Source: Nitrospiraceae bacterium | Lineage (GTDB): Bacteria > Nitrospirota > Nitrospiria > Nitrospirales > Nitrospiraceae | Direction of reading: 5' to 3' | DNA length: 64,000 bases | NCBI GenBank assembly: GCA_019637075.1 | Contig: JAHBWI010000002.1 | Location: forward strand, 62,001 to 126,000 | Shown: positions 1-64,000 of the stretch, piece after piece | Layout of the letters: each line of letters opens with the position of its first letter | Numbering within the stretch: the first letter of the stretch is position 1 | Made by a program: the position numbers and the translations under genes | The notes under the pieces: generated by a model | Seen by the model: the letters and a program-made list of their open reading frames with translations, nothing else | Databases searched by the model: none | Told to the model about the DNA's origin: nothing

Positions 1-322
1 GCGGCGGCGCCGGCACATAGGCCACACCGAACATTCGGCATTGAGTCTCCAGAATGTCCCAGAGCGGTCGATCATCGGGATGCAAACACAGCGCGGCTCC
101 CGTGGCCGCCTTCATGGCCCCGGAGGCGAGAAAATGGTCGAAGTGCGCGTGGGTGTGCAGGATGCTCACGACCGTCAACCCCAATTCCCTCACCTCGCGC
201 AGAATCCGCTCCGGCGCACCGCCCGGATCCACTACGATCGCCTGCTTCGTCACCGGATCACCGATGATCGAACAATTACACCCGAGGGGAGGCACTGAGA
301 ACGTCTTCCGAATCATCGTCAT
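1..322 (-). CDS. MBL-fold metallo-hydrolase (partial, runs off left edge)
   Basis: This is the N-terminal ~107 residues of a metallo-beta-lactamase-fold hydrolase of the glyoxalase II type; the rest lies left of the window. The translation begins MTMIRKTFSV and contains the zinc-binding signature THAHFDHF (HxHxDH) after a beta-strand reading VVSILHTHAHFDH. Two ATG codons (322 and 316) are possible. A GAAGGAG ribosome site lies 3 nt before the first and 9 nt before the second, so 316 is the better-spaced start. Family knowledge suggests thioester or other ester hydrolysis using two metal ions. The substrate cannot be told from the fragment. Confidence 0.85.
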   Translation of the reverse strand, partial: MTMIRKTFSVPPLGCNCSIIGDPVTKQAIVVDPGGAPERILREVRELGLTVVSILHTHAHFDHFLASGAMKAATGAALCLHPDDRPLWDILETQCRMFGVAYVPAPP

Positions 323-369
323 CCGCTCCTTCTCGCTCTATGCTAGCTGTGGCAGTCGATCGCCGCAAC

Positions 370-1020
370 CTACGGCGATTCGAGCGTTCCGCGGTTCGGC
401 CGCGCGACCCACACCACATCGCTGTCAAACACCCACCATTTGCCGTTGCCCCACCGCAGCCAGAACAAGAAACCGGCACCGGTGCTGTCCGGCCTGAGAT
501 TGGCCACATAGACCAAGGCTTGGTCGCCCTTCACCGTCCGCCCGACCCGGGAGAAAATGAGGCGATCGACACTGTCGGAAGGCTCGACGTTCTGCACCGG
601 GTACAGACCGGTGTCGGGTCCCAACCGCCTGGTTTCCAATTCTTCGCTGCCATCACCGGACACAAACCGATACCGCACGCCAAACGCGAACCGGGATTCC
701 AGTTTGTACGGCCGTTGGTTATTGAAAATGAAATTGCGGACCAGATCGGGAGGGAGACGGAACTCGAAGAATCCACCCTCTTCGAACAGCGCCAGGCTGG
801 GCAGCCGCTCGTCCTCCGGATTCAAACGTGTGGTGGTCGACCGCTCCATCACGACCACGCGGGTCTGGGAGCTCAGAAACTTGGAGGACACGACCTCGTC
901 CATGAGCGGATAGTCTTCCGCGGGCACCGCTTCCGGTTCTCCCGCAGCGCCCGCAAGCGAGGCCGTCGGCAGGAGGCAGAGCCCCAGCACAACCATCCAT
1001 CGCCGCACCCATTCATTCAT
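370..1020 (-). CDS. Secreted protein of unknown function
   Basis: I do not recognise this family. From the ATG at 1020 the protein begins MNEWVRRWMVVLGLCLLP and has a clear Sec signal peptide ending near TASLAGAAG, which is why I prefer this start over the in-frame ATG at 1056. The mature ~190 residues are soluble and rich in beta-strand-like segments (FFEFRLPPDLVRNFIF, YRFVSGDGSEE), ending with a Trp-rich stretch (LFWLRWGNGKWWVFDSDVVWV). It probably acts in the periplasm. It is followed on the same strand by the metallo-hydrolase and is divergent from the lipoprotein at 1128. Confidence 0.7.
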   Translation of the reverse strand: MNEWVRRWMVVLGLCLLPTASLAGAAGEPEAVPAEDYPLMDEVVSSKFLSSQTRVVVMERSTTTRLNPEDERLPSLALFEEGGFFEFRLPPDLVRNFIFNNQRPYKLESRFAFGVRYRFVSGDGSEELETRRLGPDTGLYPVQNVEPSDSVDRLIFSRVGRTVKGDQALVYVANLRPDSTGAGFLFWLRWGNGKWWVFDSDVVWVARPNRGTLESP

Positions 1021-1127
1021 AGAAGAAGCATAGCCGTCACTTCGGCTGCCGGTCAAACAAAGGGAGGCCCAGGAGGATGGACAAGCCCCCCCGACAAATG
1101 GTATTGGTCTGCTGTTTCAACCACACT

Positions 1128-1883
1128 ATGATCAAGTCCCCCCAGCGATCTTCGGTCCCCTTCCTCGGTTTCGCGCTTGCGTCGCTGTTTGTCGGCTGCC
1201 AGCCCGACGAAAGTCCCTTTCGGCAGGAAAACGATCAGCTCCGCAAACAATTGAACAAACAAGAATCCGTCCTCTCCTCCCTCCAGGACGGCAACAAAGT
1301 CATGCAGCAGCAGATCGATCTGCTGAATCAAGAACTGCGTGACGCCAAAAAGCAAGCGGAGAAGGCACTGGCGGACGCGAAAGCTTTTCAAACGGAATCC
1401 AAAACCCTCGGCACGAAGCTCGAATCACAGCTCGCGGAGACCAAAAAACTCTCCGCAGAAGTGCAGCGCACCGCCGCCAAGGCGGCACAGGCCACCGAGA
1501 GCCTGAAAGTGGAAGAGAAAGGCGCCCAAGCCGAGGATCTTCCACGTGCACTCGCCGTGGTGAGCAAAGCCGCTGAAGAAGCGCTTGCCCGAAACGGCTA
1601 CCAGGTGAAGGTCGGTCTCAAAACAGAACAGCGGGCGGTGTTCGTCACCGAGCGCAAGGTCTCCACCCCGGCCTCGCTCGAGATGTCGGGCTTCCGCAAC
1701 CAGTATGTCGTGTCGCTGCAAGCGCTTCCGTCCAACGTGACTCGATTGAGCGTGAAGGCGGATTTCGAAAAGCTCATGCAGGGCGGGCGGGTGCTTGGGG
1801 TCAGCGCGGAAGAGACAGCTGAGATCGAGCGGCGCCTCATCGCGGAAATCGGCAAGGCCGTCTCATCCCCCGGCAAACTGTGA
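1128..1883 (+). CDS. Coiled-coil lipoprotein
   Basis: Starting at ATG 1128 the protein has a short basic N-terminus, a hydrophobic segment and a lipobox (LFVGC), so it should be a lipid-anchored envelope protein. Residues ~30-130 form a long charged coiled coil (repeated Q, K, E and A with heptad spacing). The C-terminal ~110 residues form a folded domain (ALAVVSKAAEEALARNGYQVKVGLKTEQRAV cut into strands and helices). An upstream in-frame ATG at 1077 would bury the signal sequence and is rejected. The stop overlaps the GTG start of the next gene by 4 bases, indicating translational coupling. Function unknown. Confidence 0.75.
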   Translation: MIKSPQRSSVPFLGFALASLFVGCQPDESPFRQENDQLRKQLNKQESVLSSLQDGNKVMQQQIDLLNQELRDAKKQAEKALADAKAFQTESKTLGTKLESQLAETKKLSAEVQRTAAKAAQATESLKVEEKGAQAEDLPRALAVVSKAAEEALARNGYQVKVGLKTEQRAVFVTERKVSTPASLEMSGFRNQYVVSLQALPSNVTRLSVKADFEKLMQGGRVLGVSAEETAEIERRLIAEIGKAVSSPGKL

Positions 1884-2797
1884 ATCGCGCAGCGTTGGCA
1901 GCCCTGTCCTGGGCCTGTATCGCAGTCGGCACCTTCCTGGGATTATTTGCTTGCCCGCCTGACGCCTCCGCGGGGCCCGCGCCTTCTCCCGAACTGGGCA
2001 AGCATCTGCTCTCCATCGGCAAACTGGCGGCCCCCTCGCCAATCATTACGATCCCGGAAGGCCCCTTTCTCCTCGGCACAATCCGCGTCGACGACGATCC
2101 GTACGGTCTGCGAACCCAATACGACGACACCGAACTCCCCCAGCATACAGTGTGGATGGATTCGTTCGACGTCGATCGCGACGAAGTAAGCCTGGGCGAA
2201 TACCTCGCGTACCTCCACGTGCGCAAACTGCACCCGTCTGAAGAACTCCAAAAATTAATCTGGCACGTCATCACGGTGCATTCCATTGCCGACGAGACAC
2301 TCGCACGGTGGCCCGCACTCTACGTCACGTGGAAGGAGGCCGACGCAGTCTGCCGAGCAAAAGGCAAGCGGCTGCCGACGGAAGCCGAATGGGAAAAGGC
2401 CGCGCGCGGCCCCAATGGAAACTTGTTTCCCTGGGGTGACGCTGACCCGGACCCGAAACTCGCCATGTTCGGCCAGCACCATGTGCACGAGATTCCAATT
2501 CTTGCGCCGGTGGATCAGGGCGAGGCAGGTAAGAGCTCTTTCGGGCTGCACCACATGGCCGGGAACGTCGCCGAGTGGGTCAACGACTGGTTCAACCCGG
2601 ATTACTACGCCTACATGCCGGAAAAGAATCCGCCGGGCCCGGTGACTGGGCGGTACAAGAGTGTCCGAGGCGGCTCATGGAAAAGCAATCCGATGATGTT
2701 GCGGACTCCGACCCGCGGCGGCGCCTCCCCCAGTCAACGCTCCGCGACCATCGGGTTCCGTTGTGCCAAATCCGTTGCTCCCACCGTCGCGCGGTAA
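1880..2797 (+). CDS. FGE/SUMF1 (formylglycine-generating-like) domain protein, secreted
   Basis: The protein starts with GTG at 1880, overlapping the previous stop (GTGA). Residues 1-30 are a signal peptide (AALSWACIAVGTFLGLF). Residues ~50-300 are a C-type-lectin-like FGE-sulfatase domain. Recognisable parts are IPEGPFLLGT, the KGKRLPTEAEWEKAARG signature, FPWGD, AGNVAEWVNDWF, RGGSWKSNP and the terminal IGFRCAKS. Family members either oxidise cysteine to formylglycine or serve as binding or scaffold domains. The catalytic cysteine pair of true FGEs is not evident here, so an enzymatic role is uncertain. The 3' end overlaps the convergent membrane-protein gene by 64 bp. Confidence 0.85.
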   Translation: MNRAALAALSWACIAVGTFLGLFACPPDASAGPAPSPELGKHLLSIGKLAAPSPIITIPEGPFLLGTIRVDDDPYGLRTQYDDTELPQHTVWMDSFDVDRDEVSLGEYLAYLHVRKLHPSEELQKLIWHVITVHSIADETLARWPALYVTWKEADAVCRAKGKRLPTEAEWEKAARGPNGNLFPWGDADPDPKLAMFGQHHVHEIPILAPVDQGEAGKSSFGLHHMAGNVAEWVNDWFNPDYYAYMPEKNPPGPVTGRYKSVRGGSWKSNPMMLRTPTRGGASPSQRSATIGFRCAKSVAPTVAR

Positions 2798-4023
2798 TAG
2801 TCCACGCCGCCTGAGAATCTTCGAAGCAGAAACAGATCCGCCACTGCCAGGCACTCGAGACCAAATGGGAGGTAGCCGGCATACCCCAGGATCGGCATCT
2901 CGAACAGGTGAACGCGATCCACAAAGGGAATCGAGTATTCCCAATGGGCCAAGCTCCCGACATTCCAGAGTTCCCAGAACCAGCCGCAGATCAATGCTGA
3001 CAATGCCACGACCCAAAGCACCCGCCAGTCGCCTTCGGCGGCAGAGGCAAAGATCGTCTCCACCCCTCGAATGAGTTGGATCGCGGTGATAAGCGAAAGC
3101 GGTGCGACCCACACGAGTGGAAACAGGTAACTTGGCCATCGCCCCAAGGCGACCAACGCAAAGACCGAACAGATCAGCAGCAGCCAGCCCCACCTCTGAC
3201 CTCTGCACCAACTGAATTTCACCCAGTGTTGTAACCCTGCCGACAGGTTGGGATAGGCGCTCAGGCATTCCGCCGTTCCGATGACTGCAGGAAGCACGGT
3301 GGAAAAGGGCACGGTCGCCTGCAGCACATAGGCCGACGCACTTAAATCGCCGCTTCCTAGGTAATGCCAATTCTGCACGAAGCGGTTCAGGTACTCGAAT
3401 GTCCACCAGAACGCCGCACTCAGAGGAAACAAGGATGCTACATATCGCGGCCGATGCAGCAACATGCATCGGCCTACTCGACGGAACGTGAGCGCGTTCA
3501 CAGTCAGGATGTACCCGATCCACAGGGGAGTGAAAGTGAAGGATTGCAGAGCCCCCATCCAATCGAGTCTTGTCCAGGCCAGGAACCAGGATATGGCCGT
3601 GACCGTTAGGCCAAGCCACCCCCACCAGGGGAACCTCCGATACTCGGGAAATGCGGCAGGTTCAGGCCATGATGGGCTGACAGCACGGGAAGACGCGAAG
3701 AGGCGGTGGAGGACGGGACCGACCGTGACCATGATGAGCAGTGCAAGCCCACCAAACACCGGCCAGGAGAATGGTTCGTGGACCACCGGATGGGTTGTGG
3801 GGGGGACCCTCAGGTAAGGTTGGATGGGCTGGCCCGACAGCGCCACCCCGATCAGCGGCAAGGTGAACAACAGCACGAGACAGGCCCCACCCACAACCCA
3901 TCGTTCTGAAAGGCGATTCTGGCCCTGACTGGGCCGGAACCTCAGGCCCTTCCTTTGAGGGCCCCCATTCGTGTCTACCGGGAGACTGCTTCCGCGGGTA
4001 TCTTTTCCTTTGTCAGGGCGCAT
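2734..4023 (-). CDS. Multi-pass integral membrane protein of unknown function
   Basis: This 429-residue protein has a basic, polar N-terminus (~40 residues), then about nine to ten hydrophobic helices, such as WVVGGACLVLLFTLPLIGVAL, PVFGGLALLIMVTVGPV, WLGLTVTAISWFLAW and LLLICSVFALVALG. Tryptophan is abundant in the loops (WFWELWNVGSLAHWEY, FWWTFEYLNRFVQNWHY). I do not recognise the family. The stop lies inside the 3' end of the convergent FGE-domain gene. The PilZ gene diverges on the other strand, and the 5' ends of the two genes lie close together (4023 versus 4058). Confidence 0.75.
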   Translation of the reverse strand: MRPDKGKDTRGSSLPVDTNGGPQRKGLRFRPSQGQNRLSERWVVGGACLVLLFTLPLIGVALSGQPIQPYLRVPPTTHPVVHEPFSWPVFGGLALLIMVTVGPVLHRLFASSRAVSPSWPEPAAFPEYRRFPWWGWLGLTVTAISWFLAWTRLDWMGALQSFTFTPLWIGYILTVNALTFRRVGRCMLLHRPRYVASLFPLSAAFWWTFEYLNRFVQNWHYLGSGDLSASAYVLQATVPFSTVLPAVIGTAECLSAYPNLSAGLQHWVKFSWCRGQRWGWLLLICSVFALVALGRWPSYLFPLVWVAPLSLITAIQLIRGVETIFASAAEGDWRVLWVVALSALICGWFWELWNVGSLAHWEYSIPFVDRVHLFEMPILGYAGYLPFGLECLAVADLFLLRRFSGGVDYYRATVGATDLAQRNPMVAER

Positions 4024-4057
4024 GTCTCACACTCAGCGATCCAAGGAACCACATACA

Positions 4058-4540
4058 ATGCAAACACTCGCGGAACTGGTGATTCTCTTGAGCACAGTGT
4101 CTGTCTTCGCCTATTGGTTTACTCGACCTCTTGATCGTGAGGACCGGGAACTCGGGCTCCTCGCTCCGCGAGCGACCGGCTCGAGCGAACGTCATTATGC
4201 CTGGAATCGCGCTCCGCGGCATCGCTTTCACTGTGATGTCGACTTTGTGGATGAGCGTCAGAAGCGAGGGCAGGGCCGCGTCCTCGACATTTCCAGGAGC
4301 GGATGGAGGATCAGAAGCAGCCATCCGATCACACCGGGCATGGTGCTGCGGCTGACCCTTCGCCTCCCCGACGCGCAAGAGCCATTGGAGATCGATCGCA
4401 CGTTGGTTCGCTGGTCTGATGGACGAGAATTCGGACTGGATTTGCTCACCATGAATCCCCTCGCCGCAGCTCGCCTGAGCGAGCTCTTTCCACCCAGTCT
4501 CGACGAACAACCTCTGGTGGCAAAGAGCCACCTGACATAG
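4058..4540 (+). CDS. PilZ-domain protein with N-terminal membrane helix
   Basis: From ATG 4058 (AAGGA about 10 nt upstream; two upstream in-frame ATGs lack such a site) the protein has one N-terminal transmembrane helix (LAELVILLSTVSVFAYWF). A PilZ domain follows, with the c-di-GMP-binding pattern RHRFHCDVDF and GRVLDISRSGWRI (the D-x-S-x-x-G motif) and later strands MVLRLTLRLPD and EFGLDLLTM. The arginine motif is RHRF rather than the full RxxxR, so nucleotide binding is plausible but not certain. It would be an inner-membrane c-di-GMP effector. It converges with the PIG-L gene, 14 bp away. Confidence 0.8.
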   Translation: MQTLAELVILLSTVSVFAYWFTRPLDREDRELGLLAPRATGSSERHYAWNRAPRHRFHCDVDFVDERQKRGQGRVLDISRSGWRIRSSHPITPGMVLRLTLRLPDAQEPLEIDRTLVRWSDGREFGLDLLTMNPLAAARLSELFPPSLDEQPLVAKSHLT

Positions 4541-4554
4541 TCCGGCCTATCCGC

Positions 4555-5553
4555 TCAGGGCAACGGTCGAACCCGATAGATTTCCGGTGGAACGGGAACG
4601 GGCCGACCCGATACAGCAAGTTTCATCGACTCTTCTCTGCAGGGGGCACGAAGTTCCTCCTCCGACCAGCGGCGTCCCAACATGGTTTGCTCATAGGTGC
4701 GTGCGACCAGACAGGCAATGCCGACCTCCGTCAGGCCATACTCCGGCATCACCTCCACCATACCGACTTCGTGAACCGGCTCCGAGGGGGCTTCACCCTC
4801 GCAGGAGCAAAACCCGCAAGCCACCAGCTCAGGAGTGACCCTGGCACTGTAGATCACTGAATCAACCTTCCATCCGTCCGCCGGATTCGATGCCAGGCTG
4901 ATCGCCTGGGCGACCAGCCTCGCGACAGCCACATGCTCCTTATGCCCTGTCACTCCGCAATGAGGATCAAGTGCCACCACCACCCCCGGGCGAACGCGCC
5001 GGAGAATGCCGGCAAGGAAGGCTACGGGATCCCCTTCTCGCTGCCATTTGCTGATAACCTGATCGGAGGTCGTACCGGGAGGCCAATCGCGGTGCGGGGC
5101 ATCAGCCGGCGATGCATCCAATTCCTCCCGCAACCAGGGTCCGTTCGTAAATGGCCCGACCTCGAAACCGTCGGCGTGGAGAACGGAGGCCGCCTGGGCG
5201 AATAGCGTCGCCCGTGAGCGACCAATTTCCGATCCGCGACGCAACCCATCCCAGAGGTCGAAGCTGTTTTCCCCGCTCGTCAGACTCACCAGATAGAGAG
5301 AGGCACCCATCTGCTTGGCTCGCGCCAACAATCCGATGGAGGACACTTCGTCATCCGGATGAGCGCCGACCCACAGCACGCGACGTCCCTGCTGAATCGT
5401 CGCCACCACGCCAAGATGCTGGGATGCCGGAGTCCCGGTAAGCATCCCTGATCCCCGCACGCCAGGCGCACAGGCCGGCAATCCGCCCGCGACGAGGATC
5501 ACTGCCCCGATGATCGACCAGAGCCGGAGAGCCCAAGCTACACGCAACGACAT
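4555..5553 (-). CDS. PIG-L family deacetylase, predicted lipoprotein
   Basis: Translation from ATG 5553 gives MSLRVAWALRLW, a hydrophobic core and the lipobox LPAC, so export and lipid anchoring are likely; an AGAGAG purine tract precedes this start. The PIG-L/LmbE catalytic signature is clear: VLWVGAHPDDE (zinc-binding HPDDE) and the distal GHKEHVAVAR histidines. Family members remove acetyl groups from N-acetylglucosamine-like substrates such as GlcNAc-PI or bacillithiol/mycothiol precursors. A secreted version suggests action on an envelope glycan. The open frame extends upstream to 5823, but that region looks non-coding (Ser/Leu/Arg rich, no signal peptide). Confidence 0.82.
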   Translation of the reverse strand: MSLRVAWALRLWSIIGAVILVAGGLPACAPGVRGSGMLTGTPASQHLGVVATIQQGRRVLWVGAHPDDEVSSIGLLARAKQMGASLYLVSLTSGENSFDLWDGLRRGSEIGRSRATLFAQAASVLHADGFEVGPFTNGPWLREELDASPADAPHRDWPPGTTSDQVISKWQREGDPVAFLAGILRRVRPGVVVALDPHCGVTGHKEHVAVARLVAQAISLASNPADGWKVDSVIYSARVTPELVACGFCSCEGEAPSEPVHEVGMVEVMPEYGLTEVGIACLVARTYEQTMLGRRWSEEELRAPCREESMKLAVSGRPVPVPPEIYRVRPLP

Positions 5554-5832
5554 GTCTCTCTTTCCGCAGAGCGAATCAGGGAAACTCTCCCTGAACACTG
5601 ATAAAGACCCGACTGGGCCCCTTGCCAACCGATAGGCCAGGGTACTTGAAGTGAGGCGGAAGAAAAAGAGGGTCTGGAGCGAGGCATCGTGCCTAACTTG
5701 CAGGGAAAGGCTCGTGCGCGCGAGGCGGGTGCCATCGAAGCACCCCGGCAAGGCACCGACGCCATCATAGACCAGCGGAGATTCTGTTGGTTGGGCGGAC
5801 AGGAGGGAGGGAGCACCGGACACTGCGTGGGA

Positions 5833-6276
5833 CTATGAATCGAGAACGGAGTCCTTTATCGTACGCTCAGCAACCTGAAGCGCAGCCGATGCCGAGCGCA
5901 GTCCAGGAGCCCGACTCAGCGCTGAGCGAACCGCGGCTAGGACATGTCCTGCGTCACAGGACTTCTGAATCAGACAGATCGCTCCTGCCGCTCTGGCAGC
6001 CTCAACCAATTCATCCCATTCGCCTCGAGCTGCGCCCGTGAACGCCACGACACTTCCCGCCAATTGCGGCCTGGTCACGGCTTTCAATGCCTCGAGGGAG
6101 GATGTTCCGGCCAGATCGAGATCTACCACCAACAGATCCACCAGGCTCGACTGCAACACGTCGAGACAGGACGCCCGGTCCCGGACGCTTCGCACCACGT
6201 GCCCACTCCGCTCCAACTGTGAGCGCAGCATCGTCCCCGCTCCACTGTTTTCCATTGCCAGCAAACAGCGCGCCAT
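5833..6276 (-). CDS. Single-domain response regulator (receiver domain)
   Basis: The 147-residue protein is essentially one CheY-like receiver fold. The phosphoacceptor region reads DLLVVDLDLAG, the Thr/Ser switch lies in VVAFTGAARG and the conserved lysine in CLIQKS. The first acidic site is weaker than usual (MARCLLAMEN has one Glu where an Asp pair is normal), so phosphorylation chemistry may be altered. There is no output domain; the last ~20 residues are a short polar tail. No histidine kinase is adjacent, so the partner is unknown. It could act as a phosphate shuttle or bind a target directly. Confidence 0.75.
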   Translation of the reverse strand: MARCLLAMENSGAGTMLRSQLERSGHVVRSVRDRASCLDVLQSSLVDLLVVDLDLAGTSSLEALKAVTRPQLAGSVVAFTGAARGEWDELVEAARAAGAICLIQKSCDAGHVLAAVRSALSRAPGLRSASAALQVAERTIKDSVLDS

Positions 6277-6545
6277 TCTCTGTCCTCCTGTCTATTTTCA
6301 TGGCCAATCCTCTGGCCCCCGGTTAGCTATCGATGGCTACTGTCTCATGACAGGGCAAGTTGCAACATCGGACGGCAGCGGAATCATCGGTAGGAAGCTG
6401 TGGTTTTCCCATCTAAGCATTCGGCCTACAGAAATAGTCCCCACTCAAAGCCGAAACCATTGGAAAACTGAGCCGATTTGAACCAATTAGGTCCATACGG
6501 CACTGTAGGCAGGGTCTCGAAGGGAGAGATGGACGACAAATTTGC

Positions 6546-7439
6546 TCAGTCCGGGATCCGTTCGAGCAGCGCTCTGGCAGTTTCCCGAACCGTGTGATCC
6601 GGATCCGAGCCGGCGGCACGGAGCACCGCCGAACGAACCACCGACCGCTCAAACCCTTCCAGCGTACGAAGTGCTTGCGCTCGCACGAATCGGTCCTCAT
6701 GGGTCGTCAGACGGAAAAGCAGATCCAGCCCGCGCCTATCCTTCAATCGTCCGACCTCCTCGATCGCTCGAGTTCTTGCCACCGGCGCATAATGTTCCTG
6801 GAGATCGGCGAAGGTCTCGGAAGGAGAAAGCAAGGTGTCGAGGGGTGTCGGTTCCGGCACGCCGATCGGATAGAGGTCCCGATCCAACGCATCGATGAGC
6901 GAGGCGGCCGGGTCTTGATTCATAGCCATCCAACCCTGCAACACGGAGGCAAGATAATAAAAATAGGGATTGATCTGGAGACTCTCCATGACTTCTACAT
7001 AGGGCGCGGAAATAAGCGCACCATACTCGGGAAGTTCCTCGATCGTCACCTGACTACTATTTGTTTCTCCCACACGGGCGAAGGTGACCGTCCAGAAGAT
7101 ATGCGTGCCATAGAGGGAGGTCGAAATTTTCCGCCCACGCTCCTCGCGATAGCGAACCCTCAACGTCGCATCCCGAGGAGCTGATGCATCCTGCGTCACG
7201 CGGTACCCGGCGGCATTGAGTTTGTTACGAAGAATCGGCAGGATACCGAAGGAACTTCGCCCTCGCGGCTTCCCGGTATTGGCGACAAGATCCACATAGA
7301 CGACCGGACGGGAAAAGATAGGCGGGGCTTCCTCAGCTTCGGAAGGAGAATCGGCCGCCCTGGCGACTGCCGGATCGAGAAGCGGCCCGGCGAGCGAGAG
7401 GACGCCCACAAGGGCAAGCGTAGAACTCTTCTTGAGCAT
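6546..7439 (-). CDS. Secreted HEAT-repeat-containing protein
   Basis: The start at ATG 7439 is fixed by a strong GGAGGT ribosome site 6 nt upstream; the in-frame ATG at 7457 lies before that site. Residues 1-28 are a signal peptide (LALVGVLSLAGPLLDPAVARA). The middle domain (~35-200) is alpha/beta and unrecognised (VVYVDLVANTGKPRG, GTHIFWTVTFARVG). Residues ~215-295 form HEAT-like helical repeats (RTRAIEEVGRLKDRRGLD and VRAQALRTLEGF). Such repeats usually mediate protein-protein contact. Likely periplasmic; function unknown. Positions 6277-6545 upstream of the receiver gene contain no gene that I can support. Confidence 0.72.
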   Translation of the reverse strand: MLKKSSTLALVGVLSLAGPLLDPAVARAADSPSEAEEAPPIFSRPVVYVDLVANTGKPRGRSSFGILPILRNKLNAAGYRVTQDASAPRDATLRVRYREERGRKISTSLYGTHIFWTVTFARVGETNSSQVTIEELPEYGALISAPYVEVMESLQINPYFYYLASVLQGWMAMNQDPAASLIDALDRDLYPIGVPEPTPLDTLLSPSETFADLQEHYAPVARTRAIEEVGRLKDRRGLDLLFRLTTHEDRFVRAQALRTLEGFERSVVRSAVLRAAGSDPDHTVRETARALLERIPD

Positions 7440-7545
7440 GGAGCCACCTCCCTCCAAGCAGGCGAAGAGCGATGACTCTCACTGTAGGGAGTTGGTAGGG
7501 CCTGAACAACCTAGGACTTGCCCCAGGCAAGGGAGTGATTTTCCC

Positions 7546-7983
7546 TCAAAGTCGCCCTTCGTCGAGTTCAATCACATCCGCCCAGGTGGTCACAGCGGGA
7601 AGGGCGCTCAATGGAACTCCGCGTGAGTCGGCGATGGCCTGCAGCCGCCCCTGAAAGCGCTGCCGTGCGGCGTCGTCCTTGGGGCCAGACGACAAAAGGC
7701 CCTGCGACCACTGGGCAATCTCGGCATCGGTCACCTGACGGCCGTGGTGACGAATCCATTCCAGCAGTTCGGCCTCATTCCTTCCCGACAGAACCTGCTG
7801 GACGAACCGATCCGGATCGATTTGCAGAAAATCGATCAGATACTTATCGAAGCCGACCGTGATGTAGTTGTAATCCTGAATCTTTCCCACATGGCGCAAC
7901 CGAATTTTATCGATGAACCGTCCGAGATGAGCAATGCCTCCCAGTAGGGCCTTCGGACTGCGAGGGTATTGTAGGTCGGTCAT
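7546..7983 (-). CDS. DUF5069 family protein
   Basis: The 145-residue sequence matches the DUF5069 pattern as I remember it: LRSP-like opening (YPRSPKALLGGIAHLGRFIDKIRL), a central DYNYITVGFDKYLIDFL and a helical C-terminus (EIAQWSQGLL, FQGRLQAIAD). No signal peptide or membrane helix is visible, so it is probably cytosolic. The family has no assigned function. It is a single gene between the HEAT-repeat protein and gltD on the same strand. Confidence 0.75.
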   Translation of the reverse strand: MTDLQYPRSPKALLGGIAHLGRFIDKIRLRHVGKIQDYNYITVGFDKYLIDFLQIDPDRFVQQVLSGRNEAELLEWIRHHGRQVTDAEIAQWSQGLLSSGPKDDAARQRFQGRLQAIADSRGVPLSALPAVTTWADVIELDEGRL

Positions 7984-8017
7984 TGTCGAACACCTCCAAG
8001 CGAAGGATAAGAGACGG

Positions 8018-8297
8018 TCATTCAGCGACCCAACTTACACAGCGCCGAAGAGGATAAACAAGTGGCGCATCAGAGCGGAGCGTAACCTTCGTTGAGGGAT
8101 CGATTACCCATAGCATCCAGTACACGTCCTCCGTGCCCTCTACCACCCGCAAATTCGGTCGGTGCATCCCTGCAATCGAGACCACAGACTCTTCAAGAGG
8201 GTCTTCCACGAAGGCCTCAGCGAACGAGAGCTTGAGGCATACGGTGTCGGGTTGGTCGAGAGGCGAGTACTTGCGGGAACGAAGTTGGAAGTCCTGT
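8018..8297 (-). other. Unexplained open reading stretch downstream of gltD
   Basis: Between the gltD stop and the DUF5069 gene, one minus-strand frame stays open and has a protein-like composition (DTVCLKLSFAEAF, VEGTEDVYWMLWVIDP). The frame continues back into the 3' end of gltD, where the only upstream ATG (8434) would need 137 bp of overlap. The nearest internal ATG (about 8167) would leave only 49 residues. It may be a real small gene with an unusual start or a decayed one. Confidence 0.25.
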
Positions 8298-9731
8298 TCA
8301 GCGGCCTGACTTGGCGGATTTTCCCGCTTGGAGGTACCGATCGATCCCCGCGGCCATCTTGCGGCCTTCGGCGATCGCCCACACGATGAGCGAGGCGCCA
8401 CGCTTGGTGTCGCCGCCAGCAAAGACCCCGTCAAGGGTGGTCATGAAGTTGTCGTCCACCGCAACCGCGCCGCGGGCATCGTACTTCACGCCCAAGCTGT
8501 CGAGCAAACCGTTCTTGACCGGGCCCGTGAAACCCATTGCGAGTAGCACCAGGTCCACATCCATTTCGAAGTCGCTGTTCGGAATCGGGATGAACTTGCC
8601 GTTTTCGAACTTCACGCGGTTCGCGTGCAGTTTCGTGACATGGCCGTTGTGACCGGTGAACTTGGTCGTCGAGACGCTCCACTGGCGGTCGCAACCTTCC
8701 TCATGCGCGTGGGACGTGCGCAACTGCATCGGCCAGAGCGGCCAGGGTGTCGAGGCGGCGCGCGAGGGAGGAGGTTCCGGCAGCAATTCAAACTGGTGCG
8801 CTTCCACGCAGCCCTGCCGGTGGGCGGTCCCCAGACAGTCTGACCCGGTATCACCGCCTCCGATAATGACGACTCGCTTGCCCTTGGCCGTAATCGACTC
8901 CTCGGTCACGGGGATACCGGCCGTGCGCTTATTTTGCTGCGTCAAATATTCCATCGCCAGATGGACACCCTTTAAATCACGCCCCGGCACCGGCAGTTCT
9001 CGCGCCTGCTCGGCACCCATCGTCAGACCGACGGCATCGAATTGCTGGCGAAGTTGCTCGGCAGTGATGTCCTTCCCGATCGTGACCCCGGTTCGGAACT
9101 CGACCCCTTCGGCTTTCATCTGCTCAAGCCGGCGGTCGATCACCCACTTTTCCATCTTGAAGTCAGGAATGCCGTAGCGGAGCAGCCCCCCGATACGGTC
9201 GGCCTTCTCGAAAAGGGTGACGCTATGGCCGGCGCGAGCCAATTGCTGCGCCGCCGCAAGGCCGGCAGGACCGGAACCGACGACTGCCACGCTCTTGCCC
9301 GTCTTCCGCACAGGAATCACCGGGCCGACCAAGCCCTCGTTGAAGCCGCGATCAATGATATTCCACTCGATGATCCGAATCGACACCGGGTCGTTGTTGA
9401 TGCCCAACACACAGGCGCCTTCACAGGGCGCGGGACAGAGCCGGCCGGTGAACTCAGGGAAGTTGTTCGTGGTGTGGAGCGCCTTGAGGGCATCCTTCCA
9501 GCGCCCGCGGTAAACAAGGTCATTCCATTCGGGGATCAGGTTCACCACCGGACAGCCGGTGTTGCCTTGACAAAACGGCACGCCGCAATCCATGCAGCGC
9601 GCGCCCTGCGTCCGGAGCTTGTCCTCGGGGATCGGCTCGTACATTTCTTTCCAGTCGAGCACACGCAGCTCGACCGGCTTACGCTTCGGTCCCTCGCGAG
9701 GATATTTTAAGAAACCTTTTGGATCGCCCAT
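8298..9731 (-). CDS. gltD: Glutamate synthase, small (beta) subunit
   Basis: This is the NADPH-dependent small subunit of glutamate synthase, which feeds electrons to GltB for converting 2-oxoglutarate plus glutamine to two glutamates. The N-terminal ferredoxin-like region has two cysteine clusters (CMDCGVPFCQ..GCPV and CPAPCEGAC) expected to hold [4Fe-4S] centres. A FAD-binding GSGPAGLAAA motif follows at ~155, an NADPH-binding GGGDTGSDC motif at ~290, and a terminal FAD-contacting GVFAGGD segment. Length (477) is normal. It lies 59 bp downstream of gltB on the same strand, and no good ribosome site precedes its ATG. A repeat fills the spacer. Confidence 0.97.
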   Translation of the reverse strand: MGDPKGFLKYPREGPKRKPVELRVLDWKEMYEPIPEDKLRTQGARCMDCGVPFCQGNTGCPVVNLIPEWNDLVYRGRWKDALKALHTTNNFPEFTGRLCPAPCEGACVLGINNDPVSIRIIEWNIIDRGFNEGLVGPVIPVRKTGKSVAVVGSGPAGLAAAQQLARAGHSVTLFEKADRIGGLLRYGIPDFKMEKWVIDRRLEQMKAEGVEFRTGVTIGKDITAEQLRQQFDAVGLTMGAEQARELPVPGRDLKGVHLAMEYLTQQNKRTAGIPVTEESITAKGKRVVIIGGGDTGSDCLGTAHRQGCVEAHQFELLPEPPPSRAASTPWPLWPMQLRTSHAHEEGCDRQWSVSTTKFTGHNGHVTKLHANRVKFENGKFIPIPNSDFEMDVDLVLLAMGFTGPVKNGLLDSLGVKYDARGAVAVDDNFMTTLDGVFAGGDTKRGASLIVWAIAEGRKMAAGIDRYLQAGKSAKSGR

Positions 9732-9736
9732 TCTAA

Positions 9737-9764
9737 TTCGTATCTCGTGGTTCGTATTTCGTAT
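9737..9764. repeat. Triple TTCGTAT direct repeat in the gltB-gltD spacer
   Basis: TTCGTAT occurs at 9737-9743, 9751-9757 and 9758-9764, inside the 59-bp spacer between gltB and gltD. No coding function is visible. Confidence 0.6.
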
Positions 9765-9790
9765 GCCGCCGGACGCTTCACACAGCGCGG

Positions 9791-12700
9791 CTACTTTGTT
9801 CCCTTCACCACCGCGGCCTTCCGCTCGGACAGCACACGCTTGTAATCGATCGGCATGACTTTCACGAACTTCGGCAACATCGCCTCCCAGCTGTCCAGGA
9901 CGCGCTTTGCGTTCCGACTTCCGGTGTACAGGAAATGGGAAGTGATCATCTCGTGCAGCAGCTTCTTATCTTCTTCTACCTCCACCTGCTCGAGTTCTAC
10001 CATGCCCAGGTTGCAGCGCGACTGGAACTTGTCCAGTTCATTCAAGACAAAGGCCACACCGCCCGACATACCAGCCGCAAAGTTCCGGCCCGTCCGACCC
10101 AACACCACCACAACCCCTCCGGTCATGTACTCGCAGCCGTGATCGCCCGTGCCTTCCACGACTGCCCGCACACCGCTGTTCCGCACCGCGAAACGCTCGC
10201 CGGCCATGCCGTAGAAATAGGCTTCACCCTGAGTGCCGCCGTAAAGGGACGTGTTGCCGATCAGGATGGTTTCTTCCGGCGTATAGATCGAATTCTTCGG
10301 CGGAAACACAATGATCTTGCCGCCCGACAGGCCCTTGCCGATGTAGTCGTTCGACTCCCCTTCCAGCACGAGGGTGATACCGCGGGAAAGGAACGCCCCG
10401 AAAGACTGTCCTGCCGAGCCGTTGAACTTGATCGTGATGGTGTCCGGCGGCAGCCCTTCCAATCCGTATTTCTTGGCGATACGGCTTGAGAGCATCGTCC
10501 CGACGGTGCGATTGAGGTTGCGGACCGGGAGTTCGAGACTCACCTTCTCGCCCCGCTCGATGGCCGGCGCACATTGTTCGATCAGTTTTCGGTCCAGGAT
10601 ATCGGCGATGCCATGGTCCTGCTTCTGCACACAGTACCGCGCGACGTCCGCACTCACATCCGGGAGATTCAACAGCGGGGCCAGATCGAGCCCCTTCGCC
10701 TTCCAATGGTCAACCGCCTTCTGGATCTTCAACTTGTCGACCCGGCCGACCATTTCATTGATGGTGCGGAAGCCCAGCTTCGCCATGATCTGGCGAAGTT
10801 CCTCCGCCACGAAGAAGAAGAAATTGACCACGTGATCCGGCTGCCCGGTGAACTTCTTGCGGAGCACCGGGTCCTGCGTGGCAATGCCGACCGGACAGGT
10901 GTTCAGATGGCACTTGCGCATCATGATACAGCCCTCGACGATCAGCGGAGCCGTCGCGAACCCATATTCTTCCGCACCGAGCAACGCGGCGATCGCCACG
11001 TCGCGGCCCGTCTTCATCTGCCCATCCGTTTCCACGCGGATTCGGCCGCGCAGATCGTTGAGCACGAGGGTCTGATGGGTTTCCGCCAATCCCAGTTCCC
11101 AGGGAATGCCGGCATACTTGATTGAGGACAGCGGGCTGGCGCCCGTGCCGCCGGAGTCGCCGCTGATCAACACCTTGTCTGCATGGGCCTTCGCCACACC
11201 AGCCGCGACGGTACCGACCCCGACCTCGGACACCAACTTCACCGAGACCGCAGCATCCGGGTTGGCGTTCTTCAGGTCGAAAATGAGCTGCGCCAAATCT
11301 TCGATCGAATAGATGTCGTGATGCGGAGGCGGCGAGATCAACTGCACGCCGGGCGTTGAATAACGCAGCCGCGCAATGTTCTCATCGACCTTGTGGCCGG
11401 GCAGCTGCCCGCCTTCGCCCGGCTTGGCGCCCTGCGCCATCTTGATCTGCAATTCCTTGGCGTTGACGAGATAGTGACTCGTGACCCCGAAGCGGGCCGA
11501 GGCCACCTGCTTGATATAGCTGTTCCGGGAGTCCCCGTTCGGTAGCGGATTGAATCGATCCGGATCCTCACCGCCTTCGCCGGTGTTGCTCTTCGCCCCC
11601 AAGCGATTCATGGCGATCGCCAAAGTTTCGTGCGCTTCCCTACTGATGGATCCGAAGGACATCGCACCGGTCGTGAACCGCTTGACGATATCTTTCGCCG
11701 GTTCGACCTCTTCCAACGGAATCGGTTCCGGCAGGAACTTAAACTCGAGCAACCCGCGCAGGTTCGACCGCCGCTTACTCTCGTCGTTCACCAACTGTGC
11801 GAACTCGGCAAACGTCTTGGCATCGTTGTTGCGGGTCGCGTGCTGCAACTTATAGATGGTATCGGGATTCCAATTGTGGTGTTCCCCCTGGATGCGGTAG
11901 TGGATTTCGCCGCCGAAGTCCAATTGCCGAATCGGGGCCGGTTCATATGCCACCCGGTGGCGGCGCAAGGACTCTTCGCCGATTTCCCGAAGACCGATGC
12001 CTTCGACGCGCGAGGGAGTGCCGGTGAAGTACCGGTCGATCAACTCGTGGCTGACCCCGATCGCCTCGAAGATCTGCGCGCCGCAATAGGACTGGACCGT
12101 GGAGATGCCCATCTTGGAGAAAATCTTGAGCAGTCCCTTATTGATGGCCTTGATGAACTTACCCTCGGCCGTCTGGGCGTCGAGGCCCTCCGGCAGATAC
12201 CCGTCGCGTTCCATGTCAACGAGAGACTCGAATACGAGATACGGATTCACCGTGCCGGCGCCGTAACCGATGAGGCAAGCGAAGTGGTGCACATCGCGCG
12301 GCTCGCCAGTTTCGACGGTCAAACCGACTTCGGTCCTGGTACATTCGCGCACGAGATGGTGATGCACGGCGGCCACGCCGAGCAGGCTCGGGATCGGAGC
12401 CCATTCGGCGTTCACGCCGCGATCGCTCAAGATCAGGAATTTGTAGCCTTCCCGAATCGCCTGCGACGCCTGCTTGCACAGATCGTCCACCGCGGCTCCC
12501 AACCCTTCCGGGCCTTCCGCGACGCGGAACAGCATGCGGAGCGTTTTGCTCTTGAAGTGCGGGTCGGCGATCTCACGGATCTTCTGGAGATCGGCATTCG
12601 TCAGAATCGGCTGCTTCACACGAATGCGGCGGCAGGATTCCGGATGCTCGTCCATGAGGTTCGGCTTCGGGCCGATGCTCGTGGTCAGCGACATCACCAA

Positions 12701-14311
12701 CTCTTCCCGGATCGGGTCGATCGGCGGGTTGGTCACCTGCGCAAACAGCTGCTTGAAGTACTTGAACAGAAGTTGCGGCCGATCCGACAGCACGGCAAGC
12801 GGCGTGTCGGTGCCCATCGAAGACACGGCTTCCTGCCCCTCGACCACCATCGGCGTAATCACCATCTTGAGCTCTTCGACCGTGTAGCCGAAGGCCTGCT
12901 GCCGTTGACGAATCGTAGGATGGTCCGGTTGCGGAACGTTGATCGGCTCGGGCAACTCGTCGAGCGAGATACGGTACTCGGTGACCCACGAGCGGAAGGG
13001 CTTGCGGCGGACGATATCCGCCTTCACCTCTTCGTCGTCGATAATGCGGCCCTGTTCGGTATCCACGAGGAACATCCGCCCCGGCATCAAGCGGCCCTTT
13101 TGCCGAATGCGCGACGGTTCCATCGGCAATACGCCCGCTTCGGACGCCAGCACGACAAGCCCGTCGGTCGTCACCTGATATCGGCAAGGCCGTAGACCGT
13201 TCCGGTCCAGCGTCGCACCGATCATTTTGCCGTCGGTGAAGCAGACTGCCGCGGGACCATCCCACGGCTCCTGCATTGCGGCGTGGTATTCATAGAAACC
13301 GCGCCGATCCAGATCCATCTGGGGATTGGCCACCCAGGGCTCGGGGATTAGCATCATCATCGCGTGCGGCAGCGATCGGCCGCCGAGCACGAGAAATTCT
13401 AACGCGTTATCCAAACAAGCCGAATCGCTCTGGTTTTCGTAGACGATCGGGAAGAGCTTCTGCATGTCTTCGCCGAACAGTTCCGAGTTCAAGCGCCCCT
13501 GGCGCGCGCGCATCCAATTGACGTTGCCCTTGAGCGTGTTGATCTCGCCGTTGTGGCAGATATAGCGATACGGATGCGCCAACGGCCAGGTCGGGAACGT
13601 ATTCGTGCTGAACCGCGAGTGGACGAGGGCCATGGCGCTCGTCAGACTGCTGTCGGTCAAGTCCTGGTAGTATTGGGGAATTTGGTGCGGAAGCAACAGC
13701 CCTTTATAGACGATCGTTCCACTGGATAGGCTCGGGATGTAAAAGTATTCCCGTCCGTCGATCGCGGACTCGCGGACCGCTCGCTCTACGCACTTCCTGA
13801 TCACATAGAGCTTCCGCTCGAATTCCTCTTCGGTGAAGATGCCACGAGCGATGAAGACCTGGCGCATGAAGGGTTCGGTCCGCCGGGCGACCGGTCCGAT
13901 CATGTCACTCTTGACCGGCACATCTCGCCAACCAATGAGCTTCGCGCCCGCATCCTTGATCACGCGGGTAAAGAGGGTTTCGCACTGCTTGCGGGCTTCG
14001 GCATCCGGCGGCAAGAAGACCATCCCGACGCCGTATTCACCGGGGCCGGGCAGCTTCAGGCCGATGTCCTTCGTCGCACGCTTCAGAAACTCGTGCGGCA
14101 CTTGAAGCAGGATGCCCGCACCGTCGCCGGTCAGGGGATCCGCTCCCTGGGCGCCGCGATGGGTCAACGCTTCGAGGACTTGAAGCCCTTGCTGCACGAT
14201 CTGATGGGACTTCTGTCCCTTGATATCGACGACGAACCCGATGCCGCACGAATCCTTCTCGTGCTGGGGATCGTACAACCCTTGCTTGGGAGGTAAACCT
14301 GGTACGTTCAT
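9791..14311 (-). CDS. gltB: Glutamate synthase, large (alpha) subunit
   Basis: The ATG at 14311 gives [20 protein letters not shown] followed by the catalytic Cys of the class II glutaminase domain at residue 22 (DSCGIGFV), meaning a short propeptide is removed to expose it. The open frame extends to 14506, but that part is not protein-like. Domains in order are amidotransferase (~22-420), central domain, FMN-binding synthase domain (~830-1230, with the [14 protein letters not shown] and [13 protein letters not shown] regions), the [3Fe-4S] cysteine cluster [17 protein letters not shown], and the GXGXG beta-helix domain ([18 protein letters not shown]). Length is ~1506 residues, typical for bacterial GltB. 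With gltD it forms the ammonium-assimilation operon. Confidence 0.97.
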
Positions 14312-14507
14312 GACACGTATCTCGTCAAAAAGGCAGGCACTTACCGGGAGATCAGACGCCCCTGAGGGGGACGCTGCAGCTGCCGAGCGACTACGGTAAC
14401 GATGACCATCCTTTGGGGAAAAAATGAGGGCTAACCTTACTGGATGGACTGCGAGACTGTCAAGAGAAGCGAACCACGGCCGACGGGAAAAACCCGCTTC
14501 CCACACC

Positions 14508-14537
14508 TTGACTTAGCCAAGTTTTCTGACCTACTAT
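14508..14537 (+). promoter_or_regulatory. Candidate sigma-70 promoter for the polyprenyl synthase gene
   Basis: TTGACT (14508-14513) and TACTAT (14532-14537) are separated by 18 bp. The predicted transcription start is close to the ATG at 14545, so either the message is nearly leaderless or the internal ATG at 14581 is used. Confidence 0.45.
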
Positions 14538-14544
14538 CCGCCCC

Positions 14545-15549
14545 ATGCCGAATGGACCCACTACGCTGACTTTGCACACCATGGCGGACGTGTGGGACGT
14601 GTACCGCGAGGAACTCGATGGCGTCGAGGAACAGGTCCGAAAAAACCTCGACTCCAGCGTGGCCTTGGTCAATACGGTGGCGGCGCACATCCTCAGCAGC
14701 GGCGGCAAACGCATCCGTCCTCTCTTCGTACTCCTGAGCGCGCATCTCTGCGGATACGCCGGCCGAGACCACCATGTCGTCGGCAGTCTTGTCGAATTCA
14801 TCCACACCGCCACCCTGTTGCATGACGACGTCGTCGACGACGCCGACCTGCGCCGGGGACGCAGAGCCGCCCGCAAAGTGTGGGGCAATCAAATCAGCAT
14901 TCTGGTCGGAGATTACCTGTATTCCCGGGCCATTTGCCAAATCGTCGAATTCCGCAACCAGGGCATCAATGAAGCATTGTCCGAGGCCTGCCGGAAGATG
15001 GCGGAAGGCGAAGTCCTCCAGCTCTACTACAACGGCAATCCCTTGATGCCGGAATCGGAATACCTCCGAATCATCGAACACAAAACCGCGGGGTTGATCG
15101 CCGCCGCCTGCAAGATCGGCGCGATCATCGGCGGCGCAACCGAAGAACTGCAGGAAGCCCTGTTCCGTTTCGGGCAACGGATCGGCATCGCTTTTCAGTT
15201 GGCGGACGACACCTTGGACTACGCCGCCAACGGCGACCACCTGGGCAAGGCCTTGGGACAAGATTTGCGGCAGGGCAAAGCCACGCTCCCGTTGCTTCAC
15301 TTGCTGCAGCACTGTTCGGACGAAGACCGGCAATTGATCAAGGATCGGATGGAGACCAGGACCCTCACCGACGAGGAACTGCGTCGCATCACCGCACTGA
15401 TGCACGAATACGGGTCCCTCAGCTACGCTATGGAGCGGGCTCACGCGTTCGTCACCGCAGCCAAGCGCGACCTCGACCTGTTTCACGACAGCACTGCCAA
15501 GCGCGCCCTGTCCATCGCCGCCGACTACATGGTGACTCGCGACCGCTGA
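14545..15549 (+). CDS. Polyprenyl diphosphate synthase
   Basis: This is a trans-isoprenyl diphosphate synthase that elongates allylic diphosphates with isopentenyl diphosphate, probably giving the quinone side chain (IspB/octaprenyl type). The first Asp-rich motif is LLHDDVVDDADLRRG and the second is FQLADDTLDYAAN; GGKRIRP and the KTAGLIAAACKIGA region are also present. At 334 residues it matches the family. No ribosome site precedes either ATG (14545 or 14581); the second begins MADVWDVYREEL, where homology to the family would start. It is divergent from gltB, with 233 bp between the starts. Product chain length cannot be read reliably. Confidence 0.93.
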   Translation: MPNGPTTLTLHTMADVWDVYREELDGVEEQVRKNLDSSVALVNTVAAHILSSGGKRIRPLFVLLSAHLCGYAGRDHHVVGSLVEFIHTATLLHDDVVDDADLRRGRRAARKVWGNQISILVGDYLYSRAICQIVEFRNQGINEALSEACRKMAEGEVLQLYYNGNPLMPESEYLRIIEHKTAGLIAAACKIGAIIGGATEELQEALFRFGQRIGIAFQLADDTLDYAANGDHLGKALGQDLRQGKATLPLLHLLQHCSDEDRQLIKDRMETRTLTDEELRRITALMHEYGSLSYAMERAHAFVTAAKRDLDLFHDSTAKRALSIAADYMVTRDR

Positions 15550-15671
15550 GTTCCTTCCGTCCTGATCACGCCGGTTTGCCGCTCATCGCAGGCGCGTCCC
15601 CGAAATACCCCGGCCCGACCCGGGCAAGCAGACAACAACCGTCACCAGCAACGAAAAGGATATGAACCGGC

Positions 15672-16994
15672 ATGGCACACATCATTCCCTTCCGCGGCAC
15701 ACTCTACAACCCAGCGACCGTCGGCGATGTCCGGCAAGTCGTCGCGCCGCCTTACGACATCATCGACAGCGCGCTGCAGAAGACGTTGCACGAGCGGAAC
15801 CCTCACAACGTCATCCGCTTGGAATTGGGATATGAACAGGCCGGCGATGGTCCGTCTGGCAACAAATACACCCGTGCGGCGGTGGCCTTAAAGGAGTGGA
15901 TGACCGCTGGAGCCCTCAAGCGGGATGCGGAGCCGGCCGTGTATTACCACACGATCGAATATCAGCCGCCCTATTCGACGCCCGGCACCCCGACCCGTCT
16001 CTTCAAAGGCTTTCTGGCCACGATGCAATTGGAGGAGTTCAGCTCCGGCAAGATTCTCCCACATGAGAACACCCGGGCGGCCGCGAAGAGCGACCGATTG
16101 AATCTGCTCGAGGCCTGCCGGTCCAACTTCAGCCCGATCATTTCGCTCTATTCAGATCCCAAGAACGAGGTACTGGCTCTCTTGGAGCAGGCCATTGGGT
16201 CGACCAAACCGCGCATCGACTTTCAAGACGATGTGGGCTTTCGCCAACGTTTGTGGAGTGTGAGCGACCCGGCCGTGCTGGCGAAGGTCGTCGCGTTGAT
16301 GGACACCAAACCGCTCTTCATCGCCGACGGACACCACCGATATGAAACGGCGTTGAACTATCGTCGTGCCAGGAGACAGCAGGCTGGCGCCGTGACCGGC
16401 CCTCAGCCCTATGACAACGTGTTCATGTTGTTCGCGAGCCTGGAAGACAAGGGCCTCACCGTGCTGCCGACCCATCGTGTGCCGACCACCAAGGTACCGG
16501 CCATTGCGGACCTGAAGAACCTGCTCGGGAAAACCTGCGAGATTCAGTCGTTCGTCTGGAACCTTGGAAATGAAACCTCCGTACGGCGGGAATTTCTTGA
16601 AGCCTTGCGAAGCAAGGGACAGTCGGTACCGGTTTTCGGGTTGGCGGTGCAAAAGGACCAGGCCTACCACCTGTTGACGCTTCATTCGGAACTGCGCCCC
16701 TCACAGGCCACTTCGCCGCGTGATCGGCTCGACGTTTCGCTGCTGCAGCAGCATGTCGTGCCGGCGCTCTGCCCCACGCAGCAGGAGCAGGAAGCCATTC
16801 TCTACACAAAGGACGAGCACGAGGCCTTGGATTGGGTCATCAAAGGCACGGGCACCGCCGCACTGCTGCTGAACCCGACGAAGGTTGCCGAAGTTCAGGC
16901 CGTCGCCTCCGCCGGTGAGCGCATGCCGCATAAGTCCACCTACTTCTTCCCCAAGCCGCTGACCGGGCTCGTGATGAACGTGATGGAAGGGTAA
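15672..16994 (+). CDS. DUF1015 family protein
   Basis: The 440-residue protein begins MAHIIPFRGTLYNP and shows the DUF1015 hallmarks: VVAPPYDII, NPHNVIRLELG, YYHTIEYQ, GFLATMQLEEFSSGKILPHENT, and FIADGHHRYETALNYR. The last resembles ParB-like/SbnI-type nucleotide-using kinases, so a kinase-like role has been proposed for distant relatives, but no function is established. No signal peptide is present. It sits 122 bp after the polyprenyl synthase on the same strand and ahead of the NtrC-type regulator. AAGGA precedes the start by about a dozen bases. Confidence 0.85.
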   Translation: MAHIIPFRGTLYNPATVGDVRQVVAPPYDIIDSALQKTLHERNPHNVIRLELGYEQAGDGPSGNKYTRAAVALKEWMTAGALKRDAEPAVYYHTIEYQPPYSTPGTPTRLFKGFLATMQLEEFSSGKILPHENTRAAAKSDRLNLLEACRSNFSPIISLYSDPKNEVLALLEQAIGSTKPRIDFQDDVGFRQRLWSVSDPAVLAKVVALMDTKPLFIADGHHRYETALNYRRARRQQAGAVTGPQPYDNVFMLFASLEDKGLTVLPTHRVPTTKVPAIADLKNLLGKTCEIQSFVWNLGNETSVRREFLEALRSKGQSVPVFGLAVQKDQAYHLLTLHSELRPSQATSPRDRLDVSLLQQHVVPALCPTQQEQEAILYTKDEHEALDWVIKGTGTAALLLNPTKVAEVQAVASAGERMPHKSTYFFPKPLTGLVMNVMEG

Positions 16995-17103
16995 GACCGA
17001 GAGCGTAGGGCGAATAGCTGATGGCACGAGCAATGACCGCGATATTCACACAGGCTGAATCCCTGTCACCATATCTCCCATTTTACTTGCCTCCTCTCAC
17101 ATT

Positions 17104-17118
17104 AGGCGTCTTACGCCT
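17104..17118 (+). promoter_or_regulatory. Small stem-loop just upstream of the NtrC-type regulator start
   Basis: AGGCGT and ACGCCT form a 6-bp stem with a CTT loop, ending 12 nt before the ATG at 17131, where no normal ribosome site is visible. It could affect translation initiation. Confidence 0.35.
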
Positions 17119-17130
17119 CGCGGTGTCACG

Positions 17131-18507
17131 ATGAAAGCCAAGATCCTCATTGTCGACGACGATCAGGACATCGTGACGATGTTGCAGGATCGCTTGGATG
17201 CGAGCGGATACAAGACCGTCACGGCGGGCGACGGCCAGCGCGGGCTCGAACTGATCGAGCAGGAGTCGCCGAACTTGGTGTTGCTCGACCTCTATCTGCC
17301 GCGCCTCAAGGGCATGGACGTGCTCAAACGCCTCGCTCAGAGCCGACAGATCGAGGAACTACCCGTGATCGTGATGACCGCCGCCGGCACTATTCCGGAT
17401 GCGGTCGAGGCGATGCGCCAGGGCGCCTACGATTTCCTCACCAAGCCGCTCGAAAAGGATCACCTGCTGATCGTGATCCAGAAGGCGCTGGAGCGCGATT
17501 CCCTCAAGCGCCAGGTCGCGGTCCTGAAGTCGGATCTGCGCAACCGATATGCCACGATCGTGGGCAACAGCCCGAAAATTCGTACTGTCATCGAATCTGC
17601 GCAGCGCGCGGCAAAGTCCGACGCCGGAGTACTGTTGTTGGGCGAGAGCGGAACCGGCAAGGAACTCTTCGCACGCTCGATCCACCAATGGAGCCCTCGT
17701 CAAAGCGCGCCGATGGTGGTCATCAACTGCGTGGCGCTCACCGAAACCTTGCTGGAGAATGAACTCTTCGGTCACGAGCGCGGGGCCTTCACAGGAGCCG
17801 ACCGTCAGCAGAAGGGCAAGTTGGAAATGGCCGAAGGCGGGACGGTCTTTCTCGATGAAATCGGCGATATGTCGCTTCCGCTCCAGGCGAAGTTGCTTCG
17901 CGTCTTACAGGACCGGGAGTTTCACCGAGTCGGCGGAACCAGGCCCGTCTCGGTCAATGTGCGGTTCATTGCGGCCACGAACAAGGACTTGAAGCAGGCC
18001 GTCAAGGCAGGACAATTCCGGGAGGATCTGTTCTTCCGGCTCAACGTGGTCAGCTTCACCCTCCCGCCCTTGCGGGAACGGACGGAAGATATTGCAACGC
18101 TGGCCGACTTCTTCTTGGAGCGCCACGCCATCGAGGCCAAGCGGCCCGGCATGACGCTCAGCACTGCGGCCCGCGCTGCCTTAACCCGCTACCCTTGGCC
18201 GGGAAACATTCGAGAGTTGGACAACGTCATCTCCCGCGCGGTCGTCCTGAGCCCGAGTGACGTGATCGAACCGGAAGTCCTGGCCCTGTCACCGGACGAA
18301 CCACTCCGGGCGGCGGGAGGAGACGAACTCCCCTACCTGAACCTGACCTATCATGAATCGATGGAAGCCCACAGCGCCTACATCATTGAACGGGCGTTGG
18401 GCAAGGCGGGAGGCAATCAGACGAAGGCTGCCGAACTCCTCGACCTGCAACGAACCTACCTGGCCAGACTCATCAAGCAGCGCAAAGCCACTCCCGAAGA
18501 GCAGTAG
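17131..18507 (+). CDS. Sigma-54-dependent response regulator, NtrC family
   Basis: This transcription activator has the three NtrC domains. The receiver (1-120) has acidic DDDQD, phosphoacceptor D53 in [12 protein letters not shown]83 and K105. The AAA+ domain (~140-380) has Walker A GESGTGKE (171-178) and the sigma-54 contact loop GAFTGA (218-223). A Fis-type helix-turn-helix (~415-455, [24 protein letters not shown]) completes it. It should hydrolyse ATP to open promoters bound by sigma-54 polymerase. The start is supported by the [13 protein letters not shown] homology. No histidine kinase is adjacent, so its partner and regulon are unknown. The clear GAFTGA loop makes sigma-54 dependence secure. 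Confidence 0.95.
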
Positions 18508-18588
18508 AACAGCGTCGGTGGTGGTTCATGAAGGGTATCTCCTTTTGCCGCACCGGCAAGGCTTCACGAAATAGCCGTACGCTACAGC

Positions 18589-19344
18589 CTATACGCGCTC
18601 ATTTCCCACGAACTGCTGACGTGCGGCGAGGCTGATCAACCCGGCAGCGGCATCATGCTCGACTTGAGCGTATCGGTCGGGCGTTCCGACATCCGTCCAG
18701 TACCCGTCGAAATCATACCCGACGATGCGCTCGCCGTCCTGAATGCCTCTCACGTAGGCATCGATGATCGAGGATTCCTTCCCGGCCGGCAACGAATGCA
18801 GGAGCCTCGGATGGAGGATATGGATGCCGGCAAACATACGGGCTTGGGTCGGTTCGGTTGAGGCCAGGCCTCGGCCCGTGATCCGGACCACCTCGCCCCT
18901 GGCGTTCACCTCGACCAATCCCCATTTCGCTGCATCGGGATCTCGTCGCAACACCATCGTAGCCGCAGCCTGCTGCCTGTGGTGAAACGCGATTACGGCA
19001 CCGAGATCCAACTCAAACAGCGTATCCCCATTCAGAACCAGCACCGGTTCGCCGTTAAAGTTCGGCTCTGCCTGCTTGATCCCACCACCCGTGCCCAGGA
19101 TCACCGGCTCCTGCGAATAGGTCAGGCGCAGACCGAACTTATCCCCATCTCCCAGCGCCCGCTGAATCATCGGGCCAAGATGGTGCAGGTTAATGATGGC
19201 CTCGTGGATCCCATACCGCTTGAGGAGGAGGAGATTCCAAACAATGAGGGGCGTCCCTGCGACCGGCAATAGGGGCTTCGGAACGACGTTGGTGAGCGGT
19301 CTCAGCCTGGTGCCGAACCCCGCCGCAAGGATCATGGCTTTCAT
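18589..19344 (-). CDS. murU: Sugar-1-phosphate nucleotidyltransferase, MurU-like
   Basis: The 251-residue enzyme begins MKAMILAAGFGTRLRPLTNVV (cut here), the nucleotide-binding signature of sugar nucleotidyltransferases, followed by KPLLPVAG. The catalytic metal site is VLVLNGDTLF. It lies directly downstream of an AmgK-like kinase on the same strand. That pairing is the known arrangement of the MurNAc-recycling pathway, in which AmgK makes MurNAc-1-phosphate and MurU makes UDP-MurNAc. The gene name rests on this context. A mannose-1-phosphate or glucose-1-phosphate transferase cannot be excluded from sequence alone. No left-handed beta-helix acyltransferase domain is attached, consistent with MurU. 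Confidence 0.75.
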   Translation of the reverse strand: MKAMILAAGFGTRLRPLTNVVPKPLLPVAGTPLIVWNLLLLKRYGIHEAIINLHHLGPMIQRALGDGDKFGLRLTYSQEPVILGTGGGIKQAEPNFNGEPVLVLNGDTLFELDLGAVIAFHHRQQAAATMVLRRDPDAAKWGLVEVNARGEVVRITGRGLASTEPTQARMFAGIHILHPRLLHSLPAGKESSIIDAYVRGIQDGERIVGYDFDGYWTDVGTPDRYAQVEHDAAAGLISLAARQQFVGNERV

Positions 19345-19362
19345 CTTCTTCTATCGGTAGAA

Positions 19363-19414
19363 GTGAAACGTAAGACGTCAGATGCAATTCCGTCGCTCAC
19401 GTCTACCGTTTCAC
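19363..19414. repeat. AGACG-type imperfect hairpin between amgK-like and murU-like genes
   Basis: GTGAAACGTAAGACGT (19363-19378) pairs with ACGTCTACCGTTTCAC (19399-19414) at 14 of 16 positions across a 20-nt loop. It lies 10 bp after the kinase stop on the minus strand. It could be a terminator, an mRNA-stability element or a small dispersed repeat. Confidence 0.6.
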
Positions 19415-19424
19415 GCTTTTCGTT

Positions 19425-20525
19425 CTAGCGCAGTTCCGGCACATAGGGCGCGAGATGGCGCTGCAGGATCGCCAGTTCAGGATACTTTCCAAGGTTGCGT
19501 TTGACGTAGCCCAACACGCGCGGGATATCGGCCAGGAACTTGGGGTTGTGCTTGACGCGGTCGATGTAGACGAATCGTCCCGCCGCCTTGAGGTTCCGCT
19601 GAATGCTGGTCAGGTCGAACAGTCGACGGAATGCCGCCCGGTCCGCCCAGCCCTGCTTGTGCGACGCCAGCCCGTCCAGGAATCGGTCGATGAGGTGATC
19701 GACCACCGCCTCGTCCAACTGAATGTAGGCATCCTTCAACAACGACGCAAGGTCGTAGGTTGCCGGGCCCATGAGGGCGTCCTGAAAATCGATGATCCCG
19801 ATCCGATCCCGATCCACCATCAGATTCCGCGAATGGTAATCGCGGTGAACGAACACTTGAGGTTGGCCTGCCAGCAGCTCGGCAATCCGATGAAACTCGG
19901 ATTTGATCGCCTGCTCGTCGGCCGACGCCATCGGCTTCCCGTTGCGGGCCACGATGCCGTATTCCAAGAAATGGTCGAACTCCCACATCAAGAGCGGCAC
20001 ATCGAAGCGACGGTGGAATGCGATGCATCCAGGCGCGGCCGGCGTCGTCCCCTTCACCTGGAACTCCACGAGTTGCCGAATCGCCTCGCCGTAGAGAGAT
20101 TGAATCGTCGCGCGATCCGCATCGCGGCAGGACTCGGCCAACGTCAGATCGCCAAAATCTTCCAGATACAGGAGCCCCGCCTCGCGGTCATAGTGATAGA
20201 GCTGCGGAACCGTCACCCCCGTCTTCCGAAGATGCGTGAGCACATTCGTAAAGGGGAGTTCGGTGATTTGCACCGAGGAGCCGCTGACCGCTTCCTCCGA
20301 TTGCTTGAACCCTTCCGGCTCCGCCAACTGCATGAGGATGACCCCGGCGGGAGGCCCCTTGAGCGTCACACGGAAATATCTGCGGTTCGACGCATCGCCC
20401 GCCAACTGAACCATAGCGGCAAACGCAGCCCTGAACGGCAATTTGTTCGCAACCGTCTGGGCAATGCGATCAGGATCAGGAGGTGCAAGCGGTTTGGCAG
20501 GTGCGGCAGGATTTGTCGTTGTCAT
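19425..20525 (-). CDS. amgK: Phosphotransferase (APH family), AmgK-like amino-sugar kinase
   Basis: The 366-residue protein has the aminoglycoside-phosphotransferase fold: a nucleotide-binding N-lobe (QLAGDASNRRYFRV), the catalytic Brenner motif VFVHRDYHSRNLMV and the metal-binding IGIIDFQDALMGPATYDLASLL. The GDASNRRYFR opening is typical of the COG3178 group that contains AmgK, the cell-wall amino-sugar kinase which phosphorylates MurNAc/GlcNAc at the anomeric carbon. The nucleotidyltransferase immediately downstream supports a peptidoglycan-recycling role. Cytosolic; no signal peptide. The gene name is by family and context rather than by a diagnostic residue. Confidence 0.78.
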   Translation of the reverse strand: MTTTNPAAPAKPLAPPDPDRIAQTVANKLPFRAAFAAMVQLAGDASNRRYFRVTLKGPPAGVILMQLAEPEGFKQSEEAVSGSSVQITELPFTNVLTHLRKTGVTVPQLYHYDREAGLLYLEDFGDLTLAESCRDADRATIQSLYGEAIRQLVEFQVKGTTPAAPGCIAFHRRFDVPLLMWEFDHFLEYGIVARNGKPMASADEQAIKSEFHRIAELLAGQPQVFVHRDYHSRNLMVDRDRIGIIDFQDALMGPATYDLASLLKDAYIQLDEAVVDHLIDRFLDGLASHKQGWADRAAFRRLFDLTSIQRNLKAAGRFVYIDRVKHNPKFLADIPRVLGYVKRNLGKYPELAILQRHLAPYVPELR

Positions 20526-20657
20526 ATGTGGGCATTATATCCAAAACTCTTCGAATGGCCAGCAGAAACTCCCCCATTGCAACGCGCGTGTGCGTGAAGC
20601 ACGTTGTCATCGCTCACGCTCCATGCGTATGCTGGGTCACGAAAGAAAGGAGCCGCC

Positions 20658-21629
20658 ATGCAGTACGTGCACCTCGGTCGATCGGGGGTCCGTGTCAGCC
20701 GTCTCTGTCTCGGCACGATGAACTTCGGCCCCCATACGACGGAAGCCGACAGCCATCGCATCATGGATCGCGCCCTGGAGCTCGGCCTCAATTTTTTCGA
20801 TACCGCAAACGTCTACGGTTGGAAACTCGGGAAGGGCGTGACCGAGCAAATCGTCGGGCGCTGGTTTGCGCAAGGCGGCAGCCGACGTGATCGGGTCGTC
20901 CTTGCCACGAAGGTTTTCGGCCGCATGGGAGAGTGGCCGAACGAGCAACGGCTCTCGGCGCTCCATATCAAGCGTGCCTGCGAGGACAGTCTGCGCCGTC
21001 TGCAGACCGACTACATCGATCTCTATCAAATGCACCATATCGACCGGGATTGCCCGTGGGATGAAATCTGGCAAGCGATGGAACAACTGGTCCGAGAGGG
21101 CAAGGTCCTCTATGTCGGCAGCAGCAATTTCGCAGGCTGGCACGTGGCGCAGGCGCAGGAGTCGGCAAAAGCGCGCCATTTTCTCGGGCTCGTGTCGGAA
21201 CAGAGCCTGTACAACCTCACCGAGCGGACCGTGGAATTGGAAGTCATTCCCGCCTGCGAGGCTTACGGCATCGGACTGATCCCTTGGAGCCCTCTCGCGC
21301 GAGGCATGCTGGGGGGCGCCCTGGCCAAGGCCGCGGCAGGCCGCAGAGCGGAGAAGGATGTCATGAAGCATATCGCCACTCACCGGACAAAGCTCGAGGC
21401 CTACGAAAAGTTGTGCAAGAAGCTGGGCGAAGCCCCGGCTGATGTGGCCCTCGCTTGGTTGCTGCAGCAGAAGGCCGTCACGGCGCCGATCATCGGCCCG
21501 CGCACGCTGGAGCAATTGAACGGTGCGATGCGCGCGGTCAAGCTTTCCCTGCACCGCGAGACGCTGAAGCAGCTCGACAAGATCTTTCCGGGACCCGGCG
21601 GTCCAGCCCCGGAAGCTTACGCCTGGTAG
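20658..21629 (+). CDS. Aldo/keto reductase
   Basis: The start at ATG 20658 has AAAGGAG 6-7 nt upstream; the earlier in-frame codon (20604) lacks one and is rejected. The 323-residue TIM-barrel protein shows the catalytic tetrad context: Asp and Tyr in FFDTANVYGWKLG, Lys in VVLATKVFGRMGE, and His in DLYQMHHIDRD. NADPH-binding segments are GLVSEQSLYN, GIGLIPWSPLARG and the C-terminal APIIGPRTLEQL. It reduces carbonyls with NAD(P)H; the physiological substrate is unknown. It is divergent from the kinase gene and is followed by a hairpin. Confidence 0.9.
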   Translation: MQYVHLGRSGVRVSRLCLGTMNFGPHTTEADSHRIMDRALELGLNFFDTANVYGWKLGKGVTEQIVGRWFAQGGSRRDRVVLATKVFGRMGEWPNEQRLSALHIKRACEDSLRRLQTDYIDLYQMHHIDRDCPWDEIWQAMEQLVREGKVLYVGSSNFAGWHVAQAQESAKARHFLGLVSEQSLYNLTERTVELEVIPACEAYGIGLIPWSPLARGMLGGALAKAAAGRRAEKDVMKHIATHRTKLEAYEKLCKKLGEAPADVALAWLLQQKAVTAPIIGPRTLEQLNGAMRAVKLSLHRETLKQLDKIFPGPGGPAPEAYAW

Positions 21630-21651
21630 CGCAGACATTACTGGCCTGTCA

Positions 21652-21677
21652 GGAGCCTGACGACACAGTCAGGTTCC
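21652..21677 (+). terminator. Hairpin after the aldo/keto reductase gene
   Basis: GGAGCCTGAC and GTCAGGTTCC form a 10-bp stem (one G-U pair) with loop GACACA, 22 bp after the stop. There is no U-run after it, so it is only a candidate terminator. Confidence 0.4.
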
Positions 21678-21941
21678 GCGCAGGACTCATTGATTCGCCC
21701 TGCGCGATCGTCCTACAGACGTCCTAGAAAAATTTCCCTGTCGCCGAATGCCCCACCCGCGCCAAACGCGGCTCCAGGCCATGCGATCAGGCGCCCCTTC
21801 CTGCCCCACTCAAGATTGCCTTCCAGCGAACCGAGAGAAAGATAGGAACGGCATCAGACTTGCTGTTCTACTCAGTGAGGCGCGCACCTCGTCGGTATCA
21901 CGAAGGTTGGTCGGACTCACCACCAACACGAGGGGGAAGTT

Positions 21942-22322
21942 ATGCGTACCTTACGCCGCGCCGGATTCAGTCTCTGCCTCTTCACCTTTCTCACCGCCAT
22001 AGCCCTTCCTGCTTTTTCTCAGCAGCTACCAGCGGAACCAGGCGCTGAACGGCTCATCAACGAAGACGTGAACGTCGTGGCCGGACTCTACATCCGCGAG
22101 TATTCACTGGCCGGGAACGGCATTGTCGATTTCAAAACCGCCCGCCAGATCATTCAAGCGGAACACAACGCCTTCGGAAACACCGTGGTCGAAACAATGC
22201 CGTACCCGCTCTTCTATTGGTACGACGAGCAGGACACCGGCGATTTCCACATGTGGGTCGACCAGAAAGGTGAAGGCTGTCGCTGCGACATCGTGCCCTA
22301 CGTGGCAATGGCGGGAGAGTGA
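21942..22322 (+). CDS. Small secreted protein of unknown function
   Basis: The 126-residue protein has a clean signal peptide (MRTLRRAGFSLCLFTFLTAI, then ALPAFSQQ). The mature part (~95 residues) is acidic and aromatic (GLYIREYSLAGNGIVDF, YPLFYWYDEQDTGDFHMW). It contains two cysteines close together (GEGCRCDIVPY), possibly a metal site or disulfide. A GAGGGGGAAG tract precedes the ATG. I do not recognise the family. Positions 21678-21941 upstream hold nothing that I can support as a gene. Confidence 0.7.
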   Translation: MRTLRRAGFSLCLFTFLTAIALPAFSQQLPAEPGAERLINEDVNVVAGLYIREYSLAGNGIVDFKTARQIIQAEHNAFGNTVVETMPYPLFYWYDEQDTGDFHMWVDQKGEGCRCDIVPYVAMAGE

Positions 22323-22329
22323 TGAAACC

Positions 22330-22386
22330 AGACGTCCGAGACGAACAGCACCATCGAGATAGACGCATCTCGCGTCTCACGTCTGC
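22330..22386. repeat. AGACG-type nested hairpin after the small secreted protein gene
   Basis: CAGACGT(cc)GAGACG at 22330-22344 pairs with CGTCTCACGTCTG at 22374-22386, with an inner AGACGC/GCGTCT stem at 22362-22378 as an alternative. It begins 8 bp after the stop codon. The remaining spacer to 22791 contains no gene that I can support in either strand. Confidence 0.55.
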
Positions 22387-22791
22387 CATCCCGCGATTGC
22401 CGCATGTGTCCCCCGGTACCGGGACCTTTTTTCCCGACGGCAGCACAAGCTTTCCGGAGTCCGGACATTCCTGCCGGGTTGGAGGACAAGCGACTGTTTC
22501 CGTTCTCGCAGCATTCGCGCAAGGCGCGGGCTGTCCAATGAAGAACAGTGTGAACACACACATCTTGTACGGAGCGACGAGAGACTACGCAATCAGCGCG
22601 CCTGGTCCCGACGCCGGTACCTGCGTAACGACCTGCCATCACCGCGTCTCTGGGCTGCTTCGTCGTTTCTATCGCGGGATATCGTCGACCAAAGAAGGAC
22701 AGCAGGCGTTGCGACGCAAGCGGCACTATCCTTGCTCCCTTCATCGTCCCTGGCAATCCCTCGACCACCGGCAGCAGGGAGGTATACGCGC

Positions 22792-23088
22792 ATGAACGCC
22801 CATCAGGTCCATCCACGGACACAGGCAAAACGCACCGCAGCGGCCCCGTCGCCGGCGCTCGCATCACAATGTCCCCTGTGCCGAGGACATCTCGTGGCCG
22901 ACGTCTATGTCGACACCATCGATGCCGGCGGACATGTGTGGGTCCGCGCGCTCCGTTGCGTGCAGTGTCGAAAGATTGCGGATGCCGCAGGGGAACCGAT
23001 CGAAAAGCACTACGGGATTCACCGGTTGAAACGCGGAAACCTGACGCCACAGCACATCGGAGATGAGGTTACTCCGTTGGGAACCTAG
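22792..23088 (+). CDS. Small zinc-ribbon protein
   Basis: The ATG at 22792 has GGGAGGT 8 nt upstream, which sets the start although the frame is open from 22732. The ~98-residue protein has a basic, Ala/Pro-rich N-terminus and then a zinc-ribbon with CPLCRGH and CVQCRK separated by ~35 residues that include strand-like VADVYVDTID and VWVRALR. The C-terminus is polar. It is probably cytosolic and metal-binding. The function is unknown; such small ribbons often bind nucleic acid or stabilise partners. Confidence 0.7.
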   Translation: MNAHQVHPRTQAKRTAAAPSPALASQCPLCRGHLVADVYVDTIDAGGHVWVRALRCVQCRKIADAAGEPIEKHYGIHRLKRGNLTPQHIGDEVTPLGT

Positions 23089-23135
23089 TGATCCGGTGAA
23101 CCGATAAATTGGTCCGGTTACGGAACGACGGGGTG

Positions 23136-23567
23136 CTAGATTCGCTCTCGCCCCAGCACACTCCAAACCAAGCCACCGGCCGAGGCTCCGGCGACATCGG
23201 CCACCAAGTCCAGCACATCGGCTTCCCGAAACGGAACAAAGAGCTGGTGAATTTCGTCGCTCGCCCCGTAGCAGGCGCAAAAGGCAACGGCATAAGAAAA
23301 TGCGGACTGCGCAATGGTTGGACCGGCGGCGTGACGGCAGGCTCGAAAGGTGAGCGCTCCAAGCACGCTGTACTCGCAGAAATGCAGCACTTTGTCCGAC
23401 ACTTCTTTCATGAGGGAAGAGACCGCCTCCGGCGTGGCAGAGAGCGAGGACCCATAGAAGATCAACGCGGCATACGCCGCCACCGGGCCCCAATACCAGA
23501 GGTTCAACGCGATCGAACGGTCCTGAAGATGTTGCGCGGAAGGGGATGCGATCTGCTCAGACGACAT
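23136..23567 (-). CDS. VanZ-like family membrane protein
   Basis: The 143-residue protein has four hydrophobic helices and the VanZ-like signature: YGSSLSATPEAVSS, DKVLHFCEYSVLGALTFRA, and YGASDEIHQLFVPFREADVLDLVADVAG (cut here), the usual His- and Asp-containing loop between the last helices. VanZ relatives confer low-level teicoplanin resistance in enterococci, but most bacterial members have no defined role. It converges with the zinc-ribbon gene and diverges from the GH57 gene. Confidence 0.85.
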   Translation of the reverse strand: MSSEQIASPSAQHLQDRSIALNLWYWGPVAAYAALIFYGSSLSATPEAVSSLMKEVSDKVLHFCEYSVLGALTFRACRHAAGPTIAQSAFSYAVAFCACYGASDEIHQLFVPFREADVLDLVADVAGASAGGLVWSVLGRERI

Positions 23568-23673
23568 AGGGCCTCACTGGTCGGGGCTTACGCGAGTTGC
23601 ATGATCACGCGTGTTCGTTGCAACCCTCATACCCCTATGACATACTGCGCCTGACTCTGCAACAAACTTCACG

Positions 23674-25878
23674 ATGAAAGACATTCGCCTCTGCTTCCTC
23701 TGGCATATGCACCAGCCGTACTACACGGACCCCGTGGCGGGGTCCGCGAGTATGCCCTGGGTGCGCCTCCATGCGACGAAGGCCTACTACGACATGGCCT
23801 TCATTCTCGAGCAGTATCCACACGCTCGATCGACGTTTAACTTCACCCCGTCGCTCCTGCTCCAGCTCGAGGAATTTTCAACCGGCCGCGTACGAGACCT
23901 TTTTCTCGAATACGCGCAACGGCCGGCGGCCGATCTGACCTCGACCGAAAAGGCCTTCCTCATTCGTCATTTCTTCTCAGCCAACTGGGCCACCATGGTG
24001 CGTCCTTTCCCGCGCTATCACGAGCTGCTGGTCAAACGCGGCACGGACGTTCAGGGGCGGGACCTGGATCGCATCGCCAAGACGTTTTCCACGCAGGACT
24101 TCCTCGACCTTCAGGTCTGGCACAATTTGGCCTGGTTCGGGTACGGCAGCATGAAACAGTTCCCCCGGCTCGCCGCCTTGCGCGCAAAGAACCGCGGATT
24201 CACCGAGGAGGAAAAGCAGGAAGTGCTCGCGCTCCAGCAGGAGGCGATCCGACGAATCGTGCCGATGTATCGCGCGCTCCAGGATCGGGGCCAGGTCGAA
24301 CTCACGACCACGCCGTTCTTTCATCCGATCCTGCCGCTGGTCATCGATACCGAGTTCACCCGCCGCGCGCGGCCCGACCTGCCGCTCCCGGCTCGCTTCC
24401 ATGCACCGGCGGACGCCGAAGCCCAGATCCAACGGGCGGTTGAGTACCATACCCGCACGTTCGGCCGAGCCCCGGCTGGGCTCTGGCCGTCGGAAGGCTC
24501 CGTCTGTCCTGAAATGTTCCCGATTCTCGCGAAGGCAGGGATTCGCTGGTTGGCCACCGACGAGGGCGTGCTCTATCGCTCCATTCAAATGGCCCACCAG
24601 GCCTGGAACCGCCACTATCATCTATACCAGCCCTATCGCACCGAATTTTCCGATCCCCCGCTTGCCATGCTGTTCCGGGACCGCGACATTTCGGATGCCT
24701 TCGGCTTCGTTTACCATAAAACCACCCCGGACTCGGCGGCGGAAGATGTGCTTCGCCGCGTGCGCAGCCTCGCCCATGACATCCCCCATGCCCAAGGCAT
24801 CATCCCGGTGATTCTGGACGGCGAAAACCCCTGGGAGCATTACCACGACGGCGGCGAGCGGTTCCTCTCGCTGTTGTTCCAGGCGTTTGAACCGGACGGA
24901 CTGCATATCGGCCACGGCATCCGTGTCAGAACGAGCACGATCGGTGACGCGCTCGGAGCGACGCCGCCGACACAACGCCTCACCCAACTCCACTCCGGCT
25001 CCTGGATCAACCAGGACTTCAAGATTTGGATCGGCCACTACGAGGACAACCGCGGGTGGGACCTGCTGCAACATACGAGGGCCCGGCTCCTGGAAGTCAC
25101 CCCGTCGTTGCCGCCGGATCGCGCGCAGGCGGCCTGGGACGAGTTGTATGCCGCTGAAGGTAGCGACTGGTTTTGGTGGTACGGCGACGACTTCGACACC
25201 GACTACAAGCAGGAGTTCGACCGGCTGTTTCGCACGCATCTGCGTAACGTGTGGACCTATGCGGGCCTGACGCCGCCGGACATGCTCAACGAACCGATCG
25301 TCAAGGTGAGGACGGCCCAGGAACTGGATCTCGTGCAGCTCCCGGTTACGTTCGTCCAGCCCACGATCGACGGCGCCGTCTCGAATTTTTTCGAGTGGCG
25401 CGGGGCCGGCATGATCAATCCCAACCCACCGTTGGGCGCCATGTGGAAATCCGAAGGGCTGTTTGCCGCAATCTTTTTCGGCTTCGATCGGGAGCACCTC
25501 TACCTGCGGCTCGATCCGGACGACCGGTCCCAATCCAGGCAGGAACAGTGCACGGCGGACCTCACCATCTCCTGCGGCATCCAGCAATACCGGCTCTCCT
25601 GCTCACTCGCACCGACCGGCGTCCACACCTTCATCGCCAGCCAGGCGGACGACACTGGAAGTTTTCACGAGCTTCGGCAGTACAGTTCCATTGCGCGCGG
25701 CAGGATCCTCGAATTGGCCGTGCCGTTCAAAGACTTCGATATCGCCGTCGGCGACGAAGTTCGGCTGGTGCTCACGGTGTCCGAGAATCAACTGGAAGTG
25801 GCGCGATACCCGCACCACAACCCCGTCACCTTCCAACGCCCCGGCGACGACTTTGAATCGGCGATGTGGAGAGTATAG
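23674..25878 (+). CDS. Glycoside hydrolase family 57 protein (alpha-amylase/glucanotransferase type)
   Basis: The 734-residue enzyme shows the GH57 conserved regions: LWHMHQPYY near the N-terminus, GLWPSEGSVCPEM with the catalytic nucleophile E274, and LDGENPWEHY with the acid/base D382. RWLATDEGVLY lies between them. Residues ~560-730 form a C-terminal beta-sandwich domain. GH57 enzymes act on alpha-1,4-glucans with retention, as amylases, 4-alpha-glucanotransferases or branching enzymes. No signal peptide is visible, so it is likely cytosolic and involved in glycogen turnover. GalT follows 120 bp downstream. The exact reaction cannot be told from the motifs. Confidence 0.92.
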   Translation: MKDIRLCFLWHMHQPYYTDPVAGSASMPWVRLHATKAYYDMAFILEQYPHARSTFNFTPSLLLQLEEFSTGRVRDLFLEYAQRPAADLTSTEKAFLIRHFFSANWATMVRPFPRYHELLVKRGTDVQGRDLDRIAKTFSTQDFLDLQVWHNLAWFGYGSMKQFPRLAALRAKNRGFTEEEKQEVLALQQEAIRRIVPMYRALQDRGQVELTTTPFFHPILPLVIDTEFTRRARPDLPLPARFHAPADAEAQIQRAVEYHTRTFGRAPAGLWPSEGSVCPEMFPILAKAGIRWLATDEGVLYRSIQMAHQAWNRHYHLYQPYRTEFSDPPLAMLFRDRDISDAFGFVYHKTTPDSAAEDVLRRVRSLAHDIPHAQGIIPVILDGENPWEHYHDGGERFLSLLFQAFEPDGLHIGHGIRVRTSTIGDALGATPPTQRLTQLHSGSWINQDFKIWIGHYEDNRGWDLLQHTRARLLEVTPSLPPDRAQAAWDELYAAEGSDWFWWYGDDFDTDYKQEFDRLFRTHLRNVWTYAGLTPPDMLNEPIVKVRTAQELDLVQLPVTFVQPTIDGAVSNFFEWRGAGMINPNPPLGAMWKSEGLFAAIFFGFDREHLYLRLDPDDRSQSRQEQCTADLTISCGIQQYRLSCSLAPTGVHTFIASQADDTGSFHELRQYSSIARGRILELAVPFKDFDIAVGDEVRLVLTVSENQLEVARYPHHNPVTFQRPGDDFESAMWRV

Positions 25879-25882
25879 GGGA

Positions 25883-25943
25883 AAGGACAAATTGCTGACC
25901 GCATAATTTGGCGATGTGTCCTACGACTATTCCATTTGTCCTT
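25883..25943 (+). repeat. Long-loop inverted repeat after the GH57 gene
   Basis: AAGGACAAAT (25883-25892) and ATTTGTCCTT (25934-25943) are perfect 10-bp arms with a 41-nt loop, starting 5 bp after the stop. An inner AAATT/AATTT pair (25889-25893 and 25905-25909) offers an alternative fold. It could be a terminator or an RNA element between GH57 and galT. Confidence 0.5.
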
Positions 25944-25998
25944 CGACTCTTGAACTCACCAGATCGCTGGATTACCAAATCAACCTTGAGGAGACTCG

Positions 25999-27000
25999 AT
26001 GCCTGAGTTACGACGCGATCCGATCGTAGGACGATGGGTGATCATTTCCACGGAGCGCAGCGGCCGGCCGCAAGACTTGATCGTGCCCTGCCCGCCGGTC
26101 GCTTCCAATGCGCTTTGCCCGTTCTGTCCCGGCCAAGAACGCCTCACGCCGCGGGAGATCCTCGCCTACCGCGCGTCCGGATCGGAGCCCAACGGTCCCA
26201 ATTGGCACGTGCGCGTGGTCCCGAATAAATTTCCGGCGCTCCAAGTCGAGGGCGAGATGGGACGGGAAGGCATCGGGCTCTACGACCGCATGAACGGGAT
26301 CGGCGCGCATGAAGTCATCATCGAGACCCCCAACCACAGCGACGGCCTCGGCGATATTCCGCCCAAGCGGGTCGAAGACGTGTTGTGGGCCTATCGCGAC
26401 CGCATCCTCGACCTGAAAAAGGATCTTCGGTTTCGCTACATCCTGATCTTTAAGAACCACGGCGCCGCCGCCGGGGCGACGCTGGAGCACAGCCACTCGC
26501 AATTGATCGCACTCCCCATCGTCCCCACCAACGTGATGGAGGAGATCGACGGGTGCCGCGCCCACTACCAGCAGAAGGAACGCTGCATCTACTGCGACGT
26601 GATGCGGCAAGATCTGGCGGACGGCGGCCGAGTAGTGGCGGAAAACCCGGAGTTCGTCTGCATCACTCCGTTCGCACCGCGATTTCCCTTCGAGATGTGG
26701 ATCCTGCCCAAGCGGCACGCGGGCTATTTCGAGGAAAGCCAGCGGGGGCAATTCGAATTCTTAGCCCCGATCCTCTGTGAATCGCTCAAACGGATGGACA
26801 AGGTGCTGGCTAAACCGGCCTACAACTTCATGCTACACAGTTCCCCGCTCCACGAACGGACCGGGGAGTTTTACCACTGGCACTTGGAGATCATCCCCAA
26901 ATTGACGCAGGTCGCCGGATTCGAGTGGGGCACAGGCTTTTACATCAACCCCGTCTCGCCCGAGGAATCAGCCAGCGCCCTTCGCGACGCTGAGATCTAG
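25999..27000 (+). CDS. galT: Galactose-1-phosphate uridylyltransferase-like (GalT, HIT superfamily)
   Basis: The 333-residue protein matches the GalT family: MPELRRDPIVGRWVIIS opening, zinc-type CPFCPG and CIYCD cysteines, VRVVPNKFPAL, GAHEVIIETPNHS, and the active-site H164-S-H166-S-Q168 that carries the nucleotidylated histidine. In the Leloir enzyme this site is usually HPHGQ, so the HSHSQ form marks the broader bacterial group, some of which use other hexose-1-phosphates or ADP. A GAGGAG site precedes the ATG. Adjacency to a GH57 glucanase makes glycogen or nucleotide-sugar interconversion plausible. Confidence 0.85.
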   Translation: MPELRRDPIVGRWVIISTERSGRPQDLIVPCPPVASNALCPFCPGQERLTPREILAYRASGSEPNGPNWHVRVVPNKFPALQVEGEMGREGIGLYDRMNGIGAHEVIIETPNHSDGLGDIPPKRVEDVLWAYRDRILDLKKDLRFRYILIFKNHGAAAGATLEHSHSQLIALPIVPTNVMEEIDGCRAHYQQKERCIYCDVMRQDLADGGRVVAENPEFVCITPFAPRFPFEMWILPKRHAGYFEESQRGQFEFLAPILCESLKRMDKVLAKPAYNFMLHSSPLHERTGEFYHWHLEIIPKLTQVAGFEWGTGFYINPVSPEESASALRDAEI

Positions 27001-27488
27001 CAGCATGTTGGAAAGCTCGGCGGTGCTGTGCTCCACCTCGTTGATTGAGCCATCACCTGACGCCGGCACACGAGACGGGCGACGTTCCCCCTCATCAGCA
27101 TCGCCCTCGGAGTTCTGTTCTCGCTCTGTGCCCTGGAAGCGCTCCTCCGGTTCCTGCTCGGCCCTTTACGGTTGGTTCCGTCGCCTCGCCGAATAGCGCA
27201 GGGCTCTCCCTCACCGATCATTCGCGACTCACTTCAGAAATCGTGAATCACACGCCCTTCTTCGAATACGTCGCCAATACGCGACGACACGTACATTTTG
27301 TCCACGCCTAACACATCAACAAGACCCCGCGTGCCACACTCATACAGTTTGACAAGATCCTTCGACCGGCCAGGCATTTGTCCAGGTGAAATGGTTGTGT
27401 TTCGATGCGCGAATGGCATATGTAGGTCTCGTTAGTAAGGGTATTCAACGAGGCGACTGCGGACGCGCCGAGAACAAGGAGCGCAACA
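27001..27488. other. Gene-poor spacer with possible gene remnants
   Basis: No complete gene is supportable here. One plus-strand frame at ~27067-27243 encodes a membrane-helix-like segment (TFPLISIALGVLFSLCALE, cut here) but has a stop directly upstream and no start codon. A minus-strand frame at 27234-27419 encodes KDLVKLYECGTRGLVDVLGV with protein-like composition and no ribosome site. These look like decayed genes. Confidence 0.35.
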
Positions 27489-27707
27489 ATGGCTATTCGG
27501 AACACCCCGCCACTCACTCGACACAACGGCGACCTTGCCATGACGGCCACACAGGCTGACTGGAAGGACACACCGTTCAACAAACCCTTCAACATGATGG
27601 AAGAGTCATCGCGGTTTCACAAATGGCTCGCCGCCGGATCCGGCCTCCTCTTCCTCGCCATGAGCGGCTTGCTCCTGTACCAAATCCTTCAACTCTACGG
27701 AAAGTAG
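27489..27707 (+). CDS. Small single-pass membrane protein
   Basis: AAGGAG lies 8 nt before the ATG at 27489, supporting this start over the internal ATG at 27540. The 72-residue product has a polar N-terminal half (residues 1-45, FNKPFNMMEESSRFHKW) and one transmembrane helix near the C-terminus (LAAGSGLLFLAMSGLLLYQIL), ending LYGK. This suggests N-in topology with a cytosolic head. No family recognised. Confidence 0.65.
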   Translation: MAIRNTPPLTRHNGDLAMTATQADWKDTPFNKPFNMMEESSRFHKWLAAGSGLLFLAMSGLLLYQILQLYGK

Positions 27708-27864
27708 TTCGCGGCCAATCCAGCGTCCTCGTACGACAGTAAAAGGCATGGTCGACTCACGTCCTTTCATGCCGTCTTGATCAGCTCCGGCCGGCCTATG
27801 GTGCCGCCAGCGTACCGCCGCGGGTGATTTGCAATCCTTCCGTCTCGGGCCGTATCATCGGCCC

Positions 27865-28062
27865 ATGATCATTCAACTCAGCCATCCCCCTCGCCAGGTC
27901 GAGATCAAGGGACCAAAGCGCAGCAAAGAAGTGCTGCGGGAACTGAATCTTGTAGTGGAGGCCCATCTCGTCATCCGCGGCGACGAACTCGTCACCGAGG
28001 ACGAACTCCTGCGCGACACGGATCAGATCGAAATCCGGCCGGTCATTTCCGGAGGGGTATAG
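27865..28062 (+). CDS. ThiS/MoaD/TtuB-like sulfur-carrier protein
   Basis: From ATG 27865 (an upstream in-frame start at 27829 adds non-conserved residues) the 65-residue protein has a beta-grasp pattern: MIIQLSHPPRQVEI, LRELNLVVEAHLVIRGDELV, and QIEIRPVISGGV. The C-terminal diglycine is the site of thiocarboxylate formation in this family. Here a valine follows Gly-Gly, so trimming would be needed before activation. The TtuA-like thiolase begins 89 bp downstream, which makes a TtuB-type role in tRNA 2-thiolation more likely than thiamine or molybdopterin synthesis. No ribosome site is evident. Confidence 0.8.
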   Translation: MIIQLSHPPRQVEIKGPKRSKEVLRELNLVVEAHLVIRGDELVTEDELLRDTDQIEIRPVISGGV

Positions 28063-28151
28063 CGGTCAGCCATCATTGAACGCTATCCCGCAACCCAATC
28101 ATCCCTCATGCGGAACGCCGACAGCCGAATCCCGAAAGCCGGCACAGAATC

Positions 28152-29096
28152 ATGAACTGCACGAAGTGTCCCACCAGCACCAGAGCGGTCATTGGATTGC
28201 CGCGGCACAATGCCGCGTTTTGCAAGGCTTGCTTTACCGAGTTCGTCCATGACCAGGTTGCCCGCGCGATCAAGTCGCAAGAAATGTTCGGCCGGGAAGA
28301 TCGCATCCTCGTGGCCGTCTCCGGCGGCAAGGACAGCCTCGCGCTCTGGCATATCCTCCTCACGCTCGGCTATCGCGCCGACGCGCTCTACGTGAACCTC
28401 GGCATCGGCGGATACTCCGAAGAATCGCATCGCAAGGTTCAGCGATTCGCCGAAACGGTGGCGGCACCGAAAGGGGCGACACTGCACGTGCATGTCGTGG
28501 AACAGGAGGCAGGCGCCGGCATCCGCGAACTCTCGATGGTGATCCATCGCCCGACCTGTTCGACCTGCGGGACGATCAAGCGTTACCAGTTCAATCGAGC
28601 CGCCATCGAACATCAGTATGACGTGATGGCCACCGGCCATAACCTCGATGACGAAGCCGCCCGTTTGCTGGGCAATGTCCTGCACTGGCAAGAGGAATAT
28701 CTGGAGAAACAGGGCCCGTCGCTGCCTGCTTCGGTGGAGGGATTCGCGAAGAAGGTAAAACCGCTCTATCGATTGACGGAGCGTGAAATTGCCGCCTATG
28801 CCATCGTCAATCGCCTCGACTACATCGTGGACGAATGCCCGATGGCCAAGGGTTCGAAGATGCTGCTGTACAAGGACGTTCTGAACAAGCTCGAGACAGA
28901 GTCTCCAGGAACCAAGCAGCGATTCTACTGGGGATTCTTGGATAAGCAAAACAAGCCGGATGCTCCCGCCGAATCCATGGCGGAAAAGGATCAGCGTACA
29001 CTCCACCCCTGCAGTTCCTGCGGCCAACCGACCACCGCCGACGTCTGCACCTATTGCAAGATGATGGCGAAGGCCAAGGCCACCGCTCCGCGCTAA
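28152..29096 (+). CDS. ttuA: TtuA/Ncs6-family tRNA 2-thiolation protein
   Basis: This 314-residue ATP-pyrophosphatase has an N-terminal zinc finger (C3, C6, C24, C27), the PP-loop SGGKDS (57-62) that adenylates uridine, a likely [4Fe-4S] site (C136, C139, C229), and a C-terminal zinc finger (C287, C290, C299, C302). This cysteine layout is that of TtuA, which makes 2-thiouridine or 2-thio-ribothymidine in tRNA using a thiocarboxylated carrier. The carrier-like gene immediately upstream fits this. Whether U54 or U34 is the target cannot be read from sequence; the TtuA name reflects domain layout. Confidence 0.85.
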   Translation: MNCTKCPTSTRAVIGLPRHNAAFCKACFTEFVHDQVARAIKSQEMFGREDRILVAVSGGKDSLALWHILLTLGYRADALYVNLGIGGYSEESHRKVQRFAETVAAPKGATLHVHVVEQEAGAGIRELSMVIHRPTCSTCGTIKRYQFNRAAIEHQYDVMATGHNLDDEAARLLGNVLHWQEEYLEKQGPSLPASVEGFAKKVKPLYRLTEREIAAYAIVNRLDYIVDECPMAKGSKMLLYKDVLNKLETESPGTKQRFYWGFLDKQNKPDAPAESMAEKDQRTLHPCSSCGQPTTADVCTYCKMMAKAKATAPR

Positions 29097-29149
29097 CCAC
29101 GCTGTACCCACATGGCCATGAGGCCCTACGCCATCCGCTCCCGTTCCGT

Positions 29150-29730
29150 TCATGCGACGTACTTACGCGGCTCAGGCGGAAGGTTTGCGGGCCGATAGGG
29201 CGGTTGTGCCTTGTCCCAGCGTTGTCCGACACTGGCATGGAGCAAAGCGGATGGAGGAATCGCCCGCACGGCAGGACGGACGGTGACAAACGGCGGCTTG
29301 TAAGAATCGTGCATCGGCATCATCAGTGGATCGCCGATCACGTCCGGCAATCCACTCGCGCCAACAGAACCCCATGCGGCTGCACCTTCGTGAGCATCCA
29401 ACTCAGCGCGAGGTCGGAGAGCACGGTTTCCTGATACCCCCCGCCGCTATCCGCATGGATGCCGGCAAACCACACCGGTTCGACTCCTTCACGCGCGCCC
29501 CATAAGCTCGGGGCGAAGCTTTCGCGCCTTTCGTCGATCGCCACCGCGTGATAACCGAACCGCACGTTCGGATGCAGCGCCGTGTCGTGGAATCGGAACA
29601 GGAAATGGCCGAGCCCGCTGAAAAGCCCAAGCGGGCTCCCGAGGGCCCCGACGGTATCCCACACGCCGATAACTTCGATCGTCAAGTCCTGACACTGATA
29701 GTCCGGAGTCCTTCCCATGCAGCACACCAC
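29150..29730 (-). pseudogene. DUF2235 (Tle1-like phospholipase/hydrolase) remnant with frameshift
   Basis: Two minus-strand frames together read as one DUF2235 protein. The first (29338-29730) has IEVIGVWDTVGALGSPLG, FHDTALHPNVRFGYHAVAID, RESFAPSLW and VWFAGIHADSGGGYQETVLS. After a frameshift near 29340-29390 the second frame (down to 29150) continues with DPLMMPMHDSYK, SALLHASVGQRW and YRPANLPPEPRKYV. The N-terminal GTWN/GFSRGA half of the family is missing, and a stop lies just upstream of the first frame. The family includes type VI secretion phospholipase effectors. No other secretion genes are near. Confidence 0.75.
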
Positions 29731-29825
29731 CTCGCAGCAATGCGAGATAGAGATTCACGACTTGGGCGTCGTAGGGAAGCCTCCGCAGGACCACCTTAAG
29801 GGCCTGGTCGACTGCTCACGAAACA

Positions 29826-29864
29826 GAACGGCCGGCACCCCATGGATGGGCATGCCGGCCGTTC
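29826..29864. terminator. Strong bidirectional hairpin
   Basis: GAACGGCCGGCA (29826-29837) and TGCCGGCCGTTC (29853-29864) are perfect 12-bp arms with an inner CCCAT/ATGGG pairing. It lies 33 bp after the NirK-like stop on the minus strand and beside the DUF2235 remnant. It lacks a long U-run. Confidence 0.65.
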
Positions 29865-29897
29865 GCCTCGCAGAACCTATGACGACTCAGTTGCTCC

Positions 29898-30824
29898 TTA
29901 GTGAGCGGCTGCCGACTTCACCTTCCCCGACGCGATGAAAGGCATCAAGGGCAGGTTTGTCGCATCCTTGTGGACCTTGAGGATGGCGATCGCACCGCGC
30001 AACGCATCGGTCAAAGAATGCGTCACGATCGGCACCACGCCTTCCCCCTTATCCACCACCATGTCCATGATCGCGGCGCCTGCCGGCGGAACCATGTAGG
30101 TCTGCACGCCCCGGAGACGGTTGGCAGGATTGCCGCTCTCCCAGACATCTTCCCACAACTCCGCGATCGGGTGGACCGCGGAAAAATTGTTCGGACCGGT
30201 GTTCACGAAATAAAACCGCACCCGCTCGTCCGGCTTGGCTTCGAGGAAATGCCCGCCGCTCTTGCTGTGCACCGGGTCGTAGCGAAAGACGCCGCCGTTG
30301 AACACGACATTCTCATACTTCCGATCGAACATGCCCTGCACGTCGTCCGGATCTTTGTATAGCTCGCTCTGCACCAGAACATATTCGCGATCGGCAACGG
30401 GCATGGATTTCTTATCCTTGGGGTCCACGATGATGGCACCCATCATCCCCCGCGCCACGTGCTGAATCATCGGCGACGCGCCGCAGTGGTACACGAAAAT
30501 CCCCGGCTCTTTGGCTTCCCAGGTGTACTGGAGCGACTCACCGGGACGGAGTTCCCGGTAATGCATCAAGAAATCGGTCTGCGCAGCATGGAAATCCATG
30601 GAGTGCGGACGGCCGTTCGTCTCCGGATTCGTGAAGCTGAAGTCGACCAGATCGCCCTGCTCGACCCGGATCACGGGACCGGGATACTGATTGTTGAAGG
30701 TCCAGGCACTGTACGTCGTGCCCTCGCCGTCGACGACCACGTCGGTCTCCACGGCCGTCATCTCCACCTTCACAGTCTTCGCTTCCACCGCTGCCGCCAT
30801 CGCGAACAGCGCCGCGCATGCCAA
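29898..30824 (-). CDS. nirK: Two-domain copper oxidase, NirK-like nitrite reductase
   Basis: This secreted two-cupredoxin protein (308 residues from TTG 30824) has a complete set of copper ligands in domain 1: H74, D77 and H79 in HSMDFHAA, then H113, C114, H122 and M127 in YHCGASPMIQHVARGM. That gives a type 1 copper (H74, C114, H122, M127) and type 2 ligands H79 and H113, with H269 (VTHSLTDALRG) from domain 2. The pattern fits copper nitrite reductase, which reduces nitrite to NO, rather than laccase (no HxH pairs). Cys-to-His spacing is one residue shorter than in classical NirK. The only usable start is TTG, with AGGAAG 13 nt before it. The signal peptide is MACAALFAMAAAVEA. Confidence 0.8.
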   Translation of the reverse strand: MACAALFAMAAAVEAKTVKVEMTAVETDVVVDGEGTTYSAWTFNNQYPGPVIRVEQGDLVDFSFTNPETNGRPHSMDFHAAQTDFLMHYRELRPGESLQYTWEAKEPGIFVYHCGASPMIQHVARGMMGAIIVDPKDKKSMPVADREYVLVQSELYKDPDDVQGMFDRKYENVVFNGGVFRYDPVHSKSGGHFLEAKPDERVRFYFVNTGPNNFSAVHPIAELWEDVWESGNPANRLRGVQTYMVPPAGAAIMDMVVDKGEGVVPIVTHSLTDALRGAIAILKVHKDATNLPLMPFIASGKVKSAAAH

Positions 30825-31054
30825 TGCAACACACTGTCTTCCTCTCGCTTCAGCCTCCTTGTTGATAAATGACTCACCGACCGTGTCACTCTAAAACAGG
30901 AAGACCTGAAATAGTATGGTTTTCGTCATATGCGCATGATTCGCATGTCGCGACTTTCAGGTTCAACCGATGTGATGCACTTGTTTCGAGAAATACGACG
31001 GCTCATACCGCGGCATTTTGCATCGTCTCCCCCGAGTGTGTATAAGCTGGAAAG

Positions 31055-32431
31055 GTGATACAACGGACTGCATCCCCTCAGCACCACTCCGAATCCAGTA
31101 CCGGCCGCGCGGCGAGATTTCGCTCCTTGGCTGTGCGCCTGTTGATGCTGCTGGTGCTCACCACAACTGAGTTCTTGGCTGCCACTGCCGGCTTGGCGGA
31201 GACTGCGGGCAGTTCGACGCCGATTACCCTCCGTTTCGTCTCCTGGAAGCCCGATCATCCCCGTGTCTGGGATGAAGCGATCACTCGTTTCATGCAGGCA
31301 TATCCTCAAATTCGAGTGCTTCGGGAGTTGGCCCCCCACAGTTCCACCGCGTATCACGACCTATTGACGCAGAAACTAAAGAACCACGACGAGACCGTGG
31401 ACATCTTCTTCATGGACGTGGTGTGGGTCCCGGAGTTTGCCGCGGCCGGCTGGACCCGCCCGCTCGATACGGAATTTAGGCCGGAAGAACGCGCGGAATT
31501 TCTCCCTGCCACCATTGCCGTCGGAGAATTTGGAGCTCACATCTACGGGGTGCCGAGCCGCATCGATGCGGGACTCCTCTACTACCGAGCGGACCTGTTA
31601 GCCAAGTACGGCTTTAGGCCGCCTGAAACCTGGGAAGAGCTCATTCGGCAAGCAGACGCCATCACCGATGGGGAACGCAGAGAGAACCCGACCCTGCGCG
31701 GCTATTCGGCCCAGTTCAAACAATACGAAGGCCTGGTCTGTAACATGTTGGAGTTCGTAGACTCCCACGGCGGCACCCTCCTGACCGCGGACGGATCGCG
31801 CGCGACCCTCACGTCACCGGAGGCGCTTGCCGCCACGGCGTTCGTGCGCGAACGACTGATCGGCTCCGTAGCCTCTCGCGCGGCGCTCACCTACCAGGAA
31901 ACCGAATCGCTCGCGCTGTTTCTGCAAGGCCATGCCGTCTTTCATCGCAATTGGCCCTATGCCTGGGAAGTGACCAACAACCGGACCCGCTCGAAAGTCG
32001 CCGGGCTGGTCGGCGTGGCCCCATTGCCAGGATTCAGTCGAGGACGCCATGGCGCCACTCTCGGGGGCTGGCTCTATGGGATCAGCGCCTATTCACAACA
32101 TCCGGCCGAGGCCTGGCAGTTCATCAACTTTCTGTCGACGCCGGCCATGCAACGCTGGTTCTCCCGAGAGGCCGGCATCGCGCCTTCACGGCGATCGTTG
32201 TATGACGATCCCGAGTTGCTTGCCGCCAACCCTCAACTCAGAAATCATTTGCACGTGTTGCAATCGGCGGTACCGCGGCCGAGAACCCCTATCTACCCCG
32301 CGCTATCCCACCTCCTGCAGAGCTATTTCAGCCGCGCCCTTTCACTGGAGGAGTTCGACCTGCCGCGAGAAGCTGCCGTTACGGACGCGCAAATCAATCG
32401 ATTGCTCACCTTCACCAAGGCCGGCCCATGA
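31055..32431 (+). CDS. ABC transporter sugar-binding protein (family 1 solute-binding)
   Basis: Starting with GTG at 31055, the 458-residue protein has a long basic N-terminus and a signal segment (LAVRLLMLLVLTTTEFLAAT). A type 1 extracellular solute-binding fold follows: ITLRFVSWKPDHPRVWDEAI, DIFFMDVVWVPEFAAAGW, GVPSRIDAGLLYYRADLLAKYG (cut here), GTLLTADG and GGWLYGISAYS. Such proteins bind maltose-, trehalose- or glycerophosphate-like ligands in the periplasm. Its stop overlaps the first permease start (ATGA), forming a binding-protein, permease, permease, ATPase operon. Ligand not predictable. Confidence 0.9.
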   Translation: MIQRTASPQHHSESSTGRAARFRSLAVRLLMLLVLTTTEFLAATAGLAETAGSSTPITLRFVSWKPDHPRVWDEAITRFMQAYPQIRVLRELAPHSSTAYHDLLTQKLKNHDETVDIFFMDVVWVPEFAAAGWTRPLDTEFRPEERAEFLPATIAVGEFGAHIYGVPSRIDAGLLYYRADLLAKYGFRPPETWEELIRQADAITDGERRENPTLRGYSAQFKQYEGLVCNMLEFVDSHGGTLLTADGSRATLTSPEALAATAFVRERLIGSVASRAALTYQETESLALFLQGHAVFHRNWPYAWEVTNNRTRSKVAGLVGVAPLPGFSRGRHGATLGGWLYGISAYSQHPAEAWQFINFLSTPAMQRWFSREAGIAPSRRSLYDDPELLAANPQLRNHLHVLQSAVPRPRTPIYPALSHLLQSYFSRALSLEEFDLPREAAVTDAQINRLLTFTKAGP

Positions 32432-33339
32432 ACACCGCCGGCGCCGACCCCAGACAAAGGGACCGGATCGCGGCCTGGACGATGGTGGCGCCCGCCCTCC
32501 TCGTGACCGGGCTGTTCGTGCTGTACCCGGTCATGGACTCGCTGTGGCTGAGTCTGCACCGCCTGTTCGTGGGTGTGCCGTCGCTGGGCCAACCGTTCGT
32601 CGGGCTGGACAATTACTTGGCGCTGCTTCGCGATCCCATGGCGCATCATGCCTTTGCCGTCACCTTGGCCTACGTGGTCCTTTCCACCCTGTTCGAGTTA
32701 CTCTGTGGCCTCGGCATCGCGCTCGTGATCCACGAGCGATTTCGTGGCCGCGGGCTGGTCCGCGCAGCCATCCTCATTCCCTGGGCCATTCCAACCGTCG
32801 TTGCCTCGCAACTCTGGCGTTACATCTTCAACGATCAATACGGCTTCGCCAACTTGTTGTTGTTCGGAGACCGATTGAACGAATACGTGCCCTGGTTGGC
32901 CTTCCCGGGCATGGCCTTCGCGGCGATCGTGCTGGCGGACGTCTGGAAAACCTCGTCCTTTGCGGCGCTGCTGATCCTGGCCGGACTCCAAGTCATTCCC
33001 GACGACGTCTACGAGGCGGCGAGAGTCGATGGCGCGAATCTGTGGCAACGGTTCCGCCACATTACATTGCCGCTCCTGAAACCGGCGCTGCTGCTGGCGC
33101 TCTTGTTCCGCACCATGGATGCGTTCCGCGTGTTCGACCTCGTCTTCGTCATGACGCAGGGCGGTCCAGGCGACGCCACCCAGGTACTGCAATTTTACGG
33201 GTATCAAACCCTCTTCACCGAAGGTCGACTCGGCGAGGGCTCGGCCATTTCCGTGGTCGTGTTTCTGACGATTCTGTGCCTTTCGTTGATCTATCTACGT
33301 GCGATCGGCTCGTCACTCGTGGAGCGACGACAGCCATGA
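32428..33339 (+). CDS. ABC sugar transporter permease, MalF/UgpA type
   Basis: The 303-residue permease has six hydrophobic helices and the EAA-type cytoplasmic loop YEAARVDGANLWQRFRHITL, which docks on the ATPase. The N-terminus (RDRIAAWTMVAPALLVTGLF) is typical of the MalF/UgpA/LacF class without the long periplasmic insertion of MalF. The start overlaps the binding-protein stop, and the stop overlaps the next permease start, both as ATGA, so the three genes are translationally coupled. Confidence 0.92.
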   Translation: MNTAGADPRQRDRIAAWTMVAPALLVTGLFVLYPVMDSLWLSLHRLFVGVPSLGQPFVGLDNYLALLRDPMAHHAFAVTLAYVVLSTLFELLCGLGIALVIHERFRGRGLVRAAILIPWAIPTVVASQLWRYIFNDQYGFANLLLFGDRLNEYVPWLAFPGMAFAAIVLADVWKTSSFAALLILAGLQVIPDDVYEAARVDGANLWQRFRHITLPLLKPALLLALLFRTMDAFRVFDLVFVMTQGGPGDATQVLQFYGYQTLFTEGRLGEGSAISVVVFLTILCLSLIYLRAIGSSLVERRQP

Positions 33340-34151
33340 ATCGGCGCATGCTGCTCATACTCGGTATCGTACTCACGGTGGGAGTGAGCCTCCTGCCGTT
33401 TCTCTGGTTCGTGTCGGCGTCGTTCAAGTCTCAAGCTGAGATCGAGGCGGCCCCTCCGACCTGGTGGCCCTCCGGCAGTTTGGGATTTTATCGCAGCGCC
33501 CTCATCGACCATCACCTGCTCGACTATGTCGCCAACAGTGCCATCGTGGCCGGATCAACGACCCTGCTGGCTTTGGCCATCGGCATTCCCGCCGCCTACG
33601 TCCTGGCGCGTCTTCCTCTGCCCGGCAAAGGCGCCATCATGGCGCTGCTGCTCTGCATCTCCATGTTTCCACAAATGGCAATCGCCGCTCCGCTGTGGCG
33701 GCTGCTCGATTCGATTGGAGGCCTCAACCGCCATTGGGGCGTCATTCTCCCCTACACGGCCCTCACGCTCCCGTTGGCCATCTGGATTCTTGCCAGTTTC
33801 TTCAGGGAGCTGCCGGCCGAACTGGAGGACGCCGCCCGCGTCGACGGCTGCGGACCCTGGACCACGTTGTGGCGCATCATGTTGCCGCTGGCCTCGCCCG
33901 GCATCTTTACGGCGGCGATCTTGATCCTGATCTATGCCTGGAACGAATTCTTTTTTGCGCTGCTGATCCTGACCCAACCGGAGCGGCAGACCCTGCCGGT
34001 CGGCATTGCGCTGTTTCAGGGAGAGTTCACGATGCCCTGGGGCGAGTTAGCCGCTGCATCCGTCGTGGCTACGTTGCCGCTCATTCTCGTCGTCTTGCTC
34101 TGTCAGCGGTGGATTATTAGCGGGCTATCGGCCGGCGCCGTGAAAGGATGA
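33336..34151 (+). CDS. ABC sugar transporter permease, MalG/UgpE type
   Basis: From ATG 33336, overlapping the previous stop by 4 bases, the 271-residue protein has six helices (MLLILGIVLTVGVSLLPFLW first) and the EAA loop LEDAARVDGCGPWTTLWRIM. The conserved MalG-like segment MFPQMAIAAPLWRLL precedes it. It pairs with the MalF-type subunit to form the channel. The same frame is open far upstream inside the two preceding genes, but that part is not coding. Confidence 0.92.
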   Translation: MNRRMLLILGIVLTVGVSLLPFLWFVSASFKSQAEIEAAPPTWWPSGSLGFYRSALIDHHLLDYVANSAIVAGSTTLLALAIGIPAAYVLARLPLPGKGAIMALLLCISMFPQMAIAAPLWRLLDSIGGLNRHWGVILPYTALTLPLAIWILASFFRELPAELEDAARVDGCGPWTTLWRIMLPLASPGIFTAAILILIYAWNEFFFALLILTQPERQTLPVGIALFQGEFTMPWGELAAASVVATLPLILVVLLCQRWIISGLSAGAVKG

Positions 34152-34161
34152 CAGGATGCCC

Positions 34162-34202
34162 AAGACGAACGACGAGGGGTGTAAGACGGAAGACGCGAGA
34201 CG
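34162..34202. repeat. AGACG direct repeats after the permease gene
   Basis: AGACG occurs four times within 40 bp (34163-34167, 34184-34188, 34191-34195, 34198-34202), beginning 11 bp after the permease stop and inside the 127-bp gap before the ATPase gene. The motif is shared with the hairpins at 19363, 22330 and 40080. Confidence 0.5.
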
Positions 34203-34278
34203 TGGCATGATGCGGCCAGTATGCCAGCATGTGCCGAACGAACTTTGAACCGCCGGTCGGACAAGAGTGACGTCGTCT

Positions 34279-35358
34279 ATGGCTCAGCTTGAACTGCGTT
34301 CCATCTCCAAGTCGTTTCGCAAGGTCGAGGTCCTGCGCGAGATCTCGTTGCGGGTACCGGACGGCTCGTTCACGATTCTCTTGGGTCCGTCCGGCTGCGG
34401 CAAGTCGACGCTGCTGAGGATCATCGCGGGGTTGGATGCGCAAACCTCCGGCCAGGTCATGATCGACGGCAAGGCCGTCGACGCGCTGGCCCCGGCCGAG
34501 CGCGATATCGCAATGGTATTTCAACAGTACGCGCTCTACCCGCACTTATCGGTGCGGGAGAACATGGCCTTCGCGCTCAAAATGCGCCGCGCGCCTCGGC
34601 AGGTGATCGAGGAGCGCATCGCTGAAGCGGCGCAGCTGCTCGACATTCAATCGCTCCTGGATCGAAAACCACGGGAACTTTCCGGCGGCCAACGCCAACG
34701 CGTCGCAATGGGCCGAGCCATCGTGCGGAAGCCGAAGCTCTTTCTTTTTGACGAGCCGCTCTCGAACCTTGATGCCCAACTACGCACGACGATGCGGGTC
34801 GAGCTCAAGAAACTTCAACAGCGGCTGCGTGCCACGATGGTGTACGTCACCCATGACCAGGTCGAAGCTATGACGTTAGGCGACCAGATCGTCGTCCTGG
34901 AAGGCGGCCATGTTCGACAAGTCGATCCGCCGGATCGCCTCTACGGGGAGCCGGCCAATCCCTTCGTGGCCTCGTTCATCGGCACGCCGGCGATGAATCT
35001 GTGGGAAGGGCAGATCGTCGAGACTTCGGGACAGTCGGTCTTTCGGACGGAGGGCTTCGAGATCCCACTGCCGGCGGGGCTGCACATTCACAAGGGGCTA
35101 CAGGGCTCGTCGGCGACCCTGGGCATACGCCCTGAGGATATTGTGATGGAGCCATCGGCCGGAGCGCTGGCCCTGGAGACGACCATCGAACTGATCGAGG
35201 ATCTGGGCGCGGATCTCCTGCTGCATGGGCGCATCGGCCCCCTGGGGATCTCGGTTCGCACCGGCCGCCACACTCCAATCGCATCGGGCCAAGCGGTGCG
35301 CCTCTACGTGCCGACTGCCAAACTGCATCTGTTTCAAGAAAACCGCCGTGTCCCGTAA
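34279..35358 (+). CDS. ABC transporter ATPase, MalK/UgpC type
   Basis: The 359-residue subunit contains Walker A GPSGCGKST, Q-loop VFQQYALYPHL, signature LSGGQRQRVAMGRAI, Walker B LFLFDEPLSNLDA and switch VTHDQVEAMTLGD. A C-terminal OB-fold regulatory domain (~240-359, IGTPAMNLWEG, LGIRPEDIVME) is typical of MalK/UgpC. It completes the importer encoded at 31055-34151, although it is separated from the permeases by a repeat-containing gap. ATG 34279 (MAQLELRSISKSF) is preferred to GTG 34267. Confidence 0.95.
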   Translation: MAQLELRSISKSFRKVEVLREISLRVPDGSFTILLGPSGCGKSTLLRIIAGLDAQTSGQVMIDGKAVDALAPAERDIAMVFQQYALYPHLSVRENMAFALKMRRAPRQVIEERIAEAAQLLDIQSLLDRKPRELSGGQRQRVAMGRAIVRKPKLFLFDEPLSNLDAQLRTTMRVELKKLQQRLRATMVYVTHDQVEAMTLGDQIVVLEGGHVRQVDPPDRLYGEPANPFVASFIGTPAMNLWEGQIVETSGQSVFRTEGFEIPLPAGLHIHKGLQGSSATLGIRPEDIVMEPSAGALALETTIELIEDLGADLLLHGRIGPLGISVRTGRHTPIASGQAVRLYVPTAKLHLFQENRRVP

Positions 35359-35483
35359 ACACGGTGTCCTCTTGACTGCCCGCCCGACTCCCTTATCTAA
35401 GAGAGTATGATGATGCGCGAAGCCCGCTTTCGCTTGCATTGCTCCAGGAGACCCCGTAAGCTGCCGAAAGGATTGCACTCTTG

Positions 35484-36530
35484 ATGGCGACCTCCCAACG
35501 CGACTACTACGACATCCTCGGTATCCCCCGCAGCGCCTCGGCCGACGACATTAAGAAGGCCTTTCGACGTCGTGCGCGCGAATACCATCCCGACCTCCAT
35601 GCTGGGGCTAAAAAGTCGGAGATGGAGAAGAAATTCAAGGAATTGAACGAAGCGCACGAGATCCTGTCCGACCCCGACAAACGGAAGAAATACGACCAGT
35701 ACGGACACAACTGGGAGAACGCTGAGGCCTACGAACGGGCTCGCCAGCAAGCCGGCGCCCAACCGGGCTGGGCCGGCACCGGTGCGACCGGCGGTGGAGG
35801 ATTCGGCGGGAGCGGCGGCGACTTCGGCGACATCTTCGAAACGTTTTTCGGCGGTCGCAGCCGGGGCAGTTCGACGGGATTCCCCGTCGACGGCGAGGAC
35901 CTGGAAACCGACGTTGAGCTCACCGTCCGCGATCTCCTGACCGGCGTCAGCAAACGCGTGGAACTCTCGGAACGGATTACCTGTAAAGCGTGCGAGGGAA
36001 AGGCCGTAGTCCGCGGCCGCCCCTGCGTCGTGTGCGGCGGCTCCGGCACCCAGATCGACAAACGCAAGATCGAAGTGCGAATTCCGGCCGGAGTAGAGGA
36101 TGGGACGCGTGTCCGCATCGCGGGCAAGGGCCAGCCAGGCATCAACGGCGGGAAGCCAGGAGACCTGTATCTACGAGTGCAACTCGAACGGGACGGAGTG
36201 TTTCGCCAGAAGGGCTCCGATGTGCACGTCACTCTACCGGTCTGGCCTTGGGAAGCAGCCCTCGGCGCCGAGGTGATGGCCCCCACCTTGACGGAACCGG
36301 TCAAAGTGAAGATCCCGGCAGGGAGCAAGTCCGACAGCAAGCTGCGGCTGAAGGGAAAGGGATTGCCGACCTCAAGCGGTCAACATGGCGACCTGTTCCT
36401 CAAGCTCAAGATCGTGATGCCGCAACACCTGTCGGAAGAGGAACGCGCCCTGTACGAACAACTCCAGCGGTTCCACCATACCGATCCGCGAGCGGACGTC
36501 TTGGCCGCCGCCCGACGCAATTCGACCTGA
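35484..36530 (+). CDS. DnaJ-type co-chaperone with reduced zinc region
   Basis: The 348-residue protein has an N-terminal J domain ([23 protein letters not shown] motif in REYHPDLH) that stimulates DnaK ATPase, and a Gly-rich linker with [11 protein letters not shown]. It has a shortened zinc region with only two CxxC motifs (CKACEGKA and CVVCGGSG) instead of the four in DnaJ. Two C-terminal beta domains follow ([43 protein letters not shown]). It is intermediate between DnaJ and CbpA. A TTG three bases upstream is an alternative start. Confidence 0.9.
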
Positions 36531-36552
36531 CCCGACAGACAGGCCGTTCGCC

Positions 36553-37197
36553 ATGCAGATCCTCGAATACACCCTGTTCGCCTTCAGCTCGCTGTTCGTG
36601 ATCGTCGACCCGGTCGCGGCCGTGCCGGCCTTTTTAGCCATGACCCCGCGGGACTCGATCGCGCAGCGCCTCCGGACAGCCCGGGTGGCGTCACTGGCGG
36701 TCGTCATCGTACTGTCGGCCTTCGCGTTACTCGGCCAATCGATCCTGAAAACCCTCGGAATCACGCTCCCGGCCATCCAAGTTGCCGGTGGCCTCGTACT
36801 ATTGTTGGTGGCACTCGACATGCTGCGGGCACAGCGCTCGAGCGTCCAAGAGACCGCGGAAGAAACCGCGGCCGGAACGACCAAGGACGATATCGCCATT
36901 ACCCCCTTGGCCCTTCCCATGCTGGCAGGTCCGGCGGCGATTTCGACCGTCGTCTTGTTGGAAGCCCAGGCCAAGAGCCTGGCCGAGCGCGCAGCCTTGT
37001 TGGGATGCCTTGTACTGATCGGATTGGCGAGTTACAGTATATTAGCGATCGCGGCCACGGGCGCAAAGTGGCTCAACCCCATCGCGGAACGCATCATCTC
37101 CCGCCTGATGGGGCTGCTGCTGTCCGCTCTGGCTGTCCAATTCATGTTCAACGGGCTCAAAGAAGTCGGACTGATACCGCAAGTCGCCACGCACTAA
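36553..37197 (+). CDS. MarC family integral membrane protein
   Basis: The 214-residue protein has six transmembrane helices and the MarC/UPF0056 features: an N-terminal AFSSLFVIVDPVAAVPAFLA, GITLPAIQVAGGLVLLLVAL and the TPLALPMLAGPAAISTVVLL segment. The family is often listed as a multiple-antibiotic-resistance protein, but a transport role has not been established. It lies 22 bp after the DnaJ-like gene on the same strand and ahead of the CpxP-like pair. Confidence 0.9.
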   Translation: MQILEYTLFAFSSLFVIVDPVAAVPAFLAMTPRDSIAQRLRTARVASLAVVIVLSAFALLGQSILKTLGITLPAIQVAGGLVLLLVALDMLRAQRSSVQETAEETAAGTTKDDIAITPLALPMLAGPAAISTVVLLEAQAKSLAERAALLGCLVLIGLASYSILAIAATGAKWLNPIAERIISRLMGLLLSALAVQFMFNGLKEVGLIPQVATH

Positions 37198-37223
37198 CGC
37201 TCACAAACCCGAAGGAGGAACGA

Positions 37224-37829
37224 ATGACGACGAAGCTCTTCACATTTGCCACGGCCTCTGCAATCGCCTGCGCCTTGACCCTGTCCCCGGCCTGGGCCAA
37301 CTACGAAGGCGGGCACGGCGGCGGCGGATACGGCAAGGGCGGTCATGCGATGGGCGCAGGCATCATGGAAATGATGATGCACGGCGGCGCCGGGCACCTC
37401 ATCCGCCACCTGCTGAAGCATGAAAAGGAAATCGGCCTGTCTGCCGAGCAAGTCGCCAAACTCAAGGACATACAGCTCAATCTCGACAAGACCCGCATTA
37501 AGATGGAGGCCGACGTACAGGTCGCCGAGCGCGAGTTGAAGGCGTTGACGGACGATGAGAAATCCGACCTGGGCGCGATCGAAGCCAAGCTGAAGCAGAG
37601 TGCGGACCTGCAAGTGGCCCTCCGCATGGTCTCGATTAAGACGCGCCGGGAAGCCCTCGGCGTGTTGACCGCGGACCAGCGCGCGAAGGAAAAAGTCGAG
37701 CATGAGAAGGCCATGCAGCAGCACAAGAGCATGGGCAAGGGTGCTCCGCAGGGCAGCAACCCCCATGGCAGCTCCGGCGTAAACCCGCACGGCGCCAACC
37801 CCCACGGGCAGGCGGCCCCCCAGCAGTAA
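37224..37829 (+). CDS. CpxP/Spy-like periplasmic protein with His-rich ends
   Basis: AAGGAGGAACGA precedes ATG 37224. Residues 1-26 are a signal peptide (FATASAIACALTLSPAWA). The N-terminal mature part is Gly/His rich (GGHGGGGYGKGGHAMG), followed by a long helical LTxxQ-type domain (IGLSAEQVAKLKDIQLNL, VLTADQRAKEKVEH). A tail with three NPHG units (SNPHGSSGVNPHGANPHGQ) ends the protein. LTxxQ proteins are periplasmic chaperones or metal-stress sensors; the His-rich ends suggest metal binding. It is followed 31 bp later by a PepSY protein. Confidence 0.82.
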   Translation: MTTKLFTFATASAIACALTLSPAWANYEGGHGGGGYGKGGHAMGAGIMEMMMHGGAGHLIRHLLKHEKEIGLSAEQVAKLKDIQLNLDKTRIKMEADVQVAERELKALTDDEKSDLGAIEAKLKQSADLQVALRMVSIKTRREALGVLTADQRAKEKVEHEKAMQQHKSMGKGAPQGSNPHGSSGVNPHGANPHGQAAPQQ

Positions 37830-37860
37830 CGGACGACTTATCGTCGAAGGGAGGATGACT

Positions 37861-38220
37861 ATGTTCAAGCAGGTTGCCATGAGTGCCCTCGCCGTCGGCG
37901 CCCTCTGCCTCGTCACCACCCCCGCCTGGAGCGATAAGGGCTCCAAGGGCAAGCACAAGGACGAGGAATGCAACGTCGCGGAACTCATCAAAGACGCCAA
38001 GGTCACTATCGACCAGGCCATCAAAACCGCGATCGAGAAGGTTCCCGGGACCGCCGTCGAAGCCGAGATCGAAAAGAAGCACGACAAGACGGTGTGGGAA
38101 GTGGAAATCCTCGGGGCCGACGGCAAGATGACCGAAGTCCACATCGATGCCGCCACCGGCGACGTCATCGACACCGAAGCGAAACACGAGAAACACGACA
38201 AGAAAGAGAAGAAGCACTAA
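37861..38220 (+). CDS. Secreted PepSY-domain protein
   Basis: GGGAGG lies 6 nt before ATG 37861, which is preferred to the ATG at 37855 embedded in that site. The 119-residue protein has a signal peptide (MSALAVGALCLVTTPAWS) and one PepSY domain (TIDQAIKTAIEKVPGTAVEA, WEVEILGADGKMTEVHIDAA) ending in the canonical TGDVI. A Lys/His tail (KHEKHDKKEKKH) follows. PepSY domains often inhibit or regulate proteases or bind heme and metal systems. It is probably co-transcribed with the CpxP-like gene. Confidence 0.85.
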   Translation: MFKQVAMSALAVGALCLVTTPAWSDKGSKGKHKDEECNVAELIKDAKVTIDQAIKTAIEKVPGTAVEAEIEKKHDKTVWEVEILGADGKMTEVHIDAATGDVIDTEAKHEKHDKKEKKH

Positions 38221-38230
38221 GTCCCTCCGT

Positions 38231-38261
38231 ACCGGGCGGGATCGAATCGATCCTGCCCGGT
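38231..38261 (+). terminator. Terminator hairpin after the PepSY gene
   Basis: ACCGGGCGGGATCG pairs with CGATCCTGCCCGGT (one mismatch) around a short AAT loop, 10 bp after the stop, followed by the pyrimidine-rich CGTTCCCTTTC. It likely ends the CpxP-like/PepSY transcript. Confidence 0.7.
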
Positions 38262-38402
38262 CGTTCCCTTTCGCCTCTCCCATTCTCCTCCAAATACCCC
38301 AGCTTCCCGCGCCGATTGACCCTTTACGGGATTCTGTGAGAAAGTTTGCCTCTTCGCCGATCGTTGCGAAGGCACATTGCTATTCCCTATAGAGGACTGA
38401 CC

Positions 38403-40076
38403 ATGACGAGCAATCCGAAACACAAAAGCCACGACCTTACCGATGGACCTGGACGGGCCCCTGCCCGCGCGATGTTGAAGGCCGTCGGGTTCACCGATGC
38501 CGACCTGGAACGCCCGCTGATCGGCGTCGCCAACACCTGGATCGAGGTGATGCCCTGCAACTACCACCTGCGCCGCCTGTCCGAGCGAGTGAAGGCCGGC
38601 ATCCGGGCCGCGGGGGGAACCCCGATCGAGTACAACACGATCGCCGTCTCAGACGGCATTTCGATGGGTACCGAGGGGATGAAGGCCTCGTTGATCAGCC
38701 GTGAAGTGATCGCGGACTCGATCGAACTGGTCGCGCGCGGACATCTGTTCGACGGCGTGGTAGCCCTCTCCGGCTGCGACAAGACCATCCCCGGCACCGT
38801 GATGGCATTGTGCCGTTTGAACATCCCGTCGCTCATGCTCTACGGCGGTTCGATCATGCCGGGACAGTTCCAGGGGCACGACGTGACCATTCAGGACGTC
38901 TTCGAGGCGGTCGGCAAACATGCGTCCGGCAAGATGACCAACGCCGAGTTGAAAGACTTGGAAGACCATGCCTGCCCAGGCCCCGGAGCCTGCGGCGGCC
39001 AGTTCACGGCTAATACGATGGCGATCGCCTTTGAGTTCCTCGGCATCTCGCCGATGGGACGCAACGGCATCCCCGCCATGGATCAAAAGAAAGACGATGT
39101 GGCCTTCGAGACCGGGAAGCTCGTCATGGAGCTCCTGAAAAAGGACGTCCGGCCGCGCCAGATCATCACCCGTCGTTCGATCGAGAACGCCATTGCCGCC
39201 GTCGCCACGACCGGCGGATCGACCAACGCCGTGCTCCACCTGCTCGCGGTGGCGCGCGAAATGGGCGTGCGGCTGACGATCGATGACTTCGACAAGATCA
39301 ACCGCAAGGTGCCGTTGCTGGCCGACCTCAAGCCGGGCGGACGGTTCATGGCATCGGATCTGTTTGCCGCAGGCGGCACGACGCTGGTCGCCAAGCGATT
39401 GATCGACGCCAAGATTCTCCACCCCGATCAAATCACGGTGACTGGCAAGACGATCGGCGAGGAGGCCAAGTCCGCGCAGGAAACAGCGGGGCAGCAAGTA
39501 CTGCGGCCCATCTCAAACCCGATCAAGCCCACAGGCGGCCTGGTCATTCTCAAGGGGAACCTCGCGCCGGAAGGCTGTGTGGTAAAGGTCGCAGGCCATT
39601 CCATCATGCATTTCCGCGGCCCGGCGAAAGTGTACGATCGTGAGGAAGACGCCTTCGCCGCCGTGAAGTCCGGCAAGATCAAGGCCGGCGACGTAGTGGT
39701 GATTCGTTATGAAGGGCCTTCTGGAGGCCCCGGCATGCGAGAAATGTTGGGCGTCACCGCCGCCATCGTCGGGGCAGGACTCGGCGATTCCGTCGCGTTG
39801 CTGACCGACGGCCGGTTCTCCGGTGCCACGCATGGCTTGATGGCAGGCCACGTCTCGCCGGAAGCGATCAAGGGCGGACCGATCGGTGCGGTCAAGAACG
39901 GCGATATGATCACCTTCGACATCGCCAAGCGAAAATTGGATGTCGAACTCAGCCAGAAGGAAATCGCCTCGCGCCTGAAGAAGGTCAAGCATCCCGCCCC
40001 GCGCTATCTCTCCGGTGTCATGGGGAAATATGCGCGGCACGTGTCATCGGCCTCGGAAGGCGCGATGACCAATTGA
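38403..40076 (+). CDS. ilvD: Dihydroxy-acid dehydratase
   Basis: This 557-residue enzyme dehydrates 2,3-dihydroxy-isovalerate and its homologue in valine, isoleucine and leucine synthesis. Iron-sulfur cysteines are visible in [19 protein letters not shown] and [16 protein letters not shown]. Other family segments are [47 protein letters not shown] and [11 protein letters not shown]. The start at 38403 is supported by GAGGA and by the [15 protein letters not shown] opening; the frame is open from 38346 without such support. A hairpin repeat begins 3 bp after the stop. Confidence 0.97.
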
Positions 40077-40079
40077 CAT

Positions 40080-40103
40080 GACACGTTAGACGGTAGACGT
40101 GTC
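40080..40103. repeat. AGACG-type hairpin after ilvD
   Basis: GACACGT (40080-40086) and ACGTGTC (40097-40103) are perfect 7-bp arms around a TAGACGGTAG loop, starting 3 bp after the ilvD stop. It shares the AGACG core with other spacer repeats. Confidence 0.5.
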
Positions 40104-40158
40104 GCGCGTGTTATTAGACAGCGCGGGACACGCGGACAACACCACCTTGAGGACCGTG

Positions 40159-41079
40159 ATGCGGCAATTCGTTCAGCGACTGCTTCGCATCACGGTCCTC
40201 GGTTTGTGTAACTTCCTCGCGCATTCTCCCGCCCAAGCCGCTGAATCAGCGGTGCCCCCCTGTATCGATTGGCAGACCCGCCATCCGGAGTGGCTCTGGT
40301 GCGACGATTTCGAGAGCGATCGCCTCGAGAGTTATTTCGAACACGACATTCGGCACGGACGCTTCGTAAGAGAAGGTGGCGTCGGCACCGACGGATCAGC
40401 CGGCATGCGCGCCGAGTACTTACCCGGCGATCCTCATGGCGGGTTTCTTCATGTCGCGTTTGGCCGCACGCCGAGCCCCTATATGAAGCCGGTCGACGCA
40501 GGCACCGCCCGTTACCGGGACATCTACTGGCGCTTCCATCTCCGGCTTCAGCCCGGCTGGACCGGGGGTGGAGCCGATAAGCTCACCCGCGCAACGATTC
40601 TTTCAAGCGATCGGTTCGCGCAAGCCGCGATCGGCCATCTCTGGAGCGGCGCGCCACCCGACTCGGACCCAATCCGGCTCTACATCGATCCCGCATCGGG
40701 CACGGACGAGTTCGGGACCCTACGGACGACCACCTACAACGACTTTCCACGCCTCCGGTGGCTCGGAGCCGCCGGCGGCTCGACGCCGCTCTTTTCGGAC
40801 GCCAACGCCGGCCGGTGGTTTTGCATCGAGGTGCACATGAAGCTCAATTCCTCCACCGAGGCGGACGGCCTGCTCGAATATTGGATCGACGATCGGCTCG
40901 AAGCCCAACGCAGGGGAATCAACTGGATCGGCGGGTATTCGGACTACGGCATCAACGCAGTATATCTGGAAAACTATTGGACCAGCGTGCCGTTCTCGAA
41001 GATCCAGGCACGCTACTTCGACAACTTCGTCGTGTCGACGCAACGGATCGGTTGTAGAGCAGGCGAACCGGGGCCGTAG
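40159..41079 (+). CDS. Secreted polysaccharide-lyase-like protein
   Basis: From ATG 40159 (GAGG upstream; the in-frame codon at 40099 lies in the repeat region) the 306-residue protein has a signal peptide (LLRITVLGLCNFLAHSPAQAA). The mature part looks like a concanavalin-type beta-sandwich as in alginate or heparin lyases: LWCDDFESDRLESYF, YRDIYWRFHLRLQPGWTGG, RWFCIEVHMKLNSS, GLLEYWIDDRL, and the terminal IQARYFDNFVVSTQRIGC. The assignment is by overall pattern; catalytic residues cannot be named. It converges with the sigma-54-linked run on the minus strand. Confidence 0.65.
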   Translation: MRQFVQRLLRITVLGLCNFLAHSPAQAAESAVPPCIDWQTRHPEWLWCDDFESDRLESYFEHDIRHGRFVREGGVGTDGSAGMRAEYLPGDPHGGFLHVAFGRTPSPYMKPVDAGTARYRDIYWRFHLRLQPGWTGGGADKLTRATILSSDRFAQAAIGHLWSGAPPDSDPIRLYIDPASGTDEFGTLRTTTYNDFPRLRWLGAAGGSTPLFSDANAGRWFCIEVHMKLNSSTEADGLLEYWIDDRLEAQRRGINWIGGYSDYGINAVYLENYWTSVPFSKIQARYFDNFVVSTQRIGCRAGEPGP

Positions 41080-41125
41080 CCGCCTGCCGCCACCCTGTCC
41101 ACAGTACCGGAGTCCCCTCCTCGGC

Positions 41126-41650
41126 CTACCGGCCCACCCCCAATTGCTTCATGTACTCAGCGTTGTCCCAAAAGAGATGCTCCTCGGCAATGCACCCGTT
41201 CTTCCACTTGGCAACCATTGCCATCGGCAACTTGACCGTCTTGCCCGTGGGAGCAATGGTCTTCCCATCGGGCAAGGTCATCGGCTCAGAGAAGGTCGCT
41301 TCTAAGATCCCTGTCGTGACCGTCCATTCTCCGGAGCCGAACGCGATAGGATGCGCGGTGATGCGGCTGTCGGGCGCGCCGTTGAACAGTCCCTCGATAT
41401 CCTTCACGTGCGGTTCGATGCCCTGTGTCGTTCGGCCATCGGGAAACACCACCTTCACATCCGGACAGTGAATCTCTCGAAACAGGGTCATGTTCTTTCG
41501 CTCGCTGTAGGCCTCGAAATCGAGCCGATCAAAGCGCGTGAGATTGGCTTGCGCGTGATCATCGACTCCCTTGTTGGATTCCGCAGCTTGCGGCACTCCC
41601 GGAGATCCGAATGGAAGTGCCAAGACGAAGATCGCGCATGTCCGCTTCAT
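41126..41650 (-). CDS. Secreted NTF2-like (SnoaL-type) protein
   Basis: The 174-residue protein has a signal peptide (RTCAIFVLALPFGSPGVPQAA) and then an NTF2/SnoaL-like cone fold: FDRLDFEAYSERKNMTLFRE, IHCPDVKVVFPDGRTTQG, IEGLFNGAPDSRITAHPIAF, VTTGILEATF and AMVAKWKNGCIAEEHLFWDN. This fold often forms a small-molecule pocket. Export is unusual for the group. An AGGTGAG site precedes the ATG. It is the last gene of the minus-strand run that starts below the sigma-54 activator, 103 bp after the CDGSH gene. Confidence 0.78.
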   Translation of the reverse strand: MKRTCAIFVLALPFGSPGVPQAAESNKGVDDHAQANLTRFDRLDFEAYSERKNMTLFREIHCPDVKVVFPDGRTTQGIEPHVKDIEGLFNGAPDSRITAHPIAFGSGEWTVTTGILEATFSEPMTLPDGKTIAPTGKTVKLPMAMVAKWKNGCIAEEHLFWDNAEYMKQLGVGR

Positions 41651-41753
41651 GACTCACCTGTTCGCTGGATGCCTTTCACATCACGTTCAAGGTCTCGGCG
41701 GCTGCGAGGGCGCCCTGCTCAGGTTCGACGGCACATCCATTCCACTCGCTTCA

Positions 41754-41990
41754 TCAGAGTGTCTTGTGGGTCCCATCACAGAAGGGAGGATTCTTGGTGT
41801 GCTTGCACTGACACAAAGCCACCGTCTTCTTCTCGGTCATGGTGAACTCCATGGGGGTGAAGCTGGTCCCCTTGTGGGCCCCATCGCAGAACGGTTGATT
41901 CTTCGAACGTCCGCACCGGCACCAATAGTAGGTGCCCGGCTCCAACTCCATCACGACCGGCTGCTTGGCTGCAACGACTGGCTTTTCCAT
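41754..41990 (-). CDS. Double CDGSH iron-sulfur protein
   Basis: AGGAGG lies 7 nt before ATG 41990, setting a 78-residue protein even though the frame is open to 42149. Two CDGSH motifs are present: CRCGRSKNQPFCDGAHKG and CQCKHTKNPPFCDGTHKT, each with the Cys3-His1 ligand set for a redox-active, acid-labile [2Fe-2S] cluster. Two motifs in one chain form the bacterial tandem type. No signal peptide or membrane helix is visible. It follows the STAS gene in the sigma-54-linked run, suggesting redox, iron-sulfur or NO-related function. Confidence 0.9.
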   Translation of the reverse strand: MEKPVVAAKQPVVMELEPGTYYWCRCGRSKNQPFCDGAHKGTSFTPMEFTMTEKKTVALCQCKHTKNPPFCDGTHKTL

Positions 41991-42051
41991 CCTGCTTCCT
42001 CCTGTCTGAATGATTGCGGCAATAGGTTTCGAACGATCGCACGTTACCTGT

Positions 42052-42402
42052 TCATATCGACAATGGCAACGAGGTCCTCTCGTCATCAGACTCGCTCTCG
42101 GCACTTGAGGCACGGGGCCGACGTCCCACGATGCCCCCTCCAATGACATCCTGCACGAGGGCCTGCATCAGACAGCCGGACACCTGAATCGTGACGCCCT
42201 GTCGATGCATCTCACCCAGAAGCCTCTTCCCCGCTTCATCGATGAATGTGACTTCCCGAAGGTCGGCGTGCTGGACTGCCCCCCCGGCTTCCTTCATCCG
42301 CAGCCAACAGGCCAACAGCTCCCCGACCCAGGGACCGACCAGTCGCCCGGAGAGGACGATGGTGGTCCCATGACCTGAATTCGACTGCGTGATCTTCAAC
42401 AT
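42052..42402 (-). CDS. STAS-domain protein
   Basis: The ATG at 42402 (MLKITQSNSG) has GGAGG 11 nt upstream; a second ATG at 42426 is possible. Residues 1-95 are a STAS/anti-sigma-antagonist-like fold: TTIVLSGRLVGPWVGELLAC, HADLREVTFIDEAGKRLLGE, and VTIQVSGCLMQALVQDV. The usual phosphorylatable Ser/Thr position is occupied by the DEAGKR segment, so phospho-switching is doubtful. The last ~25 residues are an acidic, Ser-rich tail. It is located 41 bp after the doxX-like gene in the same run. Confidence 0.75.
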   Translation of the reverse strand: MLKITQSNSGHGTTIVLSGRLVGPWVGELLACWLRMKEAGGAVQHADLREVTFIDEAGKRLLGEMHRQGVTIQVSGCLMQALVQDVIGGGIVGRRPRASSAESESDDERTSLPLSI

Positions 42403-42443
42403 GGTCTGCCGAGCCTCCGCTGTCATGCTCGAAGCGGCTCCGA

Positions 42444-42947
42444 TTACAACATCCGGAAGCCATACGCCGGCTTGCGTGCCTCAGTCGTACCGGACGCAGG
42501 CGCCTCGCTCAACCGGCGAGCGATCGCTCCGTCGAGCGACCACTTCCCACCGCCGATGATGGCTAACACCAGACTCATCGCTATCACGAGCAAGTGGTAT
42601 TCAAACCCTTCCCCTTGCTGTTGGCCGAACCAGTTCATGAAGAATCCCTGCGGCCAATGCACCGTCGCGACCGCACCCGCCATGATCACGATGAAGCTGG
42701 CCGCCGTGAAGCGCGTCAAGAATCCCGCGATCAAACCGAGGCTACCGATGGATTCCCCGATGATGACCAAGAACGCGACCAACCACGGGAGCCCCATCTT
42801 CTGGGTAAAGAACCCCATCGTGCCTTCGTACCCAAATCCGCCGAACCACCCGAAGAGCTTCTGCGCTCCGTGGGCGAAGATCACGCTGCCCAACGACACC
42901 CGCAGAATCAACCCTGCCCATGACTCGTCCGTTTTAAAGAACCACAT
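42444..42947 (-). CDS. DoxX family membrane protein
   Basis: AAGGAGG precedes the ATG at 42947, giving a 167-residue protein (the frame is open to 43079 in the overlap with the small upstream gene). It has four hydrophobic helices and the DoxX features [46 protein letters not shown] and [20 protein letters not shown]. DoxX proteins associate with thiosulfate:quinone oxidoreductase in Acidianus and with thiol/oxidative-stress complexes in other bacteria. The C-terminal ~30 residues are polar and cytosolic. Confidence 0.9.
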
Positions 42948-42970
42948 GTCGAACCTCCTTGTTGTTGGGA

Positions 42971-43102
42971 TCACATGCGTGTCCCTGCGACTCGATGATG
43001 AACCAGTCCAGTCACCCATTCCTTTGCCAGTAGACCGACCATGATCAGAGGCAGGGCCAAAAGCATGCCGTACCACCAACCCCAGATCGTTCTATGATTC
43101 AT
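42971..43102 (-). CDS. 43-residue single-pass membrane protein
   Basis: This gene was read directly from the minus strand. ATG 43102 is preceded by GGGAGGTGAGGCC, an excellent ribosome site. The product begins [20 protein letters not shown], continues [20 protein letters not shown] and ends TRM. It has one transmembrane helix (residues ~7-25) with a Trp/Tyr-rich edge and a His/Arg-rich C-terminus. It lies between the sigma-54 promoter and the doxX-like gene (23 bp downstream) and is probably the first gene of that transcript. No family recognised. Confidence 0.7.
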
Positions 43103-43145
43103 GGCCTCACCTCCCGGTCCTGATGTCACGCTTGCCCATGATTAC

Positions 43146-43161
43146 AGCAAGGGCTGTTCCA
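43146..43161 (-). promoter_or_regulatory. Sigma-54 (-24/-12) promoter
   Basis: The minus strand reads TGGAACAGCCCTTGCT, matching TGGCACG-N4-TTGCW at the invariant GG and GC with correct spacing. It points at the 43-residue gene, 44 bp downstream, and lies between that gene and a sigma-54 activator gene. Confidence 0.75.
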
Positions 43162-43279
43162 CCTCACATCAGGTCGGGGATGCCTTGGCTAACTTATTGT
43201 TTTGGTTCTGAATTGCCGGAATAACTGAAGCGAATCTTGAGAGAGGACGAAGCGTGTGACGACGTGGAGCAGACGAGGG

Positions 43280-43295
43280 TTCGTCAGGTGACGAA
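43280..43295. promoter_or_regulatory. Candidate enhancer (upstream activator site)
   Basis: TTCGTCAGGTGACGAA is a perfect 7-bp inverted repeat with a GG centre, about 120 bp upstream of the sigma-54 promoter, a normal distance for an activator dimer site. A second palindrome, CACGATCGTG, lies at 43305-43314 over the activator's stop codon. Confidence 0.5.
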
Positions 43296-43303
43296 GTGCA
43301 TCG

Positions 43304-44866
43304 TCACGATCGTGGACGGGACAGACCGAGTTTCTTGATCTTCGACGTGAGAGTCGTCCGCTTGAGGCCTAGTCGCGCCGCGGCGCCGGTGGGTCCCCCG
43401 ATCACCCACTGCGACTCTCGCAGCACTCGAAGGATCTGCTCGCGCTCGGCCTCGTGCAGGGTTGAGTTCGAAGGTGGCGGGGCGGCTTCGTCCAGTTTGA
43501 GTTCCCCGATGGGAACCTGTAGTTCCTGCCCCTGGCTGAGGATCACCGCTCGTTCGATCAGGTTCTCCAACTCACGGATATTGCCGGGCCACCGGTAGCG
43601 TGAGAGCGCCTCCAACACCTTGGCGGGAATCGTTTCGATCCGTTTCTTCATGCGGCCAGCATAGTGCTGGGCAAAGTAACGGACCAACACGGGGACATCT
43701 TCTCGCCGCTCACGCAGCGGCGGCAGGGTCACGGGAAACACGTTCAGACGGTAAAACAGGTCGCTGCGGAATCCCTTCTGGTCGACTAGCGCCGCCAGGT
43801 CCCGGTTGGTGGCTGCAACCAACCGCACGTTCACTCTGATGGTCCTGGTGCTCCCGAGGCGTTCGAATTCCTGCTCCTGTAGAACACGCAGCAGTTTCGG
43901 CTGCAATTCGAGCGGGATCTCCCCCACTTCATCCAAGAAAATGGTTCCACCGTCGGCCAATTCGAAGCGGCCGACCTTTTGCGCGATCGCTCCCGTGAAG
44001 GCGCCCCGTTCGTGGCCGAAGAGTTCGCTTTCCAACAAACCAGTCGGGATAGCCGCACAGTTAAGCTTTACGAACGTCCGCTCGCGCCGACCACTCAGAC
44101 GATGGATCGCCCGGGCGATGAGTTCCTTGCCCGTCCCGGTTTCCCCTTGGATCAACACGCTGGAGTCAGTCGGAGCGACCACCTCCACCTGCGCCAGTAC
44201 CCGCTTCAGCCCTGGGCTCTCACCGATGATATCCTCAAAGGCGCCTTCGCTGCGGATCTCTTCCTCCAGGTAGAGTTTCTCCTTGGCCAGTCGATCCTTG
44301 AGTTCGACGATCTGCTGAAAGGCCAAGGCATTCTCCACGGCCACGGCAACCTGCCGACCGACCTGCTGGAGAAATTCCAGATCCGCCTCCGAATAGGCCG
44401 CCTTCTTCAGACTGAGGAAACCCATCGCCCCCAACCGGCCGGCTGCCGTGGTCAACGGCACAAAACAAAAGGACTGGGTCCCATCTTCCGCCATTTGGGT
44501 AGTGACCAGGGGCCAGCGGCGTTCGCCGGCCAAATCCGAGACCAGCAAGGATCGCTGTGTCTTCCAGACCACCCCGGCAGGACAGTCGTCGACCGGTGAT
44601 TCATGCCCGCCGACGAGGTCTGCCGGGACATTGGCTTGAATACTCTGCAACCTCATGCACTGTTTCACGGGATCGTAGAGAGAAAGGTCCAGAAAGTTGA
44701 CCTGGACCACGAGGGGCAAACGCTGGGCAAGTTCACGCAGGAGTGGGTCGAGATCCCGATGGGCTGAGATCGCCTCGGCAACGCCCAGCAGCGCGTGATA
44801 TTGGGCGGCAAGCCGTTCCCAACTCACTGCCTGCCGACCGTCCATCATAAGGGGTTCAGATGCCAT
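43304..44866 (-). CDS. Sigma-54-dependent activator with GAF domain (FhlA/NorR type)
   Basis: The 520-residue regulator has an N-terminal GAF sensor domain (~25-185, LLRELAQRLPLVVQVNFLDL to VAVAVENALAFQQ), a linker helix, and an AAA+ domain (~210-450) with Walker A GETGTGKE (241-248), GAFTGA (288-293) and Walker B GGTIFLDEVGEIP. A Fis-type helix-turn-helix at the C-terminus (~480-515, GPTGAAARLGLKRTTLTSKI) binds DNA. It lacks a receiver domain, so activity is set by ligand binding to GAF. A sigma-54 promoter lies directly downstream, strongly suggesting local control of the doxX/CDGSH run. The GAF ligand is unknown. Confidence 0.95.
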   Translation of the reverse strand: MASEPLMMDGRQAVSWERLAAQYHALLGVAEAISAHRDLDPLLRELAQRLPLVVQVNFLDLSLYDPVKQCMRLQSIQANVPADLVGGHESPVDDCPAGVVWKTQRSLLVSDLAGERRWPLVTTQMAEDGTQSFCFVPLTTAAGRLGAMGFLSLKKAAYSEADLEFLQQVGRQVAVAVENALAFQQIVELKDRLAKEKLYLEEEIRSEGAFEDIIGESPGLKRVLAQVEVVAPTDSSVLIQGETGTGKELIARAIHRLSGRRERTFVKLNCAAIPTGLLESELFGHERGAFTGAIAQKVGRFELADGGTIFLDEVGEIPLELQPKLLRVLQEQEFERLGSTRTIRVNVRLVAATNRDLAALVDQKGFRSDLFYRLNVFPVTLPPLRERREDVPVLVRYFAQHYAGRMKKRIETIPAKVLEALSRYRWPGNIRELENLIERAVILSQGQELQVPIGELKLDEAAPPPSNSTLHEAEREQILRVLRESQWVIGGPTGAAARLGLKRTTLTSKIKKLGLSRPRS

Positions 44867-45006
44867 GTCCGAGTCTATTGTGCGAGACTTGTTCCGGGAA
44901 AGCTACGGCAAGATAGTGCCCGAGACGCAGGCGAAGTACCAGCACTTTTCTGGGGTTACGGCGAGGAATTGAGACGGACAACGGGCCTGGGCAAGTCAGG
45001 ACGAGG

Positions 45007-46131
45007 CTAGGGCTTGACTTGAGGCTTGGCCGCCGTGGTTCGCGGCAGGAATTGTAGGTCGATGTGATCGTAGACGAAATAGCAGGGTTCTCCGGATTGC
45101 TTCGGAACGACCGCCAAGGACAGAAGGCCGCCCGCCCCATTCAAGGGGACCTTCACATGCCGTTCTCCCTTGACCGGCAGGGACAGCTCTATCCGTTGCC
45201 GATCCGATTGCAACAGCAGCTTCCCCTCCGCACAGACGATACCGGTCAGATTCACGTCCAGAGACTCTCCCGCACCTGGAACTCGCAGGGCAACCGCCGT
45301 CGCGCCCAGTTCGGCGCTATTGTAATCCTGCACCACGCCCACGTAGTTCGGTCGGTTAGTCGGCTGAAAGCGCAGGCCCGTTCCCTGTCGTTCCGCAGGC
45401 AGCACGATCGTTCCTGCTTTGCCAAACAGCACGGACTTGTCCGCCGACAAGTATTCGAAGGGATCCAGATGCTGTTGCAGCTGAAGTTGATAGACCAGCG
45501 CGCTTTCGTTGGTCATGCGCCGGCGTTTGTTCGCCGGCAGCCGTTGGAGTTCTTCGAAGGAAAGGAGCCTCGTATAGAATGGCATATCCGCGCGATCCCG
45601 ATCGGAGTCGAGAAAATAAGCACCCCAGGTAACGTCAAGATACCGCCACTTCCCCGCCAGCTTGACCTCCACCCCCACATGCGACATCGCCTGGCCCTTG
45701 GCGGTCGTCCAATAGAATTCCACGCTTCGGACCTGCAATCCGAGTCGATGCACCAGATCGATATAGACGGCCACCTGGTTGCCGCAGATGCCGGCGTTCG
45801 CCGACAAACAGGCCTCGACCGTCGTGGGTAAATCCTCCGGCGTCGCATGGAGGCGATATCCGTATTGCAGCGAACTGACCCGCTGTTGGACAAAATTCAT
45901 CGCCGAGAGCGCGAGGGCGAATTCTCGCACCTGACGCACGTCGGTCCCGCTTGGCCACGGGACGTACTTGGAAACATACTCCGCATCCTGCTCGATCGTC
46001 TTGAGCGCCGACTCGACAACAGAGGTTGCAGCCGTGGCTGGTGCTTCTGCGCAAGCAGACGGAATGATCCCCGCATAGAGGCTCACCCCCAGCAGCAGGC
46101 ACCCACACCACCATGAGAATTCGGCATTCAT
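45007..46131 (-). CDS. Secreted transglutaminase-like protein
   Basis: The 374-residue protein has a signal peptide (WWCGCLLLGVSLYAGIIPSACA) and a transglutaminase-like core at ~95-200. The Cys-His-Asp triad is visible in ANAGICGNQVAVYIDLVHRL, MSHVGVEVKLAGKW and YLDVTWGAYF. The C-terminal ~170 residues are beta-rich (AGESLDVNLTGIVCAEGKLL, IELSLPVKGERHVKVPL) and may be a carbohydrate- or protein-binding domain. It acts in the periplasm as protease, peptidase or cross-linker. Substrate unknown. Confidence 0.78.
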   Translation of the reverse strand: MNAEFSWWCGCLLLGVSLYAGIIPSACAEAPATAATSVVESALKTIEQDAEYVSKYVPWPSGTDVRQVREFALALSAMNFVQQRVSSLQYGYRLHATPEDLPTTVEACLSANAGICGNQVAVYIDLVHRLGLQVRSVEFYWTTAKGQAMSHVGVEVKLAGKWRYLDVTWGAYFLDSDRDRADMPFYTRLLSFEELQRLPANKRRRMTNESALVYQLQLQQHLDPFEYLSADKSVLFGKAGTIVLPAERQGTGLRFQPTNRPNYVGVVQDYNSAELGATAVALRVPGAGESLDVNLTGIVCAEGKLLLQSDRQRIELSLPVKGERHVKVPLNGAGGLLSLAVVPKQSGEPCYFVYDHIDLQFLPRTTAAKPQVKP

Positions 46132-46293
46132 CGAACCGCTCCGGCGAAACAGACAGCAATTGCAATAGAGAAATCATAACAGGATGAGCTTCCGAGTCGA
46201 GGAAGATTACGAATCGAGCAAGCTGGCACGAACGCTAGGAGGACGGCTGAGAACGCCGTCAAGAAACGATGTCGAAGAGCAAACCCCGTACAG

Positions 46294-46695
46294 CTAAAGC
46301 GCGTCGGCCGAGAGGGTCTCCAGGCGCTCTTCGATGCAGGTAGCACAGAGGGTGGCGTCGGGCTGCTTCTGCAGCCTGGGAATCGCAATGTCACAACGGC
46401 AGACCCGACAGATGCCGTAGGAACGCGCTTGCATACAACTCAGCGCGCGGTCGATATCCCGCAATTCTGCGGAGGCCCGCTGGATCAGCAGATCTTCGAA
46501 TACCTGTTCCTGACTGCAGCAGCGAAGATCGAGTGTTTCCGCCAGTTGGAACTGTTGACTCTGCAGAATCTGCAGTTTTTGGATTCTAGTCGCCAAGGCG
46601 AACCGAGCTTCATGCCACGTGCGTCGGAGGGCGGCAAGTTCGAGGCGACGGGACAGAGTCTGATCGAGGAGAGAAGTTTCTTCTAGGACTTCCAT
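46294..46695 (-). CDS. DksA/TraR-type zinc-finger protein
   Basis: The 133-residue protein has a long N-terminal coiled-coil region (LRRTWHEARFALATRIQKLQ) and a C-terminal C4 zinc finger (GICRVCRCDIAIPRLQKQPD, then LCATC). This layout is that of the DksA/TraR family, whose members insert into the secondary channel of RNA polymerase. The usual DxxDxA tip motif of DksA is not apparent, so stringent-response activity is uncertain. It may be a divergent regulator. The gene is isolated, with spacers of 162 and 111 bp. Confidence 0.8.
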   Translation of the reverse strand: MEVLEETSLLDQTLSRRLELAALRRTWHEARFALATRIQKLQILQSQQFQLAETLDLRCCSQEQVFEDLLIQRASAELRDIDRALSCMQARSYGICRVCRCDIAIPRLQKQPDATLCATCIEERLETLSADAL

Positions 46696-46806
46696 GCGAC
46701 ACCTCCATGCTAGGGACTGCTTCGAGAGTACCGCCCCCTCGTCACGGAGGTGTCAGGAAGATCTCAAGGCCGGGTTAACAGTCGTGAGAAGCCTTCGCCA
46801 TACCGG

Positions 46807-47553
46807 TCATTTTCCACCGGCCCGGCCTCGGTCGATCACCGGCCCCCAACTGGGCTCCATGTCCCGACGGGCCGTCTCCATAAAGCGTTGTTCCGCCGCG
46901 CTGTCGCGGCTTCCCTTGGTGAGGGTGATGGAATGGACGGAGAAGTAGGCCGGAGTGCCCACCATCCGCAGATCCGCAATCACACTTTCTAACGGTCGTC
47001 CCCAAAACGCTTCAAAGTAGTGGGATTGAACGTCATCGGCAGCCTTGTCGTTCAGCACCATGGTGGAGGCACCGAGTTCATACTCGCCCATAAACGCGCT
47101 GGCCGAGGCGGTGACAAGAGTCTCGCTCTGTTTGACCAGCTCTTTGGGCAGCAGATACAGGGTAATCTCGCGTGTCTTACCGTACCCCTTTTCTCCGACC
47201 GTAAACGCCACAGCCGCATACCGTCCCGGCGGTAGGTTTTGAACGTAGGCTGTGCCGCCGCCCGCGCCGGACGCCGGCTTGACAATACTGGTCGGAATCA
47301 GTTTTGCCCCCTGAAACAGATCCTGCTCCCGATCCACTCTCACCAGGTATACGCGGTCTTCGCTCCCGGGAAGCCATTTGTCTGTCTTGATCGTAATCCC
47401 GACCGCCGCGCTCTGCTGGTCCACGGGCTTTGTAATATTGACCGGAGGGACAAACTCCCCGGCCAGGCGCTGGAACGGCTTCTTTGGTTTACTGGCACAG
47501 GCGACGGTCGTCAACAGCACAGCGGCAATGAATAGAACAAACACTCGGCTCAT
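46807..47553 (-). CDS. Predicted lipoprotein of unknown function
   Basis: From ATG 47553 (GGGAG upstream; the frame is open to 47595) the 248-residue protein starts MSRVFVLFIAAVLLTTVACAS, a signal peptide with lipobox TVAC. The mature part contains beta-type segments (AAVGITIKTDKWLPGSEDRV, GGGTAYVQNLPPGRYAAVAF, REITLYLLPKELVKQSETLV). PPGRYAAVAF resembles the transthyretin/carboxypeptidase-regulatory-like folds of envelope proteins. It follows the TPR lipoprotein gene on the same strand after a GC-rich hairpin. Confidence 0.7.
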   Translation of the reverse strand: MSRVFVLFIAAVLLTTVACASKPKKPFQRLAGEFVPPVNITKPVDQQSAAVGITIKTDKWLPGSEDRVYLVRVDREQDLFQGAKLIPTSIVKPASGAGGGTAYVQNLPPGRYAAVAFTVGEKGYGKTREITLYLLPKELVKQSETLVTASASAFMGEYELGASTMVLNDKAADDVQSHYFEAFWGRPLESVIADLRMVGTPAYFSVHSITLTKGSRDSAAEQRFMETARRDMEPSWGPVIDRGRAGGK

Positions 47554-47638
47554 ATACGATCTCCCTGGGTGGCCTCTTAGACAAAAAGAGGACACAGTGT
47601 AGGGAAATTGACGATGAGCCTCAATACGTACGATCGGG

Positions 47639-47656
47639 GGGGCCCGAGCGGGCCCC
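47639..47656 (-). terminator. GC-rich hairpin after the TPR gene
   Basis: GGGGCCC and GGGCCCC form a 7-bp stem with a short GAGC loop directly after the TPR-gene stop. It has no U-run. Confidence 0.45.
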
Positions 47657-47658
47657 TT

Positions 47659-48912
47659 CTAGGGAGCTGGGGCCGGTTGGAGGTCTGATGCGGTCTTGCT
47701 CTTGCTTTGGCTTTCCTGGGATAGACGGCGGAGCACGATGGTGGCGCGTTCCTCCAGCCGTTCCGCCTCACCGGACCGCTGCCGGCGTCGCAACAGCGAC
47801 GCGTAATTCTTGAGCGTTTTCGCAAACACTTCCTGGTCATACCCGCTCGACCGGTCAAAAATCGCGATGGCTTGTTTGTACAGGTCTTCTGACTGGTCCA
47901 GCCGATTCTCCGCTTGATAGAGGCCGGCGAGATGTCTCATCTCGCTGGCAAGCTGAGGATGGTCTGCGCCTTGCTGCTTCTCTCGAATAGAGATGGCCCC
48001 TTGGAACAACGGCTCGGCTTGGGAGTACAACCCTTGTGCATCGTACAGCTGCCCCAGCCGGCTCATGGCATCGGCCGTATCGACGTGGTCGCTGCCGATC
48101 GACTTCTTAAAGATCGAGATCGCCCGCTGATACAGTACCTCCGCCTGCTGGTACTGATTCTGCGCCTTATAGGTATCTGCAAGGTTGACGAGGTTCCTGG
48201 CCACGATGGGATGATTTGGACCGAACGCTTTCTCGTGAATGGTCAAGGATCGCTGATAGAGCGGCATCGCCCGGGGATGTTGCCCCTGCGCCTGATACAT
48301 CTTGGCCAGGTTGTCGCGAGTGATCGCGGAAAGGCTATGCTCCGGTCCCGATCGCTTTTCGAGGATGGTCAGCGCCCGCTGGAGAATCGGCTCCGCGTCC
48401 GCATAGCGCCGCTGTTCCTGATACACGACTGCGATGTTGTTCAAACTCTCGGCAACCTTGCTGCTGTCCGCCCCGAAAACTTTTTCCCGAATCTCCCGCG
48501 CCCGTTGGTGGAGGGCCTCCGACTGGGTAAAGAGTCCTTGCATGCGGTAGAGTTCGCCCAAATCGGTCAGGCTGGCGGCGGTCTCCGCATGGTCCGGTCC
48601 GTAGACCTTCTCGCGGATGGCGAGCGCCTGCTGAAAGACTTTCTCTGCCTCGGCAAAACGGCCAAGATCCCGATTCACCTCGCCCAACTGTCCCAACGTC
48701 TCCGCCAAGCGCTTACCACCCGGGTCGATCGTTTCCGCCTCTTTTCGCGCCACGATATACTGCTCTTCGGCGTGGGTATAGTCGCCCGACCGGAGGGCGG
48801 CATTCCCCCGCTCCATTGCCATGAGCCAACGCTGATCTTCGGCACAGCCCGCAAGCGTAACAGCAGCAAGCGCACTCATGACAACGGTCTGCACGATGGT
48901 TCGGCGATCCAT
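47659..48912 (-). CDS. TPR-repeat lipoprotein
   Basis: From ATG 48912 (MDRRTIVQTVVMSALAA) the 417-residue protein has a signal peptide with lipobox LAGC. About nine tandem tetratricopeptide repeats of the 42-residue kinesin-light-chain type (TPR_12) follow. The repeated unit includes ALAIREKVYGPDHAETAASL and ALTILEKRSGPEHSLSAITR. The repeats form a protein-interaction scaffold in the envelope. The C-terminus is Ser/Lys/Pro rich. An ATG two codons earlier (48918) is an alternative. The 228-bp upstream spacer shows no other gene. Confidence 0.85.
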   Translation of the reverse strand: MDRRTIVQTVVMSALAAVTLAGCAEDQRWLMAMERGNAALRSGDYTHAEEQYIVARKEAETIDPGGKRLAETLGQLGEVNRDLGRFAEAEKVFQQALAIREKVYGPDHAETAASLTDLGELYRMQGLFTQSEALHQRAREIREKVFGADSSKVAESLNNIAVVYQEQRRYADAEPILQRALTILEKRSGPEHSLSAITRDNLAKMYQAQGQHPRAMPLYQRSLTIHEKAFGPNHPIVARNLVNLADTYKAQNQYQQAEVLYQRAISIFKKSIGSDHVDTADAMSRLGQLYDAQGLYSQAEPLFQGAISIREKQQGADHPQLASEMRHLAGLYQAENRLDQSEDLYKQAIAIFDRSSGYDQEVFAKTLKNYASLLRRRQRSGEAERLEERATIVLRRLSQESQSKSKTASDLQPAPAP

Positions 48913-49146
48913 AGACACGATCCTATCTGGGAAAGAAGATGGTTGAGGTGTGTGGCCTTCGTTGCAGCCCGGCCGGGACGATTACCAGTACAGACTTACC
49001 CCGCGCAGCCACCTCAAATCAACCCCGTCGAGGCCAGTGGAGGTGGCGAAAGTAGCTTCCGTAACGAATTCAATCAGTTCTAAAACGTCCGTAAGGAAAC
49101 CTGAAGAGATTTGCCGTGGGACTGCAGCATTATGCCGTGATGGAGG

Positions 49147-51162
49147 TCAGACGGCTCTGGGTGTTTCTTCCACGAGGGGCGCGAGTTTGGCGATTCCCGA
49201 CGTGTCGTAGGGCAATACGCTGAACACCTTGGCAACATTGATGGCCGGCTTGCCGGGACGAAGAATCTTTTGCGCAAGCGTTGCGCACCAGGAGAGAGGA
49301 ATCAGCACGAACGTCGGCAGCCACAGCACTGTCAGGTCAGGATTGGCTTTTCGAAGGTGATCCAACAATGCCTGCTTGGTGGGCGATACGGGATCGAGCA
49401 GATTCAGCGGACTCGGCACGCTGTCCCACTGATCGGCCATCCACGCCAAGAAGCGGCCGGAGAACCCCACATCCACCACCCCCAGCCGGTCACTGGATGA
49501 ACCCACCGCCACAAAAATGTTGCCGAGCCGTTTGCCCAGGCGACCGGGGGGATCGAAATCGCGGTAATCCACCAGCGCACCGGGCCTCACGACTTTCACC
49601 GAGATGCCCAGTTCCTGCCCGAGACGCACCGCCAGCTTTTCCGACTCCAACTTCCCCCAGACATAGGGACCGGATCCTTTGCTGTCCGGCTCCAATGGAT
49701 GGTCGTCGCCGATCGTGCGCCCATTGGCCTGCGCCAGCACCGCAAGACTGCTGACATGAACGAAATGTTTGATGCCCGCCGCCGCCGCGCCACGCACCAT
49801 CTGCTCGGTGGCATCCAGCGAGTTGCGTTGATGCTCTTCCCACCCGCCGGCCGTTTCGGCCGCCGCATGGATCACCGTATCGACCCCCTTGAACAAGGAG
49901 GCCGGCGCACCGGAGGCCACATTGGCCACGACATACTCGGCGCCGGCGATGCGTTCCCAGGGAGAGGGATCCCGTCTGGCAACGATGCGCACCGGTCGGC
50001 CACGCTTCAGCAGCGACCGTACGATTTCTTTGCCCAAGAATCCCGTTCCACCCGTCACGAGGACGCCCCGACTCTCCACCGGTTTGGGCGCGGCGGCCGC
50101 AAGGGCCTTGGTCTCCGCAACTTTCAGCGCCTGGGCCACCCGGTCGCAAATGCGGACAGTCTCAAGCAGGCTTTCCGGCGACAGCGGCGATGCCGTGCCG
50201 GTCCGAACAGCGTCGTAAAACGCCGTAAACAATTCGGCCAACCCGGGGTAGCTGCGCTGGCTCTTGAGAAATCGATTCGCCATCGCGGCCGTCGTGCCGG
50301 TCAGTAGCTGCCAGGCTTGACGATAAGGAGCGAAGAGTTTGTCGATGCCGGAGGAACCGGGACCGATCGCCCGCTGGGTGGTGCTGCGGACATAGTCGGC
50401 AAACAGCGATCCGTTCTTGCCGATGACGCGCAGGTAGCTCTCCACCGGACGTCCCTCTAGCGTCACGATCAGCGTACCGGTCACCCCGCCCCGACGCACC
50501 AGGGCATGCACGGTCCCTGCTTGGCTGACTTCCATCGAGACAAGTTCGATCGGCCCTTCGCCTGCCAACTCCAGGACCCGTAATAGGAGATAGACCGGAT
50601 GCGGCAGAATATCGAGCAACTGATGGTCCGCGCGGAGCACTTGGCGTCCCCCCGGAGCATGGCGGACGGTCCGGAACGAAAAGTAGCTTTCGACGTGTAC
50701 GACCTTCCCAATCGAAGGCAGATAGTCGGCAAGCACCCGCGTGGGAGGTTCATAGAGCAGCTGATGGCCCGCGCAGACGAGCAGATGCTTGGATCGAGCA
50801 TCGTCTAGAATCCGCTGCGCGTCCTCAACCCGTTCGGTAAAGGGTTTCTCGACGTAGATGTGACTGCCGGCCTTCAGCGCGAGCGCAGCCAGCGGAGCAT
50901 GGGACGCCGGCGGGGTAATGATATGGACGACGTGCGGGCGTTCCGCCGCGAGCAGCTCCTCCGGGGTCTTATAACTCTTGATCCCCGGCACGATCGCGCG
51001 CATGGCCGCTTGGGCCGCATCCGAGGGATCGGCTACGGCAATGAGCTCTGCGCCGGGGCAACGAAGTATGGCCCGCGCATGGTGCTGGGCATGTCGCCCC
51101 GCCCCAAACAGCGCGATGCGAATAGGAGTCGCGTGGGGATGTGTGTGGCTCGGGTTGGTCAC
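49147..51162 (-). CDS. Fusion of Gfo/Idh/MocA oxidoreductase and NAD-dependent epimerase/dehydratase
   Basis: The 671-residue protein contains two complete Rossmann modules. Residues ~12-365 are a Gfo/Idh/MocA oxidoreductase (IRIALFGAGRHAQHHARAIL, then VEKPFTERVEDAQRIL). Residues ~370-660 are an extended SDR epimerase (GVLVTGGTGFLGKEIVRSLL, HVSSLAVL, Y-x3-K in YVWGKLESEK). The two parts are joined by a short Ala/Pro-rich linker. One protein could thus carry out two consecutive sugar-nucleotide redox or epimerisation steps. It precedes the polysaccharide cluster on the same strand. The substrate is unknown. Confidence 0.88.
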   Translation of the reverse strand: MTNPSHTHPHATPIRIALFGAGRHAQHHARAILRCPGAELIAVADPSDAAQAAMRAIVPGIKSYKTPEELLAAERPHVVHIITPPASHAPLAALALKAGSHIYVEKPFTERVEDAQRILDDARSKHLLVCAGHQLLYEPPTRVLADYLPSIGKVVHVESYFSFRTVRHAPGGRQVLRADHQLLDILPHPVYLLLRVLELAGEGPIELVSMEVSQAGTVHALVRRGGVTGTLIVTLEGRPVESYLRVIGKNGSLFADYVRSTTQRAIGPGSSGIDKLFAPYRQAWQLLTGTTAAMANRFLKSQRSYPGLAELFTAFYDAVRTGTASPLSPESLLETVRICDRVAQALKVAETKALAAAAPKPVESRGVLVTGGTGFLGKEIVRSLLKRGRPVRIVARRDPSPWERIAGAEYVVANVASGAPASLFKGVDTVIHAAAETAGGWEEHQRNSLDATEQMVRGAAAAGIKHFVHVSSLAVLAQANGRTIGDDHPLEPDSKGSGPYVWGKLESEKLAVRLGQELGISVKVVRPGALVDYRDFDPPGRLGKRLGNIFVAVGSSSDRLGVVDVGFSGRFLAWMADQWDSVPSPLNLLDPVSPTKQALLDHLRKANPDLTVLWLPTFVLIPLSWCATLAQKILRPGKPAINVAKVFSVLPYDTSGIAKLAPLVEETPRAV

Positions 51163-51259
51163 AGGCAGTCCTGACTTGCAGGACCACTATAGTCTATTTA
51201 TTCGATTTCTAGAAGGGTTGTTGAAAAATTCACCGAGCCGGTTGTCGACCGCCCCCGCC

Positions 51260-52261
51260 CTACATATGATTGCCACCGCTGGGATCCGGGAAGCAGCGCC
51301 CCATACAATCCGGGCAGAGCCCGCCGTTGAACTGGATGGCCGAGCGCTCCGCGATAAACGTCGCCAAATCGTACCATTCGCCTGAGTGATCCGGAACGCG
51401 TTTGCACCAGGCGCACAGATTGATCACGCCCTGGGGCCGCCCCATGCGCTCCTGAACCTCGCTCAGCATGCGGCTCGGTTCGTCCTGGCCGCGACAGAGA
51501 TGCCCGCCCGGAGGAATTTCATGGAATACGAGCACAGCCCCCAATACCGCTCCCCCGTCATCCGCCACCGGAGCGGCGCTGCCACGAATGCATCGTTGGG
51601 AACCGTCCTTCGAAACCAGGCGCGCTTCCTCGATCGTCACGATCCGCACGTCCATCATCGCATGAAGCGCCGGGTTTTCAACGTGCTGGATCGGCCCCTC
51701 CTGCTCGAAGCCCAACAGCGCCGTCAGGCTCATCCCGGAAGCCTCCTCCTGCTTCCATCCCGTGAATTGCTCCGCGGCGGGGTTCAGATAGGTCACGCGT
51801 CCATGGCGGTCCGTCGTCACAACCCCATCCCCGATACAACGCATCGTCGTCGCAATCCAGCGCAAACTTTCCCGCATGTGGCGATCGTGATGCGACCGGT
51901 GCAGCGCCAACTCGATCGTCGTTCGCAGTTCGTTGGGCTGATAGGGCTTGAGCATGTAGCCGGCCGGCGAAGTCACCTTGGCCCGCTCCAGCGTATGGTC
52001 GTCGGCATAGGCCGTCAAGTAAATCACGGGGACATCGCGGGTCCGTTGAATCTGGCGCGCGGTCTCCACGCCGTCCATCTTTCCCTTCAGCACGATATCC
52101 ATGAGAATGAGATCCGGCTGAGACTCCCGAGCCTTGCGGATAGCCTCTTCTCCCGAAGTAGCCGTGGCCGGCACCTTATAACCCAGCCGCTGCAGGCTCA
52201 GCTGGATATCCTTGGCGACAACCGGTTCATCTTCTACGATCAAAATGTTGGCAGCGTTCAT
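51260..52261 (-). CDS. Response regulator: receiver-PAS with C-terminal CxxC region
   Basis: The start at ATG 52261 (MNAANILIVEDEPVVAKDIQ) lies 5 bp beyond the kinase stop; the frame is open further but overlaps the kinase. The 333-residue protein has a receiver domain with phosphoacceptor Asp in LILMDIVLKGKMDG and K in GYMLKPY. A PAS domain (~145-260, GVVTTDRHGRVTYLNPAAEQ) follows, and a C-terminal cysteine cluster (INLCAWCKRV, CPDCMGRC) that resembles the zinc-type output motif of similar bacterial regulators. It is the cognate partner of the PAS kinase. Confidence 0.85.
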   Translation of the reverse strand: MNAANILIVEDEPVVAKDIQLSLQRLGYKVPATATSGEEAIRKARESQPDLILMDIVLKGKMDGVETARQIQRTRDVPVIYLTAYADDHTLERAKVTSPAGYMLKPYQPNELRTTIELALHRSHHDRHMRESLRWIATTMRCIGDGVVTTDRHGRVTYLNPAAEQFTGWKQEEASGMSLTALLGFEQEGPIQHVENPALHAMMDVRIVTIEEARLVSKDGSQRCIRGSAAPVADDGGAVLGAVLVFHEIPPGGHLCRGQDEPSRMLSEVQERMGRPQGVINLCAWCKRVPDHSGEWYDLATFIAERSAIQFNGGLCPDCMGRCFPDPSGGNHM

Positions 52262-52266
52262 GTTCG

Positions 52267-54120
52267 TCACACCCTTTCTGAATACTGCAGCTGCTGGAAC
52301 CGAATTTTCCATTCGGTGCCGGTGCCGCTGCAGAGCTCCGTCGTTCCGTCCAACTTCTCCGCCAGGAGGGTCACCAGTTCCAGGCCAAGAGAGTCGGGAT
52401 TGTTGAGCACTCCGTCCTTTGGAATTCCAATGCCGTCGTCGCTGACGCAAAGCGAGAAGGTCCCGTCTAGGTGGTCTTGGAGCTCGATATGCACCTTCCC
52501 GCCGTTGTCGTCGATGAAGGCGTGCTTGAGACAATTCGAGACGAGTTCGTCGATGATCAGACCGCAGGTCAACCCGGTATCGATGTCGAACTCCACATCG
52601 TCCACGTTCAGTTCCAATACGATCACGTTAGGGTCGACGCCGTAGGATCGGAACAGGTGTCCCGTCAGCGTGCGGATATAATCGCCCATCTTGATCCGGG
52701 AGAGATCGCTCGATCGATGCAGCGTCTCGTGGAGCAATGCAATGGACGTGATGCGGACCTGGCACTCCCGGAACAGTTGGTTGACCAACGGATCTTTGAT
52801 CGAGGCCGACTGCAGATTGAGCAAACTCGAAATGACCTGGAGGTTGTTCTTGACCCGATGGTGCACTTCGCGGAGCAGGCTTTCCTTTTCCTTCAGCGTC
52901 CGACGCAACTGGTCTTCCATTTCTTTGCGCTCGGTCAAGTCGATGCAACTCCCGATATACCCGCCGAAGCGGCCGTTGGCGTCGAACAGCGGTACGCCTG
53001 TGTCGATGATCCAGCGATATTCCCCGTCGTGACGCCGCAGCCGGTACTCAAGCGAGAAGGGCTGCTCCGACTTGAATGCATCCAAATACGATTCGCGACA
53101 GCGCTCCAGATCGGTTGGATGAATCCCCGTGAACCAGTTGTCACCAATCTCTTCTTGAAGCGTGCGCCCGGTAAATTCGAGCCATCGTTTGTTGACGAAG
53201 GTGATGTGCGTGTCCGGGCCCGCCATCCACACCATCACCGGCGCCGTGTCGGCCATCATGCGGAACCGCGCTTCGCTCTGGCGTAAGGCTGCTTCCGTAC
53301 GTTTCTTCTCCGTCACGTCGCGCGCGATCGCCGAAGCCCCCATCACGGTCCCGTCCCCGTCCTTCACCGGGGAGATGGTCAGGGACACGTCGATGCGCTC
53401 CCCTTTCTTTCGTCGTTGCACCGTCTCCACATTGCGGACGTGCTCGCCCCGTGCGATCCGGTCCAGCATCGCCGGCACCTCGTCCAACCGATTCGGCGGA
53501 CAGAGCACCGAGATCGAGCGGCCGATGACTTCTTCCGGCGGATAGCCGTAGACGCGCTCCGCGCCGGCGTTCCAACTTTGAATGATGCCGTTGAGCGACA
53601 TGCCGACAATCGCGTCGTCGGAAGACTTCACGATCGCGGCCAATTCGGAAAGGGCCTCCGCCCGCAATTCTTCGAGTTCTTGGTTCGCCTTGGCCAGATC
53701 GGCCGTACGCTCCTGGACCTGCTGTTCGATGTCCTCGTTGATGCGCATCAACTCGGCTTCGTCTCGTTGACGGCGCAAGCAGAGCAACGTCGTGACCCAA
53801 ATCACCATAAGCGCGAAGGCGCGGTTGGTCACCACGACCCACGTGATGGTCGCGATCGGCCCTCGGAATATGTCGAGCACCGTCACGGAAGACGCGAGCG
53901 CCGCCACCCAGAAGGTGAGCCGTGGGTGGGGAATTCTTGACGTGATCAACACCGGCGCGACGTAGAGCGTGGTGATGGTGAGTCCCAACGGCAACCACCA
54001 ATCGATCGCAAAGATCGCCGCAATGATGGCCAGCGCCGCTCCAAGCACCGGGTAATGTCTGCGTTGAAGGCCGAACAGCATGGCGTAGGGTGTTGTCATC
54101 GTCTGCCTGACCTTGTTCAT
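52267..54120 (-). CDS. PAS-domain histidine kinase, HisKA_2 type
   Basis: The 617-residue sensor kinase has four hydrophobic segments (~25-120), a coiled coil, two PAS domains (~165-285 and ~290-410), and a HisKA_2/HWE-type transmitter with the phosphoacceptor in [20 protein letters not shown] (His near residue 421). A HATPase domain follows, with [16 protein letters not shown] and DDGIGIPK. Kinases of this class often act on receiver proteins without HTH. The partner gene begins 5 bp downstream. The multi-PAS architecture suggests redox, ligand or energy sensing. Confidence 0.92.
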
Positions 54121-54202
54121 ATTCTAGTTCCAGTATTGAGCAAGCCTCATGCCTTACGTGTTGTTTCAAGGTCGGGCGAGCCGAATGCGTAGGCTGCAGG
54201 AA

Positions 54203-54219
54203 CCTCGAGTGACTCGAGG
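54203..54219. promoter_or_regulatory. Perfect palindrome upstream of the PAS kinase gene
   Basis: CCTCGAGTGACTCGAGG consists of 8-bp arms around a single G, 83 bp upstream of the kinase ATG. It could be an operator or a short hairpin. Confidence 0.4.
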
Positions 54220-54412
54220 TGAAACACTCTTGGGCGGGGGACGGCGGCAGTCAGAGTCGGAAACACCGCTGCCCATGCAGCGACAGTGATTTTGCCTTTA
54301 TTGGGAGGCGAGAAAGGATGTGGGCGTCAATGAACTGACGAGCCCGCAGGACTCGAGAGCAATGACCAGTCGGAGAGGAAAAACTGAATTGTACAGTGCC
54401 GCCTTCAACTTT

Positions 54413-54426
54413 GTTCAAGCTTGAAC
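54413..54426. promoter_or_regulatory. 14-bp perfect palindrome
   Basis: GTTCAAGCTTGAAC lies between the protease stop (54458) and the kinase operon. With no loop it fits a dimeric-protein binding site better than a hairpin. The rest of 54121-54457 contains no gene that I can support. Confidence 0.35.
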
Positions 54427-54457
54427 GACAGGAGCATCGAGGCTGTCATCGCTGCGA

Positions 54458-55471
54458 CTACCGGCCTCGAAGCCGATCGCGCATATCCCGCATCATGTCT
54501 TCCATGTCCCGTTCCGTACGCTCCCGTTCCCTGACCAAGCTGTCCAAATTGTATGGATGCACCGGTTCGCTCAGGGCGGGAGGCGCGACAACCGGAGGAG
54601 CGGGTGGCGTCACGGTGATAGCCGGAGGTGTTGCTGGCTTCGGCATGACGATAGGAGGGGCCGGCGGCGTCACAGCCGCTGATCCAGCCGGGGTAGGCCG
54701 CGTCGATGGACCAGGAGGAGGTAGGACCAGCACCGGCGTCGCCACCCCCTGGGTGTGAAGCCAACCCGCCGCCACCGAGGATTTGAGGGCAAAGCTGATG
54801 CTGGTGATCGGCATGCCGTCCGCCGCGACCCGCGCAATGGCCGTATTTACGCCGACCATGTGGCCCTCTCCATCCAGCAGCGGACCGCCCGAGTTGCCAC
54901 GATTCAGGCCGGTTTCCGTCTGGAACACGTCCTTCCCCTGCACGCCGTTGAAGTTTTCGAACTCTGCACTGATCACGCCGGTCGTCAAGGTCCAGAGGCC
55001 GCCCTGTTCTGGATGGCCGATGGCGACGACGTGATCACCGATGTGCGTGCCGTTCGATTCTCCGAGCGCCACCACCGGCAAATTGGCCGGCGGGTTGACG
55101 ATCTTCAGAACGGCAAGGTCCAACGCCGCGGAGTAACTCTTGACGGTCGCTGGCAGGCCTCGAGACAAATCGACCTTCGCCTCGCCCGTGACCCGTTCAG
55201 GCTTCAGGAAAACGGTAATCTTTGAATAGGGTTTTCCGGTCGCCTCTTCTACCACTACATGCGCATTGGTTAACACGAGACCATCGGCCTGGACGATCGA
55301 GCCGGTCCCCCCGCTCCCTTTGCGCCCCGCATCGGAATGCCCCATGACCATCACGACGGCAGGCGATGCTCGCTCGTAAATTTCCCTCGGCGAGAGTTCT
55401 CCCGCCACGACGCCGGTCGACATGAAGACGCTTACCACGGCAGAGAGCCACACAGTCCGGATGGTCAGCAT
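54458..55471 (-). CDS. Secreted trypsin-like serine protease (DegP/HtrA catalytic domain, no PDZ)
   Basis: GAGGAGG upstream sets the ATG at 55471, giving a signal peptide (MLTIRTVWLSAVVSVFMSTG). The S1C catalytic domain (~25-225) has His in LVLTNAHVVVEE, Asp in AALDLAVLKIV and Ser in NRGNSGGPLLDGEG. Instead of PDZ domains there is a Pro-rich stretch (~240-295, repeated PPAP/TPPA) and a charged helical tail (VRERERTERDMEDMMRDMRD). It should cleave or fold-check proteins in the periplasm. The tail may mediate oligomerisation or attachment. Confidence 0.85.
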   Translation of the reverse strand: MLTIRTVWLSAVVSVFMSTGVVAGELSPREIYERASPAVVMVMGHSDAGRKGSGGTGSIVQADGLVLTNAHVVVEEATGKPYSKITVFLKPERVTGEAKVDLSRGLPATVKSYSAALDLAVLKIVNPPANLPVVALGESNGTHIGDHVVAIGHPEQGGLWTLTTGVISAEFENFNGVQGKDVFQTETGLNRGNSGGPLLDGEGHMVGVNTAIARVAADGMPITSISFALKSSVAAGWLHTQGVATPVLVLPPPGPSTRPTPAGSAAVTPPAPPIVMPKPATPPAITVTPPAPPVVAPPALSEPVHPYNLDSLVRERERTERDMEDMMRDMRDRLRGR

Positions 55472-55632
55472 TGCATCCTCCTCAGATTGGTCCTGAGCAG
55501 CGGGGCGCACGATATGGGTGGACTAGCGTAGTCGAGAGGGCAATTCGAAGCAAGGCCTGGGGCTTCGGGTCGGCGGGACCGCAACGCAAGCCCGCCCGGC
55601 CTACCTGACCGAACGGGCTCACGGTACATTGA

Positions 55633-56751
55633 TCAATGGGTGCGATAAAACTCGGCAATCGTCTGGACGACATACTGCAATTGCTCGTCGGAGAGTTCGG
55701 CGTAAATCGGGAGGGACAATACTTCCTCCGCCGCGCGCTCCGACTGCGGAAACGATCCCTTTTGATGACCAAGATCCCGGTAGCAGTTCTGCAGGTGCAT
55801 CGGCACCGGATAGTACACCTCCGTCCCGACCCCCTTGTCCTTCAAGTAGGCGCGCAACTCATCCCGCTTCTGCACTCGAAGCGTGAATTGGTTGAACACG
55901 TGGAAGCTCGAGGCTTCGACGGTCGGCAACGTCACTCGCCCCTGCAGTTTGGCATCGGCAAACAACTTCTGATACCGCGCCGCGTTCTTGCGACGGCCTT
56001 CGGCCCAGTCGTCCAACCGCTTCAACTTCACCAAGAGAATCGCGGCCTGCAGCGCATCGAGCCGGCTGTTGATACCGATCGCCTCATGCACATAACGCAC
56101 GCGGCTTCCGTGCACCCGCAGCATCGCGATGGATTCGGCCACGGCCTTGTCGTTCGTCGTCACCATACCGCCGTCCCCGAACCCGCCCAGGTTCTTCGAC
56201 GGGAAGAAGCTGAAACAGGCCAGATCTCCTAACACTCCGGCGCGCTTTCCGCCCCGGCCCGCGCCGATCGCCTGGCAGGCATCCTCGATCACACCGATCT
56301 TGTGCCGCTTCGCGATTTGGTTGATGGCGTCCATGTCCGCACATTGCCCGAACAAGTGGACCGGAATGATGGCCTTGGTCTTGGACGTGATCGCGCGCTC
56401 AAGCAAGGCAGGGTCCATATTGAACGTGTCGGGGCGAATGTCGACGAAGACGGGCTTCGCGCCAAGACGGGAGATCGCGCCGGCCGTCGCAAAAAACGTG
56501 AACGGCACGGTCACGACTTCGTCGCCGGCCCTCACGCCCAACGCCATCAACGCCAGCAACAGGGCATCGCTGCCCGATGCCACGCCGATGCCGTGGCTGC
56601 TGCCGACGTACTTGGCAATCGCCTGTTCCAGCGCGGCCACGCGAGGGCCAAGGATGAACCCTTGATCGTCGCAGGTAGCTTCGATGGCCGCGAGGATCTC
56701 GCTTCGCATCGATTGGTATTGGGCCTTCAAATCAAGCAACGGAATGTTCAT
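55633..56751 (-). CDS. DegT/DnrJ/EryC1/StrS sugar aminotransferase
   Basis: This 372-residue PLP enzyme transfers an amino group to a keto-sugar nucleotide. It begins MNIPLLDLKAQYQSMRSEIL and shows GSDALLLALMALGVRAGDEV, VIEDACQAIGA and the lysine loop CFSFFPSKNLGGFGDGGMV (Schiff-base Lys near residue 186). The C-terminal FHVFNQFTLRV and YYPVPMHLQ segments are typical. It is the first enzyme of the minus-strand surface-polysaccharide region in this window, following the glycosyltransferase at 58030. Confidence 0.94.
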   Translation of the reverse strand: MNIPLLDLKAQYQSMRSEILAAIEATCDDQGFILGPRVAALEQAIAKYVGSSHGIGVASGSDALLLALMALGVRAGDEVVTVPFTFFATAGAISRLGAKPVFVDIRPDTFNMDPALLERAITSKTKAIIPVHLFGQCADMDAINQIAKRHKIGVIEDACQAIGAGRGGKRAGVLGDLACFSFFPSKNLGGFGDGGMVTTNDKAVAESIAMLRVHGSRVRYVHEAIGINSRLDALQAAILLVKLKRLDDWAEGRRKNAARYQKLFADAKLQGRVTLPTVEASSFHVFNQFTLRVQKRDELRAYLKDKGVGTEVYYPVPMHLQNCYRDLGHQKGSFPQSERAAEEVLSLPIYAELSDEQLQYVVQTIAEFYRTH

Positions 56752-56836
56752 GCGCGCTCCCTTGGTTCGATTGATCGTCTCGTGTTCACGTTATGCAGCG
56801 GATCGCGTCGGCTGCAGATCCGGGGAATACCTCGAT

Positions 56837-58030
56837 CTACGCCGCCCCCCGCAGATGGGACAGCCTGGGTACAGAGGGCCCTCGCTCGGAGATCAGTTCC
56901 TCGTATTCCCGTTCCTGACGGCGAACCATTTCATAAATATCGAAATCGGGTGAGAGACCATCACGTCCCCGAGCTCCCATGGAGGCCCGAATCTCGGGCG
57001 CGCTCAGCAGATACAGCACGCGTCGCGCGAGTCCGTCGAAATCATGGGGATCCAACAAGTAGCCGTTGTAGCCGTCGCGAATGATCTCCGCCGCCCCGTC
57101 CACCCTGGTGCCGACTACCGGAATTCCGCTCGCCAAGGCCTCGAGGTACACACGCGGCAGCCCTTCCCATAGCGACGTTAACACAAAGACATCCATGCAG
57201 CGTAGCAATTCCGGCACATCCCGTCGCCAGCCGAGCAACTTTACCGCATCGGTCAGGCCCAGTCGCGCCCTCTCCGACTCAAACGAACCCCGCAGTTCAC
57301 CGTCCCCGACATACAGAAACACGGCGTCCGGCCTAGCGCGGCGAACGGTCGCCGCCATCCTCAAAAAATCGAGCGGCGCCTTCTGCGGTTTCAAGGGTCC
57401 CACCATTCCAATGACCGACGTACCGGGCGCCAACCCAATTTCTTGTTTCTTGGCCGCCACGTCCACCGAAAGACTTCGCAATGCACGGAGATCCACTCCG
57501 CTGCGAATCACCCGGCATTGGTCCGCGCGAAACAGGTTGTAGTAAAGCCCCTGCTGCCGGTTGGCTTGCGAGACCGCAAAAAACCGATGCGTCGCCCGCG
57601 CGGCCATTCGCTCCGCCCCCAGCAACAACCAGCGCTGGAGGGCAGATTGGGCAGGCGTCACGCCGAAACCGTGAATCGAATGGATGACGATGGGCACACC
57701 GGCCATCTTCGCGGCCAGCCGACCGAGGATACCGGCTTTGGAACTGTGGGTATGGACGATCATCGGCTGGAGTCGTTCGAGCAGGCGGCGCAATGACTGC
57801 AAAGCCAGCACATCCGACACCGGATTGATGGGACGCACCATCGACGGCACCTGGTACCAATCGTCGCCGAGCAGCGTCTTGGCTTCCCCGTCAAGCAGGC
57901 CCGGCTCACCACTGATCAACATCGGCCGGAATCGCGATCGATCGAGATGCTCGACCGTGAAGAGCGTATTTTGTTGGGCCCCGCCGAGCTCGAGTTTCGT
58001 AATAATATGGCAGACGCCGGGTCTTGTCAC
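56837..58030 (-). CDS. Glycosyltransferase, GT4 family
   Basis: The start is taken as GTG 58030 (VTRPGVCHIITKLELGGAQQ), 17 bp after the stop of the flavoprotein gene, with GGAAAG upstream. The alternative at 58129 lies inside that gene. The ~397-residue GT-B enzyme has the GT4 acceptor loop LELGGAQQNTLF, HSIHGFGVTPAQ, IGMVGPLKPQKAPLDFL and the nucleotide-sugar-binding LTSLWEGLPRVYLEALASGI. It likely uses a UDP- or GDP-sugar to extend an undecaprenyl-linked glycan at the inner membrane. Sugar specificity is not predictable. Confidence 0.88.
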   Translation of the reverse strand: MTRPGVCHIITKLELGGAQQNTLFTVEHLDRSRFRPMLISGEPGLLDGEAKTLLGDDWYQVPSMVRPINPVSDVLALQSLRRLLERLQPMIVHTHSSKAGILGRLAAKMAGVPIVIHSIHGFGVTPAQSALQRWLLLGAERMAARATHRFFAVSQANRQQGLYYNLFRADQCRVIRSGVDLRALRSLSVDVAAKKQEIGLAPGTSVIGMVGPLKPQKAPLDFLRMAATVRRARPDAVFLYVGDGELRGSFESERARLGLTDAVKLLGWRRDVPELLRCMDVFVLTSLWEGLPRVYLEALASGIPVVGTRVDGAAEIIRDGYNGYLLDPHDFDGLARRVLYLLSAPEIRASMGARGRDGLSPDFDIYEMVRRQEREYEELISERGPSVPRLSHLRGAA

Positions 58031-58047
58031 GTAGGGATCTTTCCGCG

Positions 58048-59358
58048 TTACGCCGCCAACGCCGTTCGCAACTGCTCGGCCAGACGCCGCCCCTGGCCCA
58101 TGGCATCTTCCATCGAAGTGTGTTCCCACAACCCATAGCGTCCGATCGAGCTGATGCCGCGACGTTCCAATTCGGCCAGGATTTGCGAGACCGCGCTGCC
58201 GCGGCGCCGATCGAACAGGACATAGGCGTAGTAGATGTCCTTTACGTCGGACATCACCAATTCGTCACTGCGACGGAGCACGCCGGCATCCTCGAGCCCC
58301 TGCCGGACCCGCTCGATCAACTGCTGGCTGGAAATCTTCTCCGTCGGCTGATGAGACATTTCGACGTACATCGAGCTGCATCCTTGGCGCCCCATCGCCT
58401 TCGAGAAGTTCATCGGAAAGCCCGCCCGGTAAAAGGGATAGCGGTGTTCCGGGAAATAGATCCAATGCTTGTCCGACACCTGTTCGCGCGAGACGGCGAG
58501 ATTCACATTGTGTACGGACACCCAGCGGAGCTGAGCCGCCGCCTCACGGATGCCGGCGGGCAAGTCGACGCATCGCCGCACCAGTTCAGGCAGGGGGATG
58601 GTGGACACGAGCCGGTCGTACGACTCGATCCGTTCTCCTGCGGCATCCCGCAGGACCGCCCGGCGACGGGTCGTCTCGATCTGGACGAGGTCGGTGCCGC
58701 ACGCGACCGGCGCCACTCCCGGCAAAAACGCCTCCGGCAACACTCTGATACCGCCGGTGGCCGGATACAGAAACGACGGGTTGTAGCCGAACGCCTTGTC
58801 CTTGATGCCGAGCGCTCCATTCACGACGTCCTTCAGCTCCGGTTTCGGCACCAGCCACGAGACCCATTCGGAGGTCAATTCCTCCAGCGGCACCTGCCAC
58901 AGTTTTTCGTTGAACGGCACCATGAAATGCTTGGCAATGCCGTCCCCGAGACTATCCAGGATCCATTGTTTGAACGAAGGAGACTCCGGTGCCGGGCCGC
59001 GAGCCCCCTTCGTCAGAGTCGCGATGAAGCCCATCAAGCATTCGCGCACCACTTCAGGCGGCAGCCCGTGCGTGTTCACTTGAAAGGGATACTCCGTGTA
59101 CGTCTCGTGGGAATAAATGTAGGAGCGGCGGGCGTGCCGCTCGAGCCGGTTCGGCAACAGCGATTCGACCAACGCCTTGATGGCGGCTTGCCTGAAGTGC
59201 AGCAGATGCCCCGTATAGTCGAAGGTGAATCCGTCCTTCACATAGGAACGGCAGAGGCCTCCGACTTCTGATTCACGTTCGATGATCTTGTACGGTACGC
59301 CTCCCAAGTGATAGGCGGTACTCAGTCCGGCCAGTCCGGCCCCCACGATCAGAATCAT
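58048..59358 (-). CDS. FAD-dependent oxidoreductase (amine-oxidase/UDP-galactopyranose-mutase-like)
   Basis: The 436-residue flavoprotein begins MILIVGAGLAGLSTAYHLGG, the FAD-binding GxGxxG motif, and continues with GGLCRSYVKDGFTFDYTGHL, which resembles UDP-galactopyranose mutase and protoporphyrinogen-oxidase-like proteins of polysaccharide clusters. The C-terminal FAD motif is SSIGRYGLWEHTSMEDAMGQ. The start ATG overlaps the WecA-like stop (ATGA). By context it acts on a sugar nucleotide or lipid-linked sugar. The reaction cannot be stated. Confidence 0.85.
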   Translation of the reverse strand: MILIVGAGLAGLSTAYHLGGVPYKIIERESEVGGLCRSYVKDGFTFDYTGHLLHFRQAAIKALVESLLPNRLERHARRSYIYSHETYTEYPFQVNTHGLPPEVVRECLMGFIATLTKGARGPAPESPSFKQWILDSLGDGIAKHFMVPFNEKLWQVPLEELTSEWVSWLVPKPELKDVVNGALGIKDKAFGYNPSFLYPATGGIRVLPEAFLPGVAPVACGTDLVQIETTRRRAVLRDAAGERIESYDRLVSTIPLPELVRRCVDLPAGIREAAAQLRWVSVHNVNLAVSREQVSDKHWIYFPEHRYPFYRAGFPMNFSKAMGRQGCSSMYVEMSHQPTEKISSQQLIERVRQGLEDAGVLRRSDELVMSDVKDIYYAYVLFDRRRGSAVSQILAELERRGISSIGRYGLWEHTSMEDAMGQGRRLAEQLRTALAA

Positions 59359-60410
59359 ATGGCCCCTGACCTCCCTGCTTGCGTGCTGGGTTGCGGCGTT
59401 GTCGCGTTCGGCAAGCCGGCCGAGACGTTGACCCGAGTCAAGGCCACCGCCGCCACGCCAAGACCGAGCAGCGTCAGCCCGCTCAGCACGAGGGCCAAGT
59501 CTTGCGGCACGGACATGACTAAGAGCCCGATCCCCCCAAGGAGTGCTGCCCCCGCATAGCTGACCAGCACGACTTGCGGCACGGTCAAGCCCCAGTGTCG
59601 AAGCCGGATAGCCAGATGGTCAGGACTGCCGAGAAACACCGGGAGCCCTCGCAAGAACCGAATGTACATCACAAACAACGTGTCGAAGATCGGCATCCCG
59701 AGAATCAAGACGGGGGTGAGCAGCGAGACGGAATGTCCCTCGGTGTACTTCCCGATCATCGAGAGCGCGCCCAGCATCAACCCGATGAACATGGCGCCGG
59801 CATCGCCCATATAGATGGAGGCGGGACGCCAGTTGTATCGCAGAAATCCCAGCAGACTGCCGATCAAGGCCGCCAGCATAAAAGCAATCATGTTGTCGCC
59901 GTTCAACATCGCCACGACACAAAGAAACGCCGCACTGATCAGGCCGACTCCGGCAGACAACCCGTCCATGATGTCGAGCAGGTTGAAGGCATTGATGATG
60001 CCCACCATCCAAAACACCGTCAGCGCCAGGTCAAGCCAGTCCGGCAACGATGCGATCTCGATTCTGATCCCGCTCTTGATCAGGACGAACACCGCAAGCA
60101 ACTGCCCGGCCAATTTGGTGCCGGGGGACAGAACGCCAAAGTCGTCGATCAACCCCAGCATCACGATCAGCGTTCCACTCAACACGATGCCCAGGACGTC
60201 ATGCCTGAATTCGAACGTGAATGCCAAGCTCACCAGAAACGACAAGTAGATGGCTAATCCGCCGAGATAGGCCACCGGCTCGCCCTGATGCTTCAACCGA
60301 CCGTCCGGACGGTCGACGATGCCGAACTTCAACGCTGCCTGCCGCGCAAGCGGCACCCCATAGAGGGACAGCGCAAACGCCAGCAGAAATGTCAGTCCGA
60401 GCAAAATCAT
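59355..60410 (-). CDS. MraY/WecA-family undecaprenyl-phosphate sugar-1-phosphate transferase
   Basis: The ATG at 60410 (MILLGLTFLLAFALSLYGVP) is chosen over a frame open to 60485. The 351-residue protein has about ten to eleven helices. Conserved cytoplasmic motifs are VDRPDGRLKHQGEPVAYLGG, LGLIDDFGVLSPGTKL, NAFNLLDIMDGLSAGV and IYMGDAGAMFIG, containing the catalytic Asp residues of the family. The distal His motif is SPDHLAIRLRHWG. It should load the first sugar-phosphate onto undecaprenyl phosphate. Its stop is coupled (ATGA) to the flavoprotein. Confidence 0.92.
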   Translation of the reverse strand: MILLGLTFLLAFALSLYGVPLARQAALKFGIVDRPDGRLKHQGEPVAYLGGLAIYLSFLVSLAFTFEFRHDVLGIVLSGTLIVMLGLIDDFGVLSPGTKLAGQLLAVFVLIKSGIRIEIASLPDWLDLALTVFWMVGIINAFNLLDIMDGLSAGVGLISAAFLCVVAMLNGDNMIAFMLAALIGSLLGFLRYNWRPASIYMGDAGAMFIGLMLGALSMIGKYTEGHSVSLLTPVLILGMPIFDTLFVMYIRFLRGLPVFLGSPDHLAIRLRHWGLTVPQVVLVSYAGAALLGGIGLLVMSVPQDLALVLSGLTLLGLGVAAVALTRVNVSAGLPNATTPQPSTQAGRSGAI

Positions 60411-60417
60411 GGCTTCG

Positions 60418-61602
60418 TTATGGAATTCCGTGAGAAGGACGGTCGGCGGAACCCGACATTTCCCCCGCTGCCCCCACGCGGGCATACAGGGACTGCAGGT
60501 ACGCCCGATACTGATCCTCCGAATGGTGCTCCATCACACGTCGGCGCGCACGCTCTCCCATCATTCGGCACTGCTCGGGGGTGCGCAGGAGCGCCACGAC
60601 TGCATGGGCCAATTCGCCAGCCGAGCGTCGAATTCTTATGCCGGTCTCGTCATCAACCAGCTTCCACGTAAGCCCGACGTCGGTCGCCACCGTCGCCGCC
60701 CCAGAGGCCATTGCCTCCAACAGCCCCTGAGACGGGAAATTGTCCCGCTGCTGCAGCGACACGAAGATGCAGGCCCGACTGAGCGTCGGAGCCAGATCCT
60801 CTACAAACCCGGTCGTGACGATGGACCTGATCCCCAGTCGATCGACGGCAAGCTCCACCGATCCGCGGAGCGGCCCATCCCCGAACAAACCGAACCTTGC
60901 CTCCGGCATGGCCTGGTGAACGGCCGGTATCGCGTCCAGAAACAGCAGCGGATCCTTTTCTTCCACTAACCGGCCTGCGAACACCACCAGCGGCTGTTTG
61001 GTCGCTGCAGGACGAAAGCGGGTCACGTCCACAACGCTTCCCATCGAGCAGAGAATCCGATTCGGTGCCACACCGTCTCGGACCAACGACACTTTGATAT
61101 CTTCGGTCAATGCATCCACGGCATGGCTCCGTCCGATAGCGGCCCGAAACAGGGGCAAGGCGCGAGCCGAACCGACATGGCCGGCCAGATTGGGATCCGT
61201 CACCGAGATCACATACCGATGGCTGCGCCTCACGGACATCAACGGCCGGGCCACGTAGGCTCCGCCAAGGACGATATGGAACAGCCGGGGTGCCGCCAAC
61301 CCGTAACGCAGCAGCAGCCAAGCCGCCATCAACACATAGTCGAGCTTTCTGATCCAAAACTGCGCACGAGGTCCGATGGCTGCGAAGCGCTCGGCCACAC
61401 GACCGAACGGCTCCCCTAACCGCACCACTCGAGCCCCGCGTTCCGGTACCAATGCACCCGCTACCAGCTTAGCCCAAAGCCCCCGATTGATCACGAAAAC
61501 AGTGTCTTTTTCCTCCTCGGCCATATGGGCAAACAGACGCCCCAGGCGTCGCTCCGTGCCCCCAACTCCCGTATTGTTGATGAGGACTAGGACGCGCCGC
61601 AT
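60418..61602 (-). CDS. Glycosyltransferase, GT4 family
   Basis: The ATG at 61602 (MRRVLVLINNTGVGGTERRL) overlaps the amidotransferase stop at 61587 and is preferred to 61632. The ~394-residue GT-B enzyme shows the N-terminal NTGVGGTERRLGRLF loop and the C-terminal LVVFAGRLVEEKDPLLFLDA, RFGLFGDGPLR, FVEDLAPTLSRACIFVSLQQ and FPSQGLLEAMASGAATVATD. It likely adds a sugar to the lipid-linked repeat unit. Its stop lies 7 bp before the WecA-like start, so the two genes are closely coupled. Confidence 0.88.
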   Translation of the reverse strand: MRRVLVLINNTGVGGTERRLGRLFAHMAEEEKDTVFVINRGLWAKLVAGALVPERGARVVRLGEPFGRVAERFAAIGPRAQFWIRKLDYVLMAAWLLLRYGLAAPRLFHIVLGGAYVARPLMSVRRSHRYVISVTDPNLAGHVGSARALPLFRAAIGRSHAVDALTEDIKVSLVRDGVAPNRILCSMGSVVDVTRFRPAATKQPLVVFAGRLVEEKDPLLFLDAIPAVHQAMPEARFGLFGDGPLRGSVELAVDRLGIRSIVTTGFVEDLAPTLSRACIFVSLQQRDNFPSQGLLEAMASGAATVATDVGLTWKLVDDETGIRIRRSAGELAHAVVALLRTPEQCRMMGERARRRVMEHHSEDQYRAYLQSLYARVGAAGEMSGSADRPSHGIP

Positions 61603-63557
61603 GGCCGTTGATCCGCAAACTGACGACACCATAATTCCAAATTGAGCCAGCGCCAGAGCGTCGTACCGATCGAGGCATGTCCATCACGATGCGCCGACCA
61701 GGCGCGGCGGGCTCCGGCAATGTCCAGGTAACCTCTGGAGCCGGTACGGGAATCCTCCAGGCAGTCCGCCAACACCCGCCCCAATTCGCCACGAAACCAT
61801 TCGTCCTCCGGAGTCGCAAACCCCATCTTGTCCCTCCGCCACTGGATTGCGGGCGGCAACAGCCCCTCGAGCGATTCTCTCAGTAGGACCTTGGTCCAGC
61901 CGTCCCGCAACTTCCACCGCGTCTCGAGCCCCGACACCCACTCGACGAGTCGATGGTCCAAGAACGGCAACCGCGCCTCGACGCCGAACGCCATCGCGTT
62001 ACGATCCTCGGCACGCAACAAAGCCCGGAGCCCTTGCCGGAACAGCAATCGGCGTTGCAGTGAAGCCACCGCATCCGCCGCTTCCGGGTCCGGCGGCTCA
62101 GGGTTACCGTATTGCCTGGAAAACTCACGCCGCATCCAGCTTCGGCTCCCGCTCCCTGCGCAGCGAACGCCGTGCACGACATCTGGCGGAAACAGGGCGC
62201 GGCCGAAATTCCCGAGAGCTTGCGGAGGAACGCTGCCATGCAAGCGGCGATAGGCTTGCCCCTCGCGGAACAACCTCGCCCATTGGCCGGCACGCAGGAG
62301 ATCGGCGAAGTAGGCGCCGAAAAACCCATGGTAACCGCCAAGGAGTTCATCGGCCCCCTGCCCGTCGAGCACCACCTTCACCCCCGACTCGGACACGAGG
62401 CGCATCACCGCCCACTGGGCAAAGATGCTGGTAGAACCGAACGGCTCATCATGTTGCCAAACCAGATGCTCTACCACCGTGGCCAATTCTTTCGGGTCCG
62501 GGATCGTGTAATGGGCATCGAGGCCACGGGCCCGCACCAGTTCTTGGATATACCGCCGCTCGTCGAAATGTTCCTGGGCAAAACAAGCGGAAAAGGTCTT
62601 CTGCCGGGGATAGGAACCTCGAGGGAGAGCGGAAGCCGAGGCGCGGAGGAAATCCTGCGTCACGCACACGATCGCAGAGGAGTCCAATCCTCCGCTCAGA
62701 CAGCTTCCCACCGCCACATCACTGCGCAACCGGATCCGCACGGCATCCGACAACAGGACCCGAAACCTTTCCCGCACGGCGGCATCCGATTCATCAACCG
62801 TCTGTTGCCTGTCGATTGGAAGGCTCCAGTACTGTCCCTTTACCAACCGCCCGTCTTTGATGAGAAGATAGTGCGCCGGTTCGAGTTGCCGCACCTGTTC
62901 GACGAACGTCTCGTCCGTATAGTCCAACCGCCCGCCATCCAGATAGGCGTAGGCCAAGGGTTGATTGACCGTGATCGCCCCGACGGCGGGCAAGACCGCC
63001 TTCAACTCCGATGCGAAGGCCAGCCGTCCGTCCTTCCAAGCGTAATAGAAGGGTTTCTCTCCCATCCGGTCCCTGGCGCAGACAAGCTGCCGCAAGACAC
63101 CATCCCACAGGGCAAAAGCAAACATCCCATTGAGACGATCAAGGCAGGCCAATCCCCACTGGCGATAGGCAGCCAGCAACACTTCGGTATCCGATGCCGA
63201 CCGAAACGACCACCCCAATTCACGCAATTCCTGCCGCAGTTCGACGAAGTTGTAGATCTCGCCGTTATAGGTGATCCAATCACGCCCATCCGCGCTCGCC
63301 ATCGGTTGATGGCCCGCCTCGCTGAGATCGATGATCGCGAGCCGCCGGTGCGCCAGGCCAAGCGCAAACCGGCCGGTCATCGCCGACAGCTGTTCATGGC
63401 TGCTGGCTGTGACCGCCGCACCCCCGGCACCCGTCGCGAGGAGGGTATACCCCTCGCCGTCCGGCCCACGATGGGCCTGTAGCTCGGACATCGTCCCGAG
63501 GATGCGGGGGGCGATCGCGTCACCGGAAGGTACCAGCAGGCCCGCTATCGCGCACAT
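61587..63557 (-). CDS. asnB: Asparagine synthase-type amidotransferase (AsnB family)
   Basis: The 656-residue enzyme begins M-C-A-I-A-G, exposing catalytic Cys2 of the class II glutaminase, with AHRGPDGEGY and YNGEIYNFVELRQELR. The synthetase domain has the ATP PP-loop SCLSGGLDSSAIVCV and DGQGADELLGGYHGFF. In polysaccharide clusters this family often amidates sugar carboxylates such as uronic acids, rather than making free asparagine, so the symbol denotes family only. It overlaps the upstream glycosyltransferase by ~13 bp and the downstream one by ~16 bp. Confidence 0.9.
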   Translation of the reverse strand: MCAIAGLLVPSGDAIAPRILGTMSELQAHRGPDGEGYTLLATGAGGAAVTASSHEQLSAMTGRFALGLAHRRLAIIDLSEAGHQPMASADGRDWITYNGEIYNFVELRQELRELGWSFRSASDTEVLLAAYRQWGLACLDRLNGMFAFALWDGVLRQLVCARDRMGEKPFYYAWKDGRLAFASELKAVLPAVGAITVNQPLAYAYLDGGRLDYTDETFVEQVRQLEPAHYLLIKDGRLVKGQYWSLPIDRQQTVDESDAAVRERFRVLLSDAVRIRLRSDVAVGSCLSGGLDSSAIVCVTQDFLRASASALPRGSYPRQKTFSACFAQEHFDERRYIQELVRARGLDAHYTIPDPKELATVVEHLVWQHDEPFGSTSIFAQWAVMRLVSESGVKVVLDGQGADELLGGYHGFFGAYFADLLRAGQWARLFREGQAYRRLHGSVPPQALGNFGRALFPPDVVHGVRCAGSGSRSWMRREFSRQYGNPEPPDPEAADAVASLQRRLLFRQGLRALLRAEDRNAMAFGVEARLPFLDHRLVEWVSGLETRWKLRDGWTKVLLRESLEGLLPPAIQWRRDKMGFATPEDEWFRGELGRVLADCLEDSRTGSRGYLDIAGARRAWSAHRDGHASIGTTLWRWLNLELWCRQFADQRPCGAS

Positions 63558-64000
63558 GCCTGGGCTCCTCTCGACCCCTCGTGCCCGACGGCTTCGGCGA
63601 GTTGCTCATAGAGCGAGAGCATGGTCGACATTTCGCGATCCTGGTCGCCGATCCGCTCCATGATCCGTCGATTGTCATCCCGACAGCGCCGGCGAAACAG
63701 CTCGTCTTCCAGCACCGCAATCAAGGCCTGGGCGAGGGATCCCGAGTCCGATTCCACTCGGCGCCCATTCTCTCCGTCCTGCACCAACTCATCGTATTGT
63801 GGCAACCGGTTCAACACCGGCACTGCGCCGCTGGCCATGGTTTCCAAGAGTGAATTCGGCATCCCATCCGATGCGGGCACCATGACGACAGCCGACGCCA
63901 GGTTGTACCAGCGTGGCATGTCGGCGTAGCTCAAGGCTCCGACGAACCGCACCTGCCGCGCGATGCCAAGTTGCTCGGTTCTCTCTCTGAGACGCCGGAC
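63545..64000 (-). CDS. Glycosyltransferase, GT4 family (partial, runs off right edge)
   Basis: Only the C-terminal ~151 residues are present; the reading frame is open to the window edge. Visible GT4 features are VRFVGALSYADMPRWYNLAS, VVMVPASDGMPNSLLETMAS and GAVPVLNRLPQYDELVQDGE. These cover the sugar-nucleotide-binding part, where the E-x7-E motif is replaced by a D...LLE version. Its stop overlaps the AsnB-type start, so it belongs to the same operon, which extends beyond the window. Confidence 0.85.
   Translation of the reverse strand, partial: VRRLRERTEQLGIARQVRFVGALSYADMPRWYNLASAVVMVPASDGMPNSLLETMASGAVPVLNRLPQYDELVQDGENGRRVESDSGSLAQALIAVLEDELFRRRCRDDNRRIMERIGDQDREMSTMLSLYEQLAEAVGHEGSRGAQACAR

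Follow-up and report, generated by a model that had tools for sequence, protein, structure and literature searches.

A candidate sigma-54 promoter with putative upstream palindromic enhancer sites between a GAF-type activator gene and a DoxX operon in a Nitrospiraceae genome

The window, that is, the whole stretch of DNA analyzed, comprises 64,000 nucleotides of a Nitrospiraceae bacterium (assembly GCA_019637075.1, contig JAHBWI010000002.1, positions 62,001 to 126,000), and positions without a prefix refer to it. On the minus strand, a gene for a sigma-54 activator (bEBP) is followed by a 201-nt spacer and then by a small operon encoding a DoxX-family membrane protein. The features of the locus are listed in Table 1.

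Table 1. Genes and regulatory features at the activator–DoxX locus (window coordinates)
Feature	Position	Strand	Characteristics or basis
Sigma-54 activator (bEBP), 520 aa	43304..44866	minus	GAF - AAA+ - AAA lid - Fis-type HTH
Putative enhancer (UAS) site 1, TGACGATGCACTTCGTCA	43289..43306	minus	Palindrome TGACGA-TGCACT-TCGTCA; sequence pattern
Putative enhancer site 2, TGACGAACCCTCGTC	43272..43286	minus	Starts 20 bp after site 1; same register in relatives
Third half-site of the array, TCGTCAC	43256..43262	minus	Read in sequence; recurs in relatives
Sigma-54 (-24/-12) promoter, TGGAACAGCCCTTGCT	43161->43146	minus	Read in sequence; kept in relatives
Predicted +1	43135	minus	12 nt downstream of the C at -12; from known sigma-54 promoter geometry
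Ribosome-binding site of the small ORF, GGGAGGTGAGG	43105..43115	minus	Read in sequence
Small ORF, 43 aa, first operon gene	42971..43102	minus	Homologues downstream of the same promoter
DoxX-family membrane protein, 167 aa	42444..42947	minus	Pfam DoxX, E=5.8e-22; conserved target
STAS-like protein, 124 aa	42052..42426	minus	Sub-threshold Pfam similarity; homologues in equivalent operons of relatives
CDGSH iron-sulfur protein, 78 aa	41754..41990	minus	Pfam zf-CDGSH, E=2.5e-24
SnoaL-like protein, 174 aa	41126..41650	minus	Pfam SnoaL, E=2.1e-10

The first gene of the operon is preceded by GGGAGGTGA just before its ATG at 43102, in agreement with the strong ribosome site that the original prediction had ascribed to the downstream gene. 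This 43-aa ORF is unannotated, and in several genera the same promoter is followed by homologues of the form MKDxxLWxxWYGMLVTLPLxxxGLLxK. Its codon-position mismatch rates (0.45/0.34/0.54) fit coding sequence, and the product is a probable one-helix membrane protein. The STAS score of the third gene was 15.9 bits vs. a curated Pfam cut-off of 29.2, and its homologues scored from 12 to 17.8, all below the cut-off. The CDGSH gene starts with ATG at 41990 and has AGGAGG upstream. As judged from strand and spacing, the SnoaL-like gene is possibly the last gene of the operon. Neither the CDGSH nor the SnoaL-like gene was observed in the operons inspected in relatives; the order in many relatives was DoxX, STAS-like, MFP, and RND pump, with an OEP-type gene next in some loci. 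In the genome studied, the efflux genes are located apart from the DoxX operon.

Assignment of the DoxX protein to HvfX, a copper-RiPP maturation protein, was rejected (54.6 bits vs. a curated cut-off of 80). HvfX of copper-RiPP (bufferin) operons shares the DoxX domain, but the similarity is weak, and those systems differ in that no RiPP-precursor-like or modifying-enzyme-like gene was called in the DoxX operon.

The gene directly upstream proved to be a sigma-54 activator, as had been claimed, with intact Walker A (GETGTGKE, aa 241), GAFTGA (aa 288), and Walker B (IFLDE, aa 309) motifs. The AAA+ domain matched Pfam PF00158 with E=4.3e-72 and the C-terminal Fis-type HTH matched PF02954 with E=1.7e-6. 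Its solved relatives are NifA, ZraR, NtrC, and FleQ, the best being NifA (9qq6, E=4.3e-88). The best-scoring NCBIfam equivalogs were FhlA, NifA, and NorR with 529, 415, and 367 bits; since all these scores are below the curated cut-offs (830, 528.85, and 476, respectively), identity with FhlA, NifA, or NorR was ruled out. The distance from the end of the gene down to the -24 element of the promoter is 142 bp. The genome contains a single copy of rpoN (E=3.8e-57, RpoN box ARRTVAKYR) and is rich in other sigma-54 activators, with 54 first-look candidates, 24 of which were scored.

The predicted minus-strand sigma-54 match was confirmed as TGGAACAGCCCTTGCT, with the invariant GG at 43160/43159 (-25/-24) and the invariant GC at 43148/43147 (-13/-12) in exact sigma-54 spacing; it matches 10 of the 12 scored positions of TGGCACGN4TTGCW. 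From the positions of GG and GC, transcription is expected to start at 43135, which agrees with the start position proposed earlier. Sigma-54 promoters are sought within 0–200 nt upstream of a start codon with the same orientation (PMC3162934), and between the last base of TGGAACAGCCCTTGCT and the ATG there are 43 nt, in the same direction; the close placement claimed originally stands, but the distance is 43 nt and not 44 bp. Among 5000 dinucleotide shuffles of the spacer, 14 had a match of 10/12 or better on the relevant strand, so that the match was rightly held to be unlikely by chance in a spacer of about 200 bp, and TGGAAYN5TTGCY occurred in 1 of 5000. Genome-wide, the looser pattern TGGN8TTGCW gave 284 matches vs. 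225 for the reversed pattern; these counts are near chance, mostly noise, and were left out of the evidence. Such motif noise has likewise been reported for many genomes, where the position upstream of a start codon separates the real sites (PMC3162934). Because of this noise, the motif alone is moderately strong, and the case for TGGAACAGCCCTTGCT as a predicted promoter is made by its position and conservation.

A 15-nt inverted repeat with 87% complementary arms (43112-43126 / 43166-43180) flanks the promoter, and the RNA fold of this region was better than that of shuffled sequences (z = -2.4). Both properties would suit a functional element, e.g., an RNA attenuator or a repressor site, next to which the promoter match would be incidental. 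However, the upstream arm precedes the predicted start and would therefore be absent from the sigma-54 transcript, and by eye such long arms are absent in the relatives compared, which retain the -24/-12 elements and the enhancer. We regard this explanation as very unlikely.

At the upstream end of the spacer lies the putative enhancer array. The first TGA of site 1 is the stop codon of the activator gene, and CC separates site 1 from site 2. A palindrome of the TGACGA-N6-TCGTCA type appeared in only 2 of 5000 shuffles of the region, and the 4.06-Mb genome holds six TGACGA palindromes vs. one for the control. Five of these six are outside the activator–DoxX spacer, and among the five only one, designated the C4 copy below, is accompanied by a well-placed promoter. 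Between enhancer and promoter, at 43180-43259, the GC content is 40-45%, which makes this the AT-richest part of the spacer and, as expected, fits a bendable segment. The activator very probably binds the palindromes.

In a DNA search, the whole spacer was compared with 61 relatives, and only short pieces matched, which were later seen to include the enhancer. Activator orthologues followed by a TGACGA palindrome and a promoter were found in several relatives, the promoters being TGGAATGTTCTTTGCT (G034), TGGAACGTCCCTTGCC (G032), TGGAACAGCCTTTGCC (G020), and TGGAACGCCCTTTGCC (G092); in the relative G029:C1, the DoxX promoter is TGGAATGACCTTTGCC, expected at about 33160-33175. A composite pattern (palindrome, 110-140 nt, GGAAYN5TTGCY; 31 distances allowed) was then applied to 175 genomes of the family. 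It gave 47 matches in 38 of the 175 genomes, from six genera; in these counts related genomes are not independent, and the pattern is partly derived from the sites that it recovers. Independent of that derivation are the control, in which the pattern read backwards gave no match on either strand of the 175 genomes, and the narrow spacing. The distance from the enhancer start to the -24 element was 142-146 bp in 35 of the 38 distinct readable sites and in 27 of the 30 sites less than 80% identical. One outlier of 125 bp is the second palindrome of an already counted site, and another of 126 bp has the same second-site register.

Most composite sites have the small ORF (MKDxxLWxxWYGMLVTLPL...) 41-55 nt downstream or are followed directly by DoxX. 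Viewed from DoxX, enhancer and promoter in full geometry were present ahead of 23 of its 30 closest homologues in the family, and the second-site register (126 bp) ahead of another 2. The motif is thereby conserved before orthologous genes, as looked for in sigma-54 promoters. At two loci (L130 and L131), where about 1.3 and 6 kb separate the DoxX operon from the activator gene, the operon has kept an enhancer and a promoter of its own; the architecture therefore goes with the operon rather than following from gene adjacency. Some close activator orthologues are without an adjacent enhancer and promoter of this type, and some DoxX genes are without either element upstream. Promoter, enhancer, nearly fixed spacing, conservation, and intact activator and rpoN genes can all be read in the sequences themselves.

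These comparisons bear on the possibility that TGGAACAGCCCTTGCT is a chance match and that transcription of the DoxX operon relies on a sigma-70 promoter or on read-through out of the activator gene. The bare motif is indeed common in the genome, and the activator and the operon genes stand in tandem on one strand. Nevertheless, motif, enhancer, and spacing are all conserved with a zero control, and a search of the activator–DoxX operon spacer for a sigma-70-like site found none. The probability of a chance match is only a few percent in our estimation.

The role of the neighboring activator as the driver, as first proposed, is supported by the palindromic enhancer at a nearly fixed distance of about 144 bp, which recurs with the promoter in relatives. 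With many related activators in the genome, another one could bind the enhancer of a real promoter and be its main driver. One paralogue (C2:741502-743013, 61% identity) has a TGACGA palindrome 860 bp downstream, and in several genomes of the g18 genus the DoxX promoter and the nearest activator relative are about 6 kb apart. On the other hand, the enhancer overlaps or directly trails the stop codon of the activator orthologue in many genomes, and a second paralogue in the genome pairs with another half-site, TGCCGA. A paralogue as the main driver is thus improbable, though less so than a chance match. We conclude with a probability of about 0.9 that TGGAACAGCCCTTGCT is a genuine sigma-54 promoter of the small operon and that the neighboring GAF activator would drive it through the upstream palindromes.

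When signaled, bEBPs oligomerize and, powered by ATP hydrolysis, remodel the closed complex of sigma-54 through DNA looping. At this locus, RNA polymerase with the single RpoN would wait in a closed state at 43161-43146. About 144 bp upstream, the two palindromes (43306-43272) would be occupied by the neighboring GAF activator, which, once its GAF domain is signaled, would assemble on the enhancer as an AAA+ oligomer. Looping would then bring the GAFTGA loop into contact with sigma-54 and open the promoter for a start near 43135. The transcribed operon would comprise the small membrane ORF, DoxX, STAS-like, and CDGSH genes, and perhaps the SnoaL-like gene. Binding, looping, the start site, an inducer, and the physiological role are what we infer here. 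From the family names DoxX, CDGSH, and RND only, a response of the regulon to envelope, redox, or toxic-compound stress is probable.

NtrC/glnA, NifA/nif, NorR/norVW, and PspF/psp are bEBP-controlled sigma-54 promoters with upstream enhancers. The present locus shares with them the combination of a sensor (GAF or other), an AAA+ domain with GAFTGA, and a Fis HTH, as well as a palindromic enhancer 80-200 bp upstream and a -24/-12 GG/GC promoter; the activator gene is often beside its target in those systems, and likewise here. Unlike them, it has TGACGA or, in related copies, TGCCGA half-sites, DoxX and RND efflux operons as targets, a very constant spacing of about 144 bp, and the stop codon of the activator inside the enhancer. 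The promoter is of a well-known kind; what sets it apart is mainly how strong the comparative evidence is and that its targets in relatives of Nitrospira are DoxX and efflux genes.

The second copy of enhancer and promoter in the genome is at C4:14693-14536 (L112, G000:C4:4000-18500), with a 142-bp spacing and the promoter AGGAACGCTCCTTGCC. Downstream are MFP, RND, and OEP genes and, after these, one for a nitroreductase. Because the DoxX operon and the C4 efflux operon are each behind their own TGACGA enhancer and promoter, they are predicted to be co-regulated, and the same activator probably drives the C4 operon too. RND efflux operons are usually regulated by TetR, MarR, or two-component systems. 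The MFP-RND-OEP set of tripartite efflux operons with a dedicated regulator is likewise present here, in the operon of relatives and behind the C4 copy, but the control would be by a sigma-54 activator instead of these more usual regulators.

A second enhancer class was found with some activator orthologues, in which TGCCGA-N4-TCGGCA occurs twice, 19 bp apart, before GGAAYN5TTGC. The TGCCGA composite was present in 77 of the 175 family genomes, the control giving 2 matches; the two classes differ at half-site position 3 (A or C). The genome studied has its own TGCCGA switch at C2:519346-519208 (L305), with the promoter TGGAACGCCGCTTGCT, before an MFP-RND-STAS operon. Upstream of this switch are a paralogous activator gene (C2:521171-522658, 56% identity) and, between the two, an FAD-dependent oxidoreductase-like gene. 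The recognition helix KRTTLTSK was found with TGACGA 6:0, and KRTTLQSK with TGACGA in 5 and with TGCCGA in 16 cases (Fisher p = 0.0016); this association is suggestive, but common descent confounds it and five cases depart from it, and for these reasons the covariation was set aside as evidence and is not claimed. We put forward only tentatively, as a proposal a little below even odds, that DoxX and RND-efflux operons of Nitrospiraceae may be governed by parallel stress switches of GAF activators and sigma-54, with nearly fixed enhancer-promoter geometry, insulated from each other by one half-site base (TGACGA vs. TGCCGA), and including the unannotated one-helix small protein.

Little seems to have been written on sigma-54 regulation in Nitrospira, the main nitrite oxidizers; a full-text search among open-licence papers returned no description of a promoter of this type in Nitrospira and none of DoxX or efflux genes under sigma-54 control there. 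The switch offers a concrete, testable regulon for which activator, enhancer, promoter, and targets are all predicted and which recurs in many genomes. How related activators avoid cross-talk could be studied by means of the near-constant spacing of about 144 bp and the single base that distinguishes the two enhancer classes.

In some genomes of the g18 genus (L146, L150, and L153), a second enhancer and promoter were observed beside the activator gene, before a gene for a protein of about 341 aa (MTRAAAMTTG... or MTRGDAG...).

Follow-up and report, generated by a model that had tools for sequence, protein, structure and literature searches.

Gfo-type UDP-sugar 3-dehydrogenases are known from WlbA/WbpB and GnnA, and the Wbp order, with the WbpB route, is described in PMC10622841. 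In the DprE1/DprE2 system, two enzymes jointly epimerize one sugar; DprE1 is a flavoenzyme (PMC6153800) and DprE2 has been modeled like an NADPH-dependent reductase (PMC9993113). ArnA combines a dehydrogenase and a formyltransferase that are selectively fused in one bacterial group (PMC12650200).

The window, by which we mean the entire 64,000-nucleotide stretch of DNA that was analyzed, encodes on its minus strand (positions 49147–51162) a 671-residue chain in which a Gfo/Idh/MocA enzyme is fused to an SDR. This chain resembles WlbA/WbpB and GnnA in its fold over residues 10–351 (3q2k_A, Z 30.5; 7bvj_D, Z 30.3), in its E-K-P motif, and in its polysaccharide setting, and differs from them in sequence (about 18–20% identity), in possessing an SDR half, which those entries lack, and in having no constant aminotransferase partner. 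The likeness to DprE1/DprE2 would lie in the proposed logic of oxidation and then reduction of one sugar; DprE1 and DprE2 are separate chains acting on a lipid-linked sugar, whereas here a single chain draws on other enzyme families, its first half being a Gfo/Idh/MocA Rossmann enzyme and no flavoprotein oxidase. Like ArnA, the fusion unites two putative sugar-modifying enzymes in one group of bacteria, with a different partner domain and different chemistry. A literature search with most subscription journals outside its scope returned no description of a Gfo-SDR fusion, which is weak evidence of absence. The domain architecture itself is, we presume, already listed in domain databases.

The Gfo-SDR chain and its distribution

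The gene is a single open reading frame with a GTG start at 51162 and its stop at 49147; the plus-strand reading of the same interval contains several stops. Pfam assigned residues 14–133 to GFO_IDH_MocA (PF01408; E 7.7e-24, 85.1 bits against a cut-off of 24) and residues 367–531 to the Epimerase domain (E 1.2e-18, 67.9 bits against a cut-off of 20.9). Taken with the structural match over model residues 10–351 and residue counts among homologs, the first assignment places the Gfo/Idh/MocA domain at residues of about 12–351 (50110–51129, minus strand), with key residues in the GxG at positions 20 and 22, D45, E105-K106-P107, D184, and H188. The extended SDR domain, delimited by the second assignment, a model of residues 361–671, and residue counts, comprises residues of about 366–666 (49165–50067, minus strand) and contains G371xxG374xxG377, R396, S471/S472, and Y500xxxK504. 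Between them is a short linker of residues about 352–365 (50068–50109, minus strand), which DSSP analysis of the model describes as the end of a helix followed by coil; across the 51 Gfo-SDR fused reading frames identified below, 7 to 44 residues separate the two profile matches. AlphaFold modeling of the whole chain, based on 36 aligned fused sequences, yielded two well-formed domains with a mean pLDDT of 89.2 and a pTM of 0.79, the segments with values under 50 being residues 1–10 and 669–671, and the SDR half alone (residues 361–671; alignment of 61 sequences) was modeled with a pLDDT of 94.9 and a pTM of 0.92. That two NAD(P)-binding enzymes occupy one 671-residue chain, as the original prediction had it, is borne out by the exact coordinates, the single reading frame, and the two Pfam domains scoring above cut-off.

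An artefact in which a sequencing error removed the stop between two adjacent genes is ruled out by the recurrence of the open fusion in other genomes, complete chromosomes among them; we found no point in favor of this explanation and consider its probability negligible. In Nitrospirota, the uninterrupted fusion is present in 30 of 295 genomes, representing 6 of 136 genera, and none of the 30 contains an internal stop; in the complete chromosome of Ca. Nitrospira defluvii (FP929003), it is encoded in a single frame with 86% identity. A search of 61 genomes for matches over at least 650 of the 671 residues, in one frame without a stop, identified 9 (the window's own genome and 8 relatives), all of which are within the 37 genomes of the same family, with none in the 24 genomes from other families. 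Gemmatimonadota, the phylum of locus L064, yielded matches at E 1e-60 or better in 15 of 298 genomes at 16 places, every one of which crosses the domain join in one frame; two of these places are without part of the Gfo start, and one stops at query residue 547. The scan of genome contigs yielded at least 79 loci, and among plasmids there was no match at E 1e-30.

Fused and separate forms of the pair

We scored the open reading frames of 94 loci with profiles of both halves, excluding the duplicates L031 and L033, and tabulated 100 Gfo regions. Of these, 51 are in Gfo-SDR fusions (a count inflated by close Nitrospira copies; 16 loci were removed before trees were built) and 1 is in a reversed fusion; a further 24 belong to adjacent pairs in the order Gfo-SDR and 11 to adjacent pairs in the order SDR-Gfo. 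For the remaining 13, several of which are located at contig ends, no partner was found. Outside the fused clade, the two enzymes are usually encoded by separate adjacent genes, in either order and in many phyla, and the relatives contain both the same fusion and the adjacent gene pairs that the original prediction had proposed to look for. Exactly four overlapping bases are shared by 11 of the 24 adjacent Gfo-SDR pairs and eight by 4 of the 11 SDR-Gfo pairs; other overlaps between paired genes vary with the choice of start.

The reversed fusion, located on a Dehalococcoidia contig (L095, 2–1900), has the SDR-Gfo order in one frame but lacks its N-terminus, where the contig ends. Among the 301 genomes searched it was the sole example, and we treat it as no more than a candidate for an independent fusion. 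One genome (G022) contains the fusion (L035, 8947–10968) and also, as two separate genes in the SDR-Gfo order, the unfused kind of pair (L043, 8264–10482), and the genomes of L090 and L103 also hold both fused and separate forms. On the contig of a gammaproteobacterial symbiont (L076, 554–2588), the Gfo half of the fusion is split into two reading frames, through either error or decay. Three-domain versions of 954, 990, and 998 residues (L062, L077, and L082) were judged by eye to be upstream read-through and dropped because the extra part, which resembles a low-complexity, high-GC frame, precedes a start codon and the normal N-terminal sequence.

In the tree of Gfo regions (75 rows), a branch with a support of 99 has 30 fused and 4 partnerless rows on one side and all unfused pairs together with five long-branched fused rows on the other. 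The SDR tree (77 rows) contains a fused clade of 30 rows with a support of 99 and an unfused clade of 35 with a support of 97. Members of the main fused clade in the Gfo tree come from Nitrospirota, Gemmatimonadota, Acidobacteriota, Rokubacteria, and Ectothiorhodospiraceae, and the long-branched fused rows outside it (L088, L089, L090, L095, and L103) are the same in both trees. Because fused and unfused forms are separated by a single change on the Gfo tree, repeated forward fusion is unsupported. Pairwise identities of the Gfo halves correlate with those of the SDR halves (r of 0.94 when all 70 pairs, fused or adjacent, are taken together, 0.93 for the 24 unfused Gfo-SDR pairs, and 0.92 for the 10 SDR-Gfo pairs), as would be expected if both halves were inherited jointly, and mere co-location would also produce such correlations.

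We regard functional coupling of the Gfo and SDR halves as well supported. The fusion could serve only fixed stoichiometry or co-expression within one pathway, its two steps being non-consecutive and nothing being passed between the sites, and the short, variable linker and the occurrence of unfused pairs in many phyla would suit such an arrangement; pairing in both gene orders, however, suggests a closer tie than a shared pathway alone, and we judge this explanation to be quite unlikely.

Catalytic and cofactor positions

The hallmarks of Gfo/Idh/MocA enzymes are an E-K-P motif and a downstream catalytic histidine, and those of extended SDRs are GxxGxxG, a serine, and YxxxK. Residues were counted in 100 Gfo and 87 SDR regions, with denominators given by the regions that have a letter at the position concerned. 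Among the Gfo regions, E-K-P occurs in 97 of 97 and H188 in 91 of 91; in the SDR regions, G371, G374, and G377 are found in 86 of 86, Y500 and K504 in 85 of 85, and S471 in 83 of 85. Both halves thus look catalytically intact by sequence. Residue 184 of the Gfo half (50611–50613) is Asp in each of the 51 forward fusions, whereas the 32 unfused pairs in which the position is covered (24 Gfo-SDR and 8 SDR-Gfo) all have Asn. This is a difference between clades, and the fused enzymes may therefore not share the chemistry of the unfused ones.

When the whole-chain model was submitted to Foldseek, the top rows were Gfo enzymes including GenD2, WlbA with UDP-GlcNAcA, GnnA (titled UDP-GlcNAc 3-dehydrogenase), and KijD10 (titled 3-ketoreductase). 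The two-domain Gfo fold with its C-terminal sheet was matched with Z of about 29–33 over residues 10–351, and inositol, levoglucosan, and glycosidase-type relatives also scored for this half. Several of the top Foldseek neighbors act at the sugar C3, which would make C3 a weak guess for the oxidized position. The UDP-GlcNAc 3-dehydrogenase model NF040723 gives 55 bits, against a cut-off of 450.

At the position after the second Rossmann strand, Asp usually favors NAD(H) and Arg NADP(H). The Gfo half has Asp here (D45) in 96 of 96 regions, and the SDR half has Arg (R396, after strand β2) in 86 of 86. Among other members of the two families in the genomes of relatives, with one fusion excluded from both counts, 12 of 15 Gfo sequences have Asp and 4 of 7 SDR sequences have Arg; neither D45 nor R396 is therefore special to the pair, and it is their invariance within the pair that counts.

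Structural comparison of the SDR half gave a top Z of 25.5 over 265 residues with an rmsd of 2.9, and NDP-sugar epimerases tied with reductases at Z of 23 to 25.5, such that the fold did not separate them. In a scheme along the lines of the original prediction, the Gfo half would oxidize a nucleotide sugar, and the SDR half would act before or after it as a classical NAD-recycling epimerase or dehydratase. The first Foldseek rows for the SDR model are indeed UDP-GlcNAc and UDP-glucose 4-epimerases, and the Pfam name Epimerase and the polysaccharide setting point the same way. The acidic residue expected after β2 in an NAD-recycling epimerase of the GalE type, which is Asp in the PDB alignment of the NAD-dependent epimerase 6wjb, is absent, however, with Arg in its place in all 86 regions, and the GalE model TIGR01179 gives 26.9 bits against a cut-off of 262.3. 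The best NCBIfam model for this half is that of the hopanoid-associated sugar epimerase HpnA (TIGR03466), whose match is partial (residues 367–538) and, at 81.5 bits, far below the cut-off of 367.65. The best solved relatives of the SDR profile include reductases of the NADPH type; they are gox2253 (3wj7), the MxaA reductase domain, and cinnamoyl-CoA reductases, each with an Arg aligned with R396. They differ from the SDR half in having other partners, and neither the MxaA reductase domain nor cinnamoyl-CoA reductase would be expected to act on a sugar. These sequence comparisons make "epimerase" a doubtful name for the SDR half and do not support epimerization in the manner of GalE, and the scheme that depends on it appears unlikely.

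Polysaccharide setting and proposed function

The polysaccharide cluster occupies 55633–63557 on the minus strand and runs past the end of the window, beyond which its reading frames were named by eye. Starting from a DegT aminotransferase (55633), it contains genes for GT4, an FAD amine-oxidase-like protein, a WecA-like protein (PF00953), a further GT4, and an asparagine-synthase-type amidotransferase. The fusion is about 4.5 kb from this cluster on the same strand, in agreement with its predicted proximity, with three genes between (a trypsin-like protease, a PAS/HisKA_2 kinase, and a response regulator). Within 51260–54120, the response-regulator/PAS and PAS/HisKA_2 kinase reading frames overlap by 268 bases as called, and the true start of the response regulator is probably internal. 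In four other genomes of the family (L034–L037), the fusion is situated directly amid clusters of GT4, Wzy_C, ATP-grasp-like, deacetylase-like, and asparagine-synthase genes; the ATP-grasp label at these loci and the GT4 label of cluster c3 are our own assignments. A block of genes for a PaaK-like ligase, GT4, an XrtA-type amidotransferase, and mostly Wzy_C recurs near a second fused subclade (L038, L068–L070, L072, L074, and L117).

Of the 42 fused loci that extend over 10 kb or more, 38 have a polysaccharide gene (12 of 15 of the defluvii type and 26 of 27 others); at unfused loci of this size, the figures are 12 of 18 for Gfo-SDR and 4 of 9 for SDR-Gfo. In all these counts, the query genes were drawn partly from the scored loci and are biased towards matches. 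In a control set of 20 stretches of 20 kb, taken at regular intervals along a single genome (G029), 2 contained such a gene. The DegT gene suggests another route, in which the Gfo half would make a 3-keto sugar for the nearby aminotransferase, as when 2,3-diamino sugars are made by a route of the WbpB-WbpE type, with the SDR performing a separate step. WlbA and GnnA rank high among the structural matches, and DegT-like genes are found both in the cluster of the window and in 12 of 15 defluvii-type loci; they are found, however, in 2 of 27 other fused loci, 1 of 18 Gfo-SDR loci, and 4 of 9 SDR-Gfo loci, and, with such genes common only in the defluvii type among fused loci, amination is not a shared theme. 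Sugar-6-dehydrogenase-like genes, present in 0 of 15 defluvii-type and 1 of 27 other fused loci, and the NF040723 score given above also argue against this route, which we consider quite unlikely.

The intact sites, the adjacent separate counterparts, the shared history of the halves, and the polysaccharide setting make linked steps on one substrate the natural reading, and the two halves probably act in such steps on one sugar. Of the channeled successive steps envisaged in the original prediction, the coupling of the halves stands on this evidence, channeling between them and a sugar nucleotide as substrate would be conjectural, and the part that casts the SDR as an epimerase is called into question by R396. 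A pair of NAD-type and NADP-type sites could oxidize and then reduce, inverting a carbon. We favor, with a probability of roughly 0.4, a bifunctional oxidoreductase that helps to make a building block of polysaccharide. NAD+-linked oxidation of a sugar hydroxyl, with C3 as the likeliest position, would be the task of the Gfo half; the SDR half would carry out NADPH-linked reduction of the resulting keto-sugar or its rearranged form, and the net result would be a two-step stereo-inversion driven forward by the NAD+/NADPH difference. Here the cofactors are inferred from one residue per half, the position oxidized is suggested by structural neighbors in the model, and the common substrate, its nature, and the direction are putative. 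Pairing in both gene orders, the correlated identities of the halves, intact sites, the invariance of D45 and R396, the Arg shared with the best solved SDR relatives, the sugar C3 enzymes among the Gfo matches, and polysaccharide neighbors favor the two-step inversion; against it are the ordinariness of D45, the non-uniqueness of R396, the tied SDR fold, the split at residue 184, the smaller share of polysaccharide neighbors at unfused loci, and the sufficiency of co-location to explain the correlation of the halves.

In a tentative extension, which we consider somewhat unlikely, the pair would constitute a widespread and undescribed epimerase module that serves surface polysaccharides with two enzymes, an NAD+-linked Gfo dehydrogenase and an NADPH-linked SDR reductase, which together invert one sugar carbon through a keto intermediate, encoded by separate genes in both orders and fused in a clade of Nitrospirota, Gemmatimonadota, Acidobacteriota, Rokubacteria, and Gammaproteobacteria. 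The families of the two halves are both very large, and it is difficult to predict what their members act on; the fusion and the adjacent pairs in many phyla are a sign of joint action, and the fusion offers a single protein that can be expressed to identify the substrate. The two-step inversion, if true, would represent a new route to unusual surface-polysaccharide sugars in nitrite oxidizers and other uncultured bacteria.
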